Assembly (NCBI GenBank): GCA_030448245.1
Contig: JAUJNH010000006.1
Coordinates: 79,788 to 143,787 of the forward strand
Direction of reading: 5' to 3'
Length of the DNA: 64,000 nucleotides
Origin: Acidimicrobiales bacterium
GTDB lineage: Bacteria; Actinomycetota; Acidimicrobiia; Acidimicrobiales; JAUJNH01
The translations under genes and the position numbers were made by a program. This document shows, in pieces, positions 1 to 64,000 of the stretch (its first letter is position 1; each line of letters starts with the position of its first letter). The notes beneath the pieces were generated by a model. It was not told the origin of the DNA and ran no database searches. It saw only the letters and a list, made by a program, of their open reading frames with translations.

Positions 1-524
1 GAGGCCACGCTGGTCTCGCCGTCGGCCCCGGGGGCGGGGGCGTCGAGGGACGAGGACCGGTAGGCCTGGCCCGCTTCGAGCGCCTCGAGCACCTCCTCCT
101 CGGTGACCCCGGCCGAGGAGGCCAGCTCGGCCACGGTGGGTGAGCGGCCCAGCGACTGGCTGAGCTCGTCGACCAGCCTGGTGAGCTCGAGGTAGAGCTC
201 CTGCAGCCGTCGGGGCGCACGGACGGCCCAGCCGGCGTCACGGAAGTGGCGCTTCAGCTCGCCCAGGATCGTGTGGGCGGCGTAGGTGGCGAACTCGACA
301 CCGCGGTCGGCGTCGAAGCGCTCGACCGCCTTCAGCAGGCCGATCGACGCCACCTGGACGAGGTCGTCGAGCGGCTGGCCCCGATCGGCGAAGCGACGGG
401 CCAGGTGGCGAGCGAGGGGGAGGTGGCCCTCGATCAGCCGGGCCGCCGACGCCTGGCTGCGCGTCTCGACGTAGTCGTCGAGGAGTCGTCGGAGCTCCTC
501 GCGGCGGGCGGCGTCGAGCGCCAC
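1..524 (-). CDS. RNA polymerase sigma factor, SigB/SigF type (3' end outside window)
   Basis: The translated fragment of 174 residues reads through sigma region 2 (core motif HLPLARHLARRF, then DDLVQVASIGLLKAVERFD) and region 3 (RAPRRLQELYLELTRLVDEL followed by RSPTVAELA). This layout is typical of the alternative sigma-B/F/G group that directs stress or developmental promoters. The start is GTG at 524, which shares one base with the TAG stop of the upstream anti-sigma gene, so the two are translationally coupled. The C-terminal region 4 lies beyond the left end of the window. Anti-sigma followed by sigma is the classic partner-switching arrangement; no anti-anti-sigma gene is visible here. 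Confidence 0.9.
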   Translation of the reverse strand, partial: MALDAARREELRRLLDDYVETRSQASAARLIEGHLPLARHLARRFADRGQPLDDLVQVASIGLLKAVERFDADRGVEFATYAAHTILGELKRHFRDAGWAVRAPRRLQELYLELTRLVDELSQSLGRSPTVAELASSAGVTEEEVLEALEAGQAYRSSSLDAPAPGADGETSVA

Positions 525-922
525 TAGCTCTGCTTGGTCCGCATGCGGAACCCCGCACCGGCGCCGTCGGTGGGCGGGAGGAGGCTGTAGTCCTCGACGA
601 GCGTGCTGAGGATCCGCTCGGTCAGAGCGCTCAGGACGGCGCCGTCCGCCTCGGCACCGGGACCAGGCTGCAGGCGGGCCTCGACCGCGAACGCACCCTC
701 GAGGATGACGAAGCGGACGGCGAGGGTGGAGGTGGAGTCGACTCGCGAGACGACCGTCCAGCACAGCTCGTCGACGGCCAGGCGCACGTCCTCGACGGCG
801 TCGATCTGGAAGCCGAGGCGGCTGGCCAGACCCGACGCGACCACCCGCACCAGCCGCAGGAGGTCGGGCGTGGTGGGGACCACGAGGTGGATCTCGTCGC
901 CTGCGCCCTTCCGCTCGGCCAC
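524..922 (-). CDS. Anti-sigma factor, RsbW-like ATPase/serine kinase
   Basis: This 132-residue protein has the small GHKL/HATPase_c_2 layout of RsbW/SpoIIAB anti-sigma factors. The N-box is visible as DAVEDVRLAVDELCWTVV, where the normal Asn is replaced by Cys or shifted, and a C-terminal GAGFRMRTK stretch stands where the G-box should be. It probably holds the adjacent sigma factor inactive and may phosphorylate an anti-anti-sigma protein encoded elsewhere. GTG at 922 was chosen because it begins VAERKGAGDEIHL, where homology-like sequence starts; a GGGAGG lies about 16 bases upstream. The gene is divergent from etfB, with 90 bp between the starts. Confidence 0.8.
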   Translation of the reverse strand: MAERKGAGDEIHLVVPTTPDLLRLVRVVASGLASRLGFQIDAVEDVRLAVDELCWTVVSRVDSTSTLAVRFVILEGAFAVEARLQPGPGAEADGAVLSALTERILSTLVEDYSLLPPTDGAGAGFRMRTKQS

Positions 923-1012
923 GCCGTCCGAACCTACACCTCCCGAGGATGGGCCCTCACGGTGCGCGCGGCAGTTGGTCGTCCTCGAAGGATCGTACGA
1001 AGATGGCCAGCC

Positions 1013-1807
1013 ATGCACGTCGCGGTCTGCGTGAAGCAGATTCCGGATCCTGCCGCCCCCGGGCGCCTGGACCCCGAGACCAAGACGCTCGTGCGTGAGG
1101 GGAAGTTCGTCATGGACGACTCCGACAGCTACGGCGTCGAGATGGCGCTGCAGCTGGTGCAGGCAGCCGGAGGCGGCGCCGTGACCGCCATCTCCATGGC
1201 GCCGAACAACGAGATCAAGGGAGTGAAGGACGCCCTGGCCATGGGGGCCGACAGCGCCATCGTGGTCAGCGATCCCGCCCTGAAGGGCTCGGACGCCCTG
1301 TCCACCGCCAGGGTGCTTGCCGCGGCCGTCACCCGGGCGGGCGACGGTGCTGGCCCGGTCGACCTGGTCGTGACCGCCACCGAGTCCACCGACGGGTACA
1401 CCGGCACCACCCCCGTCCAGCTGGCCGCCCTGCTGGACCTGCCGGCGGTCACCTTCGTCAAGAAGGTGGTGTGCGACGGGTCGAAGGTCACGGTCGAGCG
1501 CCAGACCGACGAGGGCTACGACGAGGTCGAGAGCACGCTGCCGGCCCTGGTCACCGTCACCGCTGGTGTCGTCGAGCCGCGGTACCCGTCGTTCAAGGCG
1601 ATCATGGCCGCCAAGAACAAGCCCTGCCACGTCGTCGGCCTCGCCGACCTCGGCCTCGACGCCAGCCAGGTCGGGTTCGCCGGGGCCCGCCAGGAGATCA
1701 CCGAGGTGCTGGCGGCCGAGGAGCGCAAGGGTGGCGACATCGTCGAGGACGACGGCGACGCCCACCTGAGGATCGTCTCGTACCTCGAGAGCCTGAAGGT
1801 GATCTGA
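1013..1807 (+). CDS. etfB: Electron transfer flavoprotein subunit beta
   Basis: The protein has 264 residues, the usual EtfB length, and begins with the family hallmark HVAVCVKQIPDP. The AMP-binding segment is seen in ATESTDGYTGTTPVQLAALL. EtfB pairs with EtfA to carry electrons from acyl-CoA and other flavin dehydrogenases to the membrane quinone pool through ETF dehydrogenase. The ATG at 1013 is preferred over a longer frame because it sits exactly at the conserved N terminus. etfA starts one base after this stop codon, which indicates one operon. Confidence 0.95.
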   Translation: MHVAVCVKQIPDPAAPGRLDPETKTLVREGKFVMDDSDSYGVEMALQLVQAAGGGAVTAISMAPNNEIKGVKDALAMGADSAIVVSDPALKGSDALSTARVLAAAVTRAGDGAGPVDLVVTATESTDGYTGTTPVQLAALLDLPAVTFVKKVVCDGSKVTVERQTDEGYDEVESTLPALVTVTAGVVEPRYPSFKAIMAAKNKPCHVVGLADLGLDASQVGFAGARQEITEVLAAEERKGGDIVEDDGDAHLRIVSYLESLKVI

Positions 1808-1808
1808 G

Positions 1809-2777
1809 GTGGCCGTCGGAACGATCTGGGCCGTGGTCGAGCCGTCCAGCGGCGGTGCCGCCACCAACGGGCTCGAGCTGCTGCGAGGCGCCCGAGAGCT
1901 GACGTCCACCATCGGGGCCGTCACCTTCGGCGACGCCAGTGGCGCGGCGGAGACCCTGGGCGACCACGGCGCCAGCACCGTGCTGACCGTGGACACGGGC
2001 AACGCCATGGCCGGGGTGCCGGTGGCGGCCGCCATCGCCGCCGCCGTCGAGGCCAGGGGCGCCGACGGGCCCACGGCGATCCTGCTCCCCCAGACCTACG
2101 AGGGCAGGGACATCGCCGGCCGCCTCTCGGTGGCGCTCGACGCGCCGGTGCTGGCCAACGTGGTGGGCCTCGAGGAGCGCGACGGCAGGCTGGTGGCCGA
2201 GCACGCCGTGTTCGGCGGGTCCACCATCGTGAAGGCCGCCTTCACCACCGACAGGGTGCAGCTGTTCGTCGTGCGGCCCAAGACGTTCGTGGCCGAGGGG
2301 GGTGCGGGGGGAGCGGGCGCGGTCGAGGCGCTGCCGATCCCCGACACGGGCCGTCCCGGGGCCACCACCGTGGTGGCCCGCCACGCCGAGGAGCGCATCG
2401 GCCCGAAGCTCGACGAGGCGCCGGTCGTGGTCTCGGGGGGCCGCGGCCTGGGCGACAAGGAGCGCTTCGCCATGATCGAGGAGCTGGCCCGGCTGCTGAA
2501 GGGTGCCCCCGGTGCCTCGAGGGCCATCGTCGACGCCGGGTGGGTGCCCTACTCGTACCAGGTGGGCCAGACCGGCAAGACGGTCAAGCCGAACGTCTAC
2601 CTGGCCGTCGGCATCTCCGGCGCCACCCAGCACATGGTCGGCATGAAAGGCGCCAAGAAGATCATCGCCATCAACAAGGACCGCGAGGCGCCGATCTTCG
2701 GGATCGCCGACCTCGGCGTCGTCGGCGACGTCAACAAGGTCGTGCCCAAGCTCATCGACGCCTTGAAGAGCAGGTAG
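1809..2777 (+). CDS. etfA: Electron transfer flavoprotein subunit alpha
   Basis: The protein has 322 residues with the EtfA domain order: an N-terminal Rossmann-like half and a C-terminal FAD-binding domain. The FAD domain shows GLGDKERFAMIEELA, the signature segment GQTGKTVKPNVYLAVGISGA, the QHMVGM loop and the closing VVGDVNKVVPKLI. It forms the heterodimer with EtfB that accepts electrons from flavin dehydrogenases. The start is GTG at 1809, immediately after the etfB stop, so the subunits are co-translated. Confidence 0.95.
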   Translation: MAVGTIWAVVEPSSGGAATNGLELLRGARELTSTIGAVTFGDASGAAETLGDHGASTVLTVDTGNAMAGVPVAAAIAAAVEARGADGPTAILLPQTYEGRDIAGRLSVALDAPVLANVVGLEERDGRLVAEHAVFGGSTIVKAAFTTDRVQLFVVRPKTFVAEGGAGGAGAVEALPIPDTGRPGATTVVARHAEERIGPKLDEAPVVVSGGRGLGDKERFAMIEELARLLKGAPGASRAIVDAGWVPYSYQVGQTGKTVKPNVYLAVGISGATQHMVGMKGAKKIIAINKDREAPIFGIADLGVVGDVNKVVPKLIDALKSR

Positions 2778-2830
2778 AACCTGGGTTGAGCGGGCGCCCC
2801 GCGGGGGACGTTCCGCCGCGAGGGGGAGCC

Positions 2831-3862
2831 ATGACCGTCCGACCACCACTGCCGCCGTGTCGAGGGCCGCTGACCGCGCACCTGTTCCCCCACCTCCAGG
2901 CCGCACCCCACCACCTCCCGCCGCTTCCCGGCACCGACGAGGACGTGCTGTCCGGCGACGACTTCCAGCTGGCGCTGTACTGCTGCTACGAGCTGCACTA
3001 CCAGGGCTTCGCCGACGTCGACGACCGGTGGGAGTGGGAGCCGTCGCTCCTCGCCGCTCGGCGCCAGCTCGAGGAGCGCTTCGAGCGCCGCCTGGTGGAC
3101 GAGGTGGGCCCGCTGGACGAGGTGGTCGACGTCGAGGTCGGACTGCGGGCTGTCATCGACGCGGGCAGCGGCCCGTCGCTGTCGTCGTACCTGCGGGACG
3201 ACGGCACGCTTGAGCAGCTCCGCGAGTTCGCCGCCCACCGCTCGGCCTACCAGCTGAAGGAGGCCGACCCCCACACGTGGGCCATCCCCCGCCTGCGGGA
3301 CGGGGCCAAGGCGGCGCTGGTCGAGATCCAGGCCGACGAGTACGGCGGCGGCGTCGAGGCGCAGATGCACTCCACGCTGTTCGCCACCACGATGGACCTG
3401 CTGGGCCTCGACTGCGGCTACGGCACCTACCTCGACCTGCTCCCCGGGCCGACGCTGGCCACCACCAACCTCGTCTCGCTGTTCGGGCTGCACCGGCGGT
3501 GGCGGGGGGCGCTGGTCGGCCACCTGGCCGTCTTCGAGATGACGTCGGTCCAGCCGATGAGCCGCTACGCCGCGGCCCTGGGCCGTCACGGGCTCGACGC
3601 CGAGGCGACCCGCTTCTACGACGTCCACGTGGCCATCGACGGCCACCACGAGGTCGTCGCGAGCAAGCAGCTGGCCGGAGGGCTGGCGGCGGCCGAGCCC
3701 GAGCTGAGCGGCGACATCCTCTTCGGGGCGCTCGCGCTGATGGAGATCGAGGGCCGGTTCGCCCGCCACCTGCTGGGCGCCTGGGAGGCGGGCAGGACCT
3801 CGCTGCGGTCGCCGCTGCCGTCGGCCGGGGCGGGTGAGCGGGATCCGGGGCCATGGGCCTAG
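2831..3862 (+). CDS. Iron-containing redox enzyme family protein (haem-oxygenase-like fold)
   Basis: This 343-residue protein resembles the iron-containing redox enzyme family, a haem-oxygenase-like diiron fold. Candidate metal ligands are in EIQADEYGGG and the helical stretches around LFGLHRRWRG and VAIDGHHE, where the His and Glu residues expected for a diiron site occur. The substrate cannot be deduced. ATG at 2831 has a good purine-rich ribosome site (GAGGGGGA) just upstream. The frame overlaps the next gene by 10 bases, so it is probably co-translated with the glycosyltransferase. The assignment to the family is by overall pattern; the function is unknown. Confidence 0.7.
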   Translation: MTVRPPLPPCRGPLTAHLFPHLQAAPHHLPPLPGTDEDVLSGDDFQLALYCCYELHYQGFADVDDRWEWEPSLLAARRQLEERFERRLVDEVGPLDEVVDVEVGLRAVIDAGSGPSLSSYLRDDGTLEQLREFAAHRSAYQLKEADPHTWAIPRLRDGAKAALVEIQADEYGGGVEAQMHSTLFATTMDLLGLDCGYGTYLDLLPGPTLATTNLVSLFGLHRRWRGALVGHLAVFEMTSVQPMSRYAAALGRHGLDAEATRFYDVHVAIDGHHEVVASKQLAGGLAAAEPELSGDILFGALALMEIEGRFARHLLGAWEAGRTSLRSPLPSAGAGERDPGPWA

Positions 3863-4839
3863 GCGACGAGCGCCTCGACCTCAGCTACGTCCTGCCCCTG
3901 CGCCGGTGGCGGTTCGAGCCGGACAACGAGCTGGCGGGCTACCTGCGCCACCTGGCCCAGCGGGTCGAGGTCCTGGTCGTCGACGGCTCCGACCCTGAGG
4001 TCTTCGCCGGGCACGGCGGCCTCTTCGCTCCGCCGATCCGCCACCTGCCGGTCGACGCCGACCTGCACGGCGCCAGCGGCAAGGCGAAGGGTGTCATCAC
4101 CGGGGTCCGGGCCGCCAGTCACGAGCGGGTGGTCCTGGCCGACGACGACGTCCGCTACGACGACATCGCACTGGAGCGCATGATCGGGCTGCTCGACCAG
4201 GCCGACCTGGTGCGCCCCCAGAACTATTTCGACCCGAAGCCCTGGCACGCCCGCTGGGACACGGCGCGGTCGCTGCTCAACCGGGCCTTTGGCGCCGACT
4301 ACCCGGGGACGCTGGGCGTCCGCCGCTCCCGGTTCCTCGACGTCGGCGGCTACGACGCCGACTGCCTGTTCGAGAACCTCGAGCTGATGCGCACCATCGA
4401 GGTGGCCGGCGGGACGGTCGTCGCCCCGCTCGACCTCTACGTCCGCCGCCTCCCCTCGACCACCCGCCACTTCTGGTCGCAGCGGGTGCGCCAGGCCTAC
4501 GACGACTTCGCCCTGCCGGCCCGGATGGCCGCCGAGCTCGCGGTCCTGCCTGTGGCCGCGGCCCTCGTGGTGGGCCGGCGGCCGAGGGCACTGGCCACGG
4601 GCGCTGCGCTCACGGTGGCGGCGGCCGAGGTGGGTCGGCGCAAGGCCGGCGGCACCAGGGTCTTCCCCCTGTCGGCGGCGCTGCTGGCGCCGGCCTGGGT
4701 CACCGAGCGGGCGGTGTGCGCGTGGCTGGCGGTCTGGAGCCGGCTGACCCGCGGTGGCGTCCCCTACGCCGGAGCGGTGCTGGCCAAGTCGGCCAACTCC
4801 CGGCGCGAGCTGCGCCGCCGCCTGGCCACGACCCGCTGA
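3853..4839 (+). CDS. Glycosyltransferase family 2-like protein with membrane-associated tail
   Basis: The 328-residue protein begins with a GT-A-like fold: SYVLPLRRW, then EVLVVDGSDPEVF, and the acidic metal/nucleotide-sugar motif VLADDDVRYDD near residues 95-105. Further on, SRFLDVGGYDADCLFENLELM resembles the acceptor-side motif of GT2 enzymes. The C-terminal third has two or three hydrophobic stretches that could anchor the enzyme to the membrane. The overlap with the preceding redox gene suggests a shared transcript. Acceptor and donor are unknown. Confidence 0.7.
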   Translation: MGLGDERLDLSYVLPLRRWRFEPDNELAGYLRHLAQRVEVLVVDGSDPEVFAGHGGLFAPPIRHLPVDADLHGASGKAKGVITGVRAASHERVVLADDDVRYDDIALERMIGLLDQADLVRPQNYFDPKPWHARWDTARSLLNRAFGADYPGTLGVRRSRFLDVGGYDADCLFENLELMRTIEVAGGTVVAPLDLYVRRLPSTTRHFWSQRVRQAYDDFALPARMAAELAVLPVAAALVVGRRPRALATGAALTVAAAEVGRRKAGGTRVFPLSAALLAPAWVTERAVCAWLAVWSRLTRGGVPYAGAVLAKSANSRRELRRRLATTR

Positions 4840-4843
4840 GGCG

Positions 4844-5608
4844 CTAGACCAGCGGCCAGGGGTAGGGGCGGCGGCTGGGGTCGGGGTTGGGCAGCTCGCC
4901 CCGCTCGGCCAGAGCCGAAGCCCGCCGGACGACCATGGCGACCTCTCGGGGGTGCAGGAGGCGCTGCAGCGGCTCGGGGGGGTCGTCGGCCAGCCGGCGC
5001 AGGTCGTCGCGCCAGGCGTCGTCGATCCGGTCGCCGGCGAAGTCCCAGATCACGGTGCGCAGCTTCGGCTCGACGTGGAAGCACAGCCCGTTGTCGATGG
5101 CCCAGACGAGCCCGTCGTCACCCAGGAGGCAGTGTCCGGCCTTGCGGTCGGTGTTGTTGACCACGATGTCGAACACGGCCAGCTGGCGGAGGCGGTCGTG
5201 GTGGGCCGGGTCGTCGAGGATCGTGAAGTAGTGCTCCTCCTGGTCGCCCCACACGAACCGCTGCAGCGAGCCCTCACCGAGAGGGGCGTCCGGCCGCACC
5301 AGCGTCTCGGGGACGAGGTGCCAGCCCAGCGCCTCGGAGACGACCCACGCCGCCACCTCGCGCTTGTAGAGCCCGCCGGTGAAGTCCCACAGCGGCCGCT
5401 CGCCCCGGTGCGGCTTGTAGATGGCGTGGCAGCCGTCGCCGGCCAAGGTGAGCGCCACCAGGAAGGTGGCGTTCGACGACCACTGCATGCGCCCGATCAG
5501 CTCGACGTCGCCACAGGCCAGGACCTCGACGTACCGACCGGGGTCGAGGTCGACGAAGCGGCCGATGGCTACAGCCGCGGAGGACGGTGACCGTTCGTCT
5601 TCGGGCAC
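4844..5608 (-). CDS. SCO1664 family protein (kinase-like fold)
   Basis: The 254-residue protein matches the actinobacterial SCO1664 family, which has a PI3/PI4-kinase-like fold. Visible landmarks are AIYKPHRGERPLWDF with a nucleotide-binding-type Lys, REVAAWVVSEALG, and FDIVVNNTDRKAGHCLL with the Asp and Asn of a kinase-type catalytic loop, followed by WAIDNGLCFH. No substrate is established. The GTG start at 5608 is an inference and makes the gene overlap the upstream DUF3090 gene by 40 bases in a different frame. In other actinobacteria this family sits with DUF3090 and a histidine-phosphatase gene, as here, often near mycothiol genes. Confidence 0.8.
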   Translation of the reverse strand: MPEDERSPSSAAVAIGRFVDLDPGRYVEVLACGDVELIGRMQWSSNATFLVALTLAGDGCHAIYKPHRGERPLWDFTGGLYKREVAAWVVSEALGWHLVPETLVRPDAPLGEGSLQRFVWGDQEEHYFTILDDPAHHDRLRQLAVFDIVVNNTDRKAGHCLLGDDGLVWAIDNGLCFHVEPKLRTVIWDFAGDRIDDAWRDDLRRLADDPPEPLQRLLHPREVAMVVRRASALAERGELPNPDPSRRPYPWPLV

Positions 5609-6132
5609 ACGTGGCCCCGGGGGTCCAGCGGATAACCGCAGAGCGGGCAGGCGGCGCGGCCAGTGGCCACCAGGGTGGCGCCGCGCATGGCCAGGGCCGC
5701 GGCCTGGCCCCGGGTGCAGCCGAAGCGGGCGACGGCGCCCTGGGGAGCGTCCTCGTCGTCCTCGTCGTCGTCCAGGTCGTCGTCGTCCACGTCGTCGTCG
5801 TCCACGTCGAGGCGGACCAGCTCCTCGCACACGATGACGACCCGGTCGTCGTCGCTGCTGAACGACAGCCCGAGCGAACCGACGACGAAGTCGGCCAGCG
5901 TGGGCTCCTCGAGATCGAGCTCGGCGGGCTCGGGGATGGGCGAGCTGGCCGGGTTCTCGTGGAGCAGGTCTCCCAGCCGCTCGGCCAGCGCCGCCACCTG
6001 GCCCTTCTCCACCTTCAGGCTCACGAGCAGCGAACCCTCCCGGGCCTGCAGGAAGAAGGTCCGGCTGCCCGGCTGGCCGACGGTCCCGACCGTGATCCGG
6101 TCCACCGACGACAGGTCGTAGCTACTGCTCAT
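5569..6132 (-). CDS. DUF3090 family protein
   Basis: This 187-residue protein has the DUF3090 N-terminal region (DRITVGTVGQPGSRTFFLQA) and ends in a zinc-ribbon-like tail, CPLCGYPLDPRGHVCPKTNGH, giving a CxxC plus a further Cys and His. Between them, around residues 109-129, is a run made almost wholly of Asp and Glu with a few Val and Leu, encoded by a GTC-rich trinucleotide stretch at about 5751-5812. The function of the family is unknown. The ATG at 6132 is close behind the upstream phosphomutase-like gene (10 bases), and the 3' end overlaps SCO1664, so the three genes form one operon. Confidence 0.85.
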   Translation of the reverse strand: MSSSYDLSSVDRITVGTVGQPGSRTFFLQAREGSLLVSLKVEKGQVAALAERLGDLLHENPASSPIPEPAELDLEEPTLADFVVGSLGLSFSSDDDRVVIVCEELVRLDVDDDDVDDDDLDDDEDDEDAPQGAVARFGCTRGQAAALAMRGATLVATGRAACPLCGYPLDPRGHVCPKTNGHRPPRL

Positions 6133-6142
6133 CGCGCTGCGC

Positions 6143-6781
6143 TCACGCAGCGCCGGGGAGCTTGTCCGTGGAGTTGACGCACAGCACGTTGGGCCCCGCC
6201 GCCGAGTAGGCGATGACCGTGATCGAGCAGGGGCTCACCCCGAAGCGCTGGAAGTGGTCGAGGTGGCTGCCCATGGCGTCGGCGACCACGACCTTGATGG
6301 GGTCGGCGTGGCTGACGCAGACGACCACCTGGCCGGGGTGGGCGGCGACGATGCGGCGGACGGCGTCGGACGTGCGGGCCTGCATCTCGAGGAACGACTC
6401 GCCCGCTGGGAAGCGGAACATCGACGGCGTCCGCTGCACCTGCTGCCACTCCGGGAGCTTGTACAGCTCCTTCAGCTCCCGACCCGTCCACTCGCCGAAG
6501 TCGCACTCGAGGAGACCCCGCTCGACGCTGACCGGCAGGCCCAAGGCCTTGGCGATCGGCGCCGCCGTCTCACGGGTCCGCTCGAGCGGCGACGCGTAGA
6601 CCGCAGCGACCTTCCCGTAGGCGCCGAGCCGGTCGGCGGCCGCTTGGGCCTGGGCTCGACCCTGGTCGGCCAGGTGCAGCCCGCGGGCGCGGCCCGGCAG
6701 CACCTTGCCGGTGGTCGGGGTCTGGCCGTGACGGACGAAGGCGATCGTCGTCGGCTTCGGTGGCTTGCGGCGAGCCGGCAT
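6143..6781 (-). CDS. Histidine phosphatase superfamily protein (MSMEG_4193-type putative phosphomutase)
   Basis: The 212-residue protein carries the histidine phosphatase signature VRHGQTPTTGKVLPGRA, in which the His becomes phosphorylated. It also has the RTRETAAPIA segment, the acidic catalytic residue region ERGLLECDFGEWTG and the second His in CVSHADPIKVV. This is the pattern of the mycobacterial MSMEG_4193 group, usually annotated as a putative phosphomutase; the substrate is not known. It is the first gene of the conserved trio with DUF3090 and SCO1664. The ATG at 6781 gives the expected length. The gene is divergent from the uracil-DNA glycosylase, 28 bases away. Confidence 0.85.
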   Translation of the reverse strand: MPARRKPPKPTTIAFVRHGQTPTTGKVLPGRARGLHLADQGRAQAQAAADRLGAYGKVAAVYASPLERTRETAAPIAKALGLPVSVERGLLECDFGEWTGRELKELYKLPEWQQVQRTPSMFRFPAGESFLEMQARTSDAVRRIVAAHPGQVVVCVSHADPIKVVVADAMGSHLDHFQRFGVSPCSITVIAYSAAGPNVLCVNSTDKLPGAA

Positions 6782-6809
6782 GTTCAGCTCTGCACCGTAG
6801 TTTGGCGCC

Positions 6810-7541
6810 GTGGCTAGCCCAGTGCCGTCCAACCGGCCCCGCGGCCCGGCCCGGGGCACCGGCGACCTGGCTCGGCTCGAGGCCGAGATCACCGGTTGCC
6901 GCCGCTGCCCCCGCCTGGTGGCGTGGCGGGAGCAGGTGGCCGAGGAGCGGCGGGCCTCGTTCCGCGACGAGGAGTACTGGGGCCGGCCGATCCCGGGATT
7001 CGGCGACCCGGCCGGTCGCCTGCTGGTCCTCGGGCTGGCACCGGCGGCGCACGGGGGGAACCGCACCGGCCGGGTGTTCACCGGGGACCGCAGCGGCGAC
7101 TGGCTCTACGCCGCCCTGTTCCGGGCGGGCTACGCCAACCAGCCGACGTCACGCCACCGCGACGACGGCCTCCAGCTGTCGGGCTGCTGGGTCTGCGCCG
7201 CCGTGCGCTGCGCCCCGCCGGCCAACAAGCCCACCCCGGACGAGCGCGACGCATGCGCCCCGTACCTCGAGCGGGAGGTGGACCTGCTCCCCGACATCGC
7301 CGTGGTCGTGGCCCTCGGCCGCTTCGCCTGGGACGTAGCCTGGTCGGTGCTGGCCCGCGGGGTCCGCCCCCGCCCGGCGTTCACCCACCTGGCCGAGGCG
7401 GCGCTTCCTGCCGACATCGCCGGCCGCCCGCGCACGCTGGTCGGCTCGTTCCACCCGAGCCAGCAGAACACCTTCACCGGTCGCCTCACCGAGCCCATGT
7501 TCGACGCCGTCTTCGCCCGGGCCCGCGCCCTCGGCGCCTGA
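6810..7541 (+). CDS. Uracil-DNA glycosylase, family 5 (UdgB-type)
   Basis: This 243-residue enzyme removes uracil, and in this family some other deaminated bases, from DNA. It has the family-5 active-site motif GLAPAAHGGNRTGRVFTGD at about 75-93, with no Asp or Asn in the position used by family-1 enzymes. The second motif is GSFHPSQQNTFTGRLT near the C terminus. Four cysteines fit the 4Fe-4S cluster pattern: Cys30 and Cys33 (CRRC), Cys134 and Cys149. The start is GTG at 6810. The gene stands alone on the plus strand between two minus-strand units. Confidence 0.92.
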   Translation: MASPVPSNRPRGPARGTGDLARLEAEITGCRRCPRLVAWREQVAEERRASFRDEEYWGRPIPGFGDPAGRLLVLGLAPAAHGGNRTGRVFTGDRSGDWLYAALFRAGYANQPTSRHRDDGLQLSGCWVCAAVRCAPPANKPTPDERDACAPYLEREVDLLPDIAVVVALGRFAWDVAWSVLARGVRPRPAFTHLAEAALPADIAGRPRTLVGSFHPSQQNTFTGRLTEPMFDAVFARARALGA

Positions 7542-7568
7542 AGCGGTAGCCGGATGGAGCCCGGCCGA

Positions 7569-8957
7569 TCAGGTGCAGTCGTCGCCGAGCGCCGCATCGG
7601 CAAGGGACCCGCTGCGCCGGAGCGCATCCGGGGCGGCCAGGAACTGAGCGGAACGCCACGACCAGAGCCGGCCGGGGTTCTGGTCGATGTCATCAGGCCG
7701 GTTGTTCCAGCAGGTGGTCGAGCGGAAGAGGGCTCCTTCGGCGTTGAGCGCAACGCTCCAGACGGCAGCCACGATGGCCAGAGCGACGACGGCCGGCACC
7801 CGCCGACCAGCCGACGTGGCAGCACGCCGCTTCTCGGCCAGCCAGTCGATCGTCGGCACGGCGAGCGCTGCGAAGTACACGAGCAGGTCGCTCGACAACC
7901 GCGGTCCATAGCTGTGCCCACCCCACCACGCCTCGGCCGACAACGCAGCCGTCGTGACCAGGCCCGCAGCAACCGTTGCACCCAGGACGGCGTCCAGCGC
8001 TCCCAAGCCCTCGGGACCTCGGATCGTCGTCCGGAACAGCCGGGCACCGGCAAGGATCACGATCGGACAGAAGACGAGGAGGCCTCGACTCGGGCTGACG
8101 AGGGTCCCTCCGAGCCCCTCGAGGTAGCCCGAGTCGAGGCCGAGCCTCCCGCCCGAGTAGTAGGGCGGGAGGACAGAACCCCAGGTCCGGCCGTTCACCA
8201 CCAGCCATGGGAGGGCCACGAGGGCTGCGCCCCCGAGGTAGGGAAGAAGGACCTGCCGCTGCTTCCAGATCACCCATGTCGAAAAGGCGACGACGGTGAG
8301 CGCGTGGGTCGGTCGCGTCATGTAGGACACAGCCACCGCCACACCGAGCAGGGCCGCAACCCGCCTTCCGGCGGTTGGAGCCCGGGCCAGGCGCTGGGCC
8401 AGCAGCACTGCCGCTGCCGCGGCGACCAGGCCCGGTCCGTGCTGCCACAAGGAGCGGCTCACGGTCGACCAGGCAGAGGTCCCGAGGGCGAAGATCCCGG
8501 CAACGAGGAGCGCCAACCTCCGCCGACGACCGACATCTCCGGTCAACCGGTCGAAGGCGATCATGGCCACCAGCACCACGGCCAGAGCGGTCACGGGAGC
8601 CGCAACCGCCAGCTGCAACAGCGCGTTGAAGCGGGTGCCGCTCGTGAGCAGCGAGTAGCTGCCAGGACCCAGTCCGACGGCGCTGGAGAGATCGAGGACG
8701 ATGATGGCTGGGACGAAGAGAACGGCGGGTAGCCACGGATAGCGATTGACATGCGCCCCCGAGGGAGTGGCCTGAGGTCCGTGATGCCCGTCGATCGCCG
8801 GGTCGCCGTGGAATGCCTCGAGCGCCAGGGAGCGATCGTGAACCATCGCCCAGGCAGTCGCCGGGTAGGCGTAGGAATCGGTGTTCTGGACCACGGGGCT
8901 CAGGCCATAGGCGACGGTGATCACGACGAACAGCCCGACGAGCGTCGCGGTGCGCAC
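7569..8957 (-). CDS. Polytopic membrane protein, glycosyltransferase-C-like
   Basis: The 462-residue protein starts with a hydrophobic segment (TATLVGLFVVITVAYGL) and has about ten predicted membrane segments. A short loop after the first helix carries QNTDSYAYPA, and a periplasmic-type loop PPYYSGGRLGLDSGYLEGL follows the middle helices. The layout resembles GT-C mannosyltransferase-like proteins that use polyprenyl-linked sugars, but no residue proves it. The start is GTG at 8957. It faces away from the ABC transporter remnant that opens the accessory region and is probably the last intact gene of the left chromosomal block. Confidence 0.6.
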   Translation of the reverse strand: MRTATLVGLFVVITVAYGLSPVVQNTDSYAYPATAWAMVHDRSLALEAFHGDPAIDGHHGPQATPSGAHVNRYPWLPAVLFVPAIIVLDLSSAVGLGPGSYSLLTSGTRFNALLQLAVAAPVTALAVVLVAMIAFDRLTGDVGRRRRLALLVAGIFALGTSAWSTVSRSLWQHGPGLVAAAAAVLLAQRLARAPTAGRRVAALLGVAVAVSYMTRPTHALTVVAFSTWVIWKQRQVLLPYLGGAALVALPWLVVNGRTWGSVLPPYYSGGRLGLDSGYLEGLGGTLVSPSRGLLVFCPIVILAGARLFRTTIRGPEGLGALDAVLGATVAAGLVTTAALSAEAWWGGHSYGPRLSSDLLVYFAALAVPTIDWLAEKRRAATSAGRRVPAVVALAIVAAVWSVALNAEGALFRSTTCWNNRPDDIDQNPGRLWSWRSAQFLAAPDALRRSGSLADAALGDDCT

Positions 8958-8997
8958 GTCCGAACCCTAACGGGGCCTCCCAACGCGGCTCATTGGG

Positions 8998-9562
8998 GGG
9001 CTCGAGCCGCCGTCGGCCGGACATGTGCGGGTGCACGGGGTCGACCTCGACGGGTTGTCCCCGGGCCAGATGGCGGCCCTGCGCCGCACCCAGGTGGGCT
9101 ACGTCTTCCAGCGGCTGAACCTGGTGCCGAGCCTGACCGCGCTCGAGAACGTCATGTTGCCGCTCGAGCTTGACGGCATGAGCAGGAGGCTGGCCAGGGC
9201 CGAAGCCGAAGCGGCGCTGGGCGCGGCAGGCCTGGCCGGGCCCTGGGACCGCTACCCGGACGACTTCTCCGGGGGGCAGCAGCAGCGCATCGCCATCGCC
9301 CGGGCCACTGTCGGCAGCCGGTCGCTCCTCCTCGCCGACGAGCCAACGGGGTCGCTGGACACCGTCAACGCCGAGCTCGTCGTCGAGCTGTTGACCGAGC
9401 TCTGCGTGAGCCGGGGCACCGGCGGTCGTCCTCGTCACCCACGAGCCCCGGTTCGCCGCCTTCGCCGACCGGGTCGTGTTCCTGCGCGACGGCCGGGTCG
9501 CCGACCAGACCAGGGCGACCGACCGCGTCACCTCCGATCCCGTCTCGACCGCGGCTCGATGA
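8998..9562 (+). pseudogene. ABC transporter ATP-binding protein, truncated and frameshifted
   Basis: The frame starts abruptly inside the ATPase domain, at LEPPSAGHVRVHGVDLDGL, and lacks everything before it including the Walker A P-loop. What remains is the Q-loop (VGYVFQRLNLVPSLTALEN), the signature FSGGQQQRIAIARA, Walker B LLLADEPTGSLD and the H-loop. The H-loop (VVLVTHEPRF) is only reached after a one-base shift near 9419-9421. The type is LolD/MacB-like, which pairs with FtsX-type permeases. Its terminal TGA overlaps the ATG of the permease (ATGA), preserving the ancestral operon join. It cannot make a working ATPase. Confidence 0.85.
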
Positions 9563-11503
9563 TCATGGGGGCGCGGGTGAACGTCCATCGTGCCGCGGCC
9601 CGGCTGGCGGGCCGCGAGCTGCGCCGGCGGCCGTGGCGCACGGCGCTGGTGGTGCTCCTCGTGGCCGCGCCGGTCGCCGCCATGGTGCTGGCCTCCAGCC
9701 TCCTGCGCACCGCGCGTCCTCCTTTCGACCTGGAGGAGCGATCGACCTTCGGCCTGGCCGACGCCCTCGTCAGGGTCCGACCGGCCGCCCTTCGGGCCGT
9801 CGTCCTCTGGCAGGGTGCGTGGTCGGGCCTGCTCGGCAGCGCCGTGGGTCTGGTGATGGGCGGTCTCGGCCTGGCCGCGGCATGGCCCCATTCCGACCGC
9901 TTCCTCTCCTACGAGCCGCGCTGGTTCACCGTTCGAGCTGCAGATCTCGTGCCGATCGTCATGCTCGGTGCCGTCACCGCGCTGCTCGCCTCGTCGCAGC
10001 CGGCCCGATCGGTGAGCCGGCTCAGCATCCTCACGTCGCTCGCCGGCCGGCGGCCTCTGGCCCCTGTGCGCCCGCGGGTGGTGGTCGTCGGGATCGCGGC
10101 CATGTCCACCGGCACCGCCTTCCTCGCCGTGGCCACGGTCGGTGGCGAGGGGGGCGGAGCACCCAACCTGTGCGTCGGGATCAGCGTGCTCGGCGGGCTC
10201 GGGCTGCTGTTCGGGTCATCGGCGGTGGCGCCGGCGGTCGTCGGCCTCTTCGATCCGCTGGCCCGGCGCTTCCGGGGCAGCCCACTCCTCGCCCTGCGCA
10301 GCCTGGGCCGCCAGCGGGCCCGCACCGGGGCGGTGGTCGCCGCCGTCTGCGCCGCCGCCGCCCTGGGCCGTGGCCGCCAGCGCCATCCTGGTCTCGGTGG
10401 ATGAGGGCAACCAGGCCTACGTCCCGGCGAACCTCGCGCTCGTGCAGCGGCACAGCCTCGTCGAGCGAGCGACGCCGCTCGAGCCGGTACCACCGTTCGA
10501 CCCGGGGCAGTCGCCATCGGACCCGCCCCTGGCCCCCCGCTCGGAGCGGCTGGCCGAGGACGACCTTGCGGCCGTTGCCGGCGTCCTCCCGGGGGCGAGG
10601 CGCGTCGAGGTGGCCTACCCCTACGGGTTCCTCATCGCCACCCCCGAGGTGCTCGACACCTTTGAGATCGACGCGGCCACCCGGCGCCTCCTGAGCCAGC
10701 ACGGCGCGGTGCGAACCGGATGGCAGGACGAGACCGACCACGCGCGGCTGGCCGAGTACGGGAGTCCCTCTGGGGCCGGGCGAGGCCAGGACGGCAGCCC
10801 GTTCCAAGCCCAGGTGCAAGCGCTGGCTGAAGGTGCGGTGCGGGCACCCGCGAGCCGGTACACCTTCGTCAACCAGGCCACCCTCGTCAGCGTCGACCAG
10901 GCTGCTCGACACCAGCTGTCCGAGACCGGCCCGGCCGTCGCCTTTGTGTCCCCCCGACCCCTGACTGCCGCGCAGCGAGATCGGCTGAGCGACGTCCAGT
11001 CGGCGAACCGTGACTCCGGTCTCCGCCTCGCCTCGGCCTCGGCGCCGACGTACCCCTCCGACCGGTCCTTCGTCACCATCACGGCCGCCGACCCGGACCA
11101 GGTGCCCACCTTCGTGATCTACGCCGTGTTCGACGGGCTCGCCCTGCTGTTCACCGGCTTCGTGATCGTCGTCGGCCTGGCCCTGGCCGCAGCCGAGACC
11201 CGAGAGGAGGTCGAGGTGCTCACCGCCGTCGGCGCCTCGCCGTCGAGCCTGCGGCGCCTCGCCGCCACCAAGGCCGCCCTCCTGGCCGGCGCCGGCGTCG
11301 TGCTCGCCCTGCCCACGGGCCTCATCCCGGTCTGGGTCGTCCGCAACGCCTCCAGCGGCTCCAGCCGTTTCATCCTGCCGTGGGCCTCCCTGGGCCTCCT
11401 CGTCCTCGTCCTGCCCGCCACGCTGGCGCTCCTCGCCCTCGGCGGATCCGCGGTCCACGCCCGCTTCAGCCCGGTCACCGCCTCGACGATGACCGCCGAC
11501 TGA
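9559..11503 (+). pseudogene. FtsX/MacB-like ABC permease, broken
   Basis: The reading frame from ATG 9559 begins like a MacB-type permease (RPWRTALVVLLVAAPVAAMVLA). It jumps at about residue 75 from an N-terminal extracytoplasmic start to a mid-protein membrane segment (LWQGAWSGLLGSAVGLV), which implies a large internal deletion. Near 10365 a one-base shift is needed to continue into the frame that ends at 11503. That frame holds a second extracytoplasmic domain and the terminal FtsX helices (FVIYAVFDGLALLFTGFVIV, then LALAAAETREEVEVL). Together with the truncated ATPase it is a dead export or lipoprotein-release-type transporter. Confidence 0.8.
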
Positions 11504-11533
11504 CCGGCTGGGGTCCGAGGCCGCCGGTCGAGG

Positions 11534-11923
11534 TCAGGCCAGGCGGGCCAGGACTGAGGCCGCCAGCTCCTTGAGGGGCCCGATGTCGCGGGCGGCGGCG
11601 CTCGTGTGGACCAGCATCACGGTGTGCAGGCCCTGGCGGGTCGTCACGTTGCAGCTCGGTCCCGCCCTTGGGAGCCGCCGTCACCAGGAAGCGGCCCATG
11701 TCACCGATGCCGTCGAGCGGCTTCTCGTCGTTCCAGTTGCGGGACTCCCACAGGGCTGCCGCGTTGCGATCGTGGAGCCGGCCCACTCGCGCTCGACCTG
11801 GCTGCGGTGAAGGGCGAAGCCGGTCGCCGCGCGTCGCGTCCGCAAGCCGGGACAACCGTGGCTCGGGGTCGAGTTCGAGTGCATGCTCGCTGCAGCTGCC
11901 CCCAACGTGATGGACGTCCCCAT
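11534..11923 (-). pseudogene. Remnant of a small secreted or lipoprotein-like gene
   Basis: Coding-like segments alternate between frames. One frame gives ATGFALHRSQVEREWAG, another gives RNWNDEKPLDGIGDMGRFLV, and a third gives TRQGLHTVMLVHTSAAARDI ending in LKELAASVLARLA and TGA at 11534. At least two frameshifts are required, one near 11655. The pattern of an internal Gly-rich GIGD segment followed by a short strand and a terminal amphipathic helix is like DUF3558-type small lipoproteins, but this is only resemblance. No intact start or signal peptide was found. Confidence 0.4.
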
Positions 11924-12236
11924 CGCATAGACCCGGCCTCCTACGCGTCTACAGGTGCGGCTTGAGCCGAGGCCGGATCAGACGGGTGTTCGCGAGCGTC
12001 CCTGACCGGCACTTTCGGGCGCAGGCGCTCGCTGGTGACGCCGCGTTATTGGGCGCATGTTATGGGCGGGGCGGCCACGAAGGATCGCCGGATATCGAGC
12101 GCTTGGCGCCGTCCCCCGGACCCGGCGTTCGGCGGGAAGGACAGCTGCGTACACCGGCCGGCGTCGGGGACATTGGCAGCGGCGCGGGCGACCCGACGGT
12201 GTGCCGGACGGAAGGTATGACCCAATGGCGGCTTGC
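11924..12236. other. Intergenic stretch with no recognised gene
   Basis: No open frame here has a plausible start, ribosome site and family resemblance. Around 11985-12060 there is text similar to the dispersed repeat (a CGGCACTTTCGGGCG block followed by GCGCTCGCTGG and a TTATTGGGCGC end), but the match is too weak to call a copy. The stretch lies downstream of the broken aroA. Confidence 0.4.
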
Positions 12237-13531
12237 TCATGCCGATCCCTGACAGAGCCTCGTCAGGGTGGCCCAGAACCCCGGAAAGGTCTTCGCGGCA
12301 CACTCAGGGTCTGCGATTTGGATGCCGGATGCCCGTAAGCCCAAGAGGGCGAAGCTCATTGCCATACGGTGGTCGCCGTAGGTCTCGATGGTGGCTGGGC
12401 GTGGCCTGCCGGGATGGATCACGAAGCCGTCAGCAGTCTCTTCGGCCGTCACGCCGCAACGCTCTAGTTCGATGACGGGGTGAGCGATGCGGTTCGTCTC
12501 CTTGTGACGAATGAAGCCGATGCCTCGCACCGTCGTCGGGCTGTCGGCGTGTACGGCTACGGCGGCCAGCGTCTGGGCGGTGTCGGAGAGGTCAGCAAGG
12601 TTCACGTCGACGCCGCGAAGGGTGCCCGTTCCTCGGACGGTGATGGAGGATGGCGTTCGCTCGACCTCGGCTCCCATCTGCTCCAGGATGTCAACGAAAC
12701 GAACGTCTCCCTGGACAGACGCTGCGGTCAGTCCGGGGACCGTGACCGAGCCGCCAGTGATGGCCGCCGCAGCAAAGAAGTACGCGGCAGCGGAGGCGTC
12801 CGGCTCCACTTCAAAGGCCGCTGGTTCGTATCCCGTCGGAGTGATGACGAAGCGCTGGTATCCGTCCTGTTCGACGGCGGCGCCGAAAGCTCGCATCACC
12901 GCAACGGTCATGTCCAGGTACGGTCGAGAAACGGCTTGGCCCTGCACCACGACGGTCAGCACGCCACCCGCTCGAGGTCCGGCCAGGAGGAGGCCCGACA
13001 CGAACTGGCTGGATGCAGACGTGCTCACTGTGACCGACCCCCCGGCATGCCGCGAGCGTCGACAACCACCGGCAGGTGGCCTGGCTGGCCCTCGCTGCTG
13101 ATGGTCACGCCCAGGGTGCGCAATGCATGAAGGCTTGGACCCATGGGACGCCCCCGCAGAGGCGGCGATCCGTCGAGTCGGTACTCGCCTTCGCCCAAGG
13201 CCAAGATCGGCAGCAGGAATCTCGCAGTCGTGCCGGACAGCCGAGCGTCCAGCTCGACAGGCCCTGGCGCGAGCCCGGCCACGCCGTCAACCGTCACACC
13301 GTTGGCCTCCGCCTGCAGGACGGCCCCGAGACGACCGAGGCAGTCGATCATCGCATCGGTGTCATCGGCTTCGAGCGCTCCACCGACGTAACTTCTGCCC
13401 GCCGCTAGGGCCGCCGCCACCAACGCCCGGTTGGTCCAGCTCTTCGAGCCCGGCAACTGCACGACTCCGCGGACCGGCCCCGAGACAGGCTGAACCTCAT
13501 AGGCGTCACCCATGGGGAGATACTGACCCAA
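12237..13531 (-). pseudogene. aroA: 3-phosphoshikimate 1-carboxyvinyltransferase (EPSP synthase), frameshifted
   Basis: Two abutting frames together encode a complete EPSP synthase of about 430 residues, which would join shikimate-3-phosphate and PEP in aromatic amino acid synthesis. The first part (from ATG 13531) has LPGSKSWTNRALVAAAL, the GTTARFLLPILALG motif and DGSPPLRGRPMGPSLHALR. The second, ending at 12237, has SSQFVSGLLLA, FVDILEQMGAEVE, the RHKETNRIAHPV motif and YGDHRMAMSFALLGLR. The break falls at a run of six G (six C on the plus strand, 13038-13043); one more G restores the frame as GMPGG-SVTVSTSAS. No motif is missing on either side, so the break is recent or is a sequencing error. 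Confidence 0.85.
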
Positions 13532-13912
13532 CCGCGGTGGAACGAGAGCCTAGATGTCTGTCGTCCGGCCGACCTCGCGATCAGGTGGATCCGTTGACTC
13601 TCGTCGACCTGCCGGCGCACAGACGCCATAGGGGGCACGAGAGTCCATCGCCCCGGGGCGCTCGACGTGGGATGACGAGGCGCCAGAGTTCGGCACCTCC
13701 TGCGCGCTCGGTAACCGCCGACGCTGGCTCTCCTTCGCGCAGTGATGCGAGTGACTTCTCTCAGCACTGCGGCCGAGCTGAGACAGTCCATCGGCCTCAA
13801 AAAGAACCGGGATTCGACCAGCAAGTTCCAGTGGCCCATCATCGCTCGCTCGTTCCAAGAGGCTAAACGCGAGCACATGCCCGTCGCTCGGCGTGCCTCG
13901 GCTCGTGCTGCT
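13532..13912. other. Intergenic stretch containing a dispersed repeat copy
   Basis: No convincing gene lies here. A long minus-strand frame runs through but has no family resemblance and continues antisense into repeat-like DNA. The only structure noted is the dispersed repeat at 13686-13715, about 155 bases upstream of the aroA start. Confidence 0.4.
13686..13715 (+). repeat. Dispersed directional repeat, copy 1
   Basis: This copy reads GAGTTCGGCACCTCC then TGCGCGCTCGGTAAC. It shares with the copy at 21055-21134 the block CGGCACCTCCTGC, one differing base, and CGCTCGGTAA. It stands to the right of the aroA unit and to the left of the phosphotransferase unit. Confidence 0.7.
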
Positions 13913-14662
13913 TCACGGCTGTGATCGCAGTACAGCAATCTCGGGCATCTCCTCGAGCGGGCCGAAGCCGTGCTCGACCAGCCAGCGGACCCCAAGCAGG
14001 CATCGCAACGACCACCATGCGCGGATCAAGTCGGGGTTGACCTCGGTGCCGTAGCCGGAAACGACGTCGCCAAGGTGCTCCTCGTGTGCGAGAGTCAGGG
14101 TGGCGAGGTCGAACATTGCGTCGCCCTGGGACGCCTCGGACCAGTCGCTGATGCCGGTGACCTCGTCACCGTCGACGAAGACGTGGGTGATCTGCAGGTC
14201 GCCGTGGATGAACACCGGCGTCCGCGGCCGGAGCGCAGTCTCGGCGAACCGGCGGTTGCGAGTGACCACGTCGGTAGGAAGGAGGTCCTTGGCGACGAGC
14301 CACTCGCACTCGGCAGCGAGCTGCGATGCGAGCTCGTCTCGGCTCCGACCCGGCCATGGCGGAAGCGGCGCGTCATGCAGCGTCCGGACGGCCGCACCCG
14401 CCGCGGCCCACGCCGCTCGCGACGCGGTGGACGGCTCCTGCAGCCGGCCGAGTGGCCTCCCCGGAACGGCGGCGAGCGCCAGCACGGGCGGCTTCCGCCA
14501 CAGGATCTTCGGGGTCGGGACCGGCGCCATGGCCAACGCGTCGACCTCGAGGTCGGTGCGCGTCTGATCAGCGTCGATCTTCAGGAACACGTCGCCGACG
14601 CGCAAGGTGGCGCGCTCGTTATGGGCGACGACGACTTCGACCTTGTCCACGTCGGCCATCAT
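13913..14662 (-). CDS. Phosphotransferase family protein (aminoglycoside/choline-kinase-like)
   Basis: The 249-residue protein has the APH-fold catalytic loop FIHGDLQITHVFVDG (His153, Asp155, with His160 where Asn is usual) and the metal-binding ISDWSEASQGDAMFDLATL with Asp173. The N-lobe is short: RATLRVGDVFLKID supplies the nucleotide-binding Lys. Such enzymes phosphorylate small molecules such as aminoglycosides, macrolides or homoserine; the substrate cannot be read from sequence. The ATG at 14662 is accepted. The gene is complete and lies alone between two repeat copies, consistent with a mobile single-gene unit. Confidence 0.8.
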   Translation of the reverse strand: MMADVDKVEVVVAHNERATLRVGDVFLKIDADQTRTDLEVDALAMAPVPTPKILWRKPPVLALAAVPGRPLGRLQEPSTASRAAWAAAGAAVRTLHDAPLPPWPGRSRDELASQLAAECEWLVAKDLLPTDVVTRNRRFAETALRPRTPVFIHGDLQITHVFVDGDEVTGISDWSEASQGDAMFDLATLTLAHEEHLGDVVSGYGTEVNPDLIRAWWSLRCLLGVRWLVEHGFGPLEEMPEIAVLRSQP

Positions 14663-14700
14663 CGCGGCCGACCGCCGATGTCGGCGGGTCCTTTCGCCTG

Positions 14701-14737
14701 CCGACTCGGGATCGGCACCAGCCGAGCGCTCGATAAC
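14701..14737 (+). repeat. Dispersed directional repeat, copy 2
   Basis: This copy reads CTCGGGATCGGCACCAGC then CGAGCGCTCGATAAC. It contains the palindrome CGAGCGCTCG. It begins 38 bases upstream of the minus-strand phosphotransferase start, at the right edge of that unit. Confidence 0.75.
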
Positions 14738-14869
14738 TGGCCGGACTCCTAACGATCATCGCCGCCGGCGAGGTCAGCGGTGCGTGTCAGTCGATCTTGT
14801 TGCACGGGCTTGGACCGGTCGGGCTTCGGCAGGCGTGGGGCACACGCAAAGCCCGGCAGTCCAGCTGGG

Positions 14870-15415
14870 CTACGGGACGGCTTGCCCGGGGAAGGGCCGG
14901 CGGGCCCAGGCAGAGACGTAGCCGTCGAGGGCAGAGGCGAGGTCGGCGAGGGACGCTCCGGCCTGCACTGCCTGACACCAGCGGGCGAAGGCCCCTTCCA
15001 CTGGCTCCGTCTCATCATCGATTGGACGATCTGCGGCGACCCAACTGACCAGGTGCCGCGCCGTGCCGACGATGAGCGTCGGTCGGTCCGTCATGTCGCT
15101 GGCGGCGAGCGGCGATAGACGATCATCGACGGCCTGGAGATCGGCCCGCGCACGATCTCGATCAACGGCGAGCGCCTGCTGGTAGAGGAGCCGGGCTTCT
15201 TCTTGAGCGTCAGGGGACTGGACGGTCCGTCGAAGGAACGAAGTGGCGTACCAGAGGCCGCCGACGACGCCAGCGAAAAGCCCGAGGGGGCCGTCGTGGC
15301 GGCGGGCGTAGCGGAAGAGGTGGTTCTCGCTCGCGACCCCGAGCAGGTGTGGCTTGGCCATGATCGCAGCGACGGCCTCCAACTCGTTCGCGAGGCTCTG
15401 GGCCATGCGGACCAT
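14870..15415 (-). CDS. Hypothetical protein, mostly helical
   Basis: I do not recognise this 181-residue protein. It begins MVRMAQSLANELEAVAAIM and continues with NHLFRYARRHDGPLGLFAG, then one short hydrophobic stretch (LFAGVVGGLWYATSFL, about residues 46-61), a heptad-like segment (EEARLLYQQALAVDRDRARADLQ) and a helical C terminus. It could be a single-pass membrane protein with a cytoplasmic helical domain. It is alone between two repeat copies. The coding signal is fair, but the opposite strand is also open, so the call is moderate. Confidence 0.5.
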   Translation of the reverse strand: MVRMAQSLANELEAVAAIMAKPHLLGVASENHLFRYARRHDGPLGLFAGVVGGLWYATSFLRRTVQSPDAQEEARLLYQQALAVDRDRARADLQAVDDRLSPLAASDMTDRPTLIVGTARHLVSWVAADRPIDDETEPVEGAFARWCQAVQAGASLADLASALDGYVSAWARRPFPGQAVP

Positions 15416-15456
15416 GATGACCCGTCCTTCTGCCGACGTCTACGGACGGGGCCAAG

Positions 15457-15495
15457 ACCGCCCGGGATCGGCACGGTTGCGGCGCGAGGTATCGC
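15457..15495 (+). repeat. Dispersed directional repeat, copy 3
   Basis: This copy reads GACCGCCCGGGATCGGCAC then a diverged GGTTGCGGCGCGAGGTATCG. The left half matches the copies at 21707 and 25640 exactly over CCCGGGATCGGCAC. It lies 42 bases upstream of the minus-strand gene at its left. Confidence 0.65.
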
Positions 15496-15619
15496 GCCAG
15501 GATCCGTCCGGGAGCGGCTTCGGCGAGGGATGGGTCTGCGCGAGCCGCCCGTGGCTTCCGGTCGCTCCGCCGCAGCTGCAACTCAGGCCCAACGCCGTCA
15601 GAAGGACAACAATGGGCAC

Positions 15620-16759
15620 ATGCGAGCTCTCGCCACCTGGATTCGCGATCTCAAGAGCGAGCGGGACCCAGCACAGTTCCGTAGGATCAACCGCCGGGTG
15701 CTCGTCCCCGGGTTCGAGGCTCTTGATGTAGATGACTGCTTCGTTCGTGTAGCTGGTGTTGGCCCGGTCGGAGATCGACCGGGATCCACGCCGGAGTCAC
15801 AATCCGTCATGCTCTGGATGGATACGGCTGCAGCGCAAGACCTGCAGAGGCAACATGCGGTTGCTCAGGGACTGGGCGCGCTGTTGGCTCTCATCTCAGA
15901 TAGGCGCGTCGAAGTTGCAGCTTATGAAGCACCCCTAGTCATGGAAGGCCACCCTGAGCAGATCACCTTCGTCAGTTATGGGCAGGCTGCCGATCGGCGG
16001 ATGTACGGCCCTATCGAGGTTGACGTGTGCTCCGCGCTGACAACCTGGCTCGGAAATCTGGCATCGCTGGAGGGGGAAATCCTCGACGTGGTTGGGTCCG
16101 CCATCGACCTGCACTACGGCGCCGCTCTCCTGTTCGAGAAGGACGTGACTGCGGCCTACGTACTCCTCGTCGCAGCATTGGAGGCGTTATCCAGGCGGTT
16201 CGGCTCACCGCCCACCGCGTGGGAAGACTGGGAGCAAAGTACAGCGTGGGACGGGTTCGCGAGTAAGGCTGGTCTGACGGAAGAGCAGGCCGAGGCACTC
16301 CGCGACCGCCTCATGAAGGACCGGAATTTGCGACTTCGAGAGACATTCGCCCGGTACGGTGCCGAGCGCATCCCCGATTCGTTCTGGAGCAAGCCCTGGC
16401 GAGAGTGGCTGTTTGGCGTGGAGATGCAGGGCAGCTCGAGTCGCTACATAGAGGGCAACTGGCAGGAGCCACGGGCGATGAGCGATTTCCTGTCGGATGA
16501 CCGAGACGTACTGCGGAACAAACTCAGGCGCACATACGACGTGCGGTCAGGGTTCGTCCACGAGGGTGGCCGGTCGGTCCATTTGATGACCGAGTTCGAA
16601 GCCAGGATCGGACCCGATGATACCGAGGGACCACTGTCTTTCCCGGTACTTCGGTCAATCGTCACGGAGCTCATCAAGCTCGAGGTGGCTGAGGAAGCGT
16701 CGGCTTCCGAGCTTCCCAACATTCGACTGACCCATGTTATACATCGAGAAGAGGCGTAG
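15620..16759 (+). CDS. HEPN-domain protein (Apea-like), possible ribonuclease
   Basis: The 379-residue protein has an uncharacterised N-terminal half and a helical C-terminal half typical of Apea-like HEPN domains. A helix AAYVLLVAALEALSRRFG (about 180-197) is followed near 300-315 by the helix with the RX4H motif, YDVRSGFVHEGG (Arg309, His314), the catalytic pair of HEPN RNases. HEPN proteins often act in toxin-antitoxin or phage-defence systems, but many are only helical scaffolds, so RNase activity is an inference. ATG 15620 is chosen because resemblance starts there. Codon use is visibly less GC-biased than in the housekeeping genes, suggesting transfer. Confidence 0.65.
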   Translation: MRALATWIRDLKSERDPAQFRRINRRVLVPGFEALDVDDCFVRVAGVGPVGDRPGSTPESQSVMLWMDTAAAQDLQRQHAVAQGLGALLALISDRRVEVAAYEAPLVMEGHPEQITFVSYGQAADRRMYGPIEVDVCSALTTWLGNLASLEGEILDVVGSAIDLHYGAALLFEKDVTAAYVLLVAALEALSRRFGSPPTAWEDWEQSTAWDGFASKAGLTEEQAEALRDRLMKDRNLRLRETFARYGAERIPDSFWSKPWREWLFGVEMQGSSSRYIEGNWQEPRAMSDFLSDDRDVLRNKLRRTYDVRSGFVHEGGRSVHLMTEFEARIGPDDTEGPLSFPVLRSIVTELIKLEVAEEASASELPNIRLTHVIHREEA

Positions 16760-16780
16760 CTCATCGGACTGACAGCCGGC

Positions 16781-16815
16781 CGCACGAGTTCGGCACCAGC
16801 CGGGCGCTCGGTAAC
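16781..16815 (+). repeat. Dispersed directional repeat, copy 4
   Basis: This copy reads CGCACGAGTTCGGCACCAGC then CGGGCGCTCGGTAAC and begins 21 bases after the stop of the HEPN gene. It differs from copy 2 at only a few positions in the 3' half. Confidence 0.75.
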
Positions 16816-16818
16816 TCA

Positions 16819-17067
16819 TCAGGGACGATCGTCCTCGAAATACGTTGGAGTCTGACCCGGTGGGAACCGCTCGTAACCAGGCGGCGGTTCCTGGCCATTG
16901 GGGGCGCAGGTGCGTCCGGTTTCGGGCGCTTCGATCGCCCGAACCGCGTACTCCCCCCTCTCGCAGACCCGCTCCTTGAACGTCCCGCACCCAGCCATCG
17001 ATCCCGCGATCCCGAGCGCCAGGCTGGACGTCAGCAGCCTCACCCAGGCCGCTTTGACCGTCCCCAT
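16819..17067 (-). CDS. SCO0607 family lipoprotein
   Basis: The 82-residue protein has a lipoprotein signal peptide (basic start, hydrophobic core, lipobox MAGC with Cys27). The mature part carries CERGEYAVRAIEAPETGRTC followed by PNGQEPPPGYERFPPGQTP. This Cys-GEY-Cys-P-GEEPP-GY pattern is the signature of the small streptomycete SCO0607 lipoprotein family, whose function is unknown. It would be anchored on the outer face of the membrane. The ATG at 17067 precedes the signal peptide directly. It is alone in its unit. Confidence 0.75.
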   Translation of the reverse strand: MGTVKAAWVRLLTSSLALGIAGSMAGCGTFKERVCERGEYAVRAIEAPETGRTCAPNGQEPPPGYERFPPGQTPTYFEDDRP

Positions 17068-17184
17068 GCTATCCAGCGTGCCCCCGACCTAGGTGTTCAC
17101 ACCATCCAGGATTGCCCCCAAGACGAACTGGGCGGGCTCAAGGCTCGGCATGGCCTCCACCAGATCCATGGGGATGCCTTGGCG

Positions 17185-17982
17185 TCACGGCTTGACGCGC
17201 CCGGCATCGGCACCAGCAGTGCGCTCGGTATTGACGCCACGTCGTCGCTGCCACACCCGCGCCGACGCCGACAGACAGACCCTGGTCGGGCGCGGCGTCA
17301 AGGCGAGATGTCCAGCAGCTGGCGCTATGACACCCCTCGGCTCACGCGACCACCTCTCGACGGAGTCGAAGGGCAGATCCTTCCTGAGCCGACTCCTTGG
17401 CGCCCCGGAAGCCCCAGACAAGCGCACGAGGGACAGCAGGGCCAGCACGGCGGCTGCGGCGAAGGCTACGGCCGCCGCGTGTCCGGCCTTGACGCCGAGG
17501 TCGCTGAAGCCGAACGATGTGAGCAGCAGGCCACGCGAGGTCTCGCCCTGGAACAGGACGCCGCGCTGGGCCCTGACCGCAGCCAGCTGCTTCTGCAGCC
17601 CGGGGAGGGCGGGATCGCCAGCCTTCTCGGCCTCGGCCACCCTGGCCGCCAGGGCCAGCTCGGGCTCGCGCAGCTCGGCGTAGGTCTTGCCGCCGGCCAC
17701 CGACTTCACGTGCAGGCCGATGTAGTCGTTGGCATAACACTCGGCCTGCTTCCCGGTGGTGAGCTGCTGGCCGGCGTAGCGGACCAGGCACGGCGACGCC
17801 TTCTCCTCGGCGGTGAGCGCCTCGACGGGGCTGAACATGATTCGCTGCTGGCGCAGCTGGTCTCCAACGTAGGTCCTGGCGAAGTTGGAGTTGGTCGTCA
17901 TGACCAACCCGACCACGACGAGGACCCCGACCAGGACCAGGCCGGCGCCGCCGGCGATGACAGGGACGCTTCTGCGCTTCAT
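17185..17982 (-). CDS. Hypothetical membrane protein with repeat-derived C terminus
   Basis: I do not recognise this 265-residue protein. ATG 17982 follows GAGGAGACAAGCC, a good ribosome site, and opens a signal-anchor helix (VPVIAGGAGLVLVGVLVVVGLVM). An outside domain of about 130 residues has three Cys (PCLVRYAG, AECYANDY), a second helix follows (AAAVAFAAAAVLALLSLVRL, about 185-204), and the tail is arginine-rich and low in complexity. The final residues are read from the dispersed repeat at 17195-17232, so the natural stop was probably lost when the unit joined its neighbour. The domain up to the second helix is likely the real product. Confidence 0.55.
   Translation of the reverse strand: MKRRSVPVIAGGAGLVLVGVLVVVGLVMTTNSNFARTYVGDQLRQQRIMFSPVEALTAEEKASPCLVRYAGQQLTTGKQAECYANDYIGLHVKSVAGGKTYAELREPELALAARVAEAEKAGDPALPGLQKQLAAVRAQRGVLFQGETSRGLLLTSFGFSDLGVKAGHAAAVAFAAAAVLALLSLVRLSGASGAPRSRLRKDLPFDSVERWSREPRGVIAPAAGHLALTPRPTRVCLSASARVWQRRRGVNTERTAGADAGRVKP
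17195..17232 (+). repeat. Dispersed directional repeat, copy 5
   Basis: This copy reads ACGCGCCCGGCATCGGCAC then CAGCAGTGCGCTCGGTATT. It lies inside the 3' end of the minus-strand frame 17185-17982, so the last dozen codons of that frame are made of repeat sequence. Confidence 0.7.
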
Positions 17983-18441
17983 GGCTTGTCTCCTCGGGTT
18001 CATGCGAAACCCCGGCCCGACCACGACGCTGGGCCTCGGTGCCGTCGCGAGCTGCGACACGTGAATCGTCCTGCCGCCTCAGGCCGCGCCGCATCGGTCG
18101 ATCCCTTAAATCTCATCCTTATCCCACTTACCTCCGCTGCGCCGATGCCTGGCGGCGAGCTTGGGTACTTGCCGAGGGAGTGACGCCTCAGCGCCGCGCC
18201 TTCCGGAGCCGCGGCGCGAGTCGGCGAGACCGCCCGGTAGCGGCACGAGCGCAGCGCGAGGTAACGCTCGCAAAGCCAGCTGGACCGCTGAGGAAGGAGG
18301 AGGCGCCGGGGGAAAGGGGCGGCCGTTCCTCGGGGTGGTGTTCGCGGCGTCGACAGGATGCTGGATATAGGTTCGTACTGGGCCCACTCGGGTCGTGACC
18401 GAGGCGGCACCAGTCGCGCACTGGGGTTGTCCCGACGTCTC
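17983..18441. other. Intergenic stretch with a long repeat copy
   Basis: Apart from the repeat at 18181-18266 I see no gene. The region upstream of 17982 should hold the promoter of the minus-strand membrane protein, but no clear -10/-35 pair could be singled out. Confidence 0.4.
18181..18266 (+). repeat. Dispersed directional repeat, copy 6 (long form)
   Basis: This is a long copy: it opens TGACGCCTCAGCGCCGCGCC, has an internal GGCGCGAGTCGGCGAGACC block, and closes CGCCCGGTAGCGGCACGAGC then GCAGCGCGAGGTAACG. The ends are imperfect inverted complements (GTGAC..CTC.GCGC at the left, GTTAC.CTCGCGC in reverse at the right), so it could fold into a long interrupted hairpin. Confidence 0.7.
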
Positions 18442-18745
18442 GATGAGGGGAGGTGCGCCGCGCTGAAGCTCCTCGAGCGCCGCTCGGCCCTATGCCTGCT
18501 GATCGTGCTGGTGGCCGGTCCGGCACAGTCAGCGAGCTCGAGGGGGCGGTGCCGGGCGTGTCCCGGCGGATGATGACCGGACGCCTTCGCGAGCTCGAGC
18601 GGGACGGGCTGGTGCGGCGAACGATCGACCCCGGGCCACCGATCCCCAGCACCTACTCTTTGACCGCCGACGGCGAAGGCCTCGGGGAGATCCTCGACCC
18701 CGTCCGTCGCTGGGCCGACGCCCGTCCCGCCCGCGCCGCCTCCTC
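18442..18745 (+). pseudogene. HxlR-type winged-helix regulator, frameshifted
   Basis: The first frame gives LKLLERRSALCLLIVLVAGPAQ and the next gives SELEGAVPGVSRRMMTGRLRE, LERDGLVRRTIDPGPPIPST and YSLTADGEGLGEILDPVRRWA. This is the standard HxlR sequence of helix, recognition helix and wing. The frames join if one base is added in CAGTCAGCG near 18530 (giving CAGTTCAGCG, the usual Phe-Ser-Glu-Leu). No good start or the conserved N-terminal Cys context is certain. It would have been a small DNA-binding repressor. Confidence 0.7.
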
Positions 18746-18837
18746 GGCGGCGGCGGCCGCAGCCTGCTGGGCGGCCAGGACCTCGCCCGTGGCCTCCGTC
18801 CGAAGCCGGGCCAGTCGCACACGCCAGGGATCAAACT

Positions 18838-19659
18838 GTGAAACTGGGACCCATGACCGACGGCGGATGGGTTGAGGACAGCGCAGCGTCCGGCGCAGAG
18901 ATCCCGTTGCTCGGCGGGTCGATGACGCTCGGCGTCGTCCGTATTGGAGAGACCGTTCGCCGACCGACCGGTAAGTGGACGCCGGCCGTTCATGCCCTTC
19001 TTCGGCACCTCGATCACGCCGGTTTTGAAGGAGCTCCGCGAGTCCTCGGTATTGACGAAAAGGAAAGGGAGGTCCTCACCTACCTGCCCAGCGACGCCAC
19101 GCCGGCATGGTCCGACGAGGCGCTGATTGCGACAGCCCGCCTCGTCCGACGACTGCACGAGGCGTTGGCCGACTTCGTCCCACCGCCGGGTGCGGTGTGG
19201 CGTCTTCCTGCCAGCGCCCGTCGCCCACCGAGCGGCCGCATCGGCCACAACGACCTGTGCCCCGTCAACACCGTCTACGCCAACGGGCGCCCATACGGCT
19301 TCATCGACTGGGACCTTGCCGGGCCCGCCCGGGATCTCGAGGACTTCGCCTACGCCGCCTACTCCTTCGTCTCCCTCCGTCCCGATCCCTTCTGGCCGAG
19401 GCCCGGCTGCCCGGCGCCGCCCGACCGCCCCGCCCGCCTCCGGTTGTTCTGCGACGCCTACGGCGTCGACGACCGCCTGACTCTCCTCGATGCCGTAGAG
19501 GCGCTCCTGCGGGACGCGCTCTCCGAGACCGTCGAACTCGGCCAGCAAGGCGTCTCGCCGTACGGGATGCTCCTTGCTCGCGGCGAAGACCAATTCAGGC
19601 GCATGGAGCTCGCATGGCTCGCGGAGAATCGATCGACCCTTGAGCGGGCCTTGCGGTGA
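18838..19659 (+). CDS. Phosphotransferase family protein (APH-like)
   Basis: The 273-residue protein has an APH fold: the N-lobe runs through TVRRPTGKWTPAVHALLRHL and EREVLTYLPSDATP. The catalytic loop is GHNDLCPVNTVYANG (His-Asn-Asp with the downstream Asn), and the metal-binding motif is GFIDWDLAGPARDLEDFAYA. The order of residues is complete, so it is probably active on a small hydroxylated substrate, not identified. The GTG start at 18838 and the ATG at 18853 are both possible; the ATG gives MTDGGWVEDS and is slightly favoured by usual family length. A short hairpin CCGGC-TTC-GCCGG lies downstream at 19963-19975. Confidence 0.75.
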   Translation: MKLGPMTDGGWVEDSAASGAEIPLLGGSMTLGVVRIGETVRRPTGKWTPAVHALLRHLDHAGFEGAPRVLGIDEKEREVLTYLPSDATPAWSDEALIATARLVRRLHEALADFVPPPGAVWRLPASARRPPSGRIGHNDLCPVNTVYANGRPYGFIDWDLAGPARDLEDFAYAAYSFVSLRPDPFWPRPGCPAPPDRPARLRLFCDAYGVDDRLTLLDAVEALLRDALSETVELGQQGVSPYGMLLARGEDQFRRMELAWLAENRSTLERALR

Positions 19660-19701
19660 CCGGCGCCCGAGAACGCGTTGGCGACGATTCCGGGAGTAGG
19701 C

Positions 19702-19812
19702 GTGCCGGCTCAAGACCCACTTGGCGCACATCTTCACCAAGCTGGGTGTGGACGACCGGACCGCGCGGTCACGGTCGCTCGGGATCGAGGCATCATCCGG
19801 TTGAAAGGGTGA
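19702..19812 (+). pseudogene. LuxR-type HTH fragment (response regulator C terminus)
   Basis: This fragment reads RLKTHLAHIFTKLGVDDRTA in one frame and VTVARDRGIIRLKG then TGA in the next, joined by a one-base shift near 19764. This is the last recognition-helix segment and tail of a NarL/LuxR response regulator (usual form VKTHLAHIFTKLG..DR). Nothing of the receiver domain or upstream HTH helices was found, so only the 3' end survives. Confidence 0.75.
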
Positions 19813-20313
19813 GCACGAGCGGTACTGCCTTGGCTCCGTCTCGCTCGTCGACAATGCGACGTGGTCCAGTAAGACCACCTCCCCCGTTGATCGGCCCGGG
19901 AGGGCGCGCGCCTCACCGACGATCACCGGTCTCCCCCCAGCGTCAATGAGGCGTCCCCTCGACCGGCTTCGCCGGACCGAGGCCTGTAGCGCCGGATCCG
20001 GTTCCGATGTTCCGTGCGGGCGGCGCCTCAGGCCACGCCTCCGAGGGGCAGCGCGAGTCCTTGCGACAGCCCGGAAACAGCACCTACTTCCCGTCCCATA
20101 ACGATGCACCGCAACCGTCGCAGAGCCCTCGCCGATCGCCGGCCGTTGGACGGGAGGATGAACAGTCAAGGGATTCCCGGTGCTGGCACCGGCGGCTTCC
20201 TAGACGTCAGCCGCCACCTACGTCGAGGTGGACGACAGAAGGTCGAAGAGTGACGAACGTCAGGGCGTCCCTGAACGCCGGCTCCGTGACGACGACGGGA
20301 CCATGATGATGGC
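19813..20313. other. Intergenic stretch with a repeat copy
   Basis: No gene could be supported. The stretch holds a perfect small hairpin at 19963-19975 and the dispersed repeat at 20021-20102. The DNA from 20103 to 20313 contains the region before the nucleotidyltransferase start and no strong ribosome site. Confidence 0.4.
20021..20102 (+). repeat. Dispersed directional repeat, copy 7
   Basis: This long copy opens CGGCGCCTCAGGCCACGCC and closes with CAGCACCTACTTC, then CCGTCCCATAAC. The block CAGCACCTACTTC and the following CG.CCC.ATAAC recur almost exactly at 33640-33662, so these two form a subfamily. Confidence 0.7.
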
Positions 20314-20988
20314 GTGGTCGACCTCGACTTGCGTCCCGAGCGGCGAGCTGCTCTGGTCAACAACCTTACTGAAGCCCTGCGCATGGCCGTGGCCGGCAGC
20401 GAAATCAGTCTCCGCGGATCGCTTGCCACGGGCGAGGCCGATGAGTTCAGTGACATAGACCTGCTTTGGGTCGTCCCCAGCCACCGTTTCACCGCTGCCG
20501 TCGCATGTGTGCAGGAAACCCTCGCCGCGATTTCCCCGGTCAGCTCGACCCGGTCCGATCCCGAGTTTGAGAAGTCGAGCAACCGGCGCTTGCTCTTCAT
20601 CCAGTTGGCGAAGGTGCCCCTCTTCTGGCGCATCGATCTGGAGGTGCGATCCTCATCCGAACATGAGCCGGAGAAGCCTCTACCTGTCGAGGCTCCCCTG
20701 TCGGAGGCGGAGTGGTCGGCGGCTGCCTCGGCGGCGGCCAATGCTGCCGCAACCATCAAGGCGGTCTTGCGGGGACGCCTGGCTGAGGCGAGAGGACTTC
20801 TTGAGCGGGGCTTCTACCGGATCGGAGAGACGTTCGATCCGGCCGAGAGCTGGACAGCGGCGGTGGTCCGACTCGCCCGCAGCTCGGAGGCGGTCGATCC
20901 CAACGTGGCCCCCTTCGGGCAGGAAGTTGCGGACTTGGCGGTCGTGCTCCTGTCGACGAGTGGAAGCCCCCGTAGTCCGCACCAGTGA
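20314..20988 (+). CDS. Nucleotidyltransferase-domain protein
   Basis: The 224-residue protein carries the minimal nucleotidyltransferase motif: Gly35-Ser36 in SLRGSLATG and the acidic pair in DEFSDIDLLWVV (Asp47, Asp49). A third acidic residue may be the one in FWRIDLEVR. The rest is helical (AEWSAAASAAANAAATIKAVL, then LAEARGLLERGFYRIGETFD). It resembles aminoglycoside nucleotidyltransferases and MNT-type antitoxin domains; which one is uncertain. No HEPN partner gene is adjacent. The GTG at 20314 is used; its ribosome site is weak. Confidence 0.65.
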   Translation: MVDLDLRPERRAALVNNLTEALRMAVAGSEISLRGSLATGEADEFSDIDLLWVVPSHRFTAAVACVQETLAAISPVSSTRSDPEFEKSSNRRLLFIQLAKVPLFWRIDLEVRSSSEHEPEKPLPVEAPLSEAEWSAAASAAANAAATIKAVLRGRLAEARGLLERGFYRIGETFDPAESWTAAVVRLARSSEAVDPNVAPFGQEVADLAVVLLSTSGSPRSPHQ

Positions 20989-21054
20989 GCTCAGCAGCGT
21001 TCCTCCTCACGCCAGGCAGGTGGGACACCTGATCGGCTTCAATCTCGCGACAGG

Positions 21055-21134
21055 GCGCTTCAGGCCGCGCCTCCGAGCGGTGACGCAGGTCCGTGCAACC
21101 GCCCGGGAACGGCACCTCCTGCTCGCTCGGTAAT
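21055..21134 (+). repeat. Dispersed directional repeat, copy 8
   Basis: This copy opens CTTCAGGCCGCGCCTCCG, continues through AACCGCCCGGGAACGGCAC, and closes CTCCTGCTCGCTCGGTAAT. It lies 67 bases after the stop of the nucleotidyltransferase gene. Confidence 0.75.
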
Positions 21135-21184
21135 GGCGCGGTCCTTGGGTCGGCAGCGGTCCGCTCCTGATGCAGACTCGAGAG

Positions 21185-21630
21185 ATGGCCGTCACGTTCC
21201 AGTGCAAGACGACGATCGAGGCAAGCCAGACCGCCGTCTTCGGCCTGTCGCTCAGCGTGGATGCTCACCTGGAGGCGATGGCGGGCTCCAAGGAGCGGGC
21301 CATCGCTGGGGTAACGGCCGGCTCGATCGGGCTCGGCGAGGAGTGATGTGGCTCGCGGTCCACTTCGGCCTCCGTTCCGGATGACCAGCAGGGTCACCCG
21401 AGCTGGAGAGACCGACGCGGTTCGTGGACAAGCAAGTTCGCGGGCCTTCCGCTGGTTCCGGCACGAGCACCTGTTCGAAGCCAACGATGCTGGAACGCTC
21501 ATGACTGACCGGGTCAGCTTCCGAGCCCCGGCCGTTGGTCTGGGGTGGGCGGTGGAGTGACTCCTCCTCGGCGGTTACATGAAGAAGCTCATCGAGGAAC
21601 GCGGCATTGACCTGAAGCGGGCAGCCGAAG
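21185..21630 (+). pseudogene. SRPBCC-family (polyketide cyclase/START-like) protein, multiply frameshifted
   Basis: The pieces are in family order but in different frames. First is TTIEASQTAVFGLSLSVDAH and SKERAIAGVTAG, ending at TGA 21346. Then come VMWLAVHFGL, PFRMTSRVT after a shift, ERPTRFVDKQVRGP in a third frame, WFRHEHLFEANDAG with LMTDRVSFRAP, and finally YMKKLIEERGIDLK. At least four frameshifts are needed. Intact relatives bind hydrophobic ligands in a cavity; this copy is beyond function. The amount of decay contrasts with the intact genes either side. Confidence 0.75.
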
Positions 21631-21650
21631 ACGGAACCTACGGCACCGCC

Positions 21651-21738
21651 CACCTGAGGCCGCCTCCTGCGCAGGGGAGCGCGCGCAGGGCACTGGCGCG
21701 GCGCCCGGGATCGGCACGAGCCGAGCGCTCCCGGTTAC
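21651..21738 (+). repeat. Dispersed directional repeat, copy 9
   Basis: This copy opens CACCTGAGGCCGCCTCC, has GGCGCCCGGGATCGGCACGA in the middle, and closes GCCGAGCGCTCCCGGTTAC. It follows the SRPBCC remnant at its right edge. Confidence 0.75.
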
Positions 21739-22028
21739 GCTCATAGCTCGGAGGCTCAGGTGCGAGCCTGGTGTTCCCAGGCACTCAACGCCGCCGACTA
21801 CGAGGCGGGGATGATGACGGGATCGGGGGGGCTGCCACGAGCTGCGGTGCGGCCCGGACCAACCTTCGGCTCGCCGTCGGCGACACCCACCTCTGGCTTG
21901 AGGCCGCGCGCAGCGATTGCGAGCCCATGGCTCGGCGCCTCTAGGCCCGGCCAGAGTGTTCGGTCGTGGCGGCGCAGTAGCGGACCCAGCGGGCACCGTC
22001 CATGGCCCTTCGCCGGGGGCCGAGGCAC
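21739..22028. other. Stretch without a recognised gene
   Basis: A short plus-strand segment (NLRLAVGDTHLWLEAARS then a stop near 21945) looks protein-like but has no start, family or neighbour to support it. It may be another remnant. Confidence 0.3.
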
Positions 22029-23084
22029 TTATGGCCTGCTGCTTGCCAGAAGCTCGCCAAGGGCGACGAGCTGTCGTTCGTCGAGGCCGTCGACGAAACC
22101 GGTCGACAGTTCCACCGGCCCAGTCGGGGTGTCCACCCAGGCGTTGAGAGGCGGCCCGGCGCCCCGGTCGACCTCGTCGGTGAACAGGAGCACGTTGGCG
22201 GTCGTGGCCGCCGACGGATGCTTCCGCTCCTCGTACTTGATCCTCGGGTAGCCGCCGGCTTCGACCACGGAGAACCACCATCGAGAGTCGATCCTCGCCT
22301 GAACCGGCAGCCAGGTCGAGGGGGGCGTGTACGGGTGCTGCTCGTAGTCGCATCCGCCTCGACCAAACTCCGGTCCTCTAGGTTTCGCCACGGTCACGTC
22401 CGGAACGATCTGGCGTGCACGGTCGACGGGCAGGAGAGCGCAGATCTCGGTCGACGTCCGGGCCGGACCGGGACGGACCTTGAAGGCCGGATCCTCGGGA
22501 TCGATGGAGCGGAGGCATCCGATGTCACCGAGAGGTGATTCCAGGGGGCCCAGCTCGCCGAGGCCGTCCTGGGCCGTCAGGGTCAGCGTGAGCACTGGAG
22601 CGGGGGTGGTGGCGGCGCCCGGCGCCGGCCCGCCTCCCGTCGGGGCTCCGGCCAGCACAGTCCCGACGGTCAACACGGCCGGGATGGGGGTGCTCTTGGT
22701 GAGACTGAGCGTTGCGTCACGCCGGTACCGGGAGCACTGTGAACGAACGAATCGCCAACCCTCCGCCTCGGCGCGTTCCCGATACGCCTCCAGGGCCGCC
22801 AGTGGGTCGCCCTCCACCTCGAAGTCCTGCTTGACCGCAGCTGGCTCATACTGCCGGCCGGGGGATCCTGCGTAGCGGCGCTGCTTCACCGTCTGACGGA
22901 GCGTGGTTCCGGGGGCCCGGAAGGCCAACACCCCATCGCGCTCCAGAACTTTGAGGTCGTCGCGACCAGTGACACGATCGAAGCGGTCTCCGATCCTCCT
23001 GACCGCCAAAGGCGCGGCCCAGGCCGCAGTCACGACCAACGATCCAAGAACGACCACTCCTGCGACCAGCACTCGACGATCCAT
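22029..23084 (-). CDS. Hypothetical membrane-anchored extracytoplasmic protein
   Basis: I do not recognise this 351-residue protein. ATG 23084 opens an N-terminal anchor (VLVAGVVVLGSLVVTAAWAA, about 5-24). The rest is soluble and outside: one domain has an AEAEGWRFVRSQCSRY segment, a Pro/Thr-rich linker (PTGGGPAPGAATTPAPVL) follows, and a second domain has cysteines in GDIGCLRSID, EICALLPVD and RGGCDYEQHP. The second half (ARTSTEICALLPVDRARQIV onward) resembles sensor-like lipoprotein domains of the DUF3558 kind, an impression only. The gene is intact and monocistronic. Confidence 0.6.
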   Translation of the reverse strand: MDRRVLVAGVVVLGSLVVTAAWAAPLAVRRIGDRFDRVTGRDDLKVLERDGVLAFRAPGTTLRQTVKQRRYAGSPGRQYEPAAVKQDFEVEGDPLAALEAYRERAEAEGWRFVRSQCSRYRRDATLSLTKSTPIPAVLTVGTVLAGAPTGGGPAPGAATTPAPVLTLTLTAQDGLGELGPLESPLGDIGCLRSIDPEDPAFKVRPGPARTSTEICALLPVDRARQIVPDVTVAKPRGPEFGRGGCDYEQHPYTPPSTWLPVQARIDSRWWFSVVEAGGYPRIKYEERKHPSAATTANVLLFTDEVDRGAGPPLNAWVDTPTGPVELSTGFVDGLDERQLVALGELLASSRP

Positions 23085-23189
23085 GTCGGGGATCGTCTCA
23101 CCCAGAGCCAGCCGGCAACAGGGGGCTTCGCCCCCACCCACCGGCGTGGTCCCCCAGGATCCCCCTTGGGCCCTGAGGGCCTGATGACG

Positions 23190-23450
23190 CTCGCCGAAGT
23201 TCCCCAGGGTCGCTCACCGAAAGTCCCCAGGTGAGGTGCTGTGGTGGCGTGGTGGATGGTAGCCACGCTGGGTGCGGCTGCGGCCGGCAGAACCGTCCGA
23301 GCGTCGCTGGGAGCTGTTCGTCATCGGGTTCGTCGGCCAGCTGGTTGGTGCGGGCTTGGTGCTCCTGGAGCCGGTAGCTGTCGCCGGTGATGTTGAACAC
23401 GATGCTGCGGTGGAGGAGCCGGTCGAATCCTTGAGTCGACCAGGGAAGGG
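23190..23450 (-). pseudogene. IS21-family remnant: IstB C terminus and terminal repeats
   Basis: The minus strand encodes FDRLLHRSIVFNITGDSYRL followed by QEHQARTNQLA, the end of an IstB helper ATPase of IS21-type elements. The Walker motifs and all of IstA are absent. To the left at 23190-23232 are two related sequences, GGGGACTTTCGGTGAGCGAC and GGGGAACTTCGGCGAGCG (read on the minus strand), of the kind repeated near IS21 ends. It is therefore one end of a decayed IS21 element. Confidence 0.7.
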
Positions 23451-23518
23451 CGCTGAGAATCGTCTGAGAGGCAGGGCGCGCAGGACCCGATCATCCGGTG
23501 CCACGGGACGGGCTCCTC

Positions 23519-24064
23519 TTAGGGGCAGGGGGCTTTGACGCACTGGATAGGGCCGCTGAGCTGGATGGGGTAGCCGGCTTGGGCGCAGGCGCCGGAGGCG
23601 ACCCGCCTGGCCGCCACGTAGGCCTCAGCATCGCCGTTCACCCCAGCTCGGAGCATGCTGCGCGCCGCCGCCACCACCGCCGGGTCCGCAGCCTTCTCGT
23701 TGGCCGTGATCCCTCCGCTCAGACGGAGCCCGCCGCCGAGGAAGTTGCCCCGCTGGACCTGCTCGTCGGCCGCGGCCACCGCCGTGCACAACCGCGAGGT
23801 GGCCTCGGCCCGGGAGAGCGGACGGGTCGTGGTCACGGGCTGAGCGGTGGTGGTCGTGGTGGCCCGCGGCCTGGAGACCGTGGTCGTGGCCCGGGCCGGC
23901 ACGGGCGAGGGAGGCGGGGTGGTGGGCACGGCCACGCTGGTAGGCACGGCCGTCAACGCCGGGGACGAGCTGGGCGTGCTGGTCGGGTCCTCCTCCATCG
24001 ACACCTGCCCGCAGCCGGCGAGGCCGAGGGTGGCGAGCAGGAGCACGAGACTTGGTGTACGCAT
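23519..24064 (-). CDS. Hypothetical lipoprotein with Thr/Pro-rich linker
   Basis: The 181-residue protein starts at ATG 24064 behind a GGAGGAACC ribosome site. Its lipoprotein signal ends in the lipobox LAGC (Cys18). A low-complexity linker rich in Thr, Pro, Ser and Arg spans about 25-80, then a small globular domain begins RAEATSRLCTAVAAADEQVQ and contains GACAQAGYPIQ and the terminal IQCVKAPCP, with four Cys that could form two disulfides. The function is unknown. It should sit on the outer membrane face with a flexible stalk. Confidence 0.65.
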   Translation of the reverse strand: MRTPSLVLLLATLGLAGCGQVSMEEDPTSTPSSSPALTAVPTSVAVPTTPPPSPVPARATTTVSRPRATTTTTAQPVTTTRPLSRAEATSRLCTAVAAADEQVQRGNFLGGGLRLSGGITANEKAADPAVVAAARSMLRAGVNGDAEAYVAARRVASGACAQAGYPIQLSGPIQCVKAPCP

Positions 24065-24550
24065 GGTTCCTCCGTTCCACCCCCTTGGACGTCGGCAGAC
24101 GGGCATGAGGTTCCCAGCAGGACGATTCGGACGATCTCGCTCCGAGGTCCCCCGGTGTCCGACGAGACGGCGAGCGGGAACGGGCGCCGTCCGCAGACAG
24201 CCGCGCTCCGGGTGCAAGCCAAAGATGCTCGCCATGGTTGCCTTCTTCACGCCGTTCTCCTTCTCCTCCAAGGCCGCCTGCCAACGGTTCATCCGGCTCC
24301 CCACCCTCGTGCCGGCAGGGCGGCGACGGCGAACGCGCCGCCCTCCCGAGAGCACCGCTGCGCTCGCGTCGTCGGCGCCAACCTCGCTCCCGCCACAGCT
24401 CACCTCCTAACCCACCAACCCCAATGCTGCCCTACAAGCCGGCGGCAGGCCAGGGCTGCGACCGGATGCTGCCCGAAGGGGCAGGATGCGCCGAGGGCCT
24501 GGTAAGCACCGCCTGGTTCGTCGGCTCCGTTAGGTCTCAGGTCATGCGCT
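24065..24550. other. Intergenic stretch, no gene seen
   Basis: Open frames are present on both strands because of the high GC content, but none has a start with a ribosome site and a recognisable product. The first 60 bases should hold the promoter of the minus-strand lipoprotein. Confidence 0.4.
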
Positions 24551-24847
24551 CTACCGTTGCCACTTACGCCCGAGTCTGACGAAGAGACCGACTAAGGAGA
24601 GGATGTCCGATCTCGACCCCCGCCCCGACCTCGCCAGGACGAGCAGTCGATCGGCGATGGCCCGTGCGTGCTGGAGCTCTGCGAGCCCGTCCGTCGCAAG
24701 AAGCTCGGCCGTGCTCGAGATCAACGCCGAGCTGGGCGACGGGAACCCGCTCCGGTCCGGGCCGACCGTGCTCCGCACCGAGCGCGTCGTCCGAGGCTGA
24801 GTCACCTTCATCTCTCGAGGTTGTGACGTTCGGGGGCGGCCCGCCAT
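24551..24847 (-). CDS. Possible small helical protein
   Basis: The C-terminal 60 residues of this 98-residue frame (SALISSTAELLATDGLAELQ, then ARAIADRLLVLARSGRGSRS, ending FVRLGRKWQR) look like a real amphipathic helical protein. The N-terminal 35 are Arg/Ser/Pro-rich and probably not coding, so the true start may be internal. No family is recognised. It is placed divergently from the secreted protein at 24884. Confidence 0.3.
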   Translation of the reverse strand: MAGRPRTSQPREMKVTQPRTTRSVRSTVGPDRSGFPSPSSALISSTAELLATDGLAELQHARAIADRLLVLARSGRGSRSDILSLVGLFVRLGRKWQR

Positions 24848-24883
24848 AGAGAGCCCTGAACGAACCAGCCACGGGAGACACCA

Positions 24884-25546
24884 ATGCGCCTCACCAAGCA
24901 GATCGCACTCGCCACCGCCGCTGCCGGCATGCTGGCCCTGACCGGCGGAACCGCGGTCCAGGCCAACGTGTCCTTCGGAGATGGCGATCGGGACTCCCGC
25001 GGCTCAGGACGGGCCTCGTCCTACATCAACCCTGACATCGGGGCGCCCACGGCCAACCCCGACGTCAACCGCCGCTCGAGCTGCTTCTCGCCCGACCGGT
25101 TCGACCGTCAGGCCTTCAGCCCGGCGGGCACCGTCACCAACAACGTGCACAACGACGCCTGCTTCCTCAAGGGCGGGTTGAAGGTCGACGGCCCCGCCTC
25201 GTTCGAGTCGCGTGGCGTCGGCTTCATCTCGGCCTGCCCCGACCCCGACGGTGCCGGCGCCAAGGTCGCCGTCCTGTCCGACCGGAACGGCGACGGACGC
25301 GACGACCTCTGCTTCCAGAGCGGCTACCAGGAGAAGGGTACCGCCGGTGACGAGGAGTTCCACGCCCGCCTGAACAACAACACCGGCACCGCCGGCACCC
25401 AGATCGTCACCTGGTGCTCCGACGGCGACCGCGACGGCTGCTCCGACGAGCGGAACAAGTCCAGCATCCGCATCGACTGGAGCGCCGACGGCACCGCCAC
25501 CTACAGCGGCTTACTGACCCGCATCTTCAGCGGCTTCAGCCGCTAA
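24884..25546 (+). CDS. Secreted Asp/Asn-rich protein with calcium-loop-like motifs
   Basis: The 220-residue protein has a clear signal peptide (MRLTKQIALATAAAGMLAL with cleavage likely after AVQA, about residue 27) behind a GGGAGACACCA ribosome site. The mature protein has three Asp-rich loops: GDGDRDSRGSGR, SDRNGDGRDDLC and SDGDRDGCSDE, similar to the DxDxDG loops of calcium-binding repeats. Cysteines occur in SSCFSPD, DACFLKG, SACPDPD, LCFQSG, TWCSDG and DGCSDE and may pair. The family is not recognised. It probably acts in the cell wall or outside. A repeat copy begins 42 bases after the stop. Confidence 0.65.
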   Translation: MRLTKQIALATAAAGMLALTGGTAVQANVSFGDGDRDSRGSGRASSYINPDIGAPTANPDVNRRSSCFSPDRFDRQAFSPAGTVTNNVHNDACFLKGGLKVDGPASFESRGVGFISACPDPDGAGAKVAVLSDRNGDGRDDLCFQSGYQEKGTAGDEEFHARLNNNTGTAGTQIVTWCSDGDRDGCSDERNKSSIRIDWSADGTATYSGLLTRIFSGFSR

Positions 25547-25588
25547 CAGGAACATGAGCTCGGAACAGCTCCCGGGCTAACCCGGCCC

Positions 25589-25672
25589 GTGACGCCTCAG
25601 GCCGCGCCTTCCCTAGCGCAGGCGGGTCGCGCGCGAGCGCCCGGGATCGGCACCACCAGCGCACCAGTATCG
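25589..25672 (+). repeat. Dispersed directional repeat, copy 10 (long form)
   Basis: This copy opens GTGACGCCTCAGGCCGCGCC, carries GAGCGCCCGGGATCGGCAC, and closes CACCAGCGCACCAGTATCG. The opening matches the copy at 18181 almost base for base. Just before it, CCCGGGCTAACCCGG could form a short terminator-like hairpin. Confidence 0.75.
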
Positions 25673-25736
25673 GCGAGGGCGACAACGATGAGAGGCACAA
25701 CCTCACCTCAACTGCGCGTCTTGGCTTCTGCTGCAT

Positions 25737-25770
25737 GCCGAGTGCCGAGTGCCGAGTACCGAGTGCCGAG
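25737..25770 (+). repeat. Tandem repeat, 7-bp unit
   Basis: Nearly five head-to-tail copies of GCCGAGT are present, the fourth changed to ACCGAGT. They lie about 120 bases upstream of the Ser/Thr kinase start. Such short arrays can change copy number by slippage and alter promoter spacing. Confidence 0.85.
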
Positions 25771-25888
25771 GGTCTTCGTTGCGGGCCGCGCAGGTCGTTG
25801 ATCGCCGGCACCCCCGGGTGGCGCCTGCGCCGATCCGTTGGGCCCTCGGCGCTGCGGAAGGCGATCTACCAGGCAGTAGGTTTCGGCT

Positions 25889-27028
25889 GTGCCGGCTGGC
25901 CCCTCCACTGAGATCCTCGCCGGCCGCTACCAGTTGGGCGCGGTGATCGGGCGGGGAGGCATGGGTGTGGTGCGGCGCGGCGTGGATCTGCGCCTGAGGC
26001 GCGACGTGGCCGTCAAGCTCCTGCATCCAGACCTCGGGGCCCCAGCTGATGTTCGCCATCGCTTCGAAGACGAGGCCCGGGCGGCTGCCCAGCTGTCGCA
26101 TCCGGCGGCGGTGACGGTGTTCGACAGCGGTGAGGACGGAGACGTCGCCTACCTCGTGATGGAGTGCCTTCCGGGGCGTACGCTGGCCGACGAGCTCATG
26201 GACGGGCCCTTGGCCCCCGAGCGCGTGCATGCGCTCGCCGTGGACCTGCTCGGGGCGCTGCATGCGGCCCACAGCCTTGGCATCCTGCACCGGGACGTGA
26301 AGCCGGCGAACGTGCTGATCACCGCGGACGGCCGCCCCAAGCTCGCCGACTTCGGGATCGCGAAGATGGCAGAGGGCACCGACCACACCCTGGCCGGTCT
26401 GATCATCGGCACCCCCGCCTATCTCGCCCCTGAGCGCCTGGCGGGCGGCGCAGCGACTCCGGGAACCGACCTCTACTCGCTCGCGGTGATGTTGTACGAG
26501 GCGCTGAGCGGCGAGAAGCCGTTCTCCGGCGACACGCCGCTGGCGCTGGCCTACTCCCTCCAGACGTCCACGCCAACCCCGATCGCCACACGCTGCCCGG
26601 GAGTCGACCCGCGGCTGGCGGCGGCCATCGACCGTGCCATGGCTCGCGAGCCGTCGGACCGCTTCGGCTCGGCGACCGAGATGCTCGACGTGCTCAGCTC
26701 CGATCCAGCGCCAACTGGGGTGACGCAGACGGTCCTCGCGCCGCACGTGACCGTTCCGCTGACACCGCCACCCACCGCCAACACGAGCGTGGCGGCTCCG
26801 AGGCCGGATCAGCGGTGGTGGATACGCCCGGACCACACGCGGCGGACATGGCTCGCCGTCGGGGCCGGCGCCGTGATCGTTCTGCTCTTCATCGTGGCTG
26901 TTGCGCTTGCGCAGGAGCCCGACGCACCGGCTCCTCCCACCTCCGCCACCAGCCAGCCCGCTGCGAACGGACTCCCCCCGCCCCTCGATGACGCGATCCG
27001 CCAGCTCGAGGACGCGGCGCGCCCATGA
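25889..27028 (+). CDS. Transmembrane serine/threonine protein kinase (PknB-type catalytic domain)
   Basis: The 379-residue kinase has all catalytic landmarks: the Gly-rich loop GRGGMG (21-26), the VAVK Lys43, the catalytic loop LHRDVKPANVL (Asp136), the DFG Asp154 and GTPAYLAPER. A Pro/Thr-rich juxtamembrane part leads to one membrane helix (WLAVGAGAVIVLLFIVAVAL, about 320-340) and a short outside tail, PPPLDDAIRQLEDAARP, without PASTA repeats. It would phosphorylate cytoplasmic targets in response to an external cue. The start is GTG 25889. The stop overlaps the ATG of the next gene (ATGA), so the lipoprotein downstream is its likely partner. Confidence 0.9.
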   Translation: MPAGPSTEILAGRYQLGAVIGRGGMGVVRRGVDLRLRRDVAVKLLHPDLGAPADVRHRFEDEARAAAQLSHPAAVTVFDSGEDGDVAYLVMECLPGRTLADELMDGPLAPERVHALAVDLLGALHAAHSLGILHRDVKPANVLITADGRPKLADFGIAKMAEGTDHTLAGLIIGTPAYLAPERLAGGAATPGTDLYSLAVMLYEALSGEKPFSGDTPLALAYSLQTSTPTPIATRCPGVDPRLAAAIDRAMAREPSDRFGSATEMLDVLSSDPAPTGVTQTVLAPHVTVPLTPPPTANTSVAAPRPDQRWWIRPDHTRRTWLAVGAGAVIVLLFIVAVALAQEPDAPAPPTSATSQPAANGLPPPLDDAIRQLEDAARP

Positions 27029-27450
27029 GACGTCTGCTGCTGCTGGTCGTCGCCGCCGTCAGCGTGTTCAGCGGGTGCGGCGGCACGGGCCGGGGCATCG
27101 GCGCCACCGCGTCACGCTCCCTGGAACCGACGATCGCCGAGGTGCGAGCCGCAGCCGAAGCCCGCCAACCCGACACCGTCAGGGCCAAGCTGGGGGAGCT
27201 CCGGGAGCAGGTGAAGGCACTGCGGGAGCAAGGAACCCTCGACGAGGTGGAGGCGGCCCGCCTACTCGCCGCCGCCGGAGACGTCGAAGAGAACCTCACG
27301 CTGATCACCACGACGACGGCCCAGCCTCGACCGCCCACCACGGTCCCCCGCCCAGCCACCACGAGGCAGCCAGCCAAGAAGGACCAAGAGGAGAAGCCAG
27401 ACGACGACGGCAATAGGAAGGACGAGGAGAACAAGGAGGACAAGGACTAG
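27025..27450 (+). CDS. Small lipoprotein coupled to the Ser/Thr kinase
   Basis: The 141-residue protein has a lipoprotein signal (RRLLLLVVAAVSVFSGC, Cys18). A helical stretch of about 60 residues is suited to coiled-coil pairing (TIAEVRAAAEARQPDTVRAK, then LGELREQVKALREQGTLDEV). A Thr/Pro-rich linker and a highly charged Lys/Glu/Asp tail (about residues 115-141) follow. It starts inside the kinase stop codon. Its mature part and the kinase's outside tail are on the same side of the membrane and both are helical, so it may be the kinase's sensor or inhibitor; this is inferred only from coupling. Confidence 0.65.
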   Translation: MRRLLLLVVAAVSVFSGCGGTGRGIGATASRSLEPTIAEVRAAAEARQPDTVRAKLGELREQVKALREQGTLDEVEAARLLAAAGDVEENLTLITTTTAQPRPPTTVPRPATTRQPAKKDQEEKPDDDGNRKDEENKEDKD

Positions 27451-27531
27451 CGGCCCCGGCCCTCAGCAGCGTCGACGCAGTCGGCGATACGGCGCGGGGT
27501 TGCCAACAGGGTCCGTGGCACACTGCAAGTG

Positions 27532-27888
27532 ATGGACCGTCTCCGCCGGCATCTGGAGAGGCCGCCATCCCTGCTGCAGAAGGTGTTCCTTCCCATGATG
27601 GCGGTCCTGTCCGCGATCCTCCTCTACAGCAAGCGTGGGTGGATGGTTGCAGCTGTGGGCGCACTCGTCTTGGGCGCTCTGGCGGCTTCCTCGTTCATCG
27701 ACCCGGGTCGGCTCAGGGGGTGGAGCAGCAAGCACTGGGTCTTGGACGGTGCAATGTTCGGCCCCCTCCTGTTCGTGGGTCTTGCCTTCATCACCAACAT
27801 GCCGACCCTTGTCTGCGTCACGATCGCCAGCGTCGGCTGCGCCCTCGTCCTTGCCCTCGGGCAGTTGCTCCGTGCTGGCAGGACGTAG
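27532..27888 (+). CDS. Small membrane protein
   Basis: The protein of about 118 residues has three or four hydrophobic segments (FLPMMAVLSAILLYS, WMVAAVGALVLGALAASSFI, DGAMFGPLLFVGLAFITNM, LVCVTIASVGCALVLALG) and a basic N terminus. No family is recognised. ATG 27532 is preferred to the overlapping GTG 27529. A repeat copy begins 61 bases after the stop. Confidence 0.55.
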   Translation: MDRLRRHLERPPSLLQKVFLPMMAVLSAILLYSKRGWMVAAVGALVLGALAASSFIDPGRLRGWSSKHWVLDGAMFGPLLFVGLAFITNMPTLVCVTIASVGCALVLALGQLLRAGRT

Positions 27889-27949
27889 GACTCGCTGTGG
27901 CTGTCCCATCGCCGACGTGCGACCGTGCCGACTGCCGAGGGCCAGGGTA

Positions 27950-27990
27950 GAGCGCTCGGGAACGGCACCAGCAGAGCGCTCGGGAACGGC
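27950..27990 (+). repeat. Dispersed directional repeat, copy 11 (partly duplicated)
   Basis: The block GAGCGCTCGGGAACGG occurs twice, at 27950 and at 27973, separated by CACCAGCA. This looks like a repeat whose 3' half was duplicated into the 5' half. It is to the right of the small membrane protein gene. Confidence 0.7.
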
Positions 27991-28016
27991 GCCCGGGGGA
28001 GGCATATCGTCGGCCT

Positions 28017-28202
28017 ATGACCACTGACCGAGCAGAGGGGCTCCGTACGGCACCCGAAGTGGCCGACGCGTTGGGGATTGAGGCAAAGGCTCTACGGGCG
28101 TGGCTGCGTGACACCTACAAGCGGGCGGACGACGACCACGGCGCTCGCTGGTACCTGACGCGCGACATGGTGGAGGCTGCTCAACGCCGGTTCGATCGCT
28201 GA
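28017..28202 (+). CDS. Small helix-turn-helix-like protein
   Basis: This 61-residue protein has a layout like the DNA-binding N terminus of MerR or excisionase-like proteins: RTAPEVADALGIEAKALRAW (helix-turn-helix), a basic LRDTYKRADDDHG loop, and RWYLTRDMVEAAQRRFDR (helix). It is very short and alone in its unit, directly between two repeat copies (27950-27990 and 28207-28241). The ATG 28017 follows a GGGGGAGGC ribosome site. Confidence 0.6.
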   Translation: MTTDRAEGLRTAPEVADALGIEAKALRAWLRDTYKRADDDHGARWYLTRDMVEAAQRRFDR

Positions 28203-28206
28203 GCCA

Positions 28207-28241
28207 GGCGGCTGATAGCGGCACGTATCTAGCGCTCAGTA
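28207..28241 (+). repeat. Dispersed directional repeat, copy 12 (diverged)
   Basis: This copy reads GGCGGCTGATAGCGGCACG then TATCTAGCGCTCAGTAGC. It starts 4 bases after the stop of the small HTH gene. It is diverged in both halves. Confidence 0.55.
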
Positions 28242-28249
28242 GCACCCCG

Positions 28250-28939
28250 ATGATCCTCGGAGCCCAGCAGGGCGAGACGGCCATCGGCCGATGGGCACTT
28301 GGGTCCCCGTACTGTGAAGGCGTGGTCTGCCAGGACTGCGGCGATCCCGCGGCCTCCACGAGGCTGGGCGACGTGGTGGTCTGTGACCGTTGCTGCGACG
28401 TGCGGATCGCCGAGTACACCGGACTTCCCCGGCTGCCCGATCCGCCCCCGCCCTTCCTAGTCCGCGGCCCGGATGGAAGGGATCATCGCCTCCGGTTCAA
28501 GATCTGGCGGGCTCCCACGGGGGTGGAAGTGCAGCTGGATGAGATGGGGTTACCGGTCGGCGAGGGGTACCGGTTTGCCGTTCTCGGCGACCACGATGCC
28601 GACATCGAGGACTTGGTGGCGCGGGTGCGGTCGCTGGCTGAGTACGAGGTCGGCCGGCTCTATCTGGAACCGGCCCGCCACCGCGAGGGTTGGGTCCTCC
28701 GCGACGACGAAGTGGCGGGGCAGCTCGTCTGGAACGACCAGGCCGGCGACGGCAGGCCCTACAGCGTGGTCATCGACGGTCGCACCCTGAGCTGGCAGGA
28801 GCTCGGGACGGCGCTCGAGTCGTACGAGGGCTGGAGGTTCCGCCTGGTCATCGAAGACTCGATCGAGGACGTTCGCCGCGGTGCCGACATCATCGAGCTG
28901 CCAGTCGGCGACGACAGGCTGGGGCCACCCGGTGGGTGA
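28250..28939 (+). CDS. Hypothetical protein with N-terminal zinc finger
   Basis: The frame gives 229 residues, but the likely start is GTG 28322, which opens the zinc-finger segment VCQDCGDPAASTRLGDVVVC with a second pair CDRCC. The rest is a mixed alpha-beta protein: DHRLRFKIWRAPTGVEVQLD, GYRFAVLGDHDADIEDLVAR, GRTLSWQELGTALESYEGWR. I recall similar uncharacterised proteins annotated under a DUF (possibly DUF7686 or DUF7713) but cannot confirm the number. It overlaps the downstream DUF2293 gene by 8 bases, so the two are co-translated. Confidence 0.65.
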   Translation: MILGAQQGETAIGRWALGSPYCEGVVCQDCGDPAASTRLGDVVVCDRCCDVRIAEYTGLPRLPDPPPPFLVRGPDGRDHRLRFKIWRAPTGVEVQLDEMGLPVGEGYRFAVLGDHDADIEDLVARVRSLAEYEVGRLYLEPARHREGWVLRDDEVAGQLVWNDQAGDGRPYSVVIDGRTLSWQELGTALESYEGWRFRLVIEDSIEDVRRGADIIELPVGDDRLGPPGG

Positions 28940-29996
28940 GCGACGTCGGAGCCTCGAGGTGCGGGTCGTGTCGGCGGCGGAGGCGGCGCTGGCCGAGCAG
29001 AACTATGTCAGCCCCATCGACGTGCTCGTCGGCGTGGGTTGGCTGACGCCACAGGCCCTCGATGTCTGGCGCCAGGGGCGGGCCGAGGACCTGGAGGGGC
29101 TGGCTCAAGCGAACCTCGAGAAGCTGTCGGCAGCGATGGTCATCCTTGATCGATGGGCTTCAGATCGGGGCCTGCATTCGAGTCAGACCGCCTACATCGC
29201 TCGGACCCGGGATCGTCGTCAGCTCCGGTTCAGCCGCAGCGGCGACGCCAACGTCGAGGCGGCCTACCGGACGCACTGGGTCTCGTCCGAGCTGTCCGAG
29301 GTCGAGCGCCGCAGGATGGAGGAGAAGCAGAACGCGGCTCCCGACCTCGTTGTCATCGCCGCCCTCAACGACTGGAGGTGCACGGCCTGCTCGGGTACCG
29401 GTGAGCTGCTGATCATGGAGAGCCCAGGACCGGTGTGCCTGGTCTGTGCAGACCTTGATCACCTGGTACTCCTGCCCGCCGGCGACGCTGCCCTGACCCG
29501 CCGGGCCAAGAAGGCGAGTGGACTGTCGGCGGTCGTGGTGCGCTTCAGCCGGTCTCGGCACCACTACGAGCGCATTGGCCTTCTCGTCGAGGAAGCCGCA
29601 CTGGACCAGGCCGAGCAGGACTGTCTGGCTGACGAAGAGGCCCGCGGCCGGCGCCGCCAACGCGAGGAGCAGCGACGGATCGAACAGGACCTCGAGTTCG
29701 AGGCCGAGCTCGCCCGCGAGGTCAGACGTCTGTTTCCCGGATGCCCGCCACAGCGGGCCGAGGCCATCGCGCAGCACGCCGGCGCACGGCGCTCCGGCCG
29801 GATCGGTCGGAGCGCCGCAGGCCGTGCTCTCGACCCCGTGGCCATCACCCTCGCGGTGGTCGCTTCCGTGCGCCACGTCGACACCCCATACGACGCCCTG
29901 CTGATGTCCGGGGCTGCCCGGGCGGATGCTCGTGCTCAGGTCGCCGCTCAGATCGAGACCGTCCTGGACTCCTGGAGGGTCGCGATCGTGGGCTGA
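28932..29996 (+). CDS. DUF2293 domain protein
   Basis: The 354-residue protein (GTG 28932) has an N-terminal region with a CxxC zinc knuckle (WRCTACSGTGELL, then GPVCLVCADLDHLVLLP), a charged helical linker (ARGRRRQREEQRRIEQDLEF), and a C-terminal DUF2293 domain of about 90 residues: REVRRLFPGCPPQRAEAIAQ, SGRIGRSAAGRALDPVAITL, RHVDTPYDALLMSG. DUF2293 is of unknown function; the basic helical domain could bind nucleic acid. Coupling with a second zinc-finger protein suggests a two-protein unit. Confidence 0.75.
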   Translation: MGERRRSLEVRVVSAAEAALAEQNYVSPIDVLVGVGWLTPQALDVWRQGRAEDLEGLAQANLEKLSAAMVILDRWASDRGLHSSQTAYIARTRDRRQLRFSRSGDANVEAAYRTHWVSSELSEVERRRMEEKQNAAPDLVVIAALNDWRCTACSGTGELLIMESPGPVCLVCADLDHLVLLPAGDAALTRRAKKASGLSAVVVRFSRSRHHYERIGLLVEEAALDQAEQDCLADEEARGRRRQREEQRRIEQDLEFEAELAREVRRLFPGCPPQRAEAIAQHAGARRSGRIGRSAAGRALDPVAITLAVVASVRHVDTPYDALLMSGAARADARAQVAAQIETVLDSWRVAIVG

Positions 29997-30030
29997 GGGA
30001 CTCGCACCACGACGGCCGCGCGAGGCCGAC

Positions 30031-30090
30031 CTGGCTCAGCCAGCCTCCGGAGGGGAGCGCCCGTGTAACAGCACTCGCATCGCTAGCGGC
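30031..30090 (+). repeat. Dispersed directional repeat, copy 13 (diverged)
   Basis: This copy reads CTGGCTCAGCCAGCCTCCGG, then GAGCGCCCGTGTAACAGCAC and TCGCATCGCTAGCGGC. The GCCC.TGTAACAGCAC block matches copy 7 (CCCGGAAACAGCAC). It begins 34 bases after the DUF2293 stop. Confidence 0.55.
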
Positions 30091-30125
30091 GCCATGCCGG
30101 TCCGGCGATCCGTCCCCCGCGTATC

Positions 30126-30945
30126 ATGGCTCGGACCGTGGAGCGCCCACCCGACCTACCTGACATCAAGGCTCCCCCTGTTCGCGAGGTCGCCGTCGCC
30201 GTGCAGTTCGAGCGCATCGAAGCCCTGTCGCAAGCGCATGTCGGGCTGTTCTGGTCGACGATCAGGAACGACTACCCGGTGACGCAGGACCAAGAACCCT
30301 GCCGCCGCAGCTTGAGGACCTCAGCGGTACACCGATGGCTCCGCTGTTCAGGATCGAATTTGGTCCGACGCCTCCGCTCCACCGTGCGTGGTTCCTGAGC
30401 CCCGATGGATCGCGGCTCGTGCAGCTCCAGCAGGACCGACTGGTCCACAACTGGCGCTACCAGGGCGAGCCGTACCCGCGCTTTGAGCCTTTGGCCGAAG
30501 CGTTCCAGGGGTACCAGAAGTCCTTCTTCGGCCTGCTGGAGACGCTCCGCCTGCCGGTGCCGAGGGTCGAGCAGGTCGAGGTGACCTACATCAACTGGAT
30601 TCCGGCTTCGTGGATGAACGAGGTCGTGACGTTCGTAACCACGCCGTCTCTACCGAACGGGCTTGGCACTCCCGACAGCGGCGCCTTGTCGAAGCGGTTC
30701 CTCGTCGTAGATGAAGGCTCTCCTGTGGGCCGCCTCTACCTGGAAGCAAGGTCAGCTGTCAGCCAGGAGAGCGGAGCGCTCGAAGCAGGCTTCCTGCTGA
30801 ACCTGACGTTCCGAGCACCCCACCAAGGCGTTGACGACCCCGGGGAGACAACGCGGCTGATGCTTCGAGGTCGGGAGGCCATCGTTCAAGCCTTTACCGC
30901 TTCACGCCCGAAGACCTCCACGAGACTTGGGAGCGCCAACAATGA
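30126..30945 (+). pseudogene. TIGR04255 family protein, two frameshifts
   Basis: The first frame (ATG 30126) has APPVREVAVAVQFERIEALS and HVGLFWSTIRNDYPVTQDQE. The second resumes PLPPQLEDLSGTP then FGPTPPLHRAWFLSPDGSRL, VQLQQDRLVHNWRYQGEPYP and VTYINWIPASW. This is the sporadically distributed TIGR04255 family of unknown function. A missing base near 30297 and another near 30899 break it; the true end, FTPEDLHETWERQQ, overlaps the start of the next gene by four bases (ATGA). Everything else is well preserved, so inactivation is recent or the breaks are sequencing errors. Confidence 0.75.
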
Positions 30946-31394
30946 GCATGCTCGAAGAACTTCATCAAGTCGGGCGACCCCGACCCACCGGACAGATTCC
31001 TGTCGGCCTGCTCGGCCAACCGGAGCGGACGGCGAAGGTGCATGTGCAGGCGTCAGTCGGACCGCATTGGCTCCGTGAGGTCGTGACGCGCTTGGAGCGC
31101 CTCCGACCTGGCCGTTGTGAAGAGGCCGTGCCCGAGCAGGTACTCGTTGAGGCCCTCCAAGCGCTGATGCGGTTCCTGCCTGCCGATGCAACCACTCCCG
31201 CCGTTGCGACGACCGGAAACGGCGGCGTCCAGTTCGAGTGGCACCGCGGGGGCTGGGACGTCGAGGTCGAGTTTCATCAGGGCGACGCCCACGCCTGGAT
31301 GGAGAACTGCAGTACCGGCGAACGCTGGTCCGGCGCGCTCTCCGACCGGCTCCACGACCTCCGGGCCACCATGAGGGCCGTCAGCTCGCCCTGA
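30942..31394 (+). CDS. Hypothetical partner of the TIGR04255 gene
   Basis: The 150-residue protein starts at ATG 30942 inside the ancestral stop of the TIGR04255 gene. It opens MSMLEELHQVGRPRPTGQIP, has a helical middle (PEQVLVEALQALMRFLPADA), and a beta-rich end with FEWHRGGWDVEVEFHQGDAH and CSTGERWSGALSD. I know no named domain, though the W-H-G-W-D-V-E-x-E pattern is typical of small genes that accompany TIGR04255. The frame is intact even though its upstream partner is broken. Confidence 0.6.
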   Translation: MSMLEELHQVGRPRPTGQIPVGLLGQPERTAKVHVQASVGPHWLREVVTRLERLRPGRCEEAVPEQVLVEALQALMRFLPADATTPAVATTGNGGVQFEWHRGGWDVEVEFHQGDAHAWMENCSTGERWSGALSDRLHDLRATMRAVSSP

Positions 31395-31436
31395 GTGCAT
31401 GGCACCTGATGACCGCGACGCCGTAAGCGACGACGC

Positions 31437-31904
31437 GTGATCCACCGGAGGGTGCTACATCGGCCCGGCGACATGGTGGACTACGACGAGAACCAGCAGC
31501 GCTGGCTGCCCTTGGCCGCAGCAGTCCGCTTTGATCCCGACCTCTCGGTGAGCTTGGAGAGCAGGCTCGTGGCCCGCGGACTCGGGGCGGACAGTGTCGC
31601 GGCATCCAAGCCCGGTGCCGTCGCCTTTGGTTGTCCCGTCGCCAACGCTCGGGCCATCGAGTTTGGCGTGACCTACACGCCCGTGACCCCCAGCTTGACC
31701 GTTCTCGACGATTGCCACGGCTCCGTGTGGGCCGACCATCAGTGGGACCGCGGCGGTTCAAGTCTCGCCGGAACCGGCTCCGGATCGCCTTCGCCCAGAC
31801 GGGCGGACCGCCGCTCCCATGAACGCGTGGGGCGAGCGCCGTCGGCGGCCCACAGGTGTGCGGTAGGCCACTCGTCGACCTTCGATGCAGTCACCGCGCG
31901 CTAG
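31437..31904 (+). CDS. Hypothetical third gene of the TIGR04255 unit, perhaps frameshifted
   Basis: From GTG 31437 the frame encodes HRPGDMVDYDENQQRWLPLA, SVSLESRLVARGLGADSVAA and ARAIEFGVTYTPVTPSLTVL, which look genuine. An upstream frame (ATG 31399, MAPDDRDAVSDDA) would join it with one extra base near 31436. Past about 31750 an alternative frame (AAVQVSPEPAPDRLRPDGRT, ending PTGVR) reads more naturally than the C terminus given here. It is probably a third, degraded member of the unit; the function is unknown. Confidence 0.45.
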   Translation: MIHRRVLHRPGDMVDYDENQQRWLPLAAAVRFDPDLSVSLESRLVARGLGADSVAASKPGAVAFGCPVANARAIEFGVTYTPVTPSLTVLDDCHGSVWADHQWDRGGSSLAGTGSGSPSPRRADRRSHERVGRAPSAAHRCAVGHSSTFDAVTAR

Positions 31905-32131
31905 CGCTGCTCTTCGAGAAGTCATCGGTCGAGCCCACCATCGCTCGCCGCATCCGTCGGGCGGTAGAGCGCTCGATAACGGCATTCCTGAAGGAGCGGG
32001 TTTTGTCAAGGCTGTGTCGGCCGCCAGGCCGACTCGATTTGGGTGGTTCGTCCGGTGGCCGCCGGCGGTGAGCTCGAGGCCGGACGCGGCGAGGTAGAGC
32101 TCGAAGGACCTGCCGGCTGATGGGGAGGGCA
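31905..32131. other. Stretch without a recognised gene
   Basis: Contains a short copy of the dispersed repeat (31961-31980) and then DNA rich in minus-strand Arg codons that does not fit a known family. It separates the TIGR04255 unit from the insertion element. Confidence 0.35.
31961..31980 (+). repeat. Dispersed directional repeat, copy 14 (3' half only)
   Basis: GCGGTAGAGCGCTCGATAAC matches the right half of copy 2, including CGCTCGATAAC. The left half is not recognisable. It lies 56 bases after the end of the preceding frame. Confidence 0.6.
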
Positions 32132-32172
32132 GTCAAGGCCGGGCGAAGCCCGCCCGGAGGGGAAGCCTTGAC
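32132..32172. repeat. Nested inverted repeat (hairpin)
   Basis: The outer arms GTCAAGGC and GCCTTGAC are perfect complements. Directly inside the left arm is a second hairpin, CGGGC-GAA-GCCCG. It could be a transcription terminator or the trace of an element end; there is no U-rich tail. Confidence 0.7.
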
Positions 32173-32432
32173 GGCCCGGTCATCGTGATCGACATCATCG
32201 ATGAGGAAGGCCGTCAGGCCTTCCTGTCCGCGGGTTGTCGTTCTTGGTTGTCGCAGCAGGGTCCGTCTTCAGCGGTGGCCTCGCCGAGCTCGGGGGCCTG
32301 TCATTCCTCCGTCGCGCCCGGATGGGGCGACATGCTGCGATCAGGCCACAACCGGTTGGGCCCAAGCACAAGCCCGGCCCGCTCTTGGGGCCATGCCGAT
32401 AATCGGGCTCGCAACCGGTTGCGCCGAGCTGG
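32173..32432. other. Non-coding flank of the IS110-type element
   Basis: No gene is seen. Two exact copies of the palindrome CAACCGGTTG occur at 32349-32358 and 32412-32421, 63 bases apart, downstream of the transposase stop. They may be part of the right or left end of the element. Confidence 0.45.
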
Positions 32433-33446
32433 TCAGCCCGCCTCGGCCAGGCAGCGGATCTCGCCGTCGCGCAGGCCGTAGTAGACGAGCGTCAGGAGCT
32501 TGCGGGCGATGGCGACCCGGGCCTTGGCCGTGCCTCGCCGCTCGGCGATCCGAACGAAATCGGCTCGCCGCTTGGGGTCCTTGCGGCCGCAGGTGGCCTC
32601 GATGGCCGCCCACCGCACCAGCGTGGATCCCTGCTTGGTGATCGACCCCCGGTGCACGGTGGTGTCCGACTCGTGATGCTTGGGGTCAACCCGGCCCACG
32701 AGCACAGCTGCTTGGGCCCGGCGAACCGGGTGACATCACCGATCTCGGCCACGAAGATCGCCGCGAACCTCCGCCCAACCCCGTCGATCGCCTGGACGGC
32801 CTGGTAGCCGGCGTGGTCCTTCAACAGGTCGTGGACGAGGATCTCGAGGGCAACGATCTCCTCGTCGAACGCGCTGATCAGATCGCGGAGCGAGTCGATC
32901 CGCAACCGGTAGCAGTCGCCCAGGCGCATCTCGTCGAGCTGGGCCTGGCCGCCCGGGCCGAACATGTCGACTCGCTCCGGCAGCACACCCTCCTTGGCCA
33001 TCACCGCATGCACCTGGGCCTTCAACCCGCTGCGGATCTGGACGAGCTTGACCCGGTAGCGGACCAGCTCCCCGCAGCTCCCGCAACCCTGGTGGCGCCA
33101 CCCACGCCTCGGGCAAGCTGCCCAGCCGCAACAGGTCAGCGAGGAGGACGGCGTCCTTCACGTCGTTCTTGACCCGCCGGTTCGACATGATGCCCTTCAT
33201 CCCCAAGGGGTGGGCCAGCCCGGTGGAGCTCGCGCCGCACTCCTCGAGGACGTCCGCCGCCCAATACCACCCGTAGGTGGCTTCAACTACCACCTTCGGG
33301 TTCGGGCCCGCCGGGGCGATCGCCGCCGCCAACGACCTCGGGTCGTTGTCGATCTTCTCCGTCGACAGTCGCTCACCGTCAGGGCTCATCCGCACGATCA
33401 CCGACCGGCGGCGGTGCAGGTCGATGCCAACATATTCTGGTTCCAC
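32433..33446 (-). pseudogene. IS110-family transposase, two frameshifts
   Basis: From GTG 33446 the first frame has VGIDLHRRRSVIVRMSPDGE (first catalytic Asp), KVVVEATYG (Glu) and KNDVKDAVLLADLLRLG (DxxD), the DEDD RuvC-like set. A shift near 33080 leads to ELVRYRVKLVQIRSGLKAQ, AIDGVGRRFAAIFVAEIGDV and FAGPKQLCSWAGLTP. A second shift near 32690 (a shortened C run) leads to the C-terminal KHHESDTTVHRGSITKQGST with the conserved Ser, and ends at 32433. It belongs to the group that uses a structured guide RNA from the non-coding end. It cannot make a full-length protein. Confidence 0.8.
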
Positions 33447-33620
33447 AGGGACCTTCTTTCGTCGTGGTGGTACTGCTTTCGACGGCCCGAGTTTCTCAAC
33501 GCTCGGACCCTCACGGCGAGAGGAGGTCCCTCTTGCTGCAGCCATCCCTGCACCTCCACGACACTCGTCACCAGCGCCACCAAGCCCGGACGCCCCACCA
33601 GACCATCCGCGAGAGCGGGC
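33447..33620 (-). ncRNA. Candidate non-coding end / bridge-RNA region of the IS110 element
   Basis: In IS110-group elements the RNA that pairs with target and donor DNA is encoded in the non-coding end upstream of the transposase. Here 174 bases of non-coding DNA precede the transposase start before a dispersed repeat begins. I cannot fold it by eye, and no boundary is proven, so this is a positional suggestion only. Confidence 0.2.
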
Positions 33621-33662
33621 GACCCGCTCCTTCATCGCAGCACCTACTTCGCGCCCGATAAC
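33621..33662 (+). repeat. Dispersed directional repeat, copy 15
   Basis: This copy reads GACCCGCTCCTTCATCGCAG, then CACCTACTTCGCGCCCGATAAC. It shares CAGCACCTACTTC and the ATAAC end with copy 7. It is the last convincing copy before the right-hand chromosomal block. Confidence 0.65.
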
Positions 33663-33839
33663 AGCGAACTTCAACTGATGGGCAAACACCCCCGATCGAG
33701 GCGCGTGGTCGCGCCCTCTCGTCCCCTGCATCGGCCTCCGGAGTCGGTGGCGTGGTGCGTCTGACGCTGGATGTTCTGGGCAAGGGTGCAGCGCTCGGCT
33801 GCTCTCGAGCCCGCACGGAGCGACAGGGAATCCCGCGAA
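33663..33839. other. Stretch without a recognised gene
   Basis: Short open frames only; nothing supported. It is downstream of the GNAT gene. Confidence 0.3.
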
Positions 33840-34268
33840 TCATGCGTCCGAGGCTGAGTGCGCTGAACGCCTGCGGTAGTCGCGTCGAACTGCGCCTCCG
33901 GCGCGTTGAAAGCCGAGGGCTTCGTAGAACGGCAGAACGTCGTCGTTGCACATGACGTCGACCATGTAGAGCTCGCCGACCTGGTCCAGCAGCATCCGAA
34001 CGAGCTTCGACCCGGTGCCCTGTCTTCGGTACGGCGGCAGTACCTCGAGAAGCGGGATGTAGGCGGAGAGGATCCCGTCGCTCAGCGCGTTGGCGAAGCC
34101 GACGACGCGATCGTCATCGAGCGCGAGGGCGACGTGGCTTGAGCCGCGCAGCAGCGCCACATGCTCGTCGAGGGAGGGCGGGGAACCCCAACCGTCGAAG
34201 AAGCCGCCCGCGAGCGACGCCTGGTCTATCCCGTCAACCGAGGTGGTGAAGGTGAGGGCCGCTGCCAT
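33840..34268 (-). CDS. GNAT family N-acetyltransferase
   Basis: The 142-residue protein has the GNAT fold: SLDEHVALLRGSSHVALALD, the strand DRVVGFANALSDGILSAYIP, the acetyl-CoA loop LPPYRRQGTGSKLVRMLLDQ (R/Q-x-x-G-x-G) and the terminal DDVLPFYEALGFQRAGGA. It should transfer an acetyl group from acetyl-CoA to a small molecule or protein amine. ATG 34268 gives the usual length; an in-frame ATG further upstream would add unrelated residues. It is intact and the last accessory gene. Confidence 0.85.
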   Translation of the reverse strand: MAAALTFTTSVDGIDQASLAGGFFDGWGSPPSLDEHVALLRGSSHVALALDDDRVVGFANALSDGILSAYIPLLEVLPPYRRQGTGSKLVRMLLDQVGELYMVDVMCNDDVLPFYEALGFQRAGGAVRRDYRRRSAHSASDA

Positions 34269-34695
34269 GGGTACATGGTGGCTCGCCACAGGAGGGTCGG
34301 GGCGACCATGCCATCGCTCAAACTGCTGCATCGTCATCTGTCCTGCGACGGACCGGCGGCTCGAGCGCTGGCAGGCCCCCTCTCGGTCCACTGGGGTGGT
34401 CGCCCATAAGATCCACCGCCGACGGACGGCTACCTGTCCCGGAACGCCGGCTCGGTGTCCCCTGCCGAGCCGGTCACCGGCGGGGTGCTCGCGGCCGCAA
34501 GTGCGCCGGCATCGGCGTTCTGCGGCTTTGGCTCCTGCACGAGGGATCTCAGGAGAGCCTCAACTATGAAGCAGTCCATCCGGCTCGGCAGCGCTTCATG
34601 TGCCGCCAGCGGAGATCCGTCCGACGGGGGAGTTCTGGATGCGGGGCGCCGACAACGTCAGCGTGGTCTGAGACGTACGCGACGAGGGACGGCGC
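34269..34695. other. Intergenic boundary between accessory region and right chromosomal block
   Basis: No gene is supported. There is no tRNA, integrase or flanking direct repeat here that would mark an island edge. A weak resemblance to the dispersed repeat occurs at 34440-34470, not strong enough to call. Confidence 0.4.
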
Positions 34696-36219
34696 TCAGC
34701 GGAGGAGGAGGCTGGTCTCGGCGAGGACGCGGAGGGAGTCGTCGAGGGCTTCGGGGCCGGCCGGGGTGCCGTCGGGCTGGGAGGCCACCTGGGCCAGCTC
34801 CTCCGTCAGCGCCGCCCGGTCGCGGGTGCCGTCGCAGAGGCCGAGGACCAGGCGGATCACCGGGTCGAGGTCGATGGTCTCGGCGCGGAGGTTGGCCACG
34901 CCGCCGCCGAGCCCGGCCTGCTGCCGGGCCAGCGGGCTGCCAAACGGGCGCTCGGCCACCTGCTCGAGCCGGCAGGGCCACGACGGCCGGTGGCGCCGCA
35001 GCTCGACCACCCGGGCGCCCTGCACGCGCACGAGGAACTTGGCCAGCTCCTCGCCGTCCTCCGGGTGGCCGCGGCCCCGCCACCGCTCGGTCGCCTCCCT
35101 GGCCGCGGCCAGCAGCTCGGGGAAGGGCACGGCCGCCGGCCAGCGCTGGCCGAGGAGGTGGAGGGCGGCCTTGCCCAGCGCCAGGTCGGTCCCCGCCACC
35201 AAGCCCGGGGCCGCTGCGAAGTCGACGTGCACGCCCGGGGTGAGGTCGGGCTCCTCGGCCCCGACGACCCGGGCCGAGGCGGCGACGTCGAGGCCCTGGA
35301 GGCGGCCCGGCGGCACCGGACGGTCGAGGAGCCGCTCGCCGTGGCACAGCAGCGTCTGACGGAAGCGGCGGGCCAGGAGGAAGTCGAGGTACTGCTCGCG
35401 GTCCTCGGGCTCGTCCTCGAGCGCCTTGAGCAGCGACACCACGTGCTCGGGCCACAGCGCGTCCTGCACACCCAGGTCGTCGGCCTCCGAGAGGAAGCGC
35501 AGGCCGTGCTCTGCCGCCATCTCCAGCACCTCGTAGAGCCAGAACGGCGTGTTGACCTCGGCCAGCTCGTCGTGGACCAGGGAGGAAGGCAGCCTGCGCT
35601 CGAGGTGGTCGATCTCGCTCTTCAGCAGCTCCCGCCACGGGTCACCCTCGTTGCGGGCCGTCGTGAGGAAGCCGAGGAAGGCGTGGGCCTCCTGCAGCTT
35701 CTCCTCGGGCGTGCGAACCCCCCGCCTGAGGTGGAAGCGCAGCATCTGCCGGGTCATCTCACGGAGCAGGCCGGAAGGGTTGGCGTTGTAGCTGACGTAG
35801 GCCACCCCCTGCGGCCGAAGCTGCTGGCGGCAGGCGCGCAGGATCCCCTGGCGGGCGGCCTCGGGCACCCACGAGAGCACGCCGTGGCACACGACGTAGT
35901 CGAACTGGCCGAGGTCCGGCAGGTCGGCCACGTCGGCCTCGACCAGGTTGAGGTTGCCGATCCCGACCTGCTCGCACACGCCGCGACCCCGCTGCAGCGC
36001 CGTCGTGGCCAGGTCGACGCCCACCAGCTCGCTGCCCGGCAGGGCCACGGCCAGGGCGCAGAGGGTGCCACCGTCGCCACAGCCGAGCTCGAGGTAGCGG
36101 CACGAGTCGGCCGGCGCCGGGTCCAGCCCGAACAGCAGCGCGGGGATGGCCAGCCGGTCGGGGTGGAGCTGGGCGTGGCTGAACGTCGGGTAGCGGACCT
36201 CGTCGTATGGGGTGGTCAT
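34696..36219 (-). CDS. Class I SAM-dependent methyltransferase with regulatory domain
   Basis: The 507-residue protein has an N-terminal Rossmann methyltransferase: motif I YLELGCGDGGTLCALA, motif II GSELVGVDLA, and motif IV FDYVVCHGVLSWVPEAARQG. A helical methyltransferase-regulatory-type domain follows (SEIDHLERRLPSSLVHDELA, then PFWLYEVLEMAAEHGLRFLS), and a C-terminal segment ends EALDDSLRVLAETSLLLR. Relatives methylate unknown, possibly protein or polyketide, substrates. ATG 36219 starts MTTPYDEVRYPTFSH. It lies 20 bases downstream of the FrhB-like gene on the same strand, so an operon is likely. Confidence 0.85.
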   Translation of the reverse strand: MTTPYDEVRYPTFSHAQLHPDRLAIPALLFGLDPAPADSCRYLELGCGDGGTLCALAVALPGSELVGVDLATTALQRGRGVCEQVGIGNLNLVEADVADLPDLGQFDYVVCHGVLSWVPEAARQGILRACRQQLRPQGVAYVSYNANPSGLLREMTRQMLRFHLRRGVRTPEEKLQEAHAFLGFLTTARNEGDPWRELLKSEIDHLERRLPSSLVHDELAEVNTPFWLYEVLEMAAEHGLRFLSEADDLGVQDALWPEHVVSLLKALEDEPEDREQYLDFLLARRFRQTLLCHGERLLDRPVPPGRLQGLDVAASARVVGAEEPDLTPGVHVDFAAAPGLVAGTDLALGKAALHLLGQRWPAAVPFPELLAAAREATERWRGRGHPEDGEELAKFLVRVQGARVVELRRHRPSWPCRLEQVAERPFGSPLARQQAGLGGGVANLRAETIDLDPVIRLVLGLCDGTRDRAALTEELAQVASQPDGTPAGPEALDDSLRVLAETSLLLR

Positions 36220-36239
36220 GGTCGCGACCGACCGGGCGC

Positions 36240-37394
36240 TCAGGCTGGGGCGGGCTGCTTCGGGGGCAGCGGCGGCATCCGCCGAGGAGCCTCGACCGCC
36301 ACCTCGGGCCACCGCTTGCGGCTGACCCGCGACAGCTTGCGCATGAGGGCGATGGCGCCGGGGTCGTCGTCGCCCGGGCGGGTCTCGATCACCCCGTCGG
36401 CCACCAGCCGGCCCATGATCTCGCGCCCCCGGTCGGTGCGGACGACCGTCAGGGTCCAGTCGTTGAAGGCGCCGATCCCGCCGGTCGAGATGTCGGCGTG
36501 CTCGGCTGCGAAGTCTGGGCACAGCTTGCAGCCGTCGCGGGTCCAGGCGTGGCACTCCTTCAGGGGCACCTCGTGGTAGCTGCCGTCGCGCATCCAGATC
36601 TGGAAGACGCCCTTGATGTTCATCTTGACCATGTCCTGCTTGCGCAGGCCGTACTTGGCCTCGAACAGCTCCTCGAAGATGGCGTCGTCGAAGGTCTTCG
36701 AGCAGAGCAGGCCGATGTTCAGCGAGAGCCGGCGAGCCACCTTGCCCGCCTTGCGGGCCGCCATGATCGGCGGCACCGACGACATGCACGACATGCCGAC
36801 CAGGGCGATCTTCTCGGCCCCGCTGGCCACGGCGTCGCCGTAGGCCATGGTGTTGGCCGAGTAGGTGTAGCGGCTGCCGGCGCTGGACAGCACCTCGTCG
36901 CGGGTGCGGGCCACCCCGGGGATCGCCTTCCACGACGTGCCGTCGCCCTCGAGGTAGGACACCAGGGCGGCGTCGATCTCGCCCTTCTCGAGCGCCCAGA
37001 TGAGGATGGCCGACACCAGACCGCCGTCCTGGCCCTGCTCGTGCACGGTCGCGTCGCTGGCCCGGCACAGCAGGACGTCCTTGGCGATGCCCGACACCTC
37101 GTGCTCCTCGCGGGCCCGGCCGAACAGGTGGGTGTCGGCCTGGGGCTCCCAGTCACGGAAGCGCGGGCAGGCCCGGGTGCACGACGTGCAGCCCTTCTGC
37201 CCGTGGATGCAGTCGGACTGGCCCAGCTCCTCCTCGAGGTGCAGCGGCTTGTACACGCCGTTGGTGTCGTCGTAGCCGAGCACGTCGTGGGGGCAGGCGA
37301 TGACGCAGCCGGCGCAGCCCGTGCAGAGCCCCGAGGTGACGACCTCGTCGAACAGTTCCTTCCACTGGAACTTCTCGCGAACGACCGGCGCCAC
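36240..37394 (-). CDS. F420 hydrogenase/dehydrogenase beta-subunit-like iron-sulfur flavoprotein (FrhB family)
   Basis: The 384-residue protein opens with two 4Fe-4S motifs, LCTGCAGCVIACP and CIHGQKGCTSCTRACP. The FrhB N-terminal domain (VHEQGQDGGLVSAILIWALE) and C-terminal domain (IALVGMSCMSSVPPI, then NIGLLCSKTFDDAIFEEL and KECHAWTRDGCKLCPDFAAE) follow, with cysteines for a third cluster. Members use FAD and ferredoxin or F420 to reduce varied substrates; in this organism the partner is unknown. The GTG at 37394 is inferred from the start of family resemblance. It is divergent from mutM. Confidence 0.85.
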   Translation of the reverse strand: MAPVVREKFQWKELFDEVVTSGLCTGCAGCVIACPHDVLGYDDTNGVYKPLHLEEELGQSDCIHGQKGCTSCTRACPRFRDWEPQADTHLFGRAREEHEVSGIAKDVLLCRASDATVHEQGQDGGLVSAILIWALEKGEIDAALVSYLEGDGTSWKAIPGVARTRDEVLSSAGSRYTYSANTMAYGDAVASGAEKIALVGMSCMSSVPPIMAARKAGKVARRLSLNIGLLCSKTFDDAIFEELFEAKYGLRKQDMVKMNIKGVFQIWMRDGSYHEVPLKECHAWTRDGCKLCPDFAAEHADISTGGIGAFNDWTLTVVRTDRGREIMGRLVADGVIETRPGDDDPGAIALMRKLSRVSRKRWPEVAVEAPRRMPPLPPKQPAPA

Positions 37395-37476
37395 GGCCTC
37401 GAACCTACCTGCCGCGACCGCCAACGTCGGCGGGCGGCCAGCCGGCGAAGGTGCCGGCGGATCGTAGGCTCGGGCG

Positions 37477-38262
37477 GTGCCGGAGCTGCCGGAGGTCGAG
37501 GCGTACCGGCGCCTGGCCGAGCGGGCGGCGCTGGGCCGGCGCATCCGCGCGGTCGACGCCGCCGACCCCTGGTTCCTGAAGGGCGGCGTCGGCGCCTCCC
37601 ACGTCGAGGCCGCCCTCGCCGGCTGCCGCCTGGTGGGCGCCCGCCGTCGAGGAAAGCTGCTGCTGCTCGACACCGACCACGGCCGGACGCTCGGGCTGCG
37701 CTTCGGGATGACGGGCCGCCTGGTGGTGGACGGGCTCGCCGGCGTCGACCGGCTCCTCTACACGAGCAGCCGCGACGACCCGGCTTGGGACCGGTTCAGC
37801 CTGCATTTGGAGGGGGGTGGGCACCTGCGGGTCAGTGACCCGAGGAGGCTGGGCGGGGTCTTTCTCGATCCGGACGAGGAGGCCCTCGGGCCGGATGCAC
37901 GGGCCGCCACCGCCGGGCAGCTGGCGCGGGCCCTAGGCCGGTCGGCGGCACCCCTCAAGGCCCGTCTGCTCGACCAGGCCCACCTGGCCGGGGTGGGAAA
38001 CCTGATGGCCGACGAGGTGCTGTGGCGGGCCGGGCTGGCGCCCACCCGTCCGGCCGGGTCGCTGGCGCCCCCGGAGCTGCGGCGCCTCCACCGCCACCTG
38101 CGGCGCACCGTCGACGTGCTCATCGAGCGGGGCGGCTCGCACCTCGGCGACCTGACGCCGCACCGCCTCCCTGGCGGCACCTGCCCTCGCGACGGGACGC
38201 CCCTGCAACGGGGCACCGTCGGCGGCCGCACGACCTGGTGGTGCCCCAGCCACCAGCGCTGA
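37477..38262 (+). CDS. Formamidopyrimidine-DNA glycosylase family protein
   Basis: The 261-residue enzyme starts with the invariant Pro2-Glu3 (PELPEVEAYRRL), the Schiff-base nucleophile and acid. It has the DNA-binding Lys in GARRRGKLLLLD and the helix-two-turn-helix VGNLMADEVLWRAGLAP. The zinc finger is unusual. Where family members have four Cys (C-x2-C-x16-C-x2-C), the residues are Cys236, Asp239, Cys256 and His259. It should excise oxidised purines such as 8-oxoguanine, or oxidised pyrimidines if it is Nei-like. The start is GTG 37477. Confidence 0.88.
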   Translation: MPELPEVEAYRRLAERAALGRRIRAVDAADPWFLKGGVGASHVEAALAGCRLVGARRRGKLLLLDTDHGRTLGLRFGMTGRLVVDGLAGVDRLLYTSSRDDPAWDRFSLHLEGGGHLRVSDPRRLGGVFLDPDEEALGPDARAATAGQLARALGRSAAPLKARLLDQAHLAGVGNLMADEVLWRAGLAPTRPAGSLAPPELRRLHRHLRRTVDVLIERGGSHLGDLTPHRLPGGTCPRDGTPLQRGTVGGRTTWWCPSHQR

Positions 38263-38277
38263 CCGGCCGGCGGGGGG

Positions 38278-40266
38278 TCAGGACACCGCAGCCCTGATGA
38301 GGTTGGCGTAGCACTCGGCGCCGGCGGGCTTGAGGTGGATGCCGTCGTCGTAGAAGATCTCGCCGCCCTTGCAGCTGCCGGAGGACCGCTTCCAGTCGAC
38401 GATCCGGACGTTGGGCTGGTCGGCTGTTCCCCTCGTGATGGCCGAGTTGCTGGTCCCCTCCCAGCGCCGAGGCACCTTCACGGTGACGAAGACGACGCGC
38501 CGGCCGCCGGCCGCCTCGATGATGTCGACCACCTCGGAGCTGCCTGCGCCCCCGTTCGAGCCGAGGTGGACCACGATGCTCTCCAGCGCCGGGTACCTGG
38601 CGGTCACCGACGCGACAACGGCGGCGCCCTGCTTCATGTACCGCCCGAGCTTGGCGTCGACGATGACCTCCGGGATGGCGTCGGCCAGCGCCGGCTGGGC
38701 GCCCAGCATGACCGAGTCCCCGATGGCGTAGACCCTGACCTCGCCGGCGGTGCTCGACCCGCTGCCGGCACCGCTGGCCGAGCCGCCGATCGTCGGGTTG
38801 GCCCCGCCTCCGGTCGGCGCTGGATCGGGTGAGGGGACCGCCGTGGTCGCGGCTCCACCGCCGCCGGCGGGCGCCGGGACCAGCGGGTCGCTCGCCCCCC
38901 CGGGCTCCTCGGCGGGTGCCGCCGGGGTGCCCCCGGTGGCCAGGAGGGAGTCGAGGGGCGGCGGCGGTTCGGCCCGCACGACGGCGATGCCGAGGACGAG
39001 GAGGAGGCACAGCGAACCGGCGGCGAGGGCCGACCACGACCGGCGCACCTGGCGGCGCCGCTCCGGGCTGCCCAGCTTCATGTTCGCCCTGACCCGCCGC
39101 ACGGCGCGGCTCAGGGCGCCCTGGCGCACCGGCACCTCGACGAAGCGGTACGACAGCTCGGCCAGCGCCGCCGAGAGGACGAGGCGCAGGACGAGCGTCG
39201 GCCCCGACGACCAGGGAACGTCGAGGCCGGGGCGGGTGACCACGAAGACCGGCCAGTGCCACAGGTAGAGGCTGTAGGAGCGGCGCCCCAGCGCGACCAG
39301 GGGCCGGGCCCCCAGGAAGCGGGTCAGGGGCGTTGCGCGCCCGGTGGTGCCGGCGATCACCAGCGCAGTGGCGACGGCCACCAGCTGCAGCCCGCCCAGG
39401 TACACGAACGGCAGGTCGTTGCTCAGCCGCCAGAAGCACACGAGGAGGATGGCGAGCCCTGCCATCCCGGCGGCGGCGCCGGCCCAGCTGGGCAGCCGCA
39501 CGCCGCCCACCGCCAGCCGGCCTCCATCGGTCCGCTCCCAGGGCCGCCAGACGAGCGCCAGGGCGCAGCCCAGCAGGAGCCCTCCCGCTCGGGTGTCGAG
39601 GCCGTAGTAGAGCCTGGAGGGGTCGTAGGGGACCGGGGCGCTGGGGTCGTGGCGGATGGCGAAGGTGACGGCCATGGCCAGGCCCGACGCCGCCGCCAGG
39701 GCCACGACCGTGAGGGCGATCCGCACCCGGTCTCCCCGCCACAGCAGGACCAGCCCCAGCAGCAGCAGGGGCCACAGCAGGTAGAACTGCTCCTCCACCG
39801 CCAGCGACCACAGGTGCTTGAAGGGCGACGGCCGGCCCGTCTCGGCGAAGTAGCTCTGGTTGGAGAGCAGCTGGTACCAGTTCGACACGTAGACGGCGGC
39901 CGCCGCCGCGTCGCCCCGGGCCCGGGCGACCAGGTCCCGCCAGCCGACCACCAGCGCGGCCAGCACCACGACCAGCAGGAGGTAGAGGGCGGGGAGGAGG
40001 CGTCGGGCCCGGCGAACCCAGAAGCCCCGCAGGCTGGTGCGGCCGGTGGTCTTGCGCTCGGTCCAGAGCAGGGCGGTGATGAGGTAGCCCGAGACGACGA
40101 AGAACGACTCGACGCCGAGGAACCCGCCCCGCACCACGCCCACCTCGGCGTGCCAGAGGAGCACGGCCACGACCGCGACGGCTCGCAACCCGTCGAGGGC
40201 GGGCAGCTGGGGGATGCGTGCGGCGCTGACGGCCGAGCGAGGGGGGGAAGTGGTGCGGGTGGCCAC
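38278..40266 (-). CDS. Acyltransferase-3/SGNH fusion membrane protein (OafA-like)
   Basis: The 662-residue protein has an N-terminal acyltransferase-3 domain of about ten membrane helices: it opens LPALDGLRAVAVVAVLLWHA, with the catalytic His, continues SFFVVSGYLITALLW and has SLAVEEQFYLLWPLLLLGLV and RRSYSLYLWHWPVFVV. After a last helix and a Gly/Pro/Ala-rich linker comes an SGNH hydrolase-like domain: GDSVMLGAQPAL (Ser), VVHLGSNGGAG (Asn) and DDGIHLKPAG (Asp and His). Such proteins O-acetylate cell-wall or surface glycans. The GTG at 40266 is chosen to avoid reading into the tRNA upstream. Confidence 0.88.
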   Translation of the reverse strand: MATRTTSPPRSAVSAARIPQLPALDGLRAVAVVAVLLWHAEVGVVRGGFLGVESFFVVSGYLITALLWTERKTTGRTSLRGFWVRRARRLLPALYLLLVVVLAALVVGWRDLVARARGDAAAAAVYVSNWYQLLSNQSYFAETGRPSPFKHLWSLAVEEQFYLLWPLLLLGLVLLWRGDRVRIALTVVALAAASGLAMAVTFAIRHDPSAPVPYDPSRLYYGLDTRAGGLLLGCALALVWRPWERTDGGRLAVGGVRLPSWAGAAAGMAGLAILLVCFWRLSNDLPFVYLGGLQLVAVATALVIAGTTGRATPLTRFLGARPLVALGRRSYSLYLWHWPVFVVTRPGLDVPWSSGPTLVLRLVLSAALAELSYRFVEVPVRQGALSRAVRRVRANMKLGSPERRRQVRRSWSALAAGSLCLLLVLGIAVVRAEPPPPLDSLLATGGTPAAPAEEPGGASDPLVPAPAGGGGAATTAVPSPDPAPTGGGANPTIGGSASGAGSGSSTAGEVRVYAIGDSVMLGAQPALADAIPEVIVDAKLGRYMKQGAAVVASVTARYPALESIVVHLGSNGGAGSSEVVDIIEAAGGRRVVFVTVKVPRRWEGTSNSAITRGTADQPNVRIVDWKRSSGSCKGGEIFYDDGIHLKPAGAECYANLIRAAVS

Positions 40267-40300
40267 GGCACTGGACCACAGGACGAGCGGCCTGCGGGGG

Positions 40301-40372
40301 TGCCCTCGGCAGGATTCGAACCTGCGCACACGGCTCCGGAGGCCGATGCTCTATCCCCTGAGCTACGAGGGC
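40301..40372 (-). tRNA. tRNA-Arg (anticodon CCG)
   Basis: The cloverleaf is complete on the minus strand: acceptor arms GCCCTCG and CGAGGGC, D-arm GCTCAGGGGATAGAGC, anticodon arm TCGGC-CTCCGGA-GCCGT with anticodon CCG (codon CGG), and T-arm GCAGG-TTCGAAT-CCTGC. The CCA end is not encoded. It is placed 60 bases upstream of argS on the opposite strand, next to the gene for its own synthetase. Confidence 0.95.
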
Positions 40373-40431
40373 GGCTCGGATCGGACGATAGTGCCTGGCG
40401 TCCGGAGCCCGGTGGCAAGTAACCCTGGGGG

Positions 40432-42177
40432 ATGGCCGATCCCGCCCTGCCCCTCGAGGCCGCGCTCCGCCGGGCCATCGCCGAGGCGTTCCCCGAGGCC
40501 GCGGCCGCCGATCCGGTCGTCCGCCCGTCGAGCGATCCCCGCTTCGGGGACTACCAGGCCAACGGGGCCATGGCCCTCGGCAAGCGGCTCGACCGGCCGC
40601 CCCGCGAGGTGGCGCAGGCCCTGGCCGCCCGCTTCGACGCCGCCGCCGCCGGCGTCGAGCCGCCCGAGGTGGCGGGCCCCGGCTTCCTCAACCTGCGCCT
40701 CACCCCGGCGTGGCTGTCGGACCGGCTCGACGAGCTCGCAGCCGATCCACGACTCGGGATCACCACCGTCGAGCGGCCCGAGCGGGTGGTCGTCGACTAC
40801 TCGGCGCCCAACGTGGCCAAGGAGATGCACGTCGGCCACCTCCGCTCGACCATCATCGGCGACGCCCTCGTGCGCATCCTCTCCTACCAGGGCCACGCCG
40901 TGGTCCGGCAGAACCACGTGGGCGACTGGGGCACCCCGTTCGGCATGCTGATCGAGCACCTCCTGGACCTCGGCGAGGAGGAGGCGGCCGACGAGCTGTC
41001 GGTGGGGGACCTCACCGGCTTCTACCAGGAGGCCCGGAAGAAGTTCGACGCCGACGCGGGCTTCGCCGCCCGGGCCCGGCAGCGGGTGGTGCTGCTGCAG
41101 GCGGGTGACGCCGAGACCCTGCGCCTGTGGCACCTGCTGGTCGACGAGTCGAAGCGCTACTTCAACCTGGTGTACCGCCGCCTCGGCGTGCTGCTGACCG
41201 ACGACGACCTGGCCGGCGAGTCGTTCTACAACGACCGGTTGGGCCCGACCTGCCAGGAGCTCGAGGAGCTGGGCATCGCCGTGCCGTCGGAGGGCGCCCT
41301 GTGCGTGTTCCCTCCTGGCTTTCCCGGCCGCGACGGCGGCCCGATGCCCCTGATGGTCAGGAAGTCGGACGGCGGGTTCGGCTACGACGCCACCGACCTG
41401 GCCGCCGTGCGCTACCGCACCCGCGACCTGGGAGCCACCCTCCTGGTCTACGTGGTCGGGGCCCCGCAGGCCCAGCACCTGGCCCTCGTCTTCGCCGGCG
41501 CCGTCCTGGCCGGCTGGCTCGGCGGCGTCACCGGCCGGCGGGTCGTGCACGTGGCCTTCGGGTCGGTCCTCGGCCCGGACGGGAAGATGCTGAAGACCCG
41601 CACCGGCGACAGCGCCAAGCTGATCGACCTGCTCGACGAGGCGGTGGAGCGGGCGGCGGCGATCGTGGCAGAGCGCAGCGAGCTGTCGCCCGAGGAGCAG
41701 GCCGCCGTGGCCGAGGCGGTGGGCATCGGCGGCGTCAAGTACGCCGACCTGTCGAACGACCGGACCCGTGACTACACCTTCGACTACGACCGGATGCTGG
41801 CCACCGACGGCAACACCGGCGCCTACCTGCAGTACGCGGTGGCCCGGTGCCGCTCGATCCTGCGCAAGGGCGAAGCCTCGGGCGGCGCCCCGGGCGGGGT
41901 GGTCGTGGTCGAGCCGGCCGAGCGGGCGCTGGCCCTCGCCCTGCTGCGGCTGGATGCCGCCGTCCGGGGCGCAGCCGAGGACTTCGCGCCCCACAAGCTG
42001 AGCGGGCACCTCTTCGACCTGGCGCAGACCTTCACCTCGTTCTACGACGCGTGCCCCGTCCTCAAAGCGCCGGACGAGGCCACCAGCGCCAGCCGCCTCA
42101 CCCTGTGCCGCCTGACCGCCGATGCCCTGGCCCTCGGCCTCAGCCTCCTCGGCATCGACGCCCCGGACCGCATGTGA
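40432..42177 (+). CDS. argS: Arginyl-tRNA synthetase
   Basis: The 581-residue class I synthetase charges tRNA-Arg. The N-terminal Add-1 domain includes SSDPRFGDYQANGAMALG and PGFLNLRL. The HIGH-type motif is KEMHVGHLRSTIIGD, and the KMSKS position reads GKMLKTRTGD. The DALR-type anticodon domain at the C terminus has FAPHKLSGHLFDLAQTFTSF. ATG 40432 gives MADPALPLEAALR. The order argS-lysA-hom-thrC-rho is as in mycobacteria. Confidence 0.97.
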   Translation: MADPALPLEAALRRAIAEAFPEAAAADPVVRPSSDPRFGDYQANGAMALGKRLDRPPREVAQALAARFDAAAAGVEPPEVAGPGFLNLRLTPAWLSDRLDELAADPRLGITTVERPERVVVDYSAPNVAKEMHVGHLRSTIIGDALVRILSYQGHAVVRQNHVGDWGTPFGMLIEHLLDLGEEEAADELSVGDLTGFYQEARKKFDADAGFAARARQRVVLLQAGDAETLRLWHLLVDESKRYFNLVYRRLGVLLTDDDLAGESFYNDRLGPTCQELEELGIAVPSEGALCVFPPGFPGRDGGPMPLMVRKSDGGFGYDATDLAAVRYRTRDLGATLLVYVVGAPQAQHLALVFAGAVLAGWLGGVTGRRVVHVAFGSVLGPDGKMLKTRTGDSAKLIDLLDEAVERAAAIVAERSELSPEEQAAVAEAVGIGGVKYADLSNDRTRDYTFDYDRMLATDGNTGAYLQYAVARCRSILRKGEASGGAPGGVVVVEPAERALALALLRLDAAVRGAAEDFAPHKLSGHLFDLAQTFTSFYDACPVLKAPDEATSASRLTLCRLTADALALGLSLLGIDAPDRM

Positions 42178-42209
42178 GCGCAGCGAGCGAGCCGGTGAGG
42201 GGGGAGCGT

Positions 42210-42283
42210 CGGCTGCCTGGAGTGAGGAGCGGAGGAGGCTCGCCTCTTGGGCGAGCCGGGGGAGCGACGAGGGAAGGCAGCCG
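42210..42283 (+). promoter_or_regulatory. Nested hairpins in the argS - response regulator gap
   Basis: Two perfect inverted repeats are nested. The outer arms are CGGCTGCCT (42210-42218) and AGGCAGCCG (42275-42283). The inner arms are GGCTCGCC and GGCGAGCC around a TCTTG loop (42237-42257). It may end the argS transcript or act in the leader of the response-regulator operon. There is no U-tract. Confidence 0.6.
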
Positions 42284-42322
42284 GACAGCGAGTCCCGACA
42301 TCCGGCGGGAAACATTGCGAGG

Positions 42323-42688
42323 ATGCCGGGGGTGACCAAGGTGCTGGTCGTCGACGACGACCCCGTGATCGTGCGGCTCCTTCGGGTGAACTTCGAGATG
42401 GAGGGCTACGAGGTGGCCACCGCCGGCGACGGCCAGGAGGGGCTGCGCTCCGTCCGAGCCGATCGCCCCGACGTCATCGTCTCCGACGTGATGATGCCGA
42501 AGCTGGACGGCCTTGAGTTCGCCGCCGCCCTGAAGGCCGACCCGATGCTGGCCTCGGTGCCCATCATCCTGCTGTCGGCCAAGGCCCAGACCGCCGACAT
42601 CGACGCCGGCCTGGACATCGCCGACGACTACGTCACCAAGCCGTTCGACCCCCTCGAGCTCCTCGACCGGGTCGCCGCGCTCCTCTGA
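42323..42688 (+). CDS. Single-domain response regulator
   Basis: The 121-residue protein is a bare receiver domain: acidic pocket LVVDDDP, phosphoacceptor Asp in VIVSDVMMPKLDG, LLSAKAQ with the switch Ser, and the Lys in DYVTKPFDPLEL. No output domain is present, so it signals by protein contact. Its TGA overlaps the lysA ATG (TGATG), giving translational coupling to lysine synthesis, an unusual partner. No histidine kinase gene is nearby. ATG 42323 is used; the in-frame start further upstream would include the hairpin region. Confidence 0.9.
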   Translation: MPGVTKVLVVDDDPVIVRLLRVNFEMEGYEVATAGDGQEGLRSVRADRPDVIVSDVMMPKLDGLEFAAALKADPMLASVPIILLSAKAQTADIDAGLDIADDYVTKPFDPLELLDRVAALL

Positions 42689-43977
42689 TGGCCGGCCCGC
42701 TGCCCCGGCACCTCCTGCCCGACACGGCCGAGGTCGGCGCCGACGGCCGCTGTTCGATCGGGGGCTGTGACCTCCTCGACCTGGCCGCGCTGTTCGGCAC
42801 GCCCCTCTTCGTGTACGACGAGGCCCAGCTGCGGGCCCGCTGCCGCGAGGCGGTGGCCGCCTGGGGCGACGGCGTCGCCTATGCCACCAAGGCCTTCCTC
42901 TGCGTGGCCATGGCCCGCCTGGCCACCGAGGAGGGGATGCACCTGGACGTGTCGACCGGCGGCGAGCTGCACGTGTCGCTGGCCGCCGGCGTGCCCCCGG
43001 ACCGCCTGGTCCTCCACGGCAACAACAAGTCGGAGGCCGAGCTGCGGGCCGCCCTGTCGCTCGGCGTTGGCCGCATCGTCGTCGACTCGTTCGACGAGAT
43101 CGAACGCCTCGAGCGGATCGCGCCCGCCGTCGGCGCCCGCCCCCGGGTGCTGGCCCGCATCACCCCGGGCATCGAGGCCCACACCCACGAGTTCGTGCGC
43201 ACCGGCCAGGACGACTCGAAGTTCGGCTTCACGGTGGCCACCGGGCTGGCCGACGAGGCGGTGGAGCGGCTCCGCCGCCTCGACCGGGCCGGGATCGTCG
43301 AGCTCGTCGGCATCCACGCCCACATCGGCTCGAACGTGTTCACCCTCCGGTCGTTCGAGGAAGCGGCCCGGGTGCTGGCCGCCCTGGCCTCCCCCCTGGG
43401 GCTGCCCGAGCTCGTCGTCGGAGGCGGGCTGGGCGTGCCCTACGTGCAGGGCGAGGAGGCGCCGAGCATCGCCTCGTGGGCCAAGGTCACCAGGGACGCC
43501 CTCGTCGCGGGCGGCCTCGACCCGGCCGTGCGGGTGACGGCCGAGCCGGGCCGGGCGCTGGTGGCCGGCGCCGCCGTCACCCTCTACACGGTCGGCACCA
43601 TCAAGCCCCTGCCCGGCATCCGCACCTACGTGGCGGTCGACGGCGGCATGAGCGACAACCCCCGCCCCGTCCTGTACGGCAGCGGCTACGAGTCGTTCCT
43701 GCCCCGGTCCACCGACGCCGAGCGGCCCGTGGCGGTGCGCGTCGTCGGCAAGCACTGCGAGTCGGGAGACGTGCTGGTCGCCTCGGCCTTCGTGCCGGAC
43801 GACCTGGCCGTGGGCGACGTGCTGGCCACGCCGGTGACCGGCGCCTACGGCCACTCGATGGCCAGCACCTACAACAAGGTGACCCGGCCCCCGGTCGTCT
43901 TCGTGGCCGGCGGCACCCCCCGCCTGGTCGTGCGCCGCGAGACCCTCGACGACCTCCTGGCCCAGGACGTCTGCTGA
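42688..43977 (+). CDS. lysA: Diaminopimelate decarboxylase
   Basis: The 429-residue PLP enzyme makes lysine from meso-diaminopimelate. PLP Lys is in YATKAFLC; other marks are [44 protein letters not shown] and the substrate motif HCESGDVL. The C-terminal Tyr for the cofactor is in [12 protein letters not shown]. The start ATG 42688 lies in the stop of the response regulator. The hom gene follows after a 59-base gap. Confidence 0.96.
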
Positions 43978-44036
43978 GCCACCCGGAGGCGGGGGGCGTG
44001 GCAGGCAGCCGGCGGCGTTCCTCTACCCTCGCGGGG

Positions 44037-45335
44037 ATGACGCCAGAGGGGCATGCCAGCGCGCCGGTGCGGGTGGGGCTGCTCGGCTGCGGGAACGTCG
44101 GCGGTGCCCTGGCCGAGGTGCTGGCCGAGGATCCCGAGGGGCTGTTCGCCCGCACGGGGCTCCGCCTCGAGCTGACCCGGGTGGCCGTGCGCAACACGGC
44201 AAAGGCGCGTGGGCCCAGCGTGCCCGAGCACCTGCTCACCAGCGACGCGGCGGCGGTGGTGACGGCGGACGACGTCGATGTCGTGGTCGAGCTGATCGGC
44301 GGGATCGAGCCGGCCCGCTCGCTGATCCTCGACGCCCTAAAGGCGGGCAAGCCGGTGGTCACCGGCAACAAGGAGCTGGTGGCCGACCTGGGCGACGAGC
44401 TGTTCCAGGCCGCCGCCGCCGCCGGGGTCGACCTGCTGTTCGAGGCGGCGGTGGCCGGCGGCATCCCCATCGTGCGACCCCTGCGCGAGTCGCTGGCCGG
44501 CGAGCGGCTGACCCGGGTGATGGGGATCGTGAACGGCACCACCAACTACATCCTCACGAAGATGGAGGCTGGCGAGAGCTACGGCGAGGCGCTGGCCGAG
44601 GCCCAGTCGCTGGGCTACGCCGAGCGCGACCCCACGGCCGACGTCGAGGGGTTCGACGCCTCGGCCAAGGCGGCCATCATCGCCACGCTCGCGTTCGGCC
44701 AGAAGGTGGTCGGCGGCGACGTCGCCCGGGAGGGCATCAGCGGCCTCACCCCGGCCGACTTCGCGTTCGCCCGGCGCATGGGCTTCGTCGTCAAGCTGCT
44801 GGCCGTGGCCGAGTGCCACGGCGACGGCTCGGTCTCGGCCCGGGTCCACCCGTCGCTGGTGGCGGCCGACCACCCGCTGGCCAGCGTGCGCGACAGCTTC
44901 AACGCCGTCTTCGTCGAGGGCGAGGCCGTCGGCCAGCTGATGTTCTTCGGGCGAGGGGCGGGGGGCCGGCCGACGGCCAGCGCCGTCCTCGGCGACCTGC
45001 TCGACGCCGCCCACTCGCTGCGCGGCGGTGCGTGCGGCCGCCTGCCCCAGCCGGGCCGGGCCCGGATCCGCCCCTTCGAGGACCTGGCCTCGCCCTACTA
45101 CGTCAGCCTGCTGGTGCGCGACCAGCCGGGTGTGCTCGCCACCGTGGCCGGTGCCTTTGGCCGCAACGGCGTCAGCATCCGCTCGATGGAGCAGGAGGGG
45201 GCGCCGGGGGGCGACGCCCGGATCGACTTCATCACCCACACCGCCACCGAGCGCGACGTGCAGGCCACCCTGACCGAGCTGCGCGAGCTCGAGGTCGTCG
45301 ACGCCATCGGCGGGCTCATCCGCGTGGTGGCGTGA
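44037..45335 (+). CDS. hom: Homoserine dehydrogenase
   Basis: The 432-residue enzyme reduces aspartate semialdehyde to homoserine. Visible are the NAD(P) fingerprint [17 protein letters not shown], the catalytic core [20 protein letters not shown] and [20 protein letters not shown], and a C-terminal ACT domain ([20 protein letters not shown]) for threonine feedback. ATG 44037 begins [14 protein letters not shown]. The stop overlaps the thrC start by 4 bases (GTGA). In mycobacterial order this is thrA. Confidence 0.96.
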
Positions 45336-46387
45336 CCGTGGGCGCCGCCCTGGGGTGGCGGGGCCTCATCGAGGAGTACCGCGAGCACCTGCCCGTCTCG
45401 CCGGCCACCCCGGTGGTCACCCTGCTCGAGGGGGCCACCCCCCTGCTGCGCGCAGACCGGCTCTCGGAGCGGGTGGGCGCCCACGTCTGGCTCAAGGTCG
45501 AGGGCGCCAACCCCACCGGGTCGTTCAAGGACCGGGGCATGACCCTGGCGATCACCAAGGCGGTCGAGGAGGGGGCCAAGGCCGTGGTGTGCGCCAGCAC
45601 GGGCAACACCAGCGCCTCGGCCGCCGCCTACGCGGCGCGCGCCGGCCTGACCTGCGCCGTGCTCATCCCCGACGGCTACATCGCCCTGGGCAAGCTGACC
45701 CAGGCGCTGGTCCACGGGGCCAGGGTCCTGCAGATCCGCGGGAACTTCGACCGGGCCCTCGCCATCGTCCGCGAGCTGGGTGAGCGGGCCCCGCTCACCA
45801 TCGTGAACTCGGTGAACCCCTTCCGCATCGAGGGCCAGAAGACGGGCGCCTTTGAGATCGTCGACGTGCTGGGCGACGCACCCGACGTCCACTGCATCCC
45901 GGTCGGCAACGCCGGCAACATCACGGCGTACTGGCGGGGCTACCTCGAGTACCGGGAGGCCGGGCGCTCCACCCGCCTGCCGCGGATGCTGGGCTTCCAG
46001 GCCGCCGGCGCCGCGCCGATCGTGGCCGGGCATCCCATCGAGGAGCCCGACACCGTGGCCACCGCCATCCGGATCGGCAACCCGGCCAGCTGGTACGGGG
46101 CGACGGCGGCCGCCACCGAGTCCGGCGGCGGGATCGGCGCGGTGACCGACGAGGAGATCCTCGACGCCTACCGCTTCCTCGCGGCCGAGGAGAGCGTGTA
46201 CTGCGAGCCGGCGTCGGCCGCCTCGGTGGCCGGTCTGCTGAAGGCGGGCGTGGAGCCGGGCTGCAGCGTGGTGTGCGTGCTCACGGGCAACGGCCTGAAG
46301 GACCCCGACACGGCCGTCGGGCAGATCTCACCGCCGGCGCCCATCGCCGCCGACTACGCAGCCATCGTCGAGCAGCTGGGGCTGTAG
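45332..46387 (+). CDS. thrC: Threonine synthase
   Basis: The 351-residue PLP enzyme turns O-phosphohomoserine into threonine. PLP Lys is in [14 protein letters not shown]; other marks are [20 protein letters not shown] and [18 protein letters not shown], the phosphate loop. GTG 45332 overlaps the end of hom. The next gene in many actinobacteria is thrB (homoserine kinase), but here NfeD- and SPFH-type membrane proteins follow; no thrB is in the window. Confidence 0.95.
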
Positions 46388-46430
46388 GGCCGCCGCCCCC
46401 GGGCGGGGCGTTGCCGGTACCCTCCGCGAC

Positions 46431-46880
46431 ATGGAGGCGGCCATCTGGGGAGGGCTGGTGGTGGTCTTCCTGGTGGCCGAGGTGGCCACGGCCGGCGCGC
46501 TGTTCTCGCTGCCGTTCGCCATCGGCGCCGCCGGCGGCGGGCTGGCCGCCCTGGCCGGGGCCCCGGTGTGGCTGCAGGCCTGCCTGTTCCTGATCGTGTC
46601 GGCCGCCAGCCTGGCCGGCCTGCGGCCGCTGGCCCGCCGCCTCGACCGGAGGGCACCCAAGCTCGAGGTCGGTGCGGGCCGCTGGGTCGGCCGTCAGGGC
46701 GTGGTGACCGAGGCCATCCCCGCCGGCCCCGGCCAAACCGGGATGATCCGCCTCGACCGTGAGGTCTGGCGGGCCGAGTCGTCCCTCGAAGTCCCGATCA
46801 CCGTGGGCTCCACGGTGCTCGTCACCCGCGTCGACGGCGTCCGCCTCGTCGTCCTGCCCATCACGGAGGTGGAGTCGTGA
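46431..46880 (+). CDS. NfeD family membrane protein
   Basis: The 149-residue protein has two or three N-terminal hydrophobic helices ([20 protein letters not shown], then [16 protein letters not shown]-like stretch) and a C-terminal OB-fold segment, [20 protein letters not shown] then [19 protein letters not shown], the NfeD pattern. NfeD proteins pair with SPFH-domain proteins in membrane microdomains. The gene overlaps its SPFH partner by 4 bases (GTGA), so both are co-translated. It starts at ATG 46431. Confidence 0.88.
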
Positions 46881-47848
46881 TCCAGGTCCTGTTCGCCGTC
46901 GTCGCCTTTGGCGCCCTGATCATCCTGCTGCTGGTGCTGTCGGGCATCAAGATCATCCGGCCCTACGAGAAGGGCCTGGTCGAGCGGCTCGGCAAGTACC
47001 ACGCCACGGTCGAGCCCGGCTTGCGGCTCATCGTCCCCTTCATGGACCGCATCGTGAAGGTCGACATGCGCGAGTCGGTCGTCGACGTGCCGCCCCAGGA
47101 GGTCATCACCAAGGACAACGTCGTGGTCTCGGTCGACGCCGTCGTCTACTACGAGGCCACCGACCCCCAGCGCCTCGTCTACAACGTCGTCAACTTCTAC
47201 CTGGCCATGGTCAAGCTGGCCCAGACGAACCTGCGCAACGTGGTGGGCGACATGCAGCTCGACGAGGCGCTCACCAGCCGCGACACGATCAACACCCAGC
47301 TGCGGTCGATCCTCGACGAGGCCACGGACAAGTGGGGCAGCCGTGTCGTGCGGGTCGAGATCCAGCGCATCGACCCGCCGGCCGACGTCATGCACGCCAT
47401 GCACGAGCAGATGAAGGCCGAGCGGACCCGGCGGGCCCAGGTCACCACGGCCAGCGGCGACCGCGAGGCGGCGATCGCCCGGGCCGAGGGCCAGAAGCAG
47501 GCGGCGATCCTCGAGGCCGAGGGCCGCAAGACGGCGAACGTCCTCGACGCCCAAGGCCAGGCCGAGGCGACGAAGGCCGGGGCCGAGGCCGAGCGGTTCC
47601 GCCAGCTGACGGTGGCCCAGGGCGAGGCCGAGGCCATCCGGAACGTCTACGCCGCCCTCCACGAGGGGCGGCCGACGGCCGACATCCTCGCCGTCAAGTA
47701 CCTCGAGGCGCTGTCCATCATGGCGAACGGCACGGCCACCAAGATCGTGGTGCCGGTCGAGTCGGCCGGGCTGGTCGGAGCGCTGTCGGGCATCGCCGAG
47801 GTCCTGCACTCGAGCTCCGACGGGAAGGCGCCTCGGGCTCGCGCCTGA
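46877..47848 (+). CDS. SPFH domain protein (stomatin/paraslipin, QmcA-like)
   Basis: The 323-residue protein starts with one membrane helix ([18 protein letters not shown]). The SPFH/Band 7 domain follows ([40 protein letters not shown]), then a coiled-coil rich in Ala, Glu and Arg ([20 protein letters not shown]). It probably scaffolds membrane domains with the coupled NfeD protein and may regulate an FtsH-like protease, as known for relatives. The GTG start 46877 sits in the NfeD stop. Confidence 0.93.
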
Positions 47849-47852
47849 CGTC

Positions 47853-47882
47853 GTGCCCTGCCGGGCACGTTGCCGTTCGGCA
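47853..47882 (+). terminator. Possible terminator hairpins after the SPFH gene
   Basis: GTGCCC-TGCC-GGGCAC at 47853-47868 and TGCC-GTTC-GGCA at 47871-47882 are two perfect short hairpins in tandem, 5 bases after the SPFH stop. There is no U-tract, so they could be a Rho-linked or weak intrinsic stop or part of the rho leader. Confidence 0.5.
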
Positions 47883-48080
47883 GGCGAGGCGCTACGTTCG
47901 GCCCCGGTTCCGCCGGTGCGGGCCCGCGCCTCAACCACGTGGCCGGCCCCACGGTCGTCGACCAGCCCCCTTCCTGGCGCTCCGGCGCCGACGAGCGCTG
48001 GCCTGCGCCGCTGCCCGACCCGGGCGGACCGCCAGGGAAAGACCCTCGGCCACCCACGACGCCGTGCAAGGAAGGTGACG
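47883..48080 (+). promoter_or_regulatory. rho: Leader region of rho
   Basis: About 200 bases of non-coding DNA precede rho. Rho is autogenously controlled in many bacteria through its own leader, but no specific site can be named here. The ribosome site is GGAAGGTGACG just before ATG 48081. Confidence 0.4.
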
Positions 48081-50006
48081 ATGAGCGGAGAGCCGCAGCT
48101 TGAACGCTCGGTCCTCGAGGCCAAGGAGCGGGAAGAGCTCCATGCCATCGCTGACGCCCTGGGCCTGAAGCCCGCGTCCCGGGCGAAGAAGGGCGACCTG
48201 ATCGACGGCATCCTGCGGGCGACCGGCATCGACGTCGGCCCGCCCGAGGCCACCGCCGCCGAGGCAGAGAAGCCCAAGCGGGTCACCCGCAAGCGGGCGG
48301 TCGCGCCTGCGCCACCGAGCAACGGCGACGCCCCGGTGATCGCCGCCGGCGCCGTCGAACCGCCCCCGGCCGACCCCGCCCCTTCGGCTCCCGCGGCCGG
48401 GCCGCCCCCAGGGGCCGGCGAGGCAGAGGACCCGCAAGCGCCCCCGGCTGCCGGCGAGCAGGGGACGCGTGGTTCACGCGCATCCGGCGCCGCCGCCGAG
48501 CCGCGGCCCGGCGCCGGCCCGCCGGCCGGGGTCGAGGTGCCCGCAGCCAGCCCCCCTCCAGCGCAGGCGGCCCCCGAGCCGAGGCCCCAGCCCCAGCGCG
48601 AGCCCCTGCAGCCGGTGGGGCCTCCGGGTCCCGGCAACCAGGCGGCGCCTCCGCCGGGGGCCCTCGGCGGCCAGGGCCAGCCCGCTCAGCACGGTCCCGC
48701 CACCCAGCACGCCCCGGCCAGCCAGCAGGGCCAGCAGCACCAGCCGGGCCAGCCAGGAGGCGGCGAGGGCGAGGGCCGGCGCAACCGGCGCCGGCGGGGC
48801 CGTGACCGGGACCGCATGGCCGGTGGGTACGACCAGCAGGCCCTCCAGGCCGACCAGGCCTACTCGGGCGACCCCTCGCCCTGCGACGGCCTGCTCGACC
48901 TGCGGCCCGAGGGGTACGGGTTCCTCCGCACCAGCGGCTACCTCCCCGGGCCCGACGACGTGTACGTGTCCACCAGCCAGGTGCGGAAGTTCGCCCTCCG
49001 GGCCGGCGACCGGATCGTGGGGGCCACCCGCCCTCCGACCACCCAGGAGCGATTCGGCGCCCTGCTCCGCATCGACACCGTGGGCGACCAGAGCCCGGAC
49101 GAGGCCCGCCGCCGGCCCCGGTTCGACGACCTGACACCGCTCTTCCCCGACGAGCGGCTCACCCTGGAGATCGGCGACCCCTCGGCCCCCGCCAACACCA
49201 CCGGGCGGATCATCGACCTGCTCTCGCCGATCGGCAAGGGCCAGCGGGGCATGATCGTCTCGCCCCCAAAGGCCGGCAAGACCACGGTGATGAAGCACAT
49301 CGCCTCGGCCATCGAGGCGAACCACCCGGACGTCGACCTCATGGTGCTCCTCGTCGACGAGCGCCCCGAGGAGGTCACCGACATGCGTCGCAGCGTGAAG
49401 GGCGAGGTGATCGGCTCGACCTTCGACCGGCCGGCAGAGGAGCACGCCCAGGTCGCCGAGCTGACCATCGAGGTGGCCAAGCGGCGGGTCGAGCTGGGCC
49501 GTGACGTGGTGATCATCCTCGACGGCATCACCCGCCTGGCCCGGGCCTACAACCTGGCCGCCCCGGCCAGCGGCCGGGTGATGTCGGGCGGGCTCGACTC
49601 GGCCGCCCTCTACCCGCCGAAGCGGTTCTTCGGCGCAGCCCGCAACGTCGAAGAGGGAGGCTCGCTCACGATCCTGGCCACCGCGCTGGTGGAGACCGGG
49701 TCCACCATGGACACGGTGATCTTCGAGGAGTTCAAGGGCACCGGGAACATGGAGCTGCGCCTCGACCGCCGGCTGGCCGAGCGCCGCATGTACCCGGCGA
49801 TCGACGTCACCGGCTCGTCCACCAGGCACGAGGAGCTGCTGCTCACCAAGGACGAGCTGCACCACGTGTGGCAGCTGCGCCGGGTGCTCGTCGCCCTCGG
49901 CCAGGACAGCTCGGGGCACAAGGGCTACGAGCTCCTCCTCGACAAGCTGAAGCACTCCCGCAGCAACGCCGACTTCCTGGCCGACCTGGCCCGCACGCCC
50001 TCGTAG
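48081..50006 (+). CDS. rho: Transcription termination factor Rho
   Basis: The 641-residue protein has the Rho N-terminal helix bundle ([20 protein letters not shown]), then an actinobacterial-type insertion of about 180 residues rich in Pro, Ala, Gln, Gly and Arg. The RNA-binding cold-shock-like domain ([20 protein letters not shown]) follows, then the ATPase. Walker A is [11 protein letters not shown], Walker B/catalytic Glu is [13 protein letters not shown], the Q-loop region is [20 protein letters not shown] and the R-loop is [11 protein letters not shown]. It is the hexameric RNA translocase of factor-dependent termination. ATG 48081 is used. Confidence 0.97.
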
Positions 50007-50050
50007 GTGGCGGGAACACCACCCCGCCCCGTACCGTTGGAAGGCTCCCT

Positions 50051-50257
50051 ATGAAGACCGACATCCACCCCACGTACGTCGAGGCCAGCGTCTCCTGCTC
50101 CTGCGGGAACAAGTTCACGACGAAGTCCACCAAGCCCGAGCTGCGCGTCGAGCTCTGCAACGAGTGCCACCCCTTCTACACCGGCAAGCAGAAGCTGGTG
50201 GACACCGGTGGCCGGGTCGAGCGGTTCGAGCGCCGCTACGGGCGCCGCAAGAAGTAG
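50051..50257 (+). CDS. rpmE: 50S ribosomal protein L31, zinc-binding type
   Basis: The 68-residue ribosomal protein has the zinc ligands in [12 protein letters not shown] (Cys16, Cys18) and [13 protein letters not shown] (Cys36 and Cys39 by count), and the ending RRYGRRKK. The zinc form is the standard version used when zinc is plentiful. ATG 50051 is close after a GGAAGG ribosome site. It sits directly after rho as in other actinobacteria. Confidence 0.96.
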
Positions 50258-50317
50258 ACGCACCCCGCTCCGGGCTGCTGTGCCGCCTGCGGCTCGTGGC
50301 CGGACCGCCGCGCTCCC

Positions 50318-50860
50318 ATGACCCGCGTCCTGCTCCTGTGCACGGCAAACCAGTGCCGGTCGCCGATGGCCGAGGTGCTGCTGCGCGCCCGTCGCCCCAC
50401 GCTGGAGGTGCAGTCGGCGGGCCGGCTGCCTGGCGGCGCCCCGGCCAGCGCCACCGCCGTGCAGGTGGTGGCGGCGCGGGGCCTCGACCTCTCGAAGCAC
50501 ATCAGCCAGACGGCCACCCCCGAGCTGGTGGGCCAGAGCGACCTGATCCTGGGCATGGCCCGAGAGCACGTCCGTGACGCCGTGCTGCTGCGGCCCGACG
50601 TGCGAGGCCGCGCCTTTTCCCTGAAGGACCTCGTGCGCCGGGGTGAGGCGGTGGGCCGGCGCCCCGGCGGCCAGTCGCTCGACAGCTGGCTCGCTCTGGC
50701 CGGGGCCGACCGGACGACGAACGACCTGCTGGGCGCTTCCCCCGCCGACGACGTCTCCGACCCGATCGGCCAGGCCCCGGCCCGCTACCGGGCCTGCGCC
50801 GACGAGCTGGACGACCTCCTCGCCCGCCTCACCGCCCTCGCCTTTCCTGCCGGGTCGTGA
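50318..50860 (+). CDS. Low-molecular-weight protein tyrosine phosphatase-like protein
   Basis: The 180-residue protein has the CX5R loop LLLCTANQCRSPMAEVLL (Cys8, Arg14) and an acid Asp in ASPADDVSDPIGQ, the DP loop. The helices between are usual for the fold. It may dephosphorylate a tyrosine protein or a small molecule, or be an arginine phosphatase-like variant; the family cannot settle this. It stands between rpmE and prfA, and its stop overlaps the next start by 4 bases (GTGA). Confidence 0.88.
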   Translation: MTRVLLLCTANQCRSPMAEVLLRARRPTLEVQSAGRLPGGAPASATAVQVVAARGLDLSKHISQTATPELVGQSDLILGMAREHVRDAVLLRPDVRGRAFSLKDLVRRGEAVGRRPGGQSLDSWLALAGADRTTNDLLGASPADDVSDPIGQAPARYRACADELDDLLARLTALAFPAGS

Positions 50861-51894
50861 CTCTCCTGGACGAGGAGAGGCGGAGACGGCTGCTGGCTTC
50901 CAAGGCGGTCGGGGTCGCGCGGTCGCAGGGAGCGGTGCCGGTGGGCGAGCCCCATCCGCTGCTGGGCGGAGCCGCCACCATGGTCGAGGGGGGCGCGGCG
51001 TGGGTGCTGGTCCAGCGCGAGCCCGAGCGGGCGCTGGGTTCGGCGCTCGCCTGGTCGATGCGCCAGGGCGCCACCGCCACCACCTGCGTGGTCGACGTGG
51101 GCCCCGACGGCCGGCCCCAGCGGGCGGCGGCCGAGCTGGTGGCGGCCAAGGCCGCCGCGCTGGCCCAACCGCCGCGGGTCCTGGCCGTGCACCGGACGTC
51201 CGTCGAGGACGTGCCGCCGGCCGTGCCGCCCTCGGGCGAGCCACCGGTGCCGTCGGCGCTGGCCGGCCTCCGCCTGGAAGACGCCGCCGCCGCCCGCGTC
51301 GACGCCGTGGCGCACGCCGACGGGGGCCTGACCTTCGAGGTCCTGGGCCTCGAGGTGGCCCGGGTCGCTCCCGACGGGTCGCTGCTGGTGGGTGCGGGCA
51401 AGCACGACCGCGACGCCACCAACGAGCTGTACGCCGGCGAGCCGACGAGGGAGGCGCTGGTGCGGGCGGCCGAGGTGGTGCGCCAGGAGCGCCGGCCGGG
51501 GGCCCAGGTGGGGCCGGCCAACCTCCTGCAGCGCGAGCGGTGGCTGCGCCACGCCCTGGTCGCCGACCCGGCGCCGCTGAGCCACGCCGGGGTCACCGGC
51601 CCGCTCGTCCCGGTGCCCGACCCCGCCCCCCCGGTCGACCTGCGCCGGCCCCGGCCGGCGGCGGCCACGGCGGAGGAGGGCCTTGTGCTGGTGGTCTGCT
51701 CGGCCGGGGTCGACCTCGACCTCGTGCCGACCGCCGCGTGGCTGCGAAGCTGGGCGGCGCCGTCGGCCGAGCGCATCGTGCTGGCCGTCCCGGTGGGCGC
51801 CGACCAGCCGATCCTGACCGACCTGGCGCCCCTCCTGCCGGTGCCGGCCGAGGTCGTGGCCGTGGTGCCTCCGTGGGAGGATGCGCGGCCGTGA
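50857..51894 (+). CDS. Unrecognised protein coupled to prfA
   Basis: I do not recognise this 345-residue protein. It is a soluble alpha-beta protein with an N-terminal ERRRRLLASKAVGVARSQG helix, repeated GG-AAWVLVQ and ATTCVVDVGPDGRP strands, a middle domain (LRLEDAAAARVDAVAHADGG) and a C-terminal third, EGLVLVVCSAGVDLDLVPTA then SAERIVLAVPVGADQPILTD. The sequence has no membrane segments or known metal motifs. It starts inside the phosphatase stop (GTG 50857), and its TGA overlaps the prfA ATG (TGATG), so it is translated with both. That suggests a link with translation or a common regulation. Confidence 0.7.
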   Translation: MTLLDEERRRRLLASKAVGVARSQGAVPVGEPHPLLGGAATMVEGGAAWVLVQREPERALGSALAWSMRQGATATTCVVDVGPDGRPQRAAAELVAAKAAALAQPPRVLAVHRTSVEDVPPAVPPSGEPPVPSALAGLRLEDAAAARVDAVAHADGGLTFEVLGLEVARVAPDGSLLVGAGKHDRDATNELYAGEPTREALVRAAEVVRQERRPGAQVGPANLLQRERWLRHALVADPAPLSHAGVTGPLVPVPDPAPPVDLRRPRPAAATAEEGLVLVVCSAGVDLDLVPTAAWLRSWAAPSAERIVLAVPVGADQPILTDLAPLLPVPAEVVAVVPPWEDARP

Positions 51895-52964
51895 TGGACG
51901 ACGGCGGGCTGGCGGCGCTGGTCGAGGAGTACGAGCAGGCCTTGAGCCGCATGGGCGACCCGGCGGCCCTGTCGGACCAGCGCGAGCTGCAAAAGGCGGG
52001 GCGGCGGGCCAAGCAGCTCGAGCCGATGGCCGAGGTGGCCAGTCGGCTCCTGGCCGCCCGCCAGGACCGCGACGCCGCCCGGGAGCTGCTGGTGGGGGCC
52101 GAAGGCGAGGACCGGTGGTCGCTCGAGGCCGAGCTGGCCGGCTCGGAGGCGCTGATCTCCCAGCTCGACGAGGAGCTGAACGTGCTCCTCCTGCCTCGCG
52201 ACCCGAACGAGGACCGCGACGTGCTGATCGAGATCCGGGGCGCCGAGGGCGGCGAGGAGGCGAACCTCTGGGCCCGCGACCTGTACGAGATGTACACCCG
52301 CTTCGCCGACCGCCGGGGCTGGAAGCTGGAGGTGCTGTCGCTCACCGAGTCGGACATGGGCGGCATCGGCGAGGCCACCTTCCGCCTGGCCGGCGACGGC
52401 GTCTGGGCCCGCATGAAGCACGAGGCCGGCCCCCACCGGGTGCAGCGGGTGCCGACCACCGAGAGCCAGGGCCGCATCCACACGAGCTCGGCCACCGTCA
52501 CGGCCCTTCCCGAGGCCGAGGAGGTCGATGTCCGGCTGGACGAGAAGGACCTGAAGGTCGACGTGTACCGCTCGTCGGGGCCGGGCGGCCAGAGCGTCAA
52601 CACCACCGACTCGGCGGTTCGGGTCACCCACCTGCCCACGGGCGTGGTGGTGTCGATGCAGGACCAGAAGAGCCAGCTGCAGAACAAGGCGAAGGCTCTG
52701 CTCGTGCTGCGCAGCCGGCTGCTGAAGCTGCAGCAGGACGAGCAGGCGGCCGAGTCGTCGGCCACCCGGCGCTCGCAGGTGGGCGGCGGCGGGCGGGGCG
52801 AGAAGATCCGCACCTATAACTACAAGGAGAACCGGGTCACCGACCACCGCATCGGCCTCACCACCTACACGCTGAACAAGGTGCTCGAGGGGGAGCTGGA
52901 CGAGATCAGCGACGCCCTCGTCGCCGACGAGCGGGCCCGGCTCCTGGGCGCGGCCGGGGCCTGA
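51894..52964 (+). CDS. prfA: Peptide chain release factor 1
   Basis: The 356-residue release factor recognises UAA and UAG. The GGQ peptidyl-hydrolysis motif is at 231-233 in SSGPGGQSVNTTDSAVR; the codon-recognition tripeptide appears in TTESQGRIHTSSATV as the usual neighbourhood. ATG 51894 shares its A with the stop of the preceding gene (GTG 51891 is an alternative). prmC, which methylates the GGQ glutamine, follows 9 bases later. Confidence 0.97.
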   Translation: MDDGGLAALVEEYEQALSRMGDPAALSDQRELQKAGRRAKQLEPMAEVASRLLAARQDRDAARELLVGAEGEDRWSLEAELAGSEALISQLDEELNVLLLPRDPNEDRDVLIEIRGAEGGEEANLWARDLYEMYTRFADRRGWKLEVLSLTESDMGGIGEATFRLAGDGVWARMKHEAGPHRVQRVPTTESQGRIHTSSATVTALPEAEEVDVRLDEKDLKVDVYRSSGPGGQSVNTTDSAVRVTHLPTGVVVSMQDQKSQLQNKAKALLVLRSRLLKLQQDEQAAESSATRRSQVGGGGRGEKIRTYNYKENRVTDHRIGLTTYTLNKVLEGELDEISDALVADERARLLGAAGA

Positions 52965-52973
52965 GGCGCGGCG

Positions 52974-53834
52974 GTGCCCACCTGGCGCCAGCTCGAGCAC
53001 CAGGTGCGTGAGCGCCTGGCCGACGGGCAGGAGGCCCGCTGGGTGGTGCAGCAGGTGGCGGGCCGTACCGGCGCCCAGTGGCTGGCCGATCTCGACCACC
53101 CGGCCCCGACCCGCTGCCTCGACTTCCTCGAGGGCCTGGTGCGGCGGCGGGAGGCCGGCGAGCCCCTCCAGTACGTGCTCGGCAGCTGGGGCTTCCGCCG
53201 GCTCGACCTGGCCATCGACCGTCGGGTGCTGATCCCCCGGCCCGAGACCGAGCAGGTGGTCGAGCACGCCATCGCCGAGCTCACCCGGCTGCGCCTGGCC
53301 ACCGGCAAGCCGCCGCGGGTCGTTGACCTGGGCACCGGCTCGGGGGCCGTCGCCCTGTCGATCGCCGTCGAGGTGGCCGGGGCCGAGGTGTGGGCCACCG
53401 ACGCCTCGGCCGACGCGGTGGCCGTGGCCCGGGCGAACGTGGCCGGCACCGGCGGCATGGCCGCCACCCGGGTCAGGGTCGTGGCCGGCAGCTGGTACGA
53501 CGCCCTCCCACCCGAGCTGGCGGGCCGGGTCGACCTGGTCGTGTCGAACCCGCCCTACCTGGCCGCCGCCGAGCTGGCCGACCTCGACCCGGCCGTGGCG
53601 TCGTGGGAGCCCACCGAGGCGCTGGTCGCCGGGCCCACCGGCCTCGAGGCCATCGAGGCCGTGGTCGGAGGCGCGCGGCGCTGGCTGCGCCACCCCGGGG
53701 CACTGGTGGTCGAGCTGGCCCCCGCCCAGGCCGCGGCGGCGGTGGCGCTCGCCCTCGGCGCCGGCTTCGACCGTGCCGTCGTGCGGCCCGACCTTGCACA
53801 GCGCCCTCGCGCCCTGGTGGCCAGCATCGGCTGA
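52974..53834 (+). CDS. prmC: Release factor glutamine methyltransferase
   Basis: The 286-residue methyltransferase N5-methylates the Gln of the GGQ motif in release factors. The helical N-terminal substrate domain runs to about residue 80, followed by [19 protein letters not shown], the SAM motif [18 protein letters not shown] and the hallmark NPPY (Asn192-Tyr195) in [13 protein letters not shown]. The start is GTG 52974. It forms a functional pair with prfA upstream. Confidence 0.96.
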
Positions 53835-53880
53835 CGGCCGCTGCCCCGTTCGGCTCGGGCGCGACCGGCGGCCGGTGCCG

Positions 53881-54924
53881 CTACGGGCGCTCGCCGACGC
53901 CGGTGGCCGCTTCGTGGAGGCGGCCGGCGGGGCTGTCGGGAGCCAGCGGCGGCGTCGAACCGCCGGCGCCCTCGACCAGTCCGTGCAGCATCTCGGCCAG
54001 GGCGTCCGACGCCGACCACTGAGGGGTCCAGCCGAGGAGGGTGCGGGCCCGGGTGGTGTCCAGCAGGGGCAGGCCGAGCACCAGGTCGAACAGCTTCGGG
54101 TCGGCCGGCAGGAGGTGGGCGTGCCAGGCGGCGGCGAGGGCCGCCCGCACCAGGAGGCTGGGCACCGGCACGAACCGGGCCTTGAGGACCTCGGCCAGCG
54201 CGGGCCCGTCCAGGATCGGCTCGGCGGCCAGGTTGAACGCGCCCCGCACGTCCGAGGCGACGGCCAGCCGGTAGGCCTCGGCGGCGTCCTCGGTGTGCAG
54301 CGCCTGGAAGCGCAGCTCGGAGGGGAGCGGCAGGACCGGGAGGAGTCCGGGGCGGGCCAGCGACCCGGGGGCCAGCGGGCCGAGGAACAGCCGCCGCTGG
54401 GCCGTGGCCGCCTCGGCCTTGAAGATGAAGGCCGGGCGCAGGCGGACCACCCGCATCTCCGGCTGGCGGGCCTCGACCGTGTCCAGCAGCCGCTCGACGT
54501 ACGCCTTCTCCCGCCCGTAGCCGGCGCTCGGCATGCTGTGGGTGGGCCAGCTCTCGTCCACCATGCGACCGGAGGCAGGCGAGTACGCCCCCACCGAGCT
54601 GGCGTAGACGAGGGCGGGGACGAGGGCGGCGGCGGCGGCGTCGAACAGCCGGCTGCTGCCGATGACGTTCGCCCGCCACGTCGTCATCGGGTCGTGGGTC
54701 GGCTGGAACAGCCAGGCCAGGTGGACGACGGCGTCGGCCCCCCGCAGGTGCGGCCCGAGGTCGTCCTCGGCCAGGTCGGCGGCCACGTGGTGGACGCCGG
54801 GCACGGCCTGTTCGGGCAGGCGCCGGGCGATCCCCACCACCTCGCTCACCTCGGGATCGGCCAGCAGCTTGGCCACCACGCTGGTGCCCACGTTCCCGGT
54901 CGCGCCTGTCACCACCACCCGCAT
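53881..54924 (-). CDS. NAD(P)-dependent epimerase/dehydratase family protein (extended SDR)
   Basis: The 347-residue protein has the SDR nucleotide motif [20 protein letters not shown], the acidic [13 protein letters not shown] segment and the [10 protein letters not shown] motif (Tyr-x3-Lys). It belongs to the extended SDR group acting on nucleotide sugars or other hydroxyl compounds; the substrate is unknown. It is the only minus-strand gene in this stretch, between prmC and glyA, where mycobacteria have a Sua5-type gene. ATG 54924 is 66 bases from the glyA start. Confidence 0.85.
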
Positions 54925-54990
54925 GGACCGCTTCTTCCCACTGGAGACCTCCGGAAACGCCTCAGGACCTGCCCGGTAGGCTCGGGGGCG

Positions 54991-56247
54991 ATGGCGCATC
55001 CCTTCACCGCGGCCGATCCCGAGGTGTTCAGCGTCGTCGACGCCGAGCGCGAGCGGCAGAACACCACGCTGCAGCTGATCGCCTCCGAGAACTTCACCTC
55101 GCCGGCCGTGATGGCCGCCACCGGGTCGGTGCTCACCAACAAGTACTCCGAGGGCTACCCCGGCAAGCGCTACTACGGCGGCAACCAGGAGGTCGACCGG
55201 GTCGAGAACATCGCCATCGAGCGGGTCAAGCGGCTGTTCGGTGCGGAGCACGCCAACGTGCAGCCCCACTCGGGCGCCAACGCCAACACCGCGGCCTACC
55301 TCGCCGTGCTCGAACCCGGCGACACCGCCCTCGGCCTTCGCCTCGACCAGGGCGGCCACATCACCCACGGCCTGCCCGTCAGCTTGTCCGGCCGCTTCTA
55401 CAACTTCGTCTCTTACGGCGTGTCCCCGTCGGACGAGCGCATCGACCTCGACCAGGTGCGCGACCTCGCCCTCGAGCACCGGCCCAAGCTGATCGTCGCC
55501 GGCGCCACCGCCTACCCCCGCACGATCCACCCCGAGCCGTTCCGGCAGATCGCCGACGAGGTCGGGGCCCTGCTCCTGTTCGACGCCGCCCACATCGCCG
55601 GCCTCGTCGCCGGCGGCGCCCACCCCAGCCCGGTGCCGCTGGCCGACATCGTCACCTTCACCACCCACAAGACCCTCCGGGGGCCGCGAGGCGGCTGCAT
55701 CCTGTCCAAGGCGGCGCTGGGCACGGCGATCGACAAGGGCATCTTCCCGGGCAGCCAGGGCGGGCCGCTCGACCACGTCGTGGCGGCCAAGGCGGTGGCC
55801 TTCGGCGAGGCGCTCCAGCCCCCGTTCGCCGCCTACGCCGCCCAGGTCGTGGCCAACGCCCAGGCGCTGGCCCGTGCACTGGCCGGCGAGGGGTTCCGCC
55901 TCGTGTCGGGAGGCACCGACAATCACCTGGTCCTGGTCGACCTCCAGCCGTTCGACCCCGACCTGACCGGCAAGGTCGCGCAGGAGGTCCTGGACCGGGC
56001 CGGGATCACGTGCAACAAGAACACCATCCCGAACGACCCCCGCTCGGCCTTCGTCACCAGCGGCCTGCGCCTCGGCACCGCCGCGCAGACCACGGCCGGC
56101 ATGGGCGAGCCCGAGATGGTTGAGGTGGCCGGCCTCATCGGCCGGGCCCTGCGCAGCCGCGACGACGAGCACGAGCTGGCCGCCACCCGCCACCAGGTGG
56201 TCACCCTCTGCTCGAAGTTCACCCCCTACCCCGAGCCGTTCGGGTAG
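54991..56247 (+). CDS. glyA: Serine hydroxymethyltransferase
   Basis: The 418-residue PLP enzyme interconverts serine and glycine with tetrahydrofolate. It has [58 protein letters not shown] and the PLP Lys in [17 protein letters not shown]. The usual length and all landmarks are present. ATG 54991 begins [17 protein letters not shown]. The next gene begins 9 bases later on the same strand. Confidence 0.97.
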
Positions 56248-56256
56248 CCGCCCCAG

Positions 56257-57420
56257 GTGTTCCGCACGTACGGCCCGGTCCTGCTGGTGGCCACGGCCAC
56301 CACCTGGCTGGCAACGTTCCTCTGGCGGTCGTACGCCTCCCGTCGGCCATCCCTCGTGGTCCAGCCCGACGACCGCCGCATCCACGACCGGACCACGCCC
56401 ACCGGCGGGGGGTTCGCCATGTGGCTCGCCTTTTTGGTGTCGATGGCCGTGGCGTCCCGCCTGCCCCGGCTGCGTGACCTGTTCGAGGCCAGCAGCGAGG
56501 TGCTGGGCATCCTCCTCGGGGCCACGATCCTGTTCGCCATCGGACTGCTCGACGACATCCGCGAGGTCTCCCCGCCGGCGAAGCTGGCCGGCACCATCCT
56601 CGGCGCCTCGGTCATGGCCAGCCAGGGGGTGCAGATGCTGTACTTCCGGGTGCCCTTCTGGGACACGGTGGTGCTCGACCAGAGCACGGGCTTCCTCATC
56701 ACGGTGGTCTGGGTGGTGCTGGTCACCGAGGCCGTGAACCTGATCGACGGGCTCGACGGCCTGGCCGCCGGGGTGGCGCTCATCGCCGGCCTCGCCTTCT
56801 TCCTCTACGCCAGCCGGCAGGTCGAGGCCGGCCTGCTCACCGGCGACTCCATCGGCCCGCTCCTCGCCGTGGTGGTGGTCGGCGTCTGCCTCGGCTTCCT
56901 CCCGCACAACTTCCACCCGGCCAGGGTCTTCATGGGGGACGCCGGGGCGCTGTTCCTCGGTCTGCTGCTCGCCACCTCGACGCTCGTGGTCGGCGGCCGC
57001 ACCAACGACGAGTTCAGCGGCCAGACGTTCTTCTTCTTCGCTCCCGTCCTGATCCCGTTCGTGATCCTCGGGGTCCCCCTGCTCGACACGGCCTTCGCCT
57101 TCCTGCGGCGCGCCGTGCAGCGCCGGGGCATCACCGTGGCCGACAAGGAACACCTCCACCACCGCCTGGTGCGGCTGGGCCATGGCCACCGCCGCGCCGT
57201 GCTCATCCTGTGGGCGTGGACGGCGGTGCTGGCCACCCTCGTGCTGGTGCCGACCTACGCCCAGGGAGCCAACGGGCTCGTCCTGCCGGGGGTGCTGGCG
57301 TTGGGCGTCGTGCTCTACACCGTGCTCCACCCCGAGGTGCGGGCGGGCCGGCGGCTGGCCCCGGACCCGCCGCCGGCGACGGCTCCAGCCGGGCCCGTCA
57401 AGGTGCGCAGGCAGCGCTGA
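56257..57420 (+). CDS. Undecaprenyl/decaprenyl-phosphate sugar-1-phosphate transferase (MraY/WecA family)
   Basis: The 387-residue membrane enzyme has about ten hydrophobic helices and the family motifs IHDRTTPTGGGFAMW, GLLDDIREVSPPAKL, NLIDGLDGLAAGVALIAG, the catalytic VFMGDAGALFLG and the HLHHRLVRLGHGHRRAV loop. It links UDP-GlcNAc or a related sugar phosphate to the polyprenyl carrier for cell-wall or arabinogalactan-like polymer. In mycobacterial order rfe/wecA sits here, directly before the atp operon. The start is GTG 56257. Confidence 0.92.
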   Translation: MFRTYGPVLLVATATTWLATFLWRSYASRRPSLVVQPDDRRIHDRTTPTGGGFAMWLAFLVSMAVASRLPRLRDLFEASSEVLGILLGATILFAIGLLDDIREVSPPAKLAGTILGASVMASQGVQMLYFRVPFWDTVVLDQSTGFLITVVWVVLVTEAVNLIDGLDGLAAGVALIAGLAFFLYASRQVEAGLLTGDSIGPLLAVVVVGVCLGFLPHNFHPARVFMGDAGALFLGLLLATSTLVVGGRTNDEFSGQTFFFFAPVLIPFVILGVPLLDTAFAFLRRAVQRRGITVADKEHLHHRLVRLGHGHRRAVLILWAWTAVLATLVLVPTYAQGANGLVLPGVLALGVVLYTVLHPEVRAGRRLAPDPPPATAPAGPVKVRRQR

Positions 57421-57436
57421 TCCAGCCGCCGCTCGA

Positions 57437-57503
57437 AGGTTTCGGCTAGGTTCCCTGTCGGATTTGCCCGCCCCGAAACCTAGGTCGTAGATTGCGAAGC
57501 AAT
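57437..57503 (+). promoter_or_regulatory. Inverted repeats in the atp operon leader
   Basis: AGGTTTCGG (57437-57445) and CCGAAACCT (57473-57481) are perfect 9-base complements 27 bases apart. A second small hairpin, ATTGC-GAA-GCAAT, is at 57491-57503 in the most AT-rich part of the region. They may end the wecA transcript or regulate atpZ expression. The atpZ ribosome site GAGGAGGG follows at about 57530. Confidence 0.55.
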
Positions 57504-57543
57504 TCACAAGCGAGGATGCCAAACCTGGTGAGGAGGGTCGTGC

Positions 57544-57819
57544 GTGGACGAGCGTGAGCAGGAGCAGCGCCGTCAGCTCAACCAGGGCTTCGGAGCGTCG
57601 CTCAACAACGCGTTCGAGATCGCCGTGGTCCCGGTGGTCTTCGCCGGCCTCGGCTGGCTGCTCGATGCGGCGCTCGGGACGGGGATCGTCTTCACGGCCA
57701 TCCTCGCGGTGCTCGCCTTGGCCGGCACCTTCGTCAAGCTCTACTACGGCTACAGCCGCAAGATGCTGACCCTCGAGCAGGCCGGCACCTGGAACCGGCC
57801 GCCGAAGGCGCCGCGGTGA
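57544..57819 (+). CDS. atpZ: AtpZ/AtpI family protein
   Basis: The 91-residue protein has two membrane helices (AFEIAVVPVVFAGLGWLLDA and GIVFTAILAVLALAGTFVKL) with a short cytoplasmic loop and a basic end, the AtpZ layout. Relatives are found in front of atpI and may assist assembly or magnesium/calcium uptake. The start is GTG 57544 with a strong ribosome site, and the gene overlaps the next by 4 bases. Confidence 0.85.
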   Translation: MDEREQEQRRQLNQGFGASLNNAFEIAVVPVVFAGLGWLLDAALGTGIVFTAILAVLALAGTFVKLYYGYSRKMLTLEQAGTWNRPPKAPR

Positions 57820-58285
57820 GCGTGGCCGCGGTCACCGCGTCCACGCCCGTGGACGGCCCGCCGGTCGAGCGGATGATCGTGAAGGACATGCTCAGGCGCG
57901 GGTGGCCGGCCCTGCTGGCCCTGGTGGCTCTCGGCGGGCTGTGGGGCGTCGACGGCGCCCTCTCGGCGGGCTTCGGCGCCGGCCTCGCCGTGGCCAACGC
58001 CATGCTGGCCGCCGCCCTCGTGTCGGGCGCCGCCCGCGTCAGCCTGGGGCTGCTGTACGCCGCCGCACTGGGCGGCTACCTGGTGCGGCTCGGGCTCATC
58101 ACGGTCGCGGTGCTCGCGGTCGTGCGCCAGTCCTGGGTCGAGGTGATCCCACTCGGCGCCGCCCTGGTGATCGCCCACCTCGGCCTGTTCGTGTGGGAGG
58201 CCCGCTTCGTGTCGACCCAGCTGGCCTTCCCCGGCCTCAAGCCCGATCCCAAGAGCCAGCGCCCTCGCGTTGAGAAAGGCGCGCC

Positions 58286-58289
<4 letters not shown>
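57816..58289 (+). CDS. atpI: ATP synthase protein I-like membrane protein
   Basis: The 157-residue protein has four hydrophobic segments (PALLALVALGGLWGVDGALS, GFGAGLAVANAMLAAALVSG, LLYAAALGGYLVRLGLITVA, VIPLGAALVIAHLGLFVWEA). It resembles AtpI, which helps assemble the c-ring, though sequence conservation is weak and the call rests mostly on place and layout. GTG 57816 overlaps atpZ, and the stop overlaps atpB (GTGA). Confidence 0.75.
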
Positions 58290-59348
<1,059 letters not shown>

Positions 59349-59363
59349 TCCAGGGAGCTCCGC

Positions 59364-59906
59364 ATGATCAACGCCTTCCTGCTCGCCGCCGAAGGCGGCG
59401 CGCCCGCCACCGAGAGCCACAACCCGATCATCCCCGAGCTGAACGAGCTCGTCTACAGCCTCATCGCCTTCGCCGTGCTGGCGCTGCTGTTCAAGAAGTT
59501 CGCCTTCCAGCCGGTCAAGAAGGGGATGGAATCCCGGACCGAGCGGATCCGCAAGGACCTCGACCAGGCCGAGAAGGCCAAGTCGGAGGCCGAGTCGATC
59601 CTGGAGGACTACAAGAAGCAGCTGGCCAACGCCAAGTCCGAGTCGAACCGCATCATCGACGAGGCTCGCCAGCAGGCCGAGAAGGTCAAGGCCGACATCA
59701 CCGAGAGCGCCAACCGCGAGGTGGCCGAGCAGAAGGCGAAGGCCACCGAGGACATCGAGGCGGCCCGCAACGCCGCCATCGCCTCGCTGCAGACCTCGGT
59801 GGCGTCCATGGCCATCGAGCTGGCCGAGAAGGTGGTCGAGAAGAACCTCGACCGCGAGACGAACCAGCGCCTGATCGACAGCTTCATCGACAAGGTCGGG
59901 AGCTGA
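59364..59906 (+). CDS. atpF: ATP synthase F0 subunit b
   Basis: The 180-residue subunit has one N-terminal membrane helix (LNELVYSLIAFAVLALLFKK) and a long charged coiled-coil stalk (KAKSEAESILEDYKKQLANA, ITESANREVAEQKAKATEDI). It ties F0 to the F1 head through delta. It starts ATG 59364 behind a GGGAGCTCCGC site. Length is normal. Confidence 0.96.
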   Translation: MINAFLLAAEGGAPATESHNPIIPELNELVYSLIAFAVLALLFKKFAFQPVKKGMESRTERIRKDLDQAEKAKSEAESILEDYKKQLANAKSESNRIIDEARQQAEKVKADITESANREVAEQKAKATEDIEAARNAAIASLQTSVASMAIELAEKVVEKNLDRETNQRLIDSFIDKVGS

Positions 59907-59915
59907 CGCCTGCAT

Positions 59916-60455
59916 ATGGCTGACGACCGCATCGCCGCCTACGCGGCCGCGCTGTTCGAGGTGGCCCAGGGCGAGCAGGACCTGGCCAGGGTGGAGGACG
60001 AGCTGTTCACCGTGGCCACCCGGGTGCGCACCAACGACGCCCTGCGCGAGGCCCTCACCGACCAGTCCCTCCCCGTCGACCTGCGCCAGGGGATCGTCGA
60101 GGACCTGCTCGGCGGCCGGGCCAGCCCGACCACCACCAACCTCGTGTCGATGATCGTCGGCGCCGGCCGGGCCAAGGACCTGCCGGCCATCATCGAGGGC
60201 TTCCTCGAGAAGTCGGCCGGATCCCGCAGCGAGACCCTGGCCGAGGTCACCTCGGCCGTCCCCCTCGACGGAGACCAGCAGACGCGCCTGGCCGAGGCGC
60301 TGTCCAAGCGCGTCGGCCACCGCGTGTCGCTCAAGGTCACCGTCGACCCGTCCATCAAGGGCGGCCTGATCGCCCAGGTCGGTGACACCGTCATCGACGG
60401 CTCCATCCGCAGCCGCCTCGAACAGCTCAAGACCTCGCTCCAGGAGTCACGTTGA
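59916..60455 (+). CDS. atpH: ATP synthase F1 subunit delta
   Basis: The 179-residue OSCP/delta protein starts ATG 59916 ([20 protein letters not shown]), has the helical N-terminal domain and the C-terminal strand region [20 protein letters not shown] then [16 protein letters not shown]. It connects the peripheral stalk to the top of F1. Unlike mycobacteria, b and delta are separate genes here. The stop overlaps the atpA TTG by 4 bases. Confidence 0.95.
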
Positions 60456-61975
60456 CCACCTTCGACCTCAACCCCGACGAGATCACCGCCGCCCTGCGCA
60501 AGCGCCTGGAGGGCTTCTCGCCCACCATGGCGGCCAACCAGGTCGGCCGGGTCACCGAGGTCGGTGACGGCATCGCCCGCGTCGGCGGCCTCCCGGGCGC
60601 CTCGGTGAACGAGCTGCTCGAGTTCGAGGGCGGCAAGATCGGCATCGCCCTCAACCTCGACGAGGACTCGATCGGCGCCGTGATCCTCGGCGAGGTCGCC
60701 GGCATCGAGGAGGGCCAGCCCGTCAAGTCGACCGGCCGGATCATCCAGGTGCCGGTCGGCGACGGCCTGCTCGGACGCGTCGTCAACCCGCTCGGCGTGC
60801 CCATCGACGGCAAGGGCCCCCTGTCGGGCGACGTCCAGCAGCGCCGGGTCGAGATCCAGGCGCCCGGCATCGTCGACCGCCAGCCCGTGAAGGAGCCCCT
60901 CCAGACCGGCATCAAGGTGATCGACGCCATGACCCCCATCGGGCGGGGCCAGCGCGAGCTGATCATCGGCGACCGCAAGACCGGCAAGACGTCGGTGGCC
61001 ATCGACACCGTGATCAACCAGAAGGGCCTGGGCGTCAACTGCATCTACGTCGCCATCGGCCAAAAGGCGTCGACGGTGGCCGAGATCGTCCGCGTCCTCG
61101 AGGAGAACGGCGCCCTCGACTACACGGTCGTGGTGAACGCACCGGCATCCGACCCCAGCCCGTTCAAGTGGCTCGCCCCCTACTCGGGCTGCGCCATCGG
61201 CCAGCACTGGATGGAGAACGGCAAGCACGGCCTGATCATCTACGACGACCTGTCCAAGCAGGCCGAGGCGTACCGCCAGATGTCCCTGCTGCTGCGGCGG
61301 CCGCCAGGCCGCGAGGCCTACCCGGGTGACGTGTTCTACCTGCACAGCCGGCTGCTCGAGCGGGCGGCCAAGCTGTCCGACGACCTCGGCGGCGGCTCGC
61401 TGACGGCCCTGCCGGTCATCGAGACCAAGGCCGGCGACATCTCGGCCTACATCCCCACCAACGTCATCTCCATCACCGACGGCCAGATCTTCCTCGACTA
61501 CGACCTGTTCAACTCGGGTGTCCGCCCCGCCATGAACGTGGGCACGTCGGTCTCCCGGGTGGGCGGCTCGGCCCAGATCAAGGGCATGAAGCAGGCCTCC
61601 GGTGGCCTCAAGCTCGACCTGGCCAACTTCCGCGAGCTCGAGTCGTTCGCCTCGTTCGGCTCGGAGTCGCTCGACAAGTCCAGCCAGAACATGCTCCGCA
61701 AGGGCCAGCGCCTGATCGAGCTGCTGAAGCAGCCGAACGGCGCGCCGATGAACATCGAGGAGCAGGTCGTCTCGATCTTCGCCGGCTCCCGCGGCTACCT
61801 CGACGACCTCGAGGTCAGCGACGTTCGGCGCTTCGAGAAGGAGCTGCTGGAGGACGTGCGGTCCCGCCAGTCGGGCCTCCTCGACCAGATCGTCGACAAG
61901 AAGTGGCCGGAGGACGAGCTGAAGGCAGCCGTCGAGGACTTCAAGGGTCGCTTCTCGCCGACGAAGTCGGACTGA
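60452..61975 (+). CDS. atpA: ATP synthase F1 subunit alpha
   Basis: The 507-residue non-catalytic nucleotide-binding subunit has Walker [10 protein letters not shown] (from about 173), the ADP-loop region [20 protein letters not shown], the [20 protein letters not shown] segment and the arginine-finger region [20 protein letters not shown]. The start is TTG 60452, which overlaps the atpH stop; the family N terminus ([15 protein letters not shown]) fits it. Rare TTG use may lower its rate relative to neighbours, balanced by coupling. Confidence 0.97.
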
Positions 61976-61978
61976 CGC

Positions 61979-64000
<2,022 letters not shown>

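Follow-up and report, generated by a model that had tools for sequence, protein, structure and literature searches.

The DNA analysed (the window) is a 64,000 nt stretch of the Acidimicrobiales bacterium assembly GCA_030448245.1, corresponding to positions 79,788-143,787 of the forward strand of contig JAUJNH010000006.1. On its minus strand lies an aroA gene, for EPSP synthase, that is read in two frames. Two labels coined in this analysis are used for the aroA lineages: type B is that of the window gene, and type A that of an intact aroA on contig C4 of the same assembly. The parts of the split gene, in window coordinates, are as follows.

12237..13028, minus strand: aroA (type B), C-terminal half, an ORF of 263 aa from a GTG codon
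13025..13028, minus strand: GTGA, in which the first stop overlaps a possible second start, as expected by chance
13025..13531, minus strand: aroA (EPSP synthase, type B), N-terminal half, an ORF of 168 aa with a TTG start and a TGA stop
13038..13043, minus strand: run of six G (C on the plus strand), the likeliest point of a one-base frame change, judged from the sequence and the single frame of the homologues

The N- and C-terminal halves cover consecutive parts of both family profiles, namely positions 1-141 and 148-413 of the 415 in NCBIfam TIGR01356, and 5-151 and 161-417 of Pfam PF00275. This implies that the split can be explained by a single one-base frame change, and confirms the sequence-only reading, which had described an aroA in two frames at the G6 run. 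The point at which the frame switches is bounded by the end of the N-half homology and the start of the C-half homology; the G6 run falls in this interval, past the aligned residues of the one half and ahead of those of the other, and is therefore its likeliest position. The frame of the C-terminal half is open farther upstream of the GTG, forming an open frame of 349 codons. Taken together, the two halves reach a whole-length match to TIGR01356, as would be expected of an aroA; unlike an ordinary member of the family, however, the window copy is in two frames, and its halves score 267.1 and 128.2 bits, each below the cut-off of 287.25.

The protein itself is well conserved. Near-invariant columns were defined as those common to at least 27 of 28 intact homologues, taken from 109 homologue loci; the window protein keeps 97 of 100 such columns and deviates at three, while the intact homologues, each left out in turn, deviate at between zero and nine (n = 28). 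The earlier description of both halves as well preserved and one base out of frame is thus borne out by profile coverage and conserved columns alike. No second lesion is observed, nor have conserved residues been lost, and a protein that is sound apart from the indel implies that the frame changed only very recently, if it really changed at all. An aroA that has been cut once with nothing else lost is not a chance pattern of ORFs, but similar single-indel cuts recur elsewhere in the assembly.

An intact second aroA and the two lineages

The assembly from which the window comes (G000; 3.26 Mb in 22 contigs, 92.8% complete) contains four stretches matching PF00275: the two window halves, murA (C4:398414-399643) and an intact aroA (C4:565831-567051). 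The last encodes 426 aa, scores 364 bits against the TIGR01356 cut-off of 287, and is flanked by ORFs with prephenate dehydrogenase and cytidylate kinase domains; over the C-terminal half, its identity to the window aroA is 34%. Among the explanations first offered for an interrupted aroA, the existence of a second copy therefore holds; aroC is likewise present, in one copy. The intact gene on C4 means that the shikimate pathway is independent of the window copy, which is dispensable given this functional paralogue, and that uptake of aromatics, the other metabolic alternative raised, need not be assumed. Loss of the pathway was rejected, as intact aroA and aroC are both present.

The distribution of aroA was studied by searching TIGR01356 against 59 genomes, comprising G000 and 58 others of its order, none of which belongs to its own genus or family. 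A match above the cut-off is present in 54 of the 59, and G000 is the only genome with two distinct aroA genes; the other second matches have scores at the level of murA. In another member of the order (G025), the single aroA match is found in two adjacent pieces (C317:1688-2885), the break lying elsewhere in the gene (profile positions 311/314).

In relatives, aroA of the type-B lineage is mostly found in an operon between genes for prephenate dehydrogenase and cytidylate kinase (for example L086, L087, L091 and L092); no such operon neighbour was found beside type-B aroA in other relatives (for example L088, L090 and L093), for which the flanks are small. A quick tree of 109 rows places the window aroA beside L086 (support 94, not starred), with both inside a starred set of 46 rows that are mostly actinobacterial. 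Across L086-L114, the two lineages appear to take each other's place in the operon slot, with one per genome, and both in G000.

Decay around the gene and frame changes across the assembly

The window aroA lies at the margin of a region of lower GC in which genes are broken. Between approximately 11.5 and 30 kb of the window, GC content measured in 1 kb steps is 0.62-0.72, mostly below 0.70, against about 0.73, and as far as 34 kb few genes fit the codon model. The stretch 11500-34000 is gene-poor and may be a genomic island; in it are two genes of the APH family, a protein kinase, a DUF2293 protein and an IS110 transposase that is read in three frames. The GC content at third codon positions (GC3) is 0.77 and 0.75 in the two halves of the window aroA, compared with 0.95 in the other aroA and 0.97 in two core genes, which we take to be rho and argS, as expected for acquired or neglected DNA. 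A plasmid-borne origin was rejected: six plasmid records matched, none over more than 80% of the query, and the five matches listed have 67-72% identity over 13-20% of it. Two remnants were identified in these surroundings.

9025..11503, plus strand: ABC transporter remnant, 1-4 kb from aroA, with an ATPase lacking Walker A, frame changes and a shortened permease
32433..33446, minus strand: IS110-family transposase remnant, in three frames

The transporter ATPase covers positions 52-136 of a profile of 137, such that the Walker A part is absent, and its frame changes near 9421. The permease has a frame change near 10366 that was confirmed with two homologues (L156 and L157), and its N-terminal part seems to be shortened relative to a homologue; only the collinear, high-scoring matches to these two loci were used in this comparison, with chance matches driven by composition being set aside. 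As larger deletions are not base-calling errors, part of the decay is real, unless the region has been misassembled.

Frame changes were surveyed with a home-made three-periodic codon HMM trained on G000. This called 15 in the 259 kb of C22, the whole of the contig that carries the window, and 40 in 140 kb of C4; with another training set the counts were 17 and 39, and in 20 kb chunks 19 and 45. In 100 kb from each of four relatives used as controls (G002, G006, G013 and G019) there were 8, 2, 1 and 6 calls, of which 2, 0, 1 and 3, respectively, lay no more than 220 bases from a chunk edge. The frame changes on C4 are clearly in excess, whereas the number on C22 is not clearly above that of the worst control. 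The HMM also makes false calls, with the six in G002 away from chunk edges approaching the rate on C22, and hence single calls need the support of homology. As to homopolymers, 9 of the 55 calls have a run of at least five no more than 15 bases away, compared with 7.5-8.8% of random places (binomial 0.02-0.05). At these rates, the chance of a call falling in a 1.3 kb gene is roughly 7% (C22) to 31% (C4). The window aroA is itself invisible to the HMM, which takes its low GC3 for non-coding sequence. By position, 6 of the 15 calls on C22 fall between 9 and 34 kb of the window, and none between 34 and 64 kb. The same contig contains four 100-base N gaps, from which it follows that the assembly has been scaffolded.

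Similar lesions are found in genes that should be indispensable. The sole gene for NAD-dependent DNA ligase, ligA, is in two frames (C22:186734-187921 and 187894-188673; L165 and L166), the pieces covering positions 1-397 and 389-651 of TIGR00575. This gene is essential in bacteria, and its reading in two frames is almost certainly an assembly error. The only copy of ilvC is likewise in two frames, at a run of five C (C22:213862-214110 and 214098-214796; L167 and L168), as is the main uvrA, at a run of five G (C4:618396-620849, positions 1-803, and C4:618034-618405, positions 801-924; L169 and L172). A further gene, presumably scpB, is cut at a G6 run. Separately, an oligopeptide ABC transport operon (C4:591284-596694) has 15 frame-change calls in 5.4 kb and is probably a poorly sequenced stretch; its binding-protein gene is in pieces, while a family search found seven other copies to be whole.

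Consensus error or real frameshift

It is very improbable that the window aroA functions despite its split, whether through slippage, ribosomal or transcriptional, at the G run or as two chains, produced by coupled translation, that come together as EPSP synthase. In favour of this are two intact halves, a frame change at the G run and a start of the second half that overlaps the stop of the first; EPSP synthase has also been engineered in two parts, with an intein (PMC4051838). However, the N- and C-terminal parts are in one frame in all 107 testable homologue loci, those of the 109 remaining once L058 and L069, which have no N-half match near a contig end, are left out, and a split common to a clade was rejected on this count. 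Nor is the run conserved: in the 54 bases upstream of the SSQ motif, the longest run reaches at least five bases in 28 of the 107 loci, and is not of G in all of these; it is four in the nearest homologue, L086. The RNA downstream of the G run folds no better than its shuffled counterparts (z = -0.18), and no stimulatory structure was found there. With neither conservation of the site nor a downstream structure, as would be looked for in programmed frameshifting, a conserved slippery site was rejected. The GTGA overlap is no sign of design, because A, G or T preceding TGA always gives a start codon in that frame. Less probable still is phase variation, through which changes in the length of the G run would turn aroA on and off, as the sequence-only reading had suggested. 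There is indeed a six-base homopolymer within the coding part, but such runs are unexceptional (the 399 kb examined include 234 runs of C or G that are six or seven bases long), there is no longer tract at the site, and the product is a metabolic enzyme of which an intact paralogue exists. With no homologue split and no run conserved at this position, the suggestion is unsupported; in the titles and abstract openings of the literature searched, neither aroA nor EPSP synthase is tied to phase variation. There is therefore no positive support for programmed frameshifting, for coupled translation or for length switching.

The interruption probably reflects an error of one base at a homopolymer in the assembly consensus, to which a probability of about 0.6 may be given on the basis of sequence comparisons. 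The true genome would then carry a second, divergent type-B aroA, unbroken and within the lower-GC region, in addition to the main type-A aroA in its prephenate dehydrogenase - aroA - cytidylate kinase operon, and one base missing from the consensus at the G6 run would split the reading of the type-B copy. Error is favoured because the rest of aroA is sound and because this contig also carries identical lesions in ligA and ilvC, genes that are hardly likely to be pseudogenes. A base-calling error was what the sequence-only reading had named as its own refutation, and the cuts in ligA, ilvC and the main uvrA point indirectly towards it. The aroA lesion resembles these others in affecting one base at a run while the gene is otherwise intact, as do the gene-fragmenting errors known from homopolymers, and would be of the same kind as the cuts in indispensable genes. 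Residual homopolymer indels giving rise to frameshifts are described as the usual defect of long-read-only assemblies (PMC8812927, PMC12007338); this bears on G000 if it is based on long reads. Not everything fits an error, however. An ATPase without Walker A and a shortened permease are beyond the reach of one-base errors, the transposase is in three frames, the HMM calls cluster in the part of the window around aroA, and the HMM rate on C22 alone does not stand out from the controls. A redundant gene with a GC3 so far below that of core genes is also a good candidate for real loss. It is thus possible that a one-base replication slip at the G6 run broke the redundant type-B aroA in a decaying region, making it a real and recent pseudogene. 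The intact second aroA, in the only one of the 59 genomes to have two, the lower GC, the truncated transporter and broken transposase nearby and the clustered lesion calls would all suit a frameshifted extra copy in a genomic island. Against this, the gene has a single lesion and keeps its near-invariant columns as intact homologues do, and the same single-indel lesion is present in genes that the cell would hardly have lost. Redundancy and the decaying neighbourhood nevertheless keep a real frameshift well alive, and both processes, error and decay, act in this assembly.

A bolder and somewhat doubtful reading, again drawn from sequence comparisons, is that this genome is in transition between two aroA lineages, with type A holding the operon slot and type B being lost by a real frameshift; bolder yet, slippage might still give an active enzyme. 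Without the sequencing reads, broken genes in this assembly should not be given a biological meaning, as its sole ligA and ilvC look broken too. A split in a spare aroA is in itself ordinary, given that the main copy is whole. Of mild interest is the presence in one genome of both aroA lineages, which elsewhere in the order are found one at a time.
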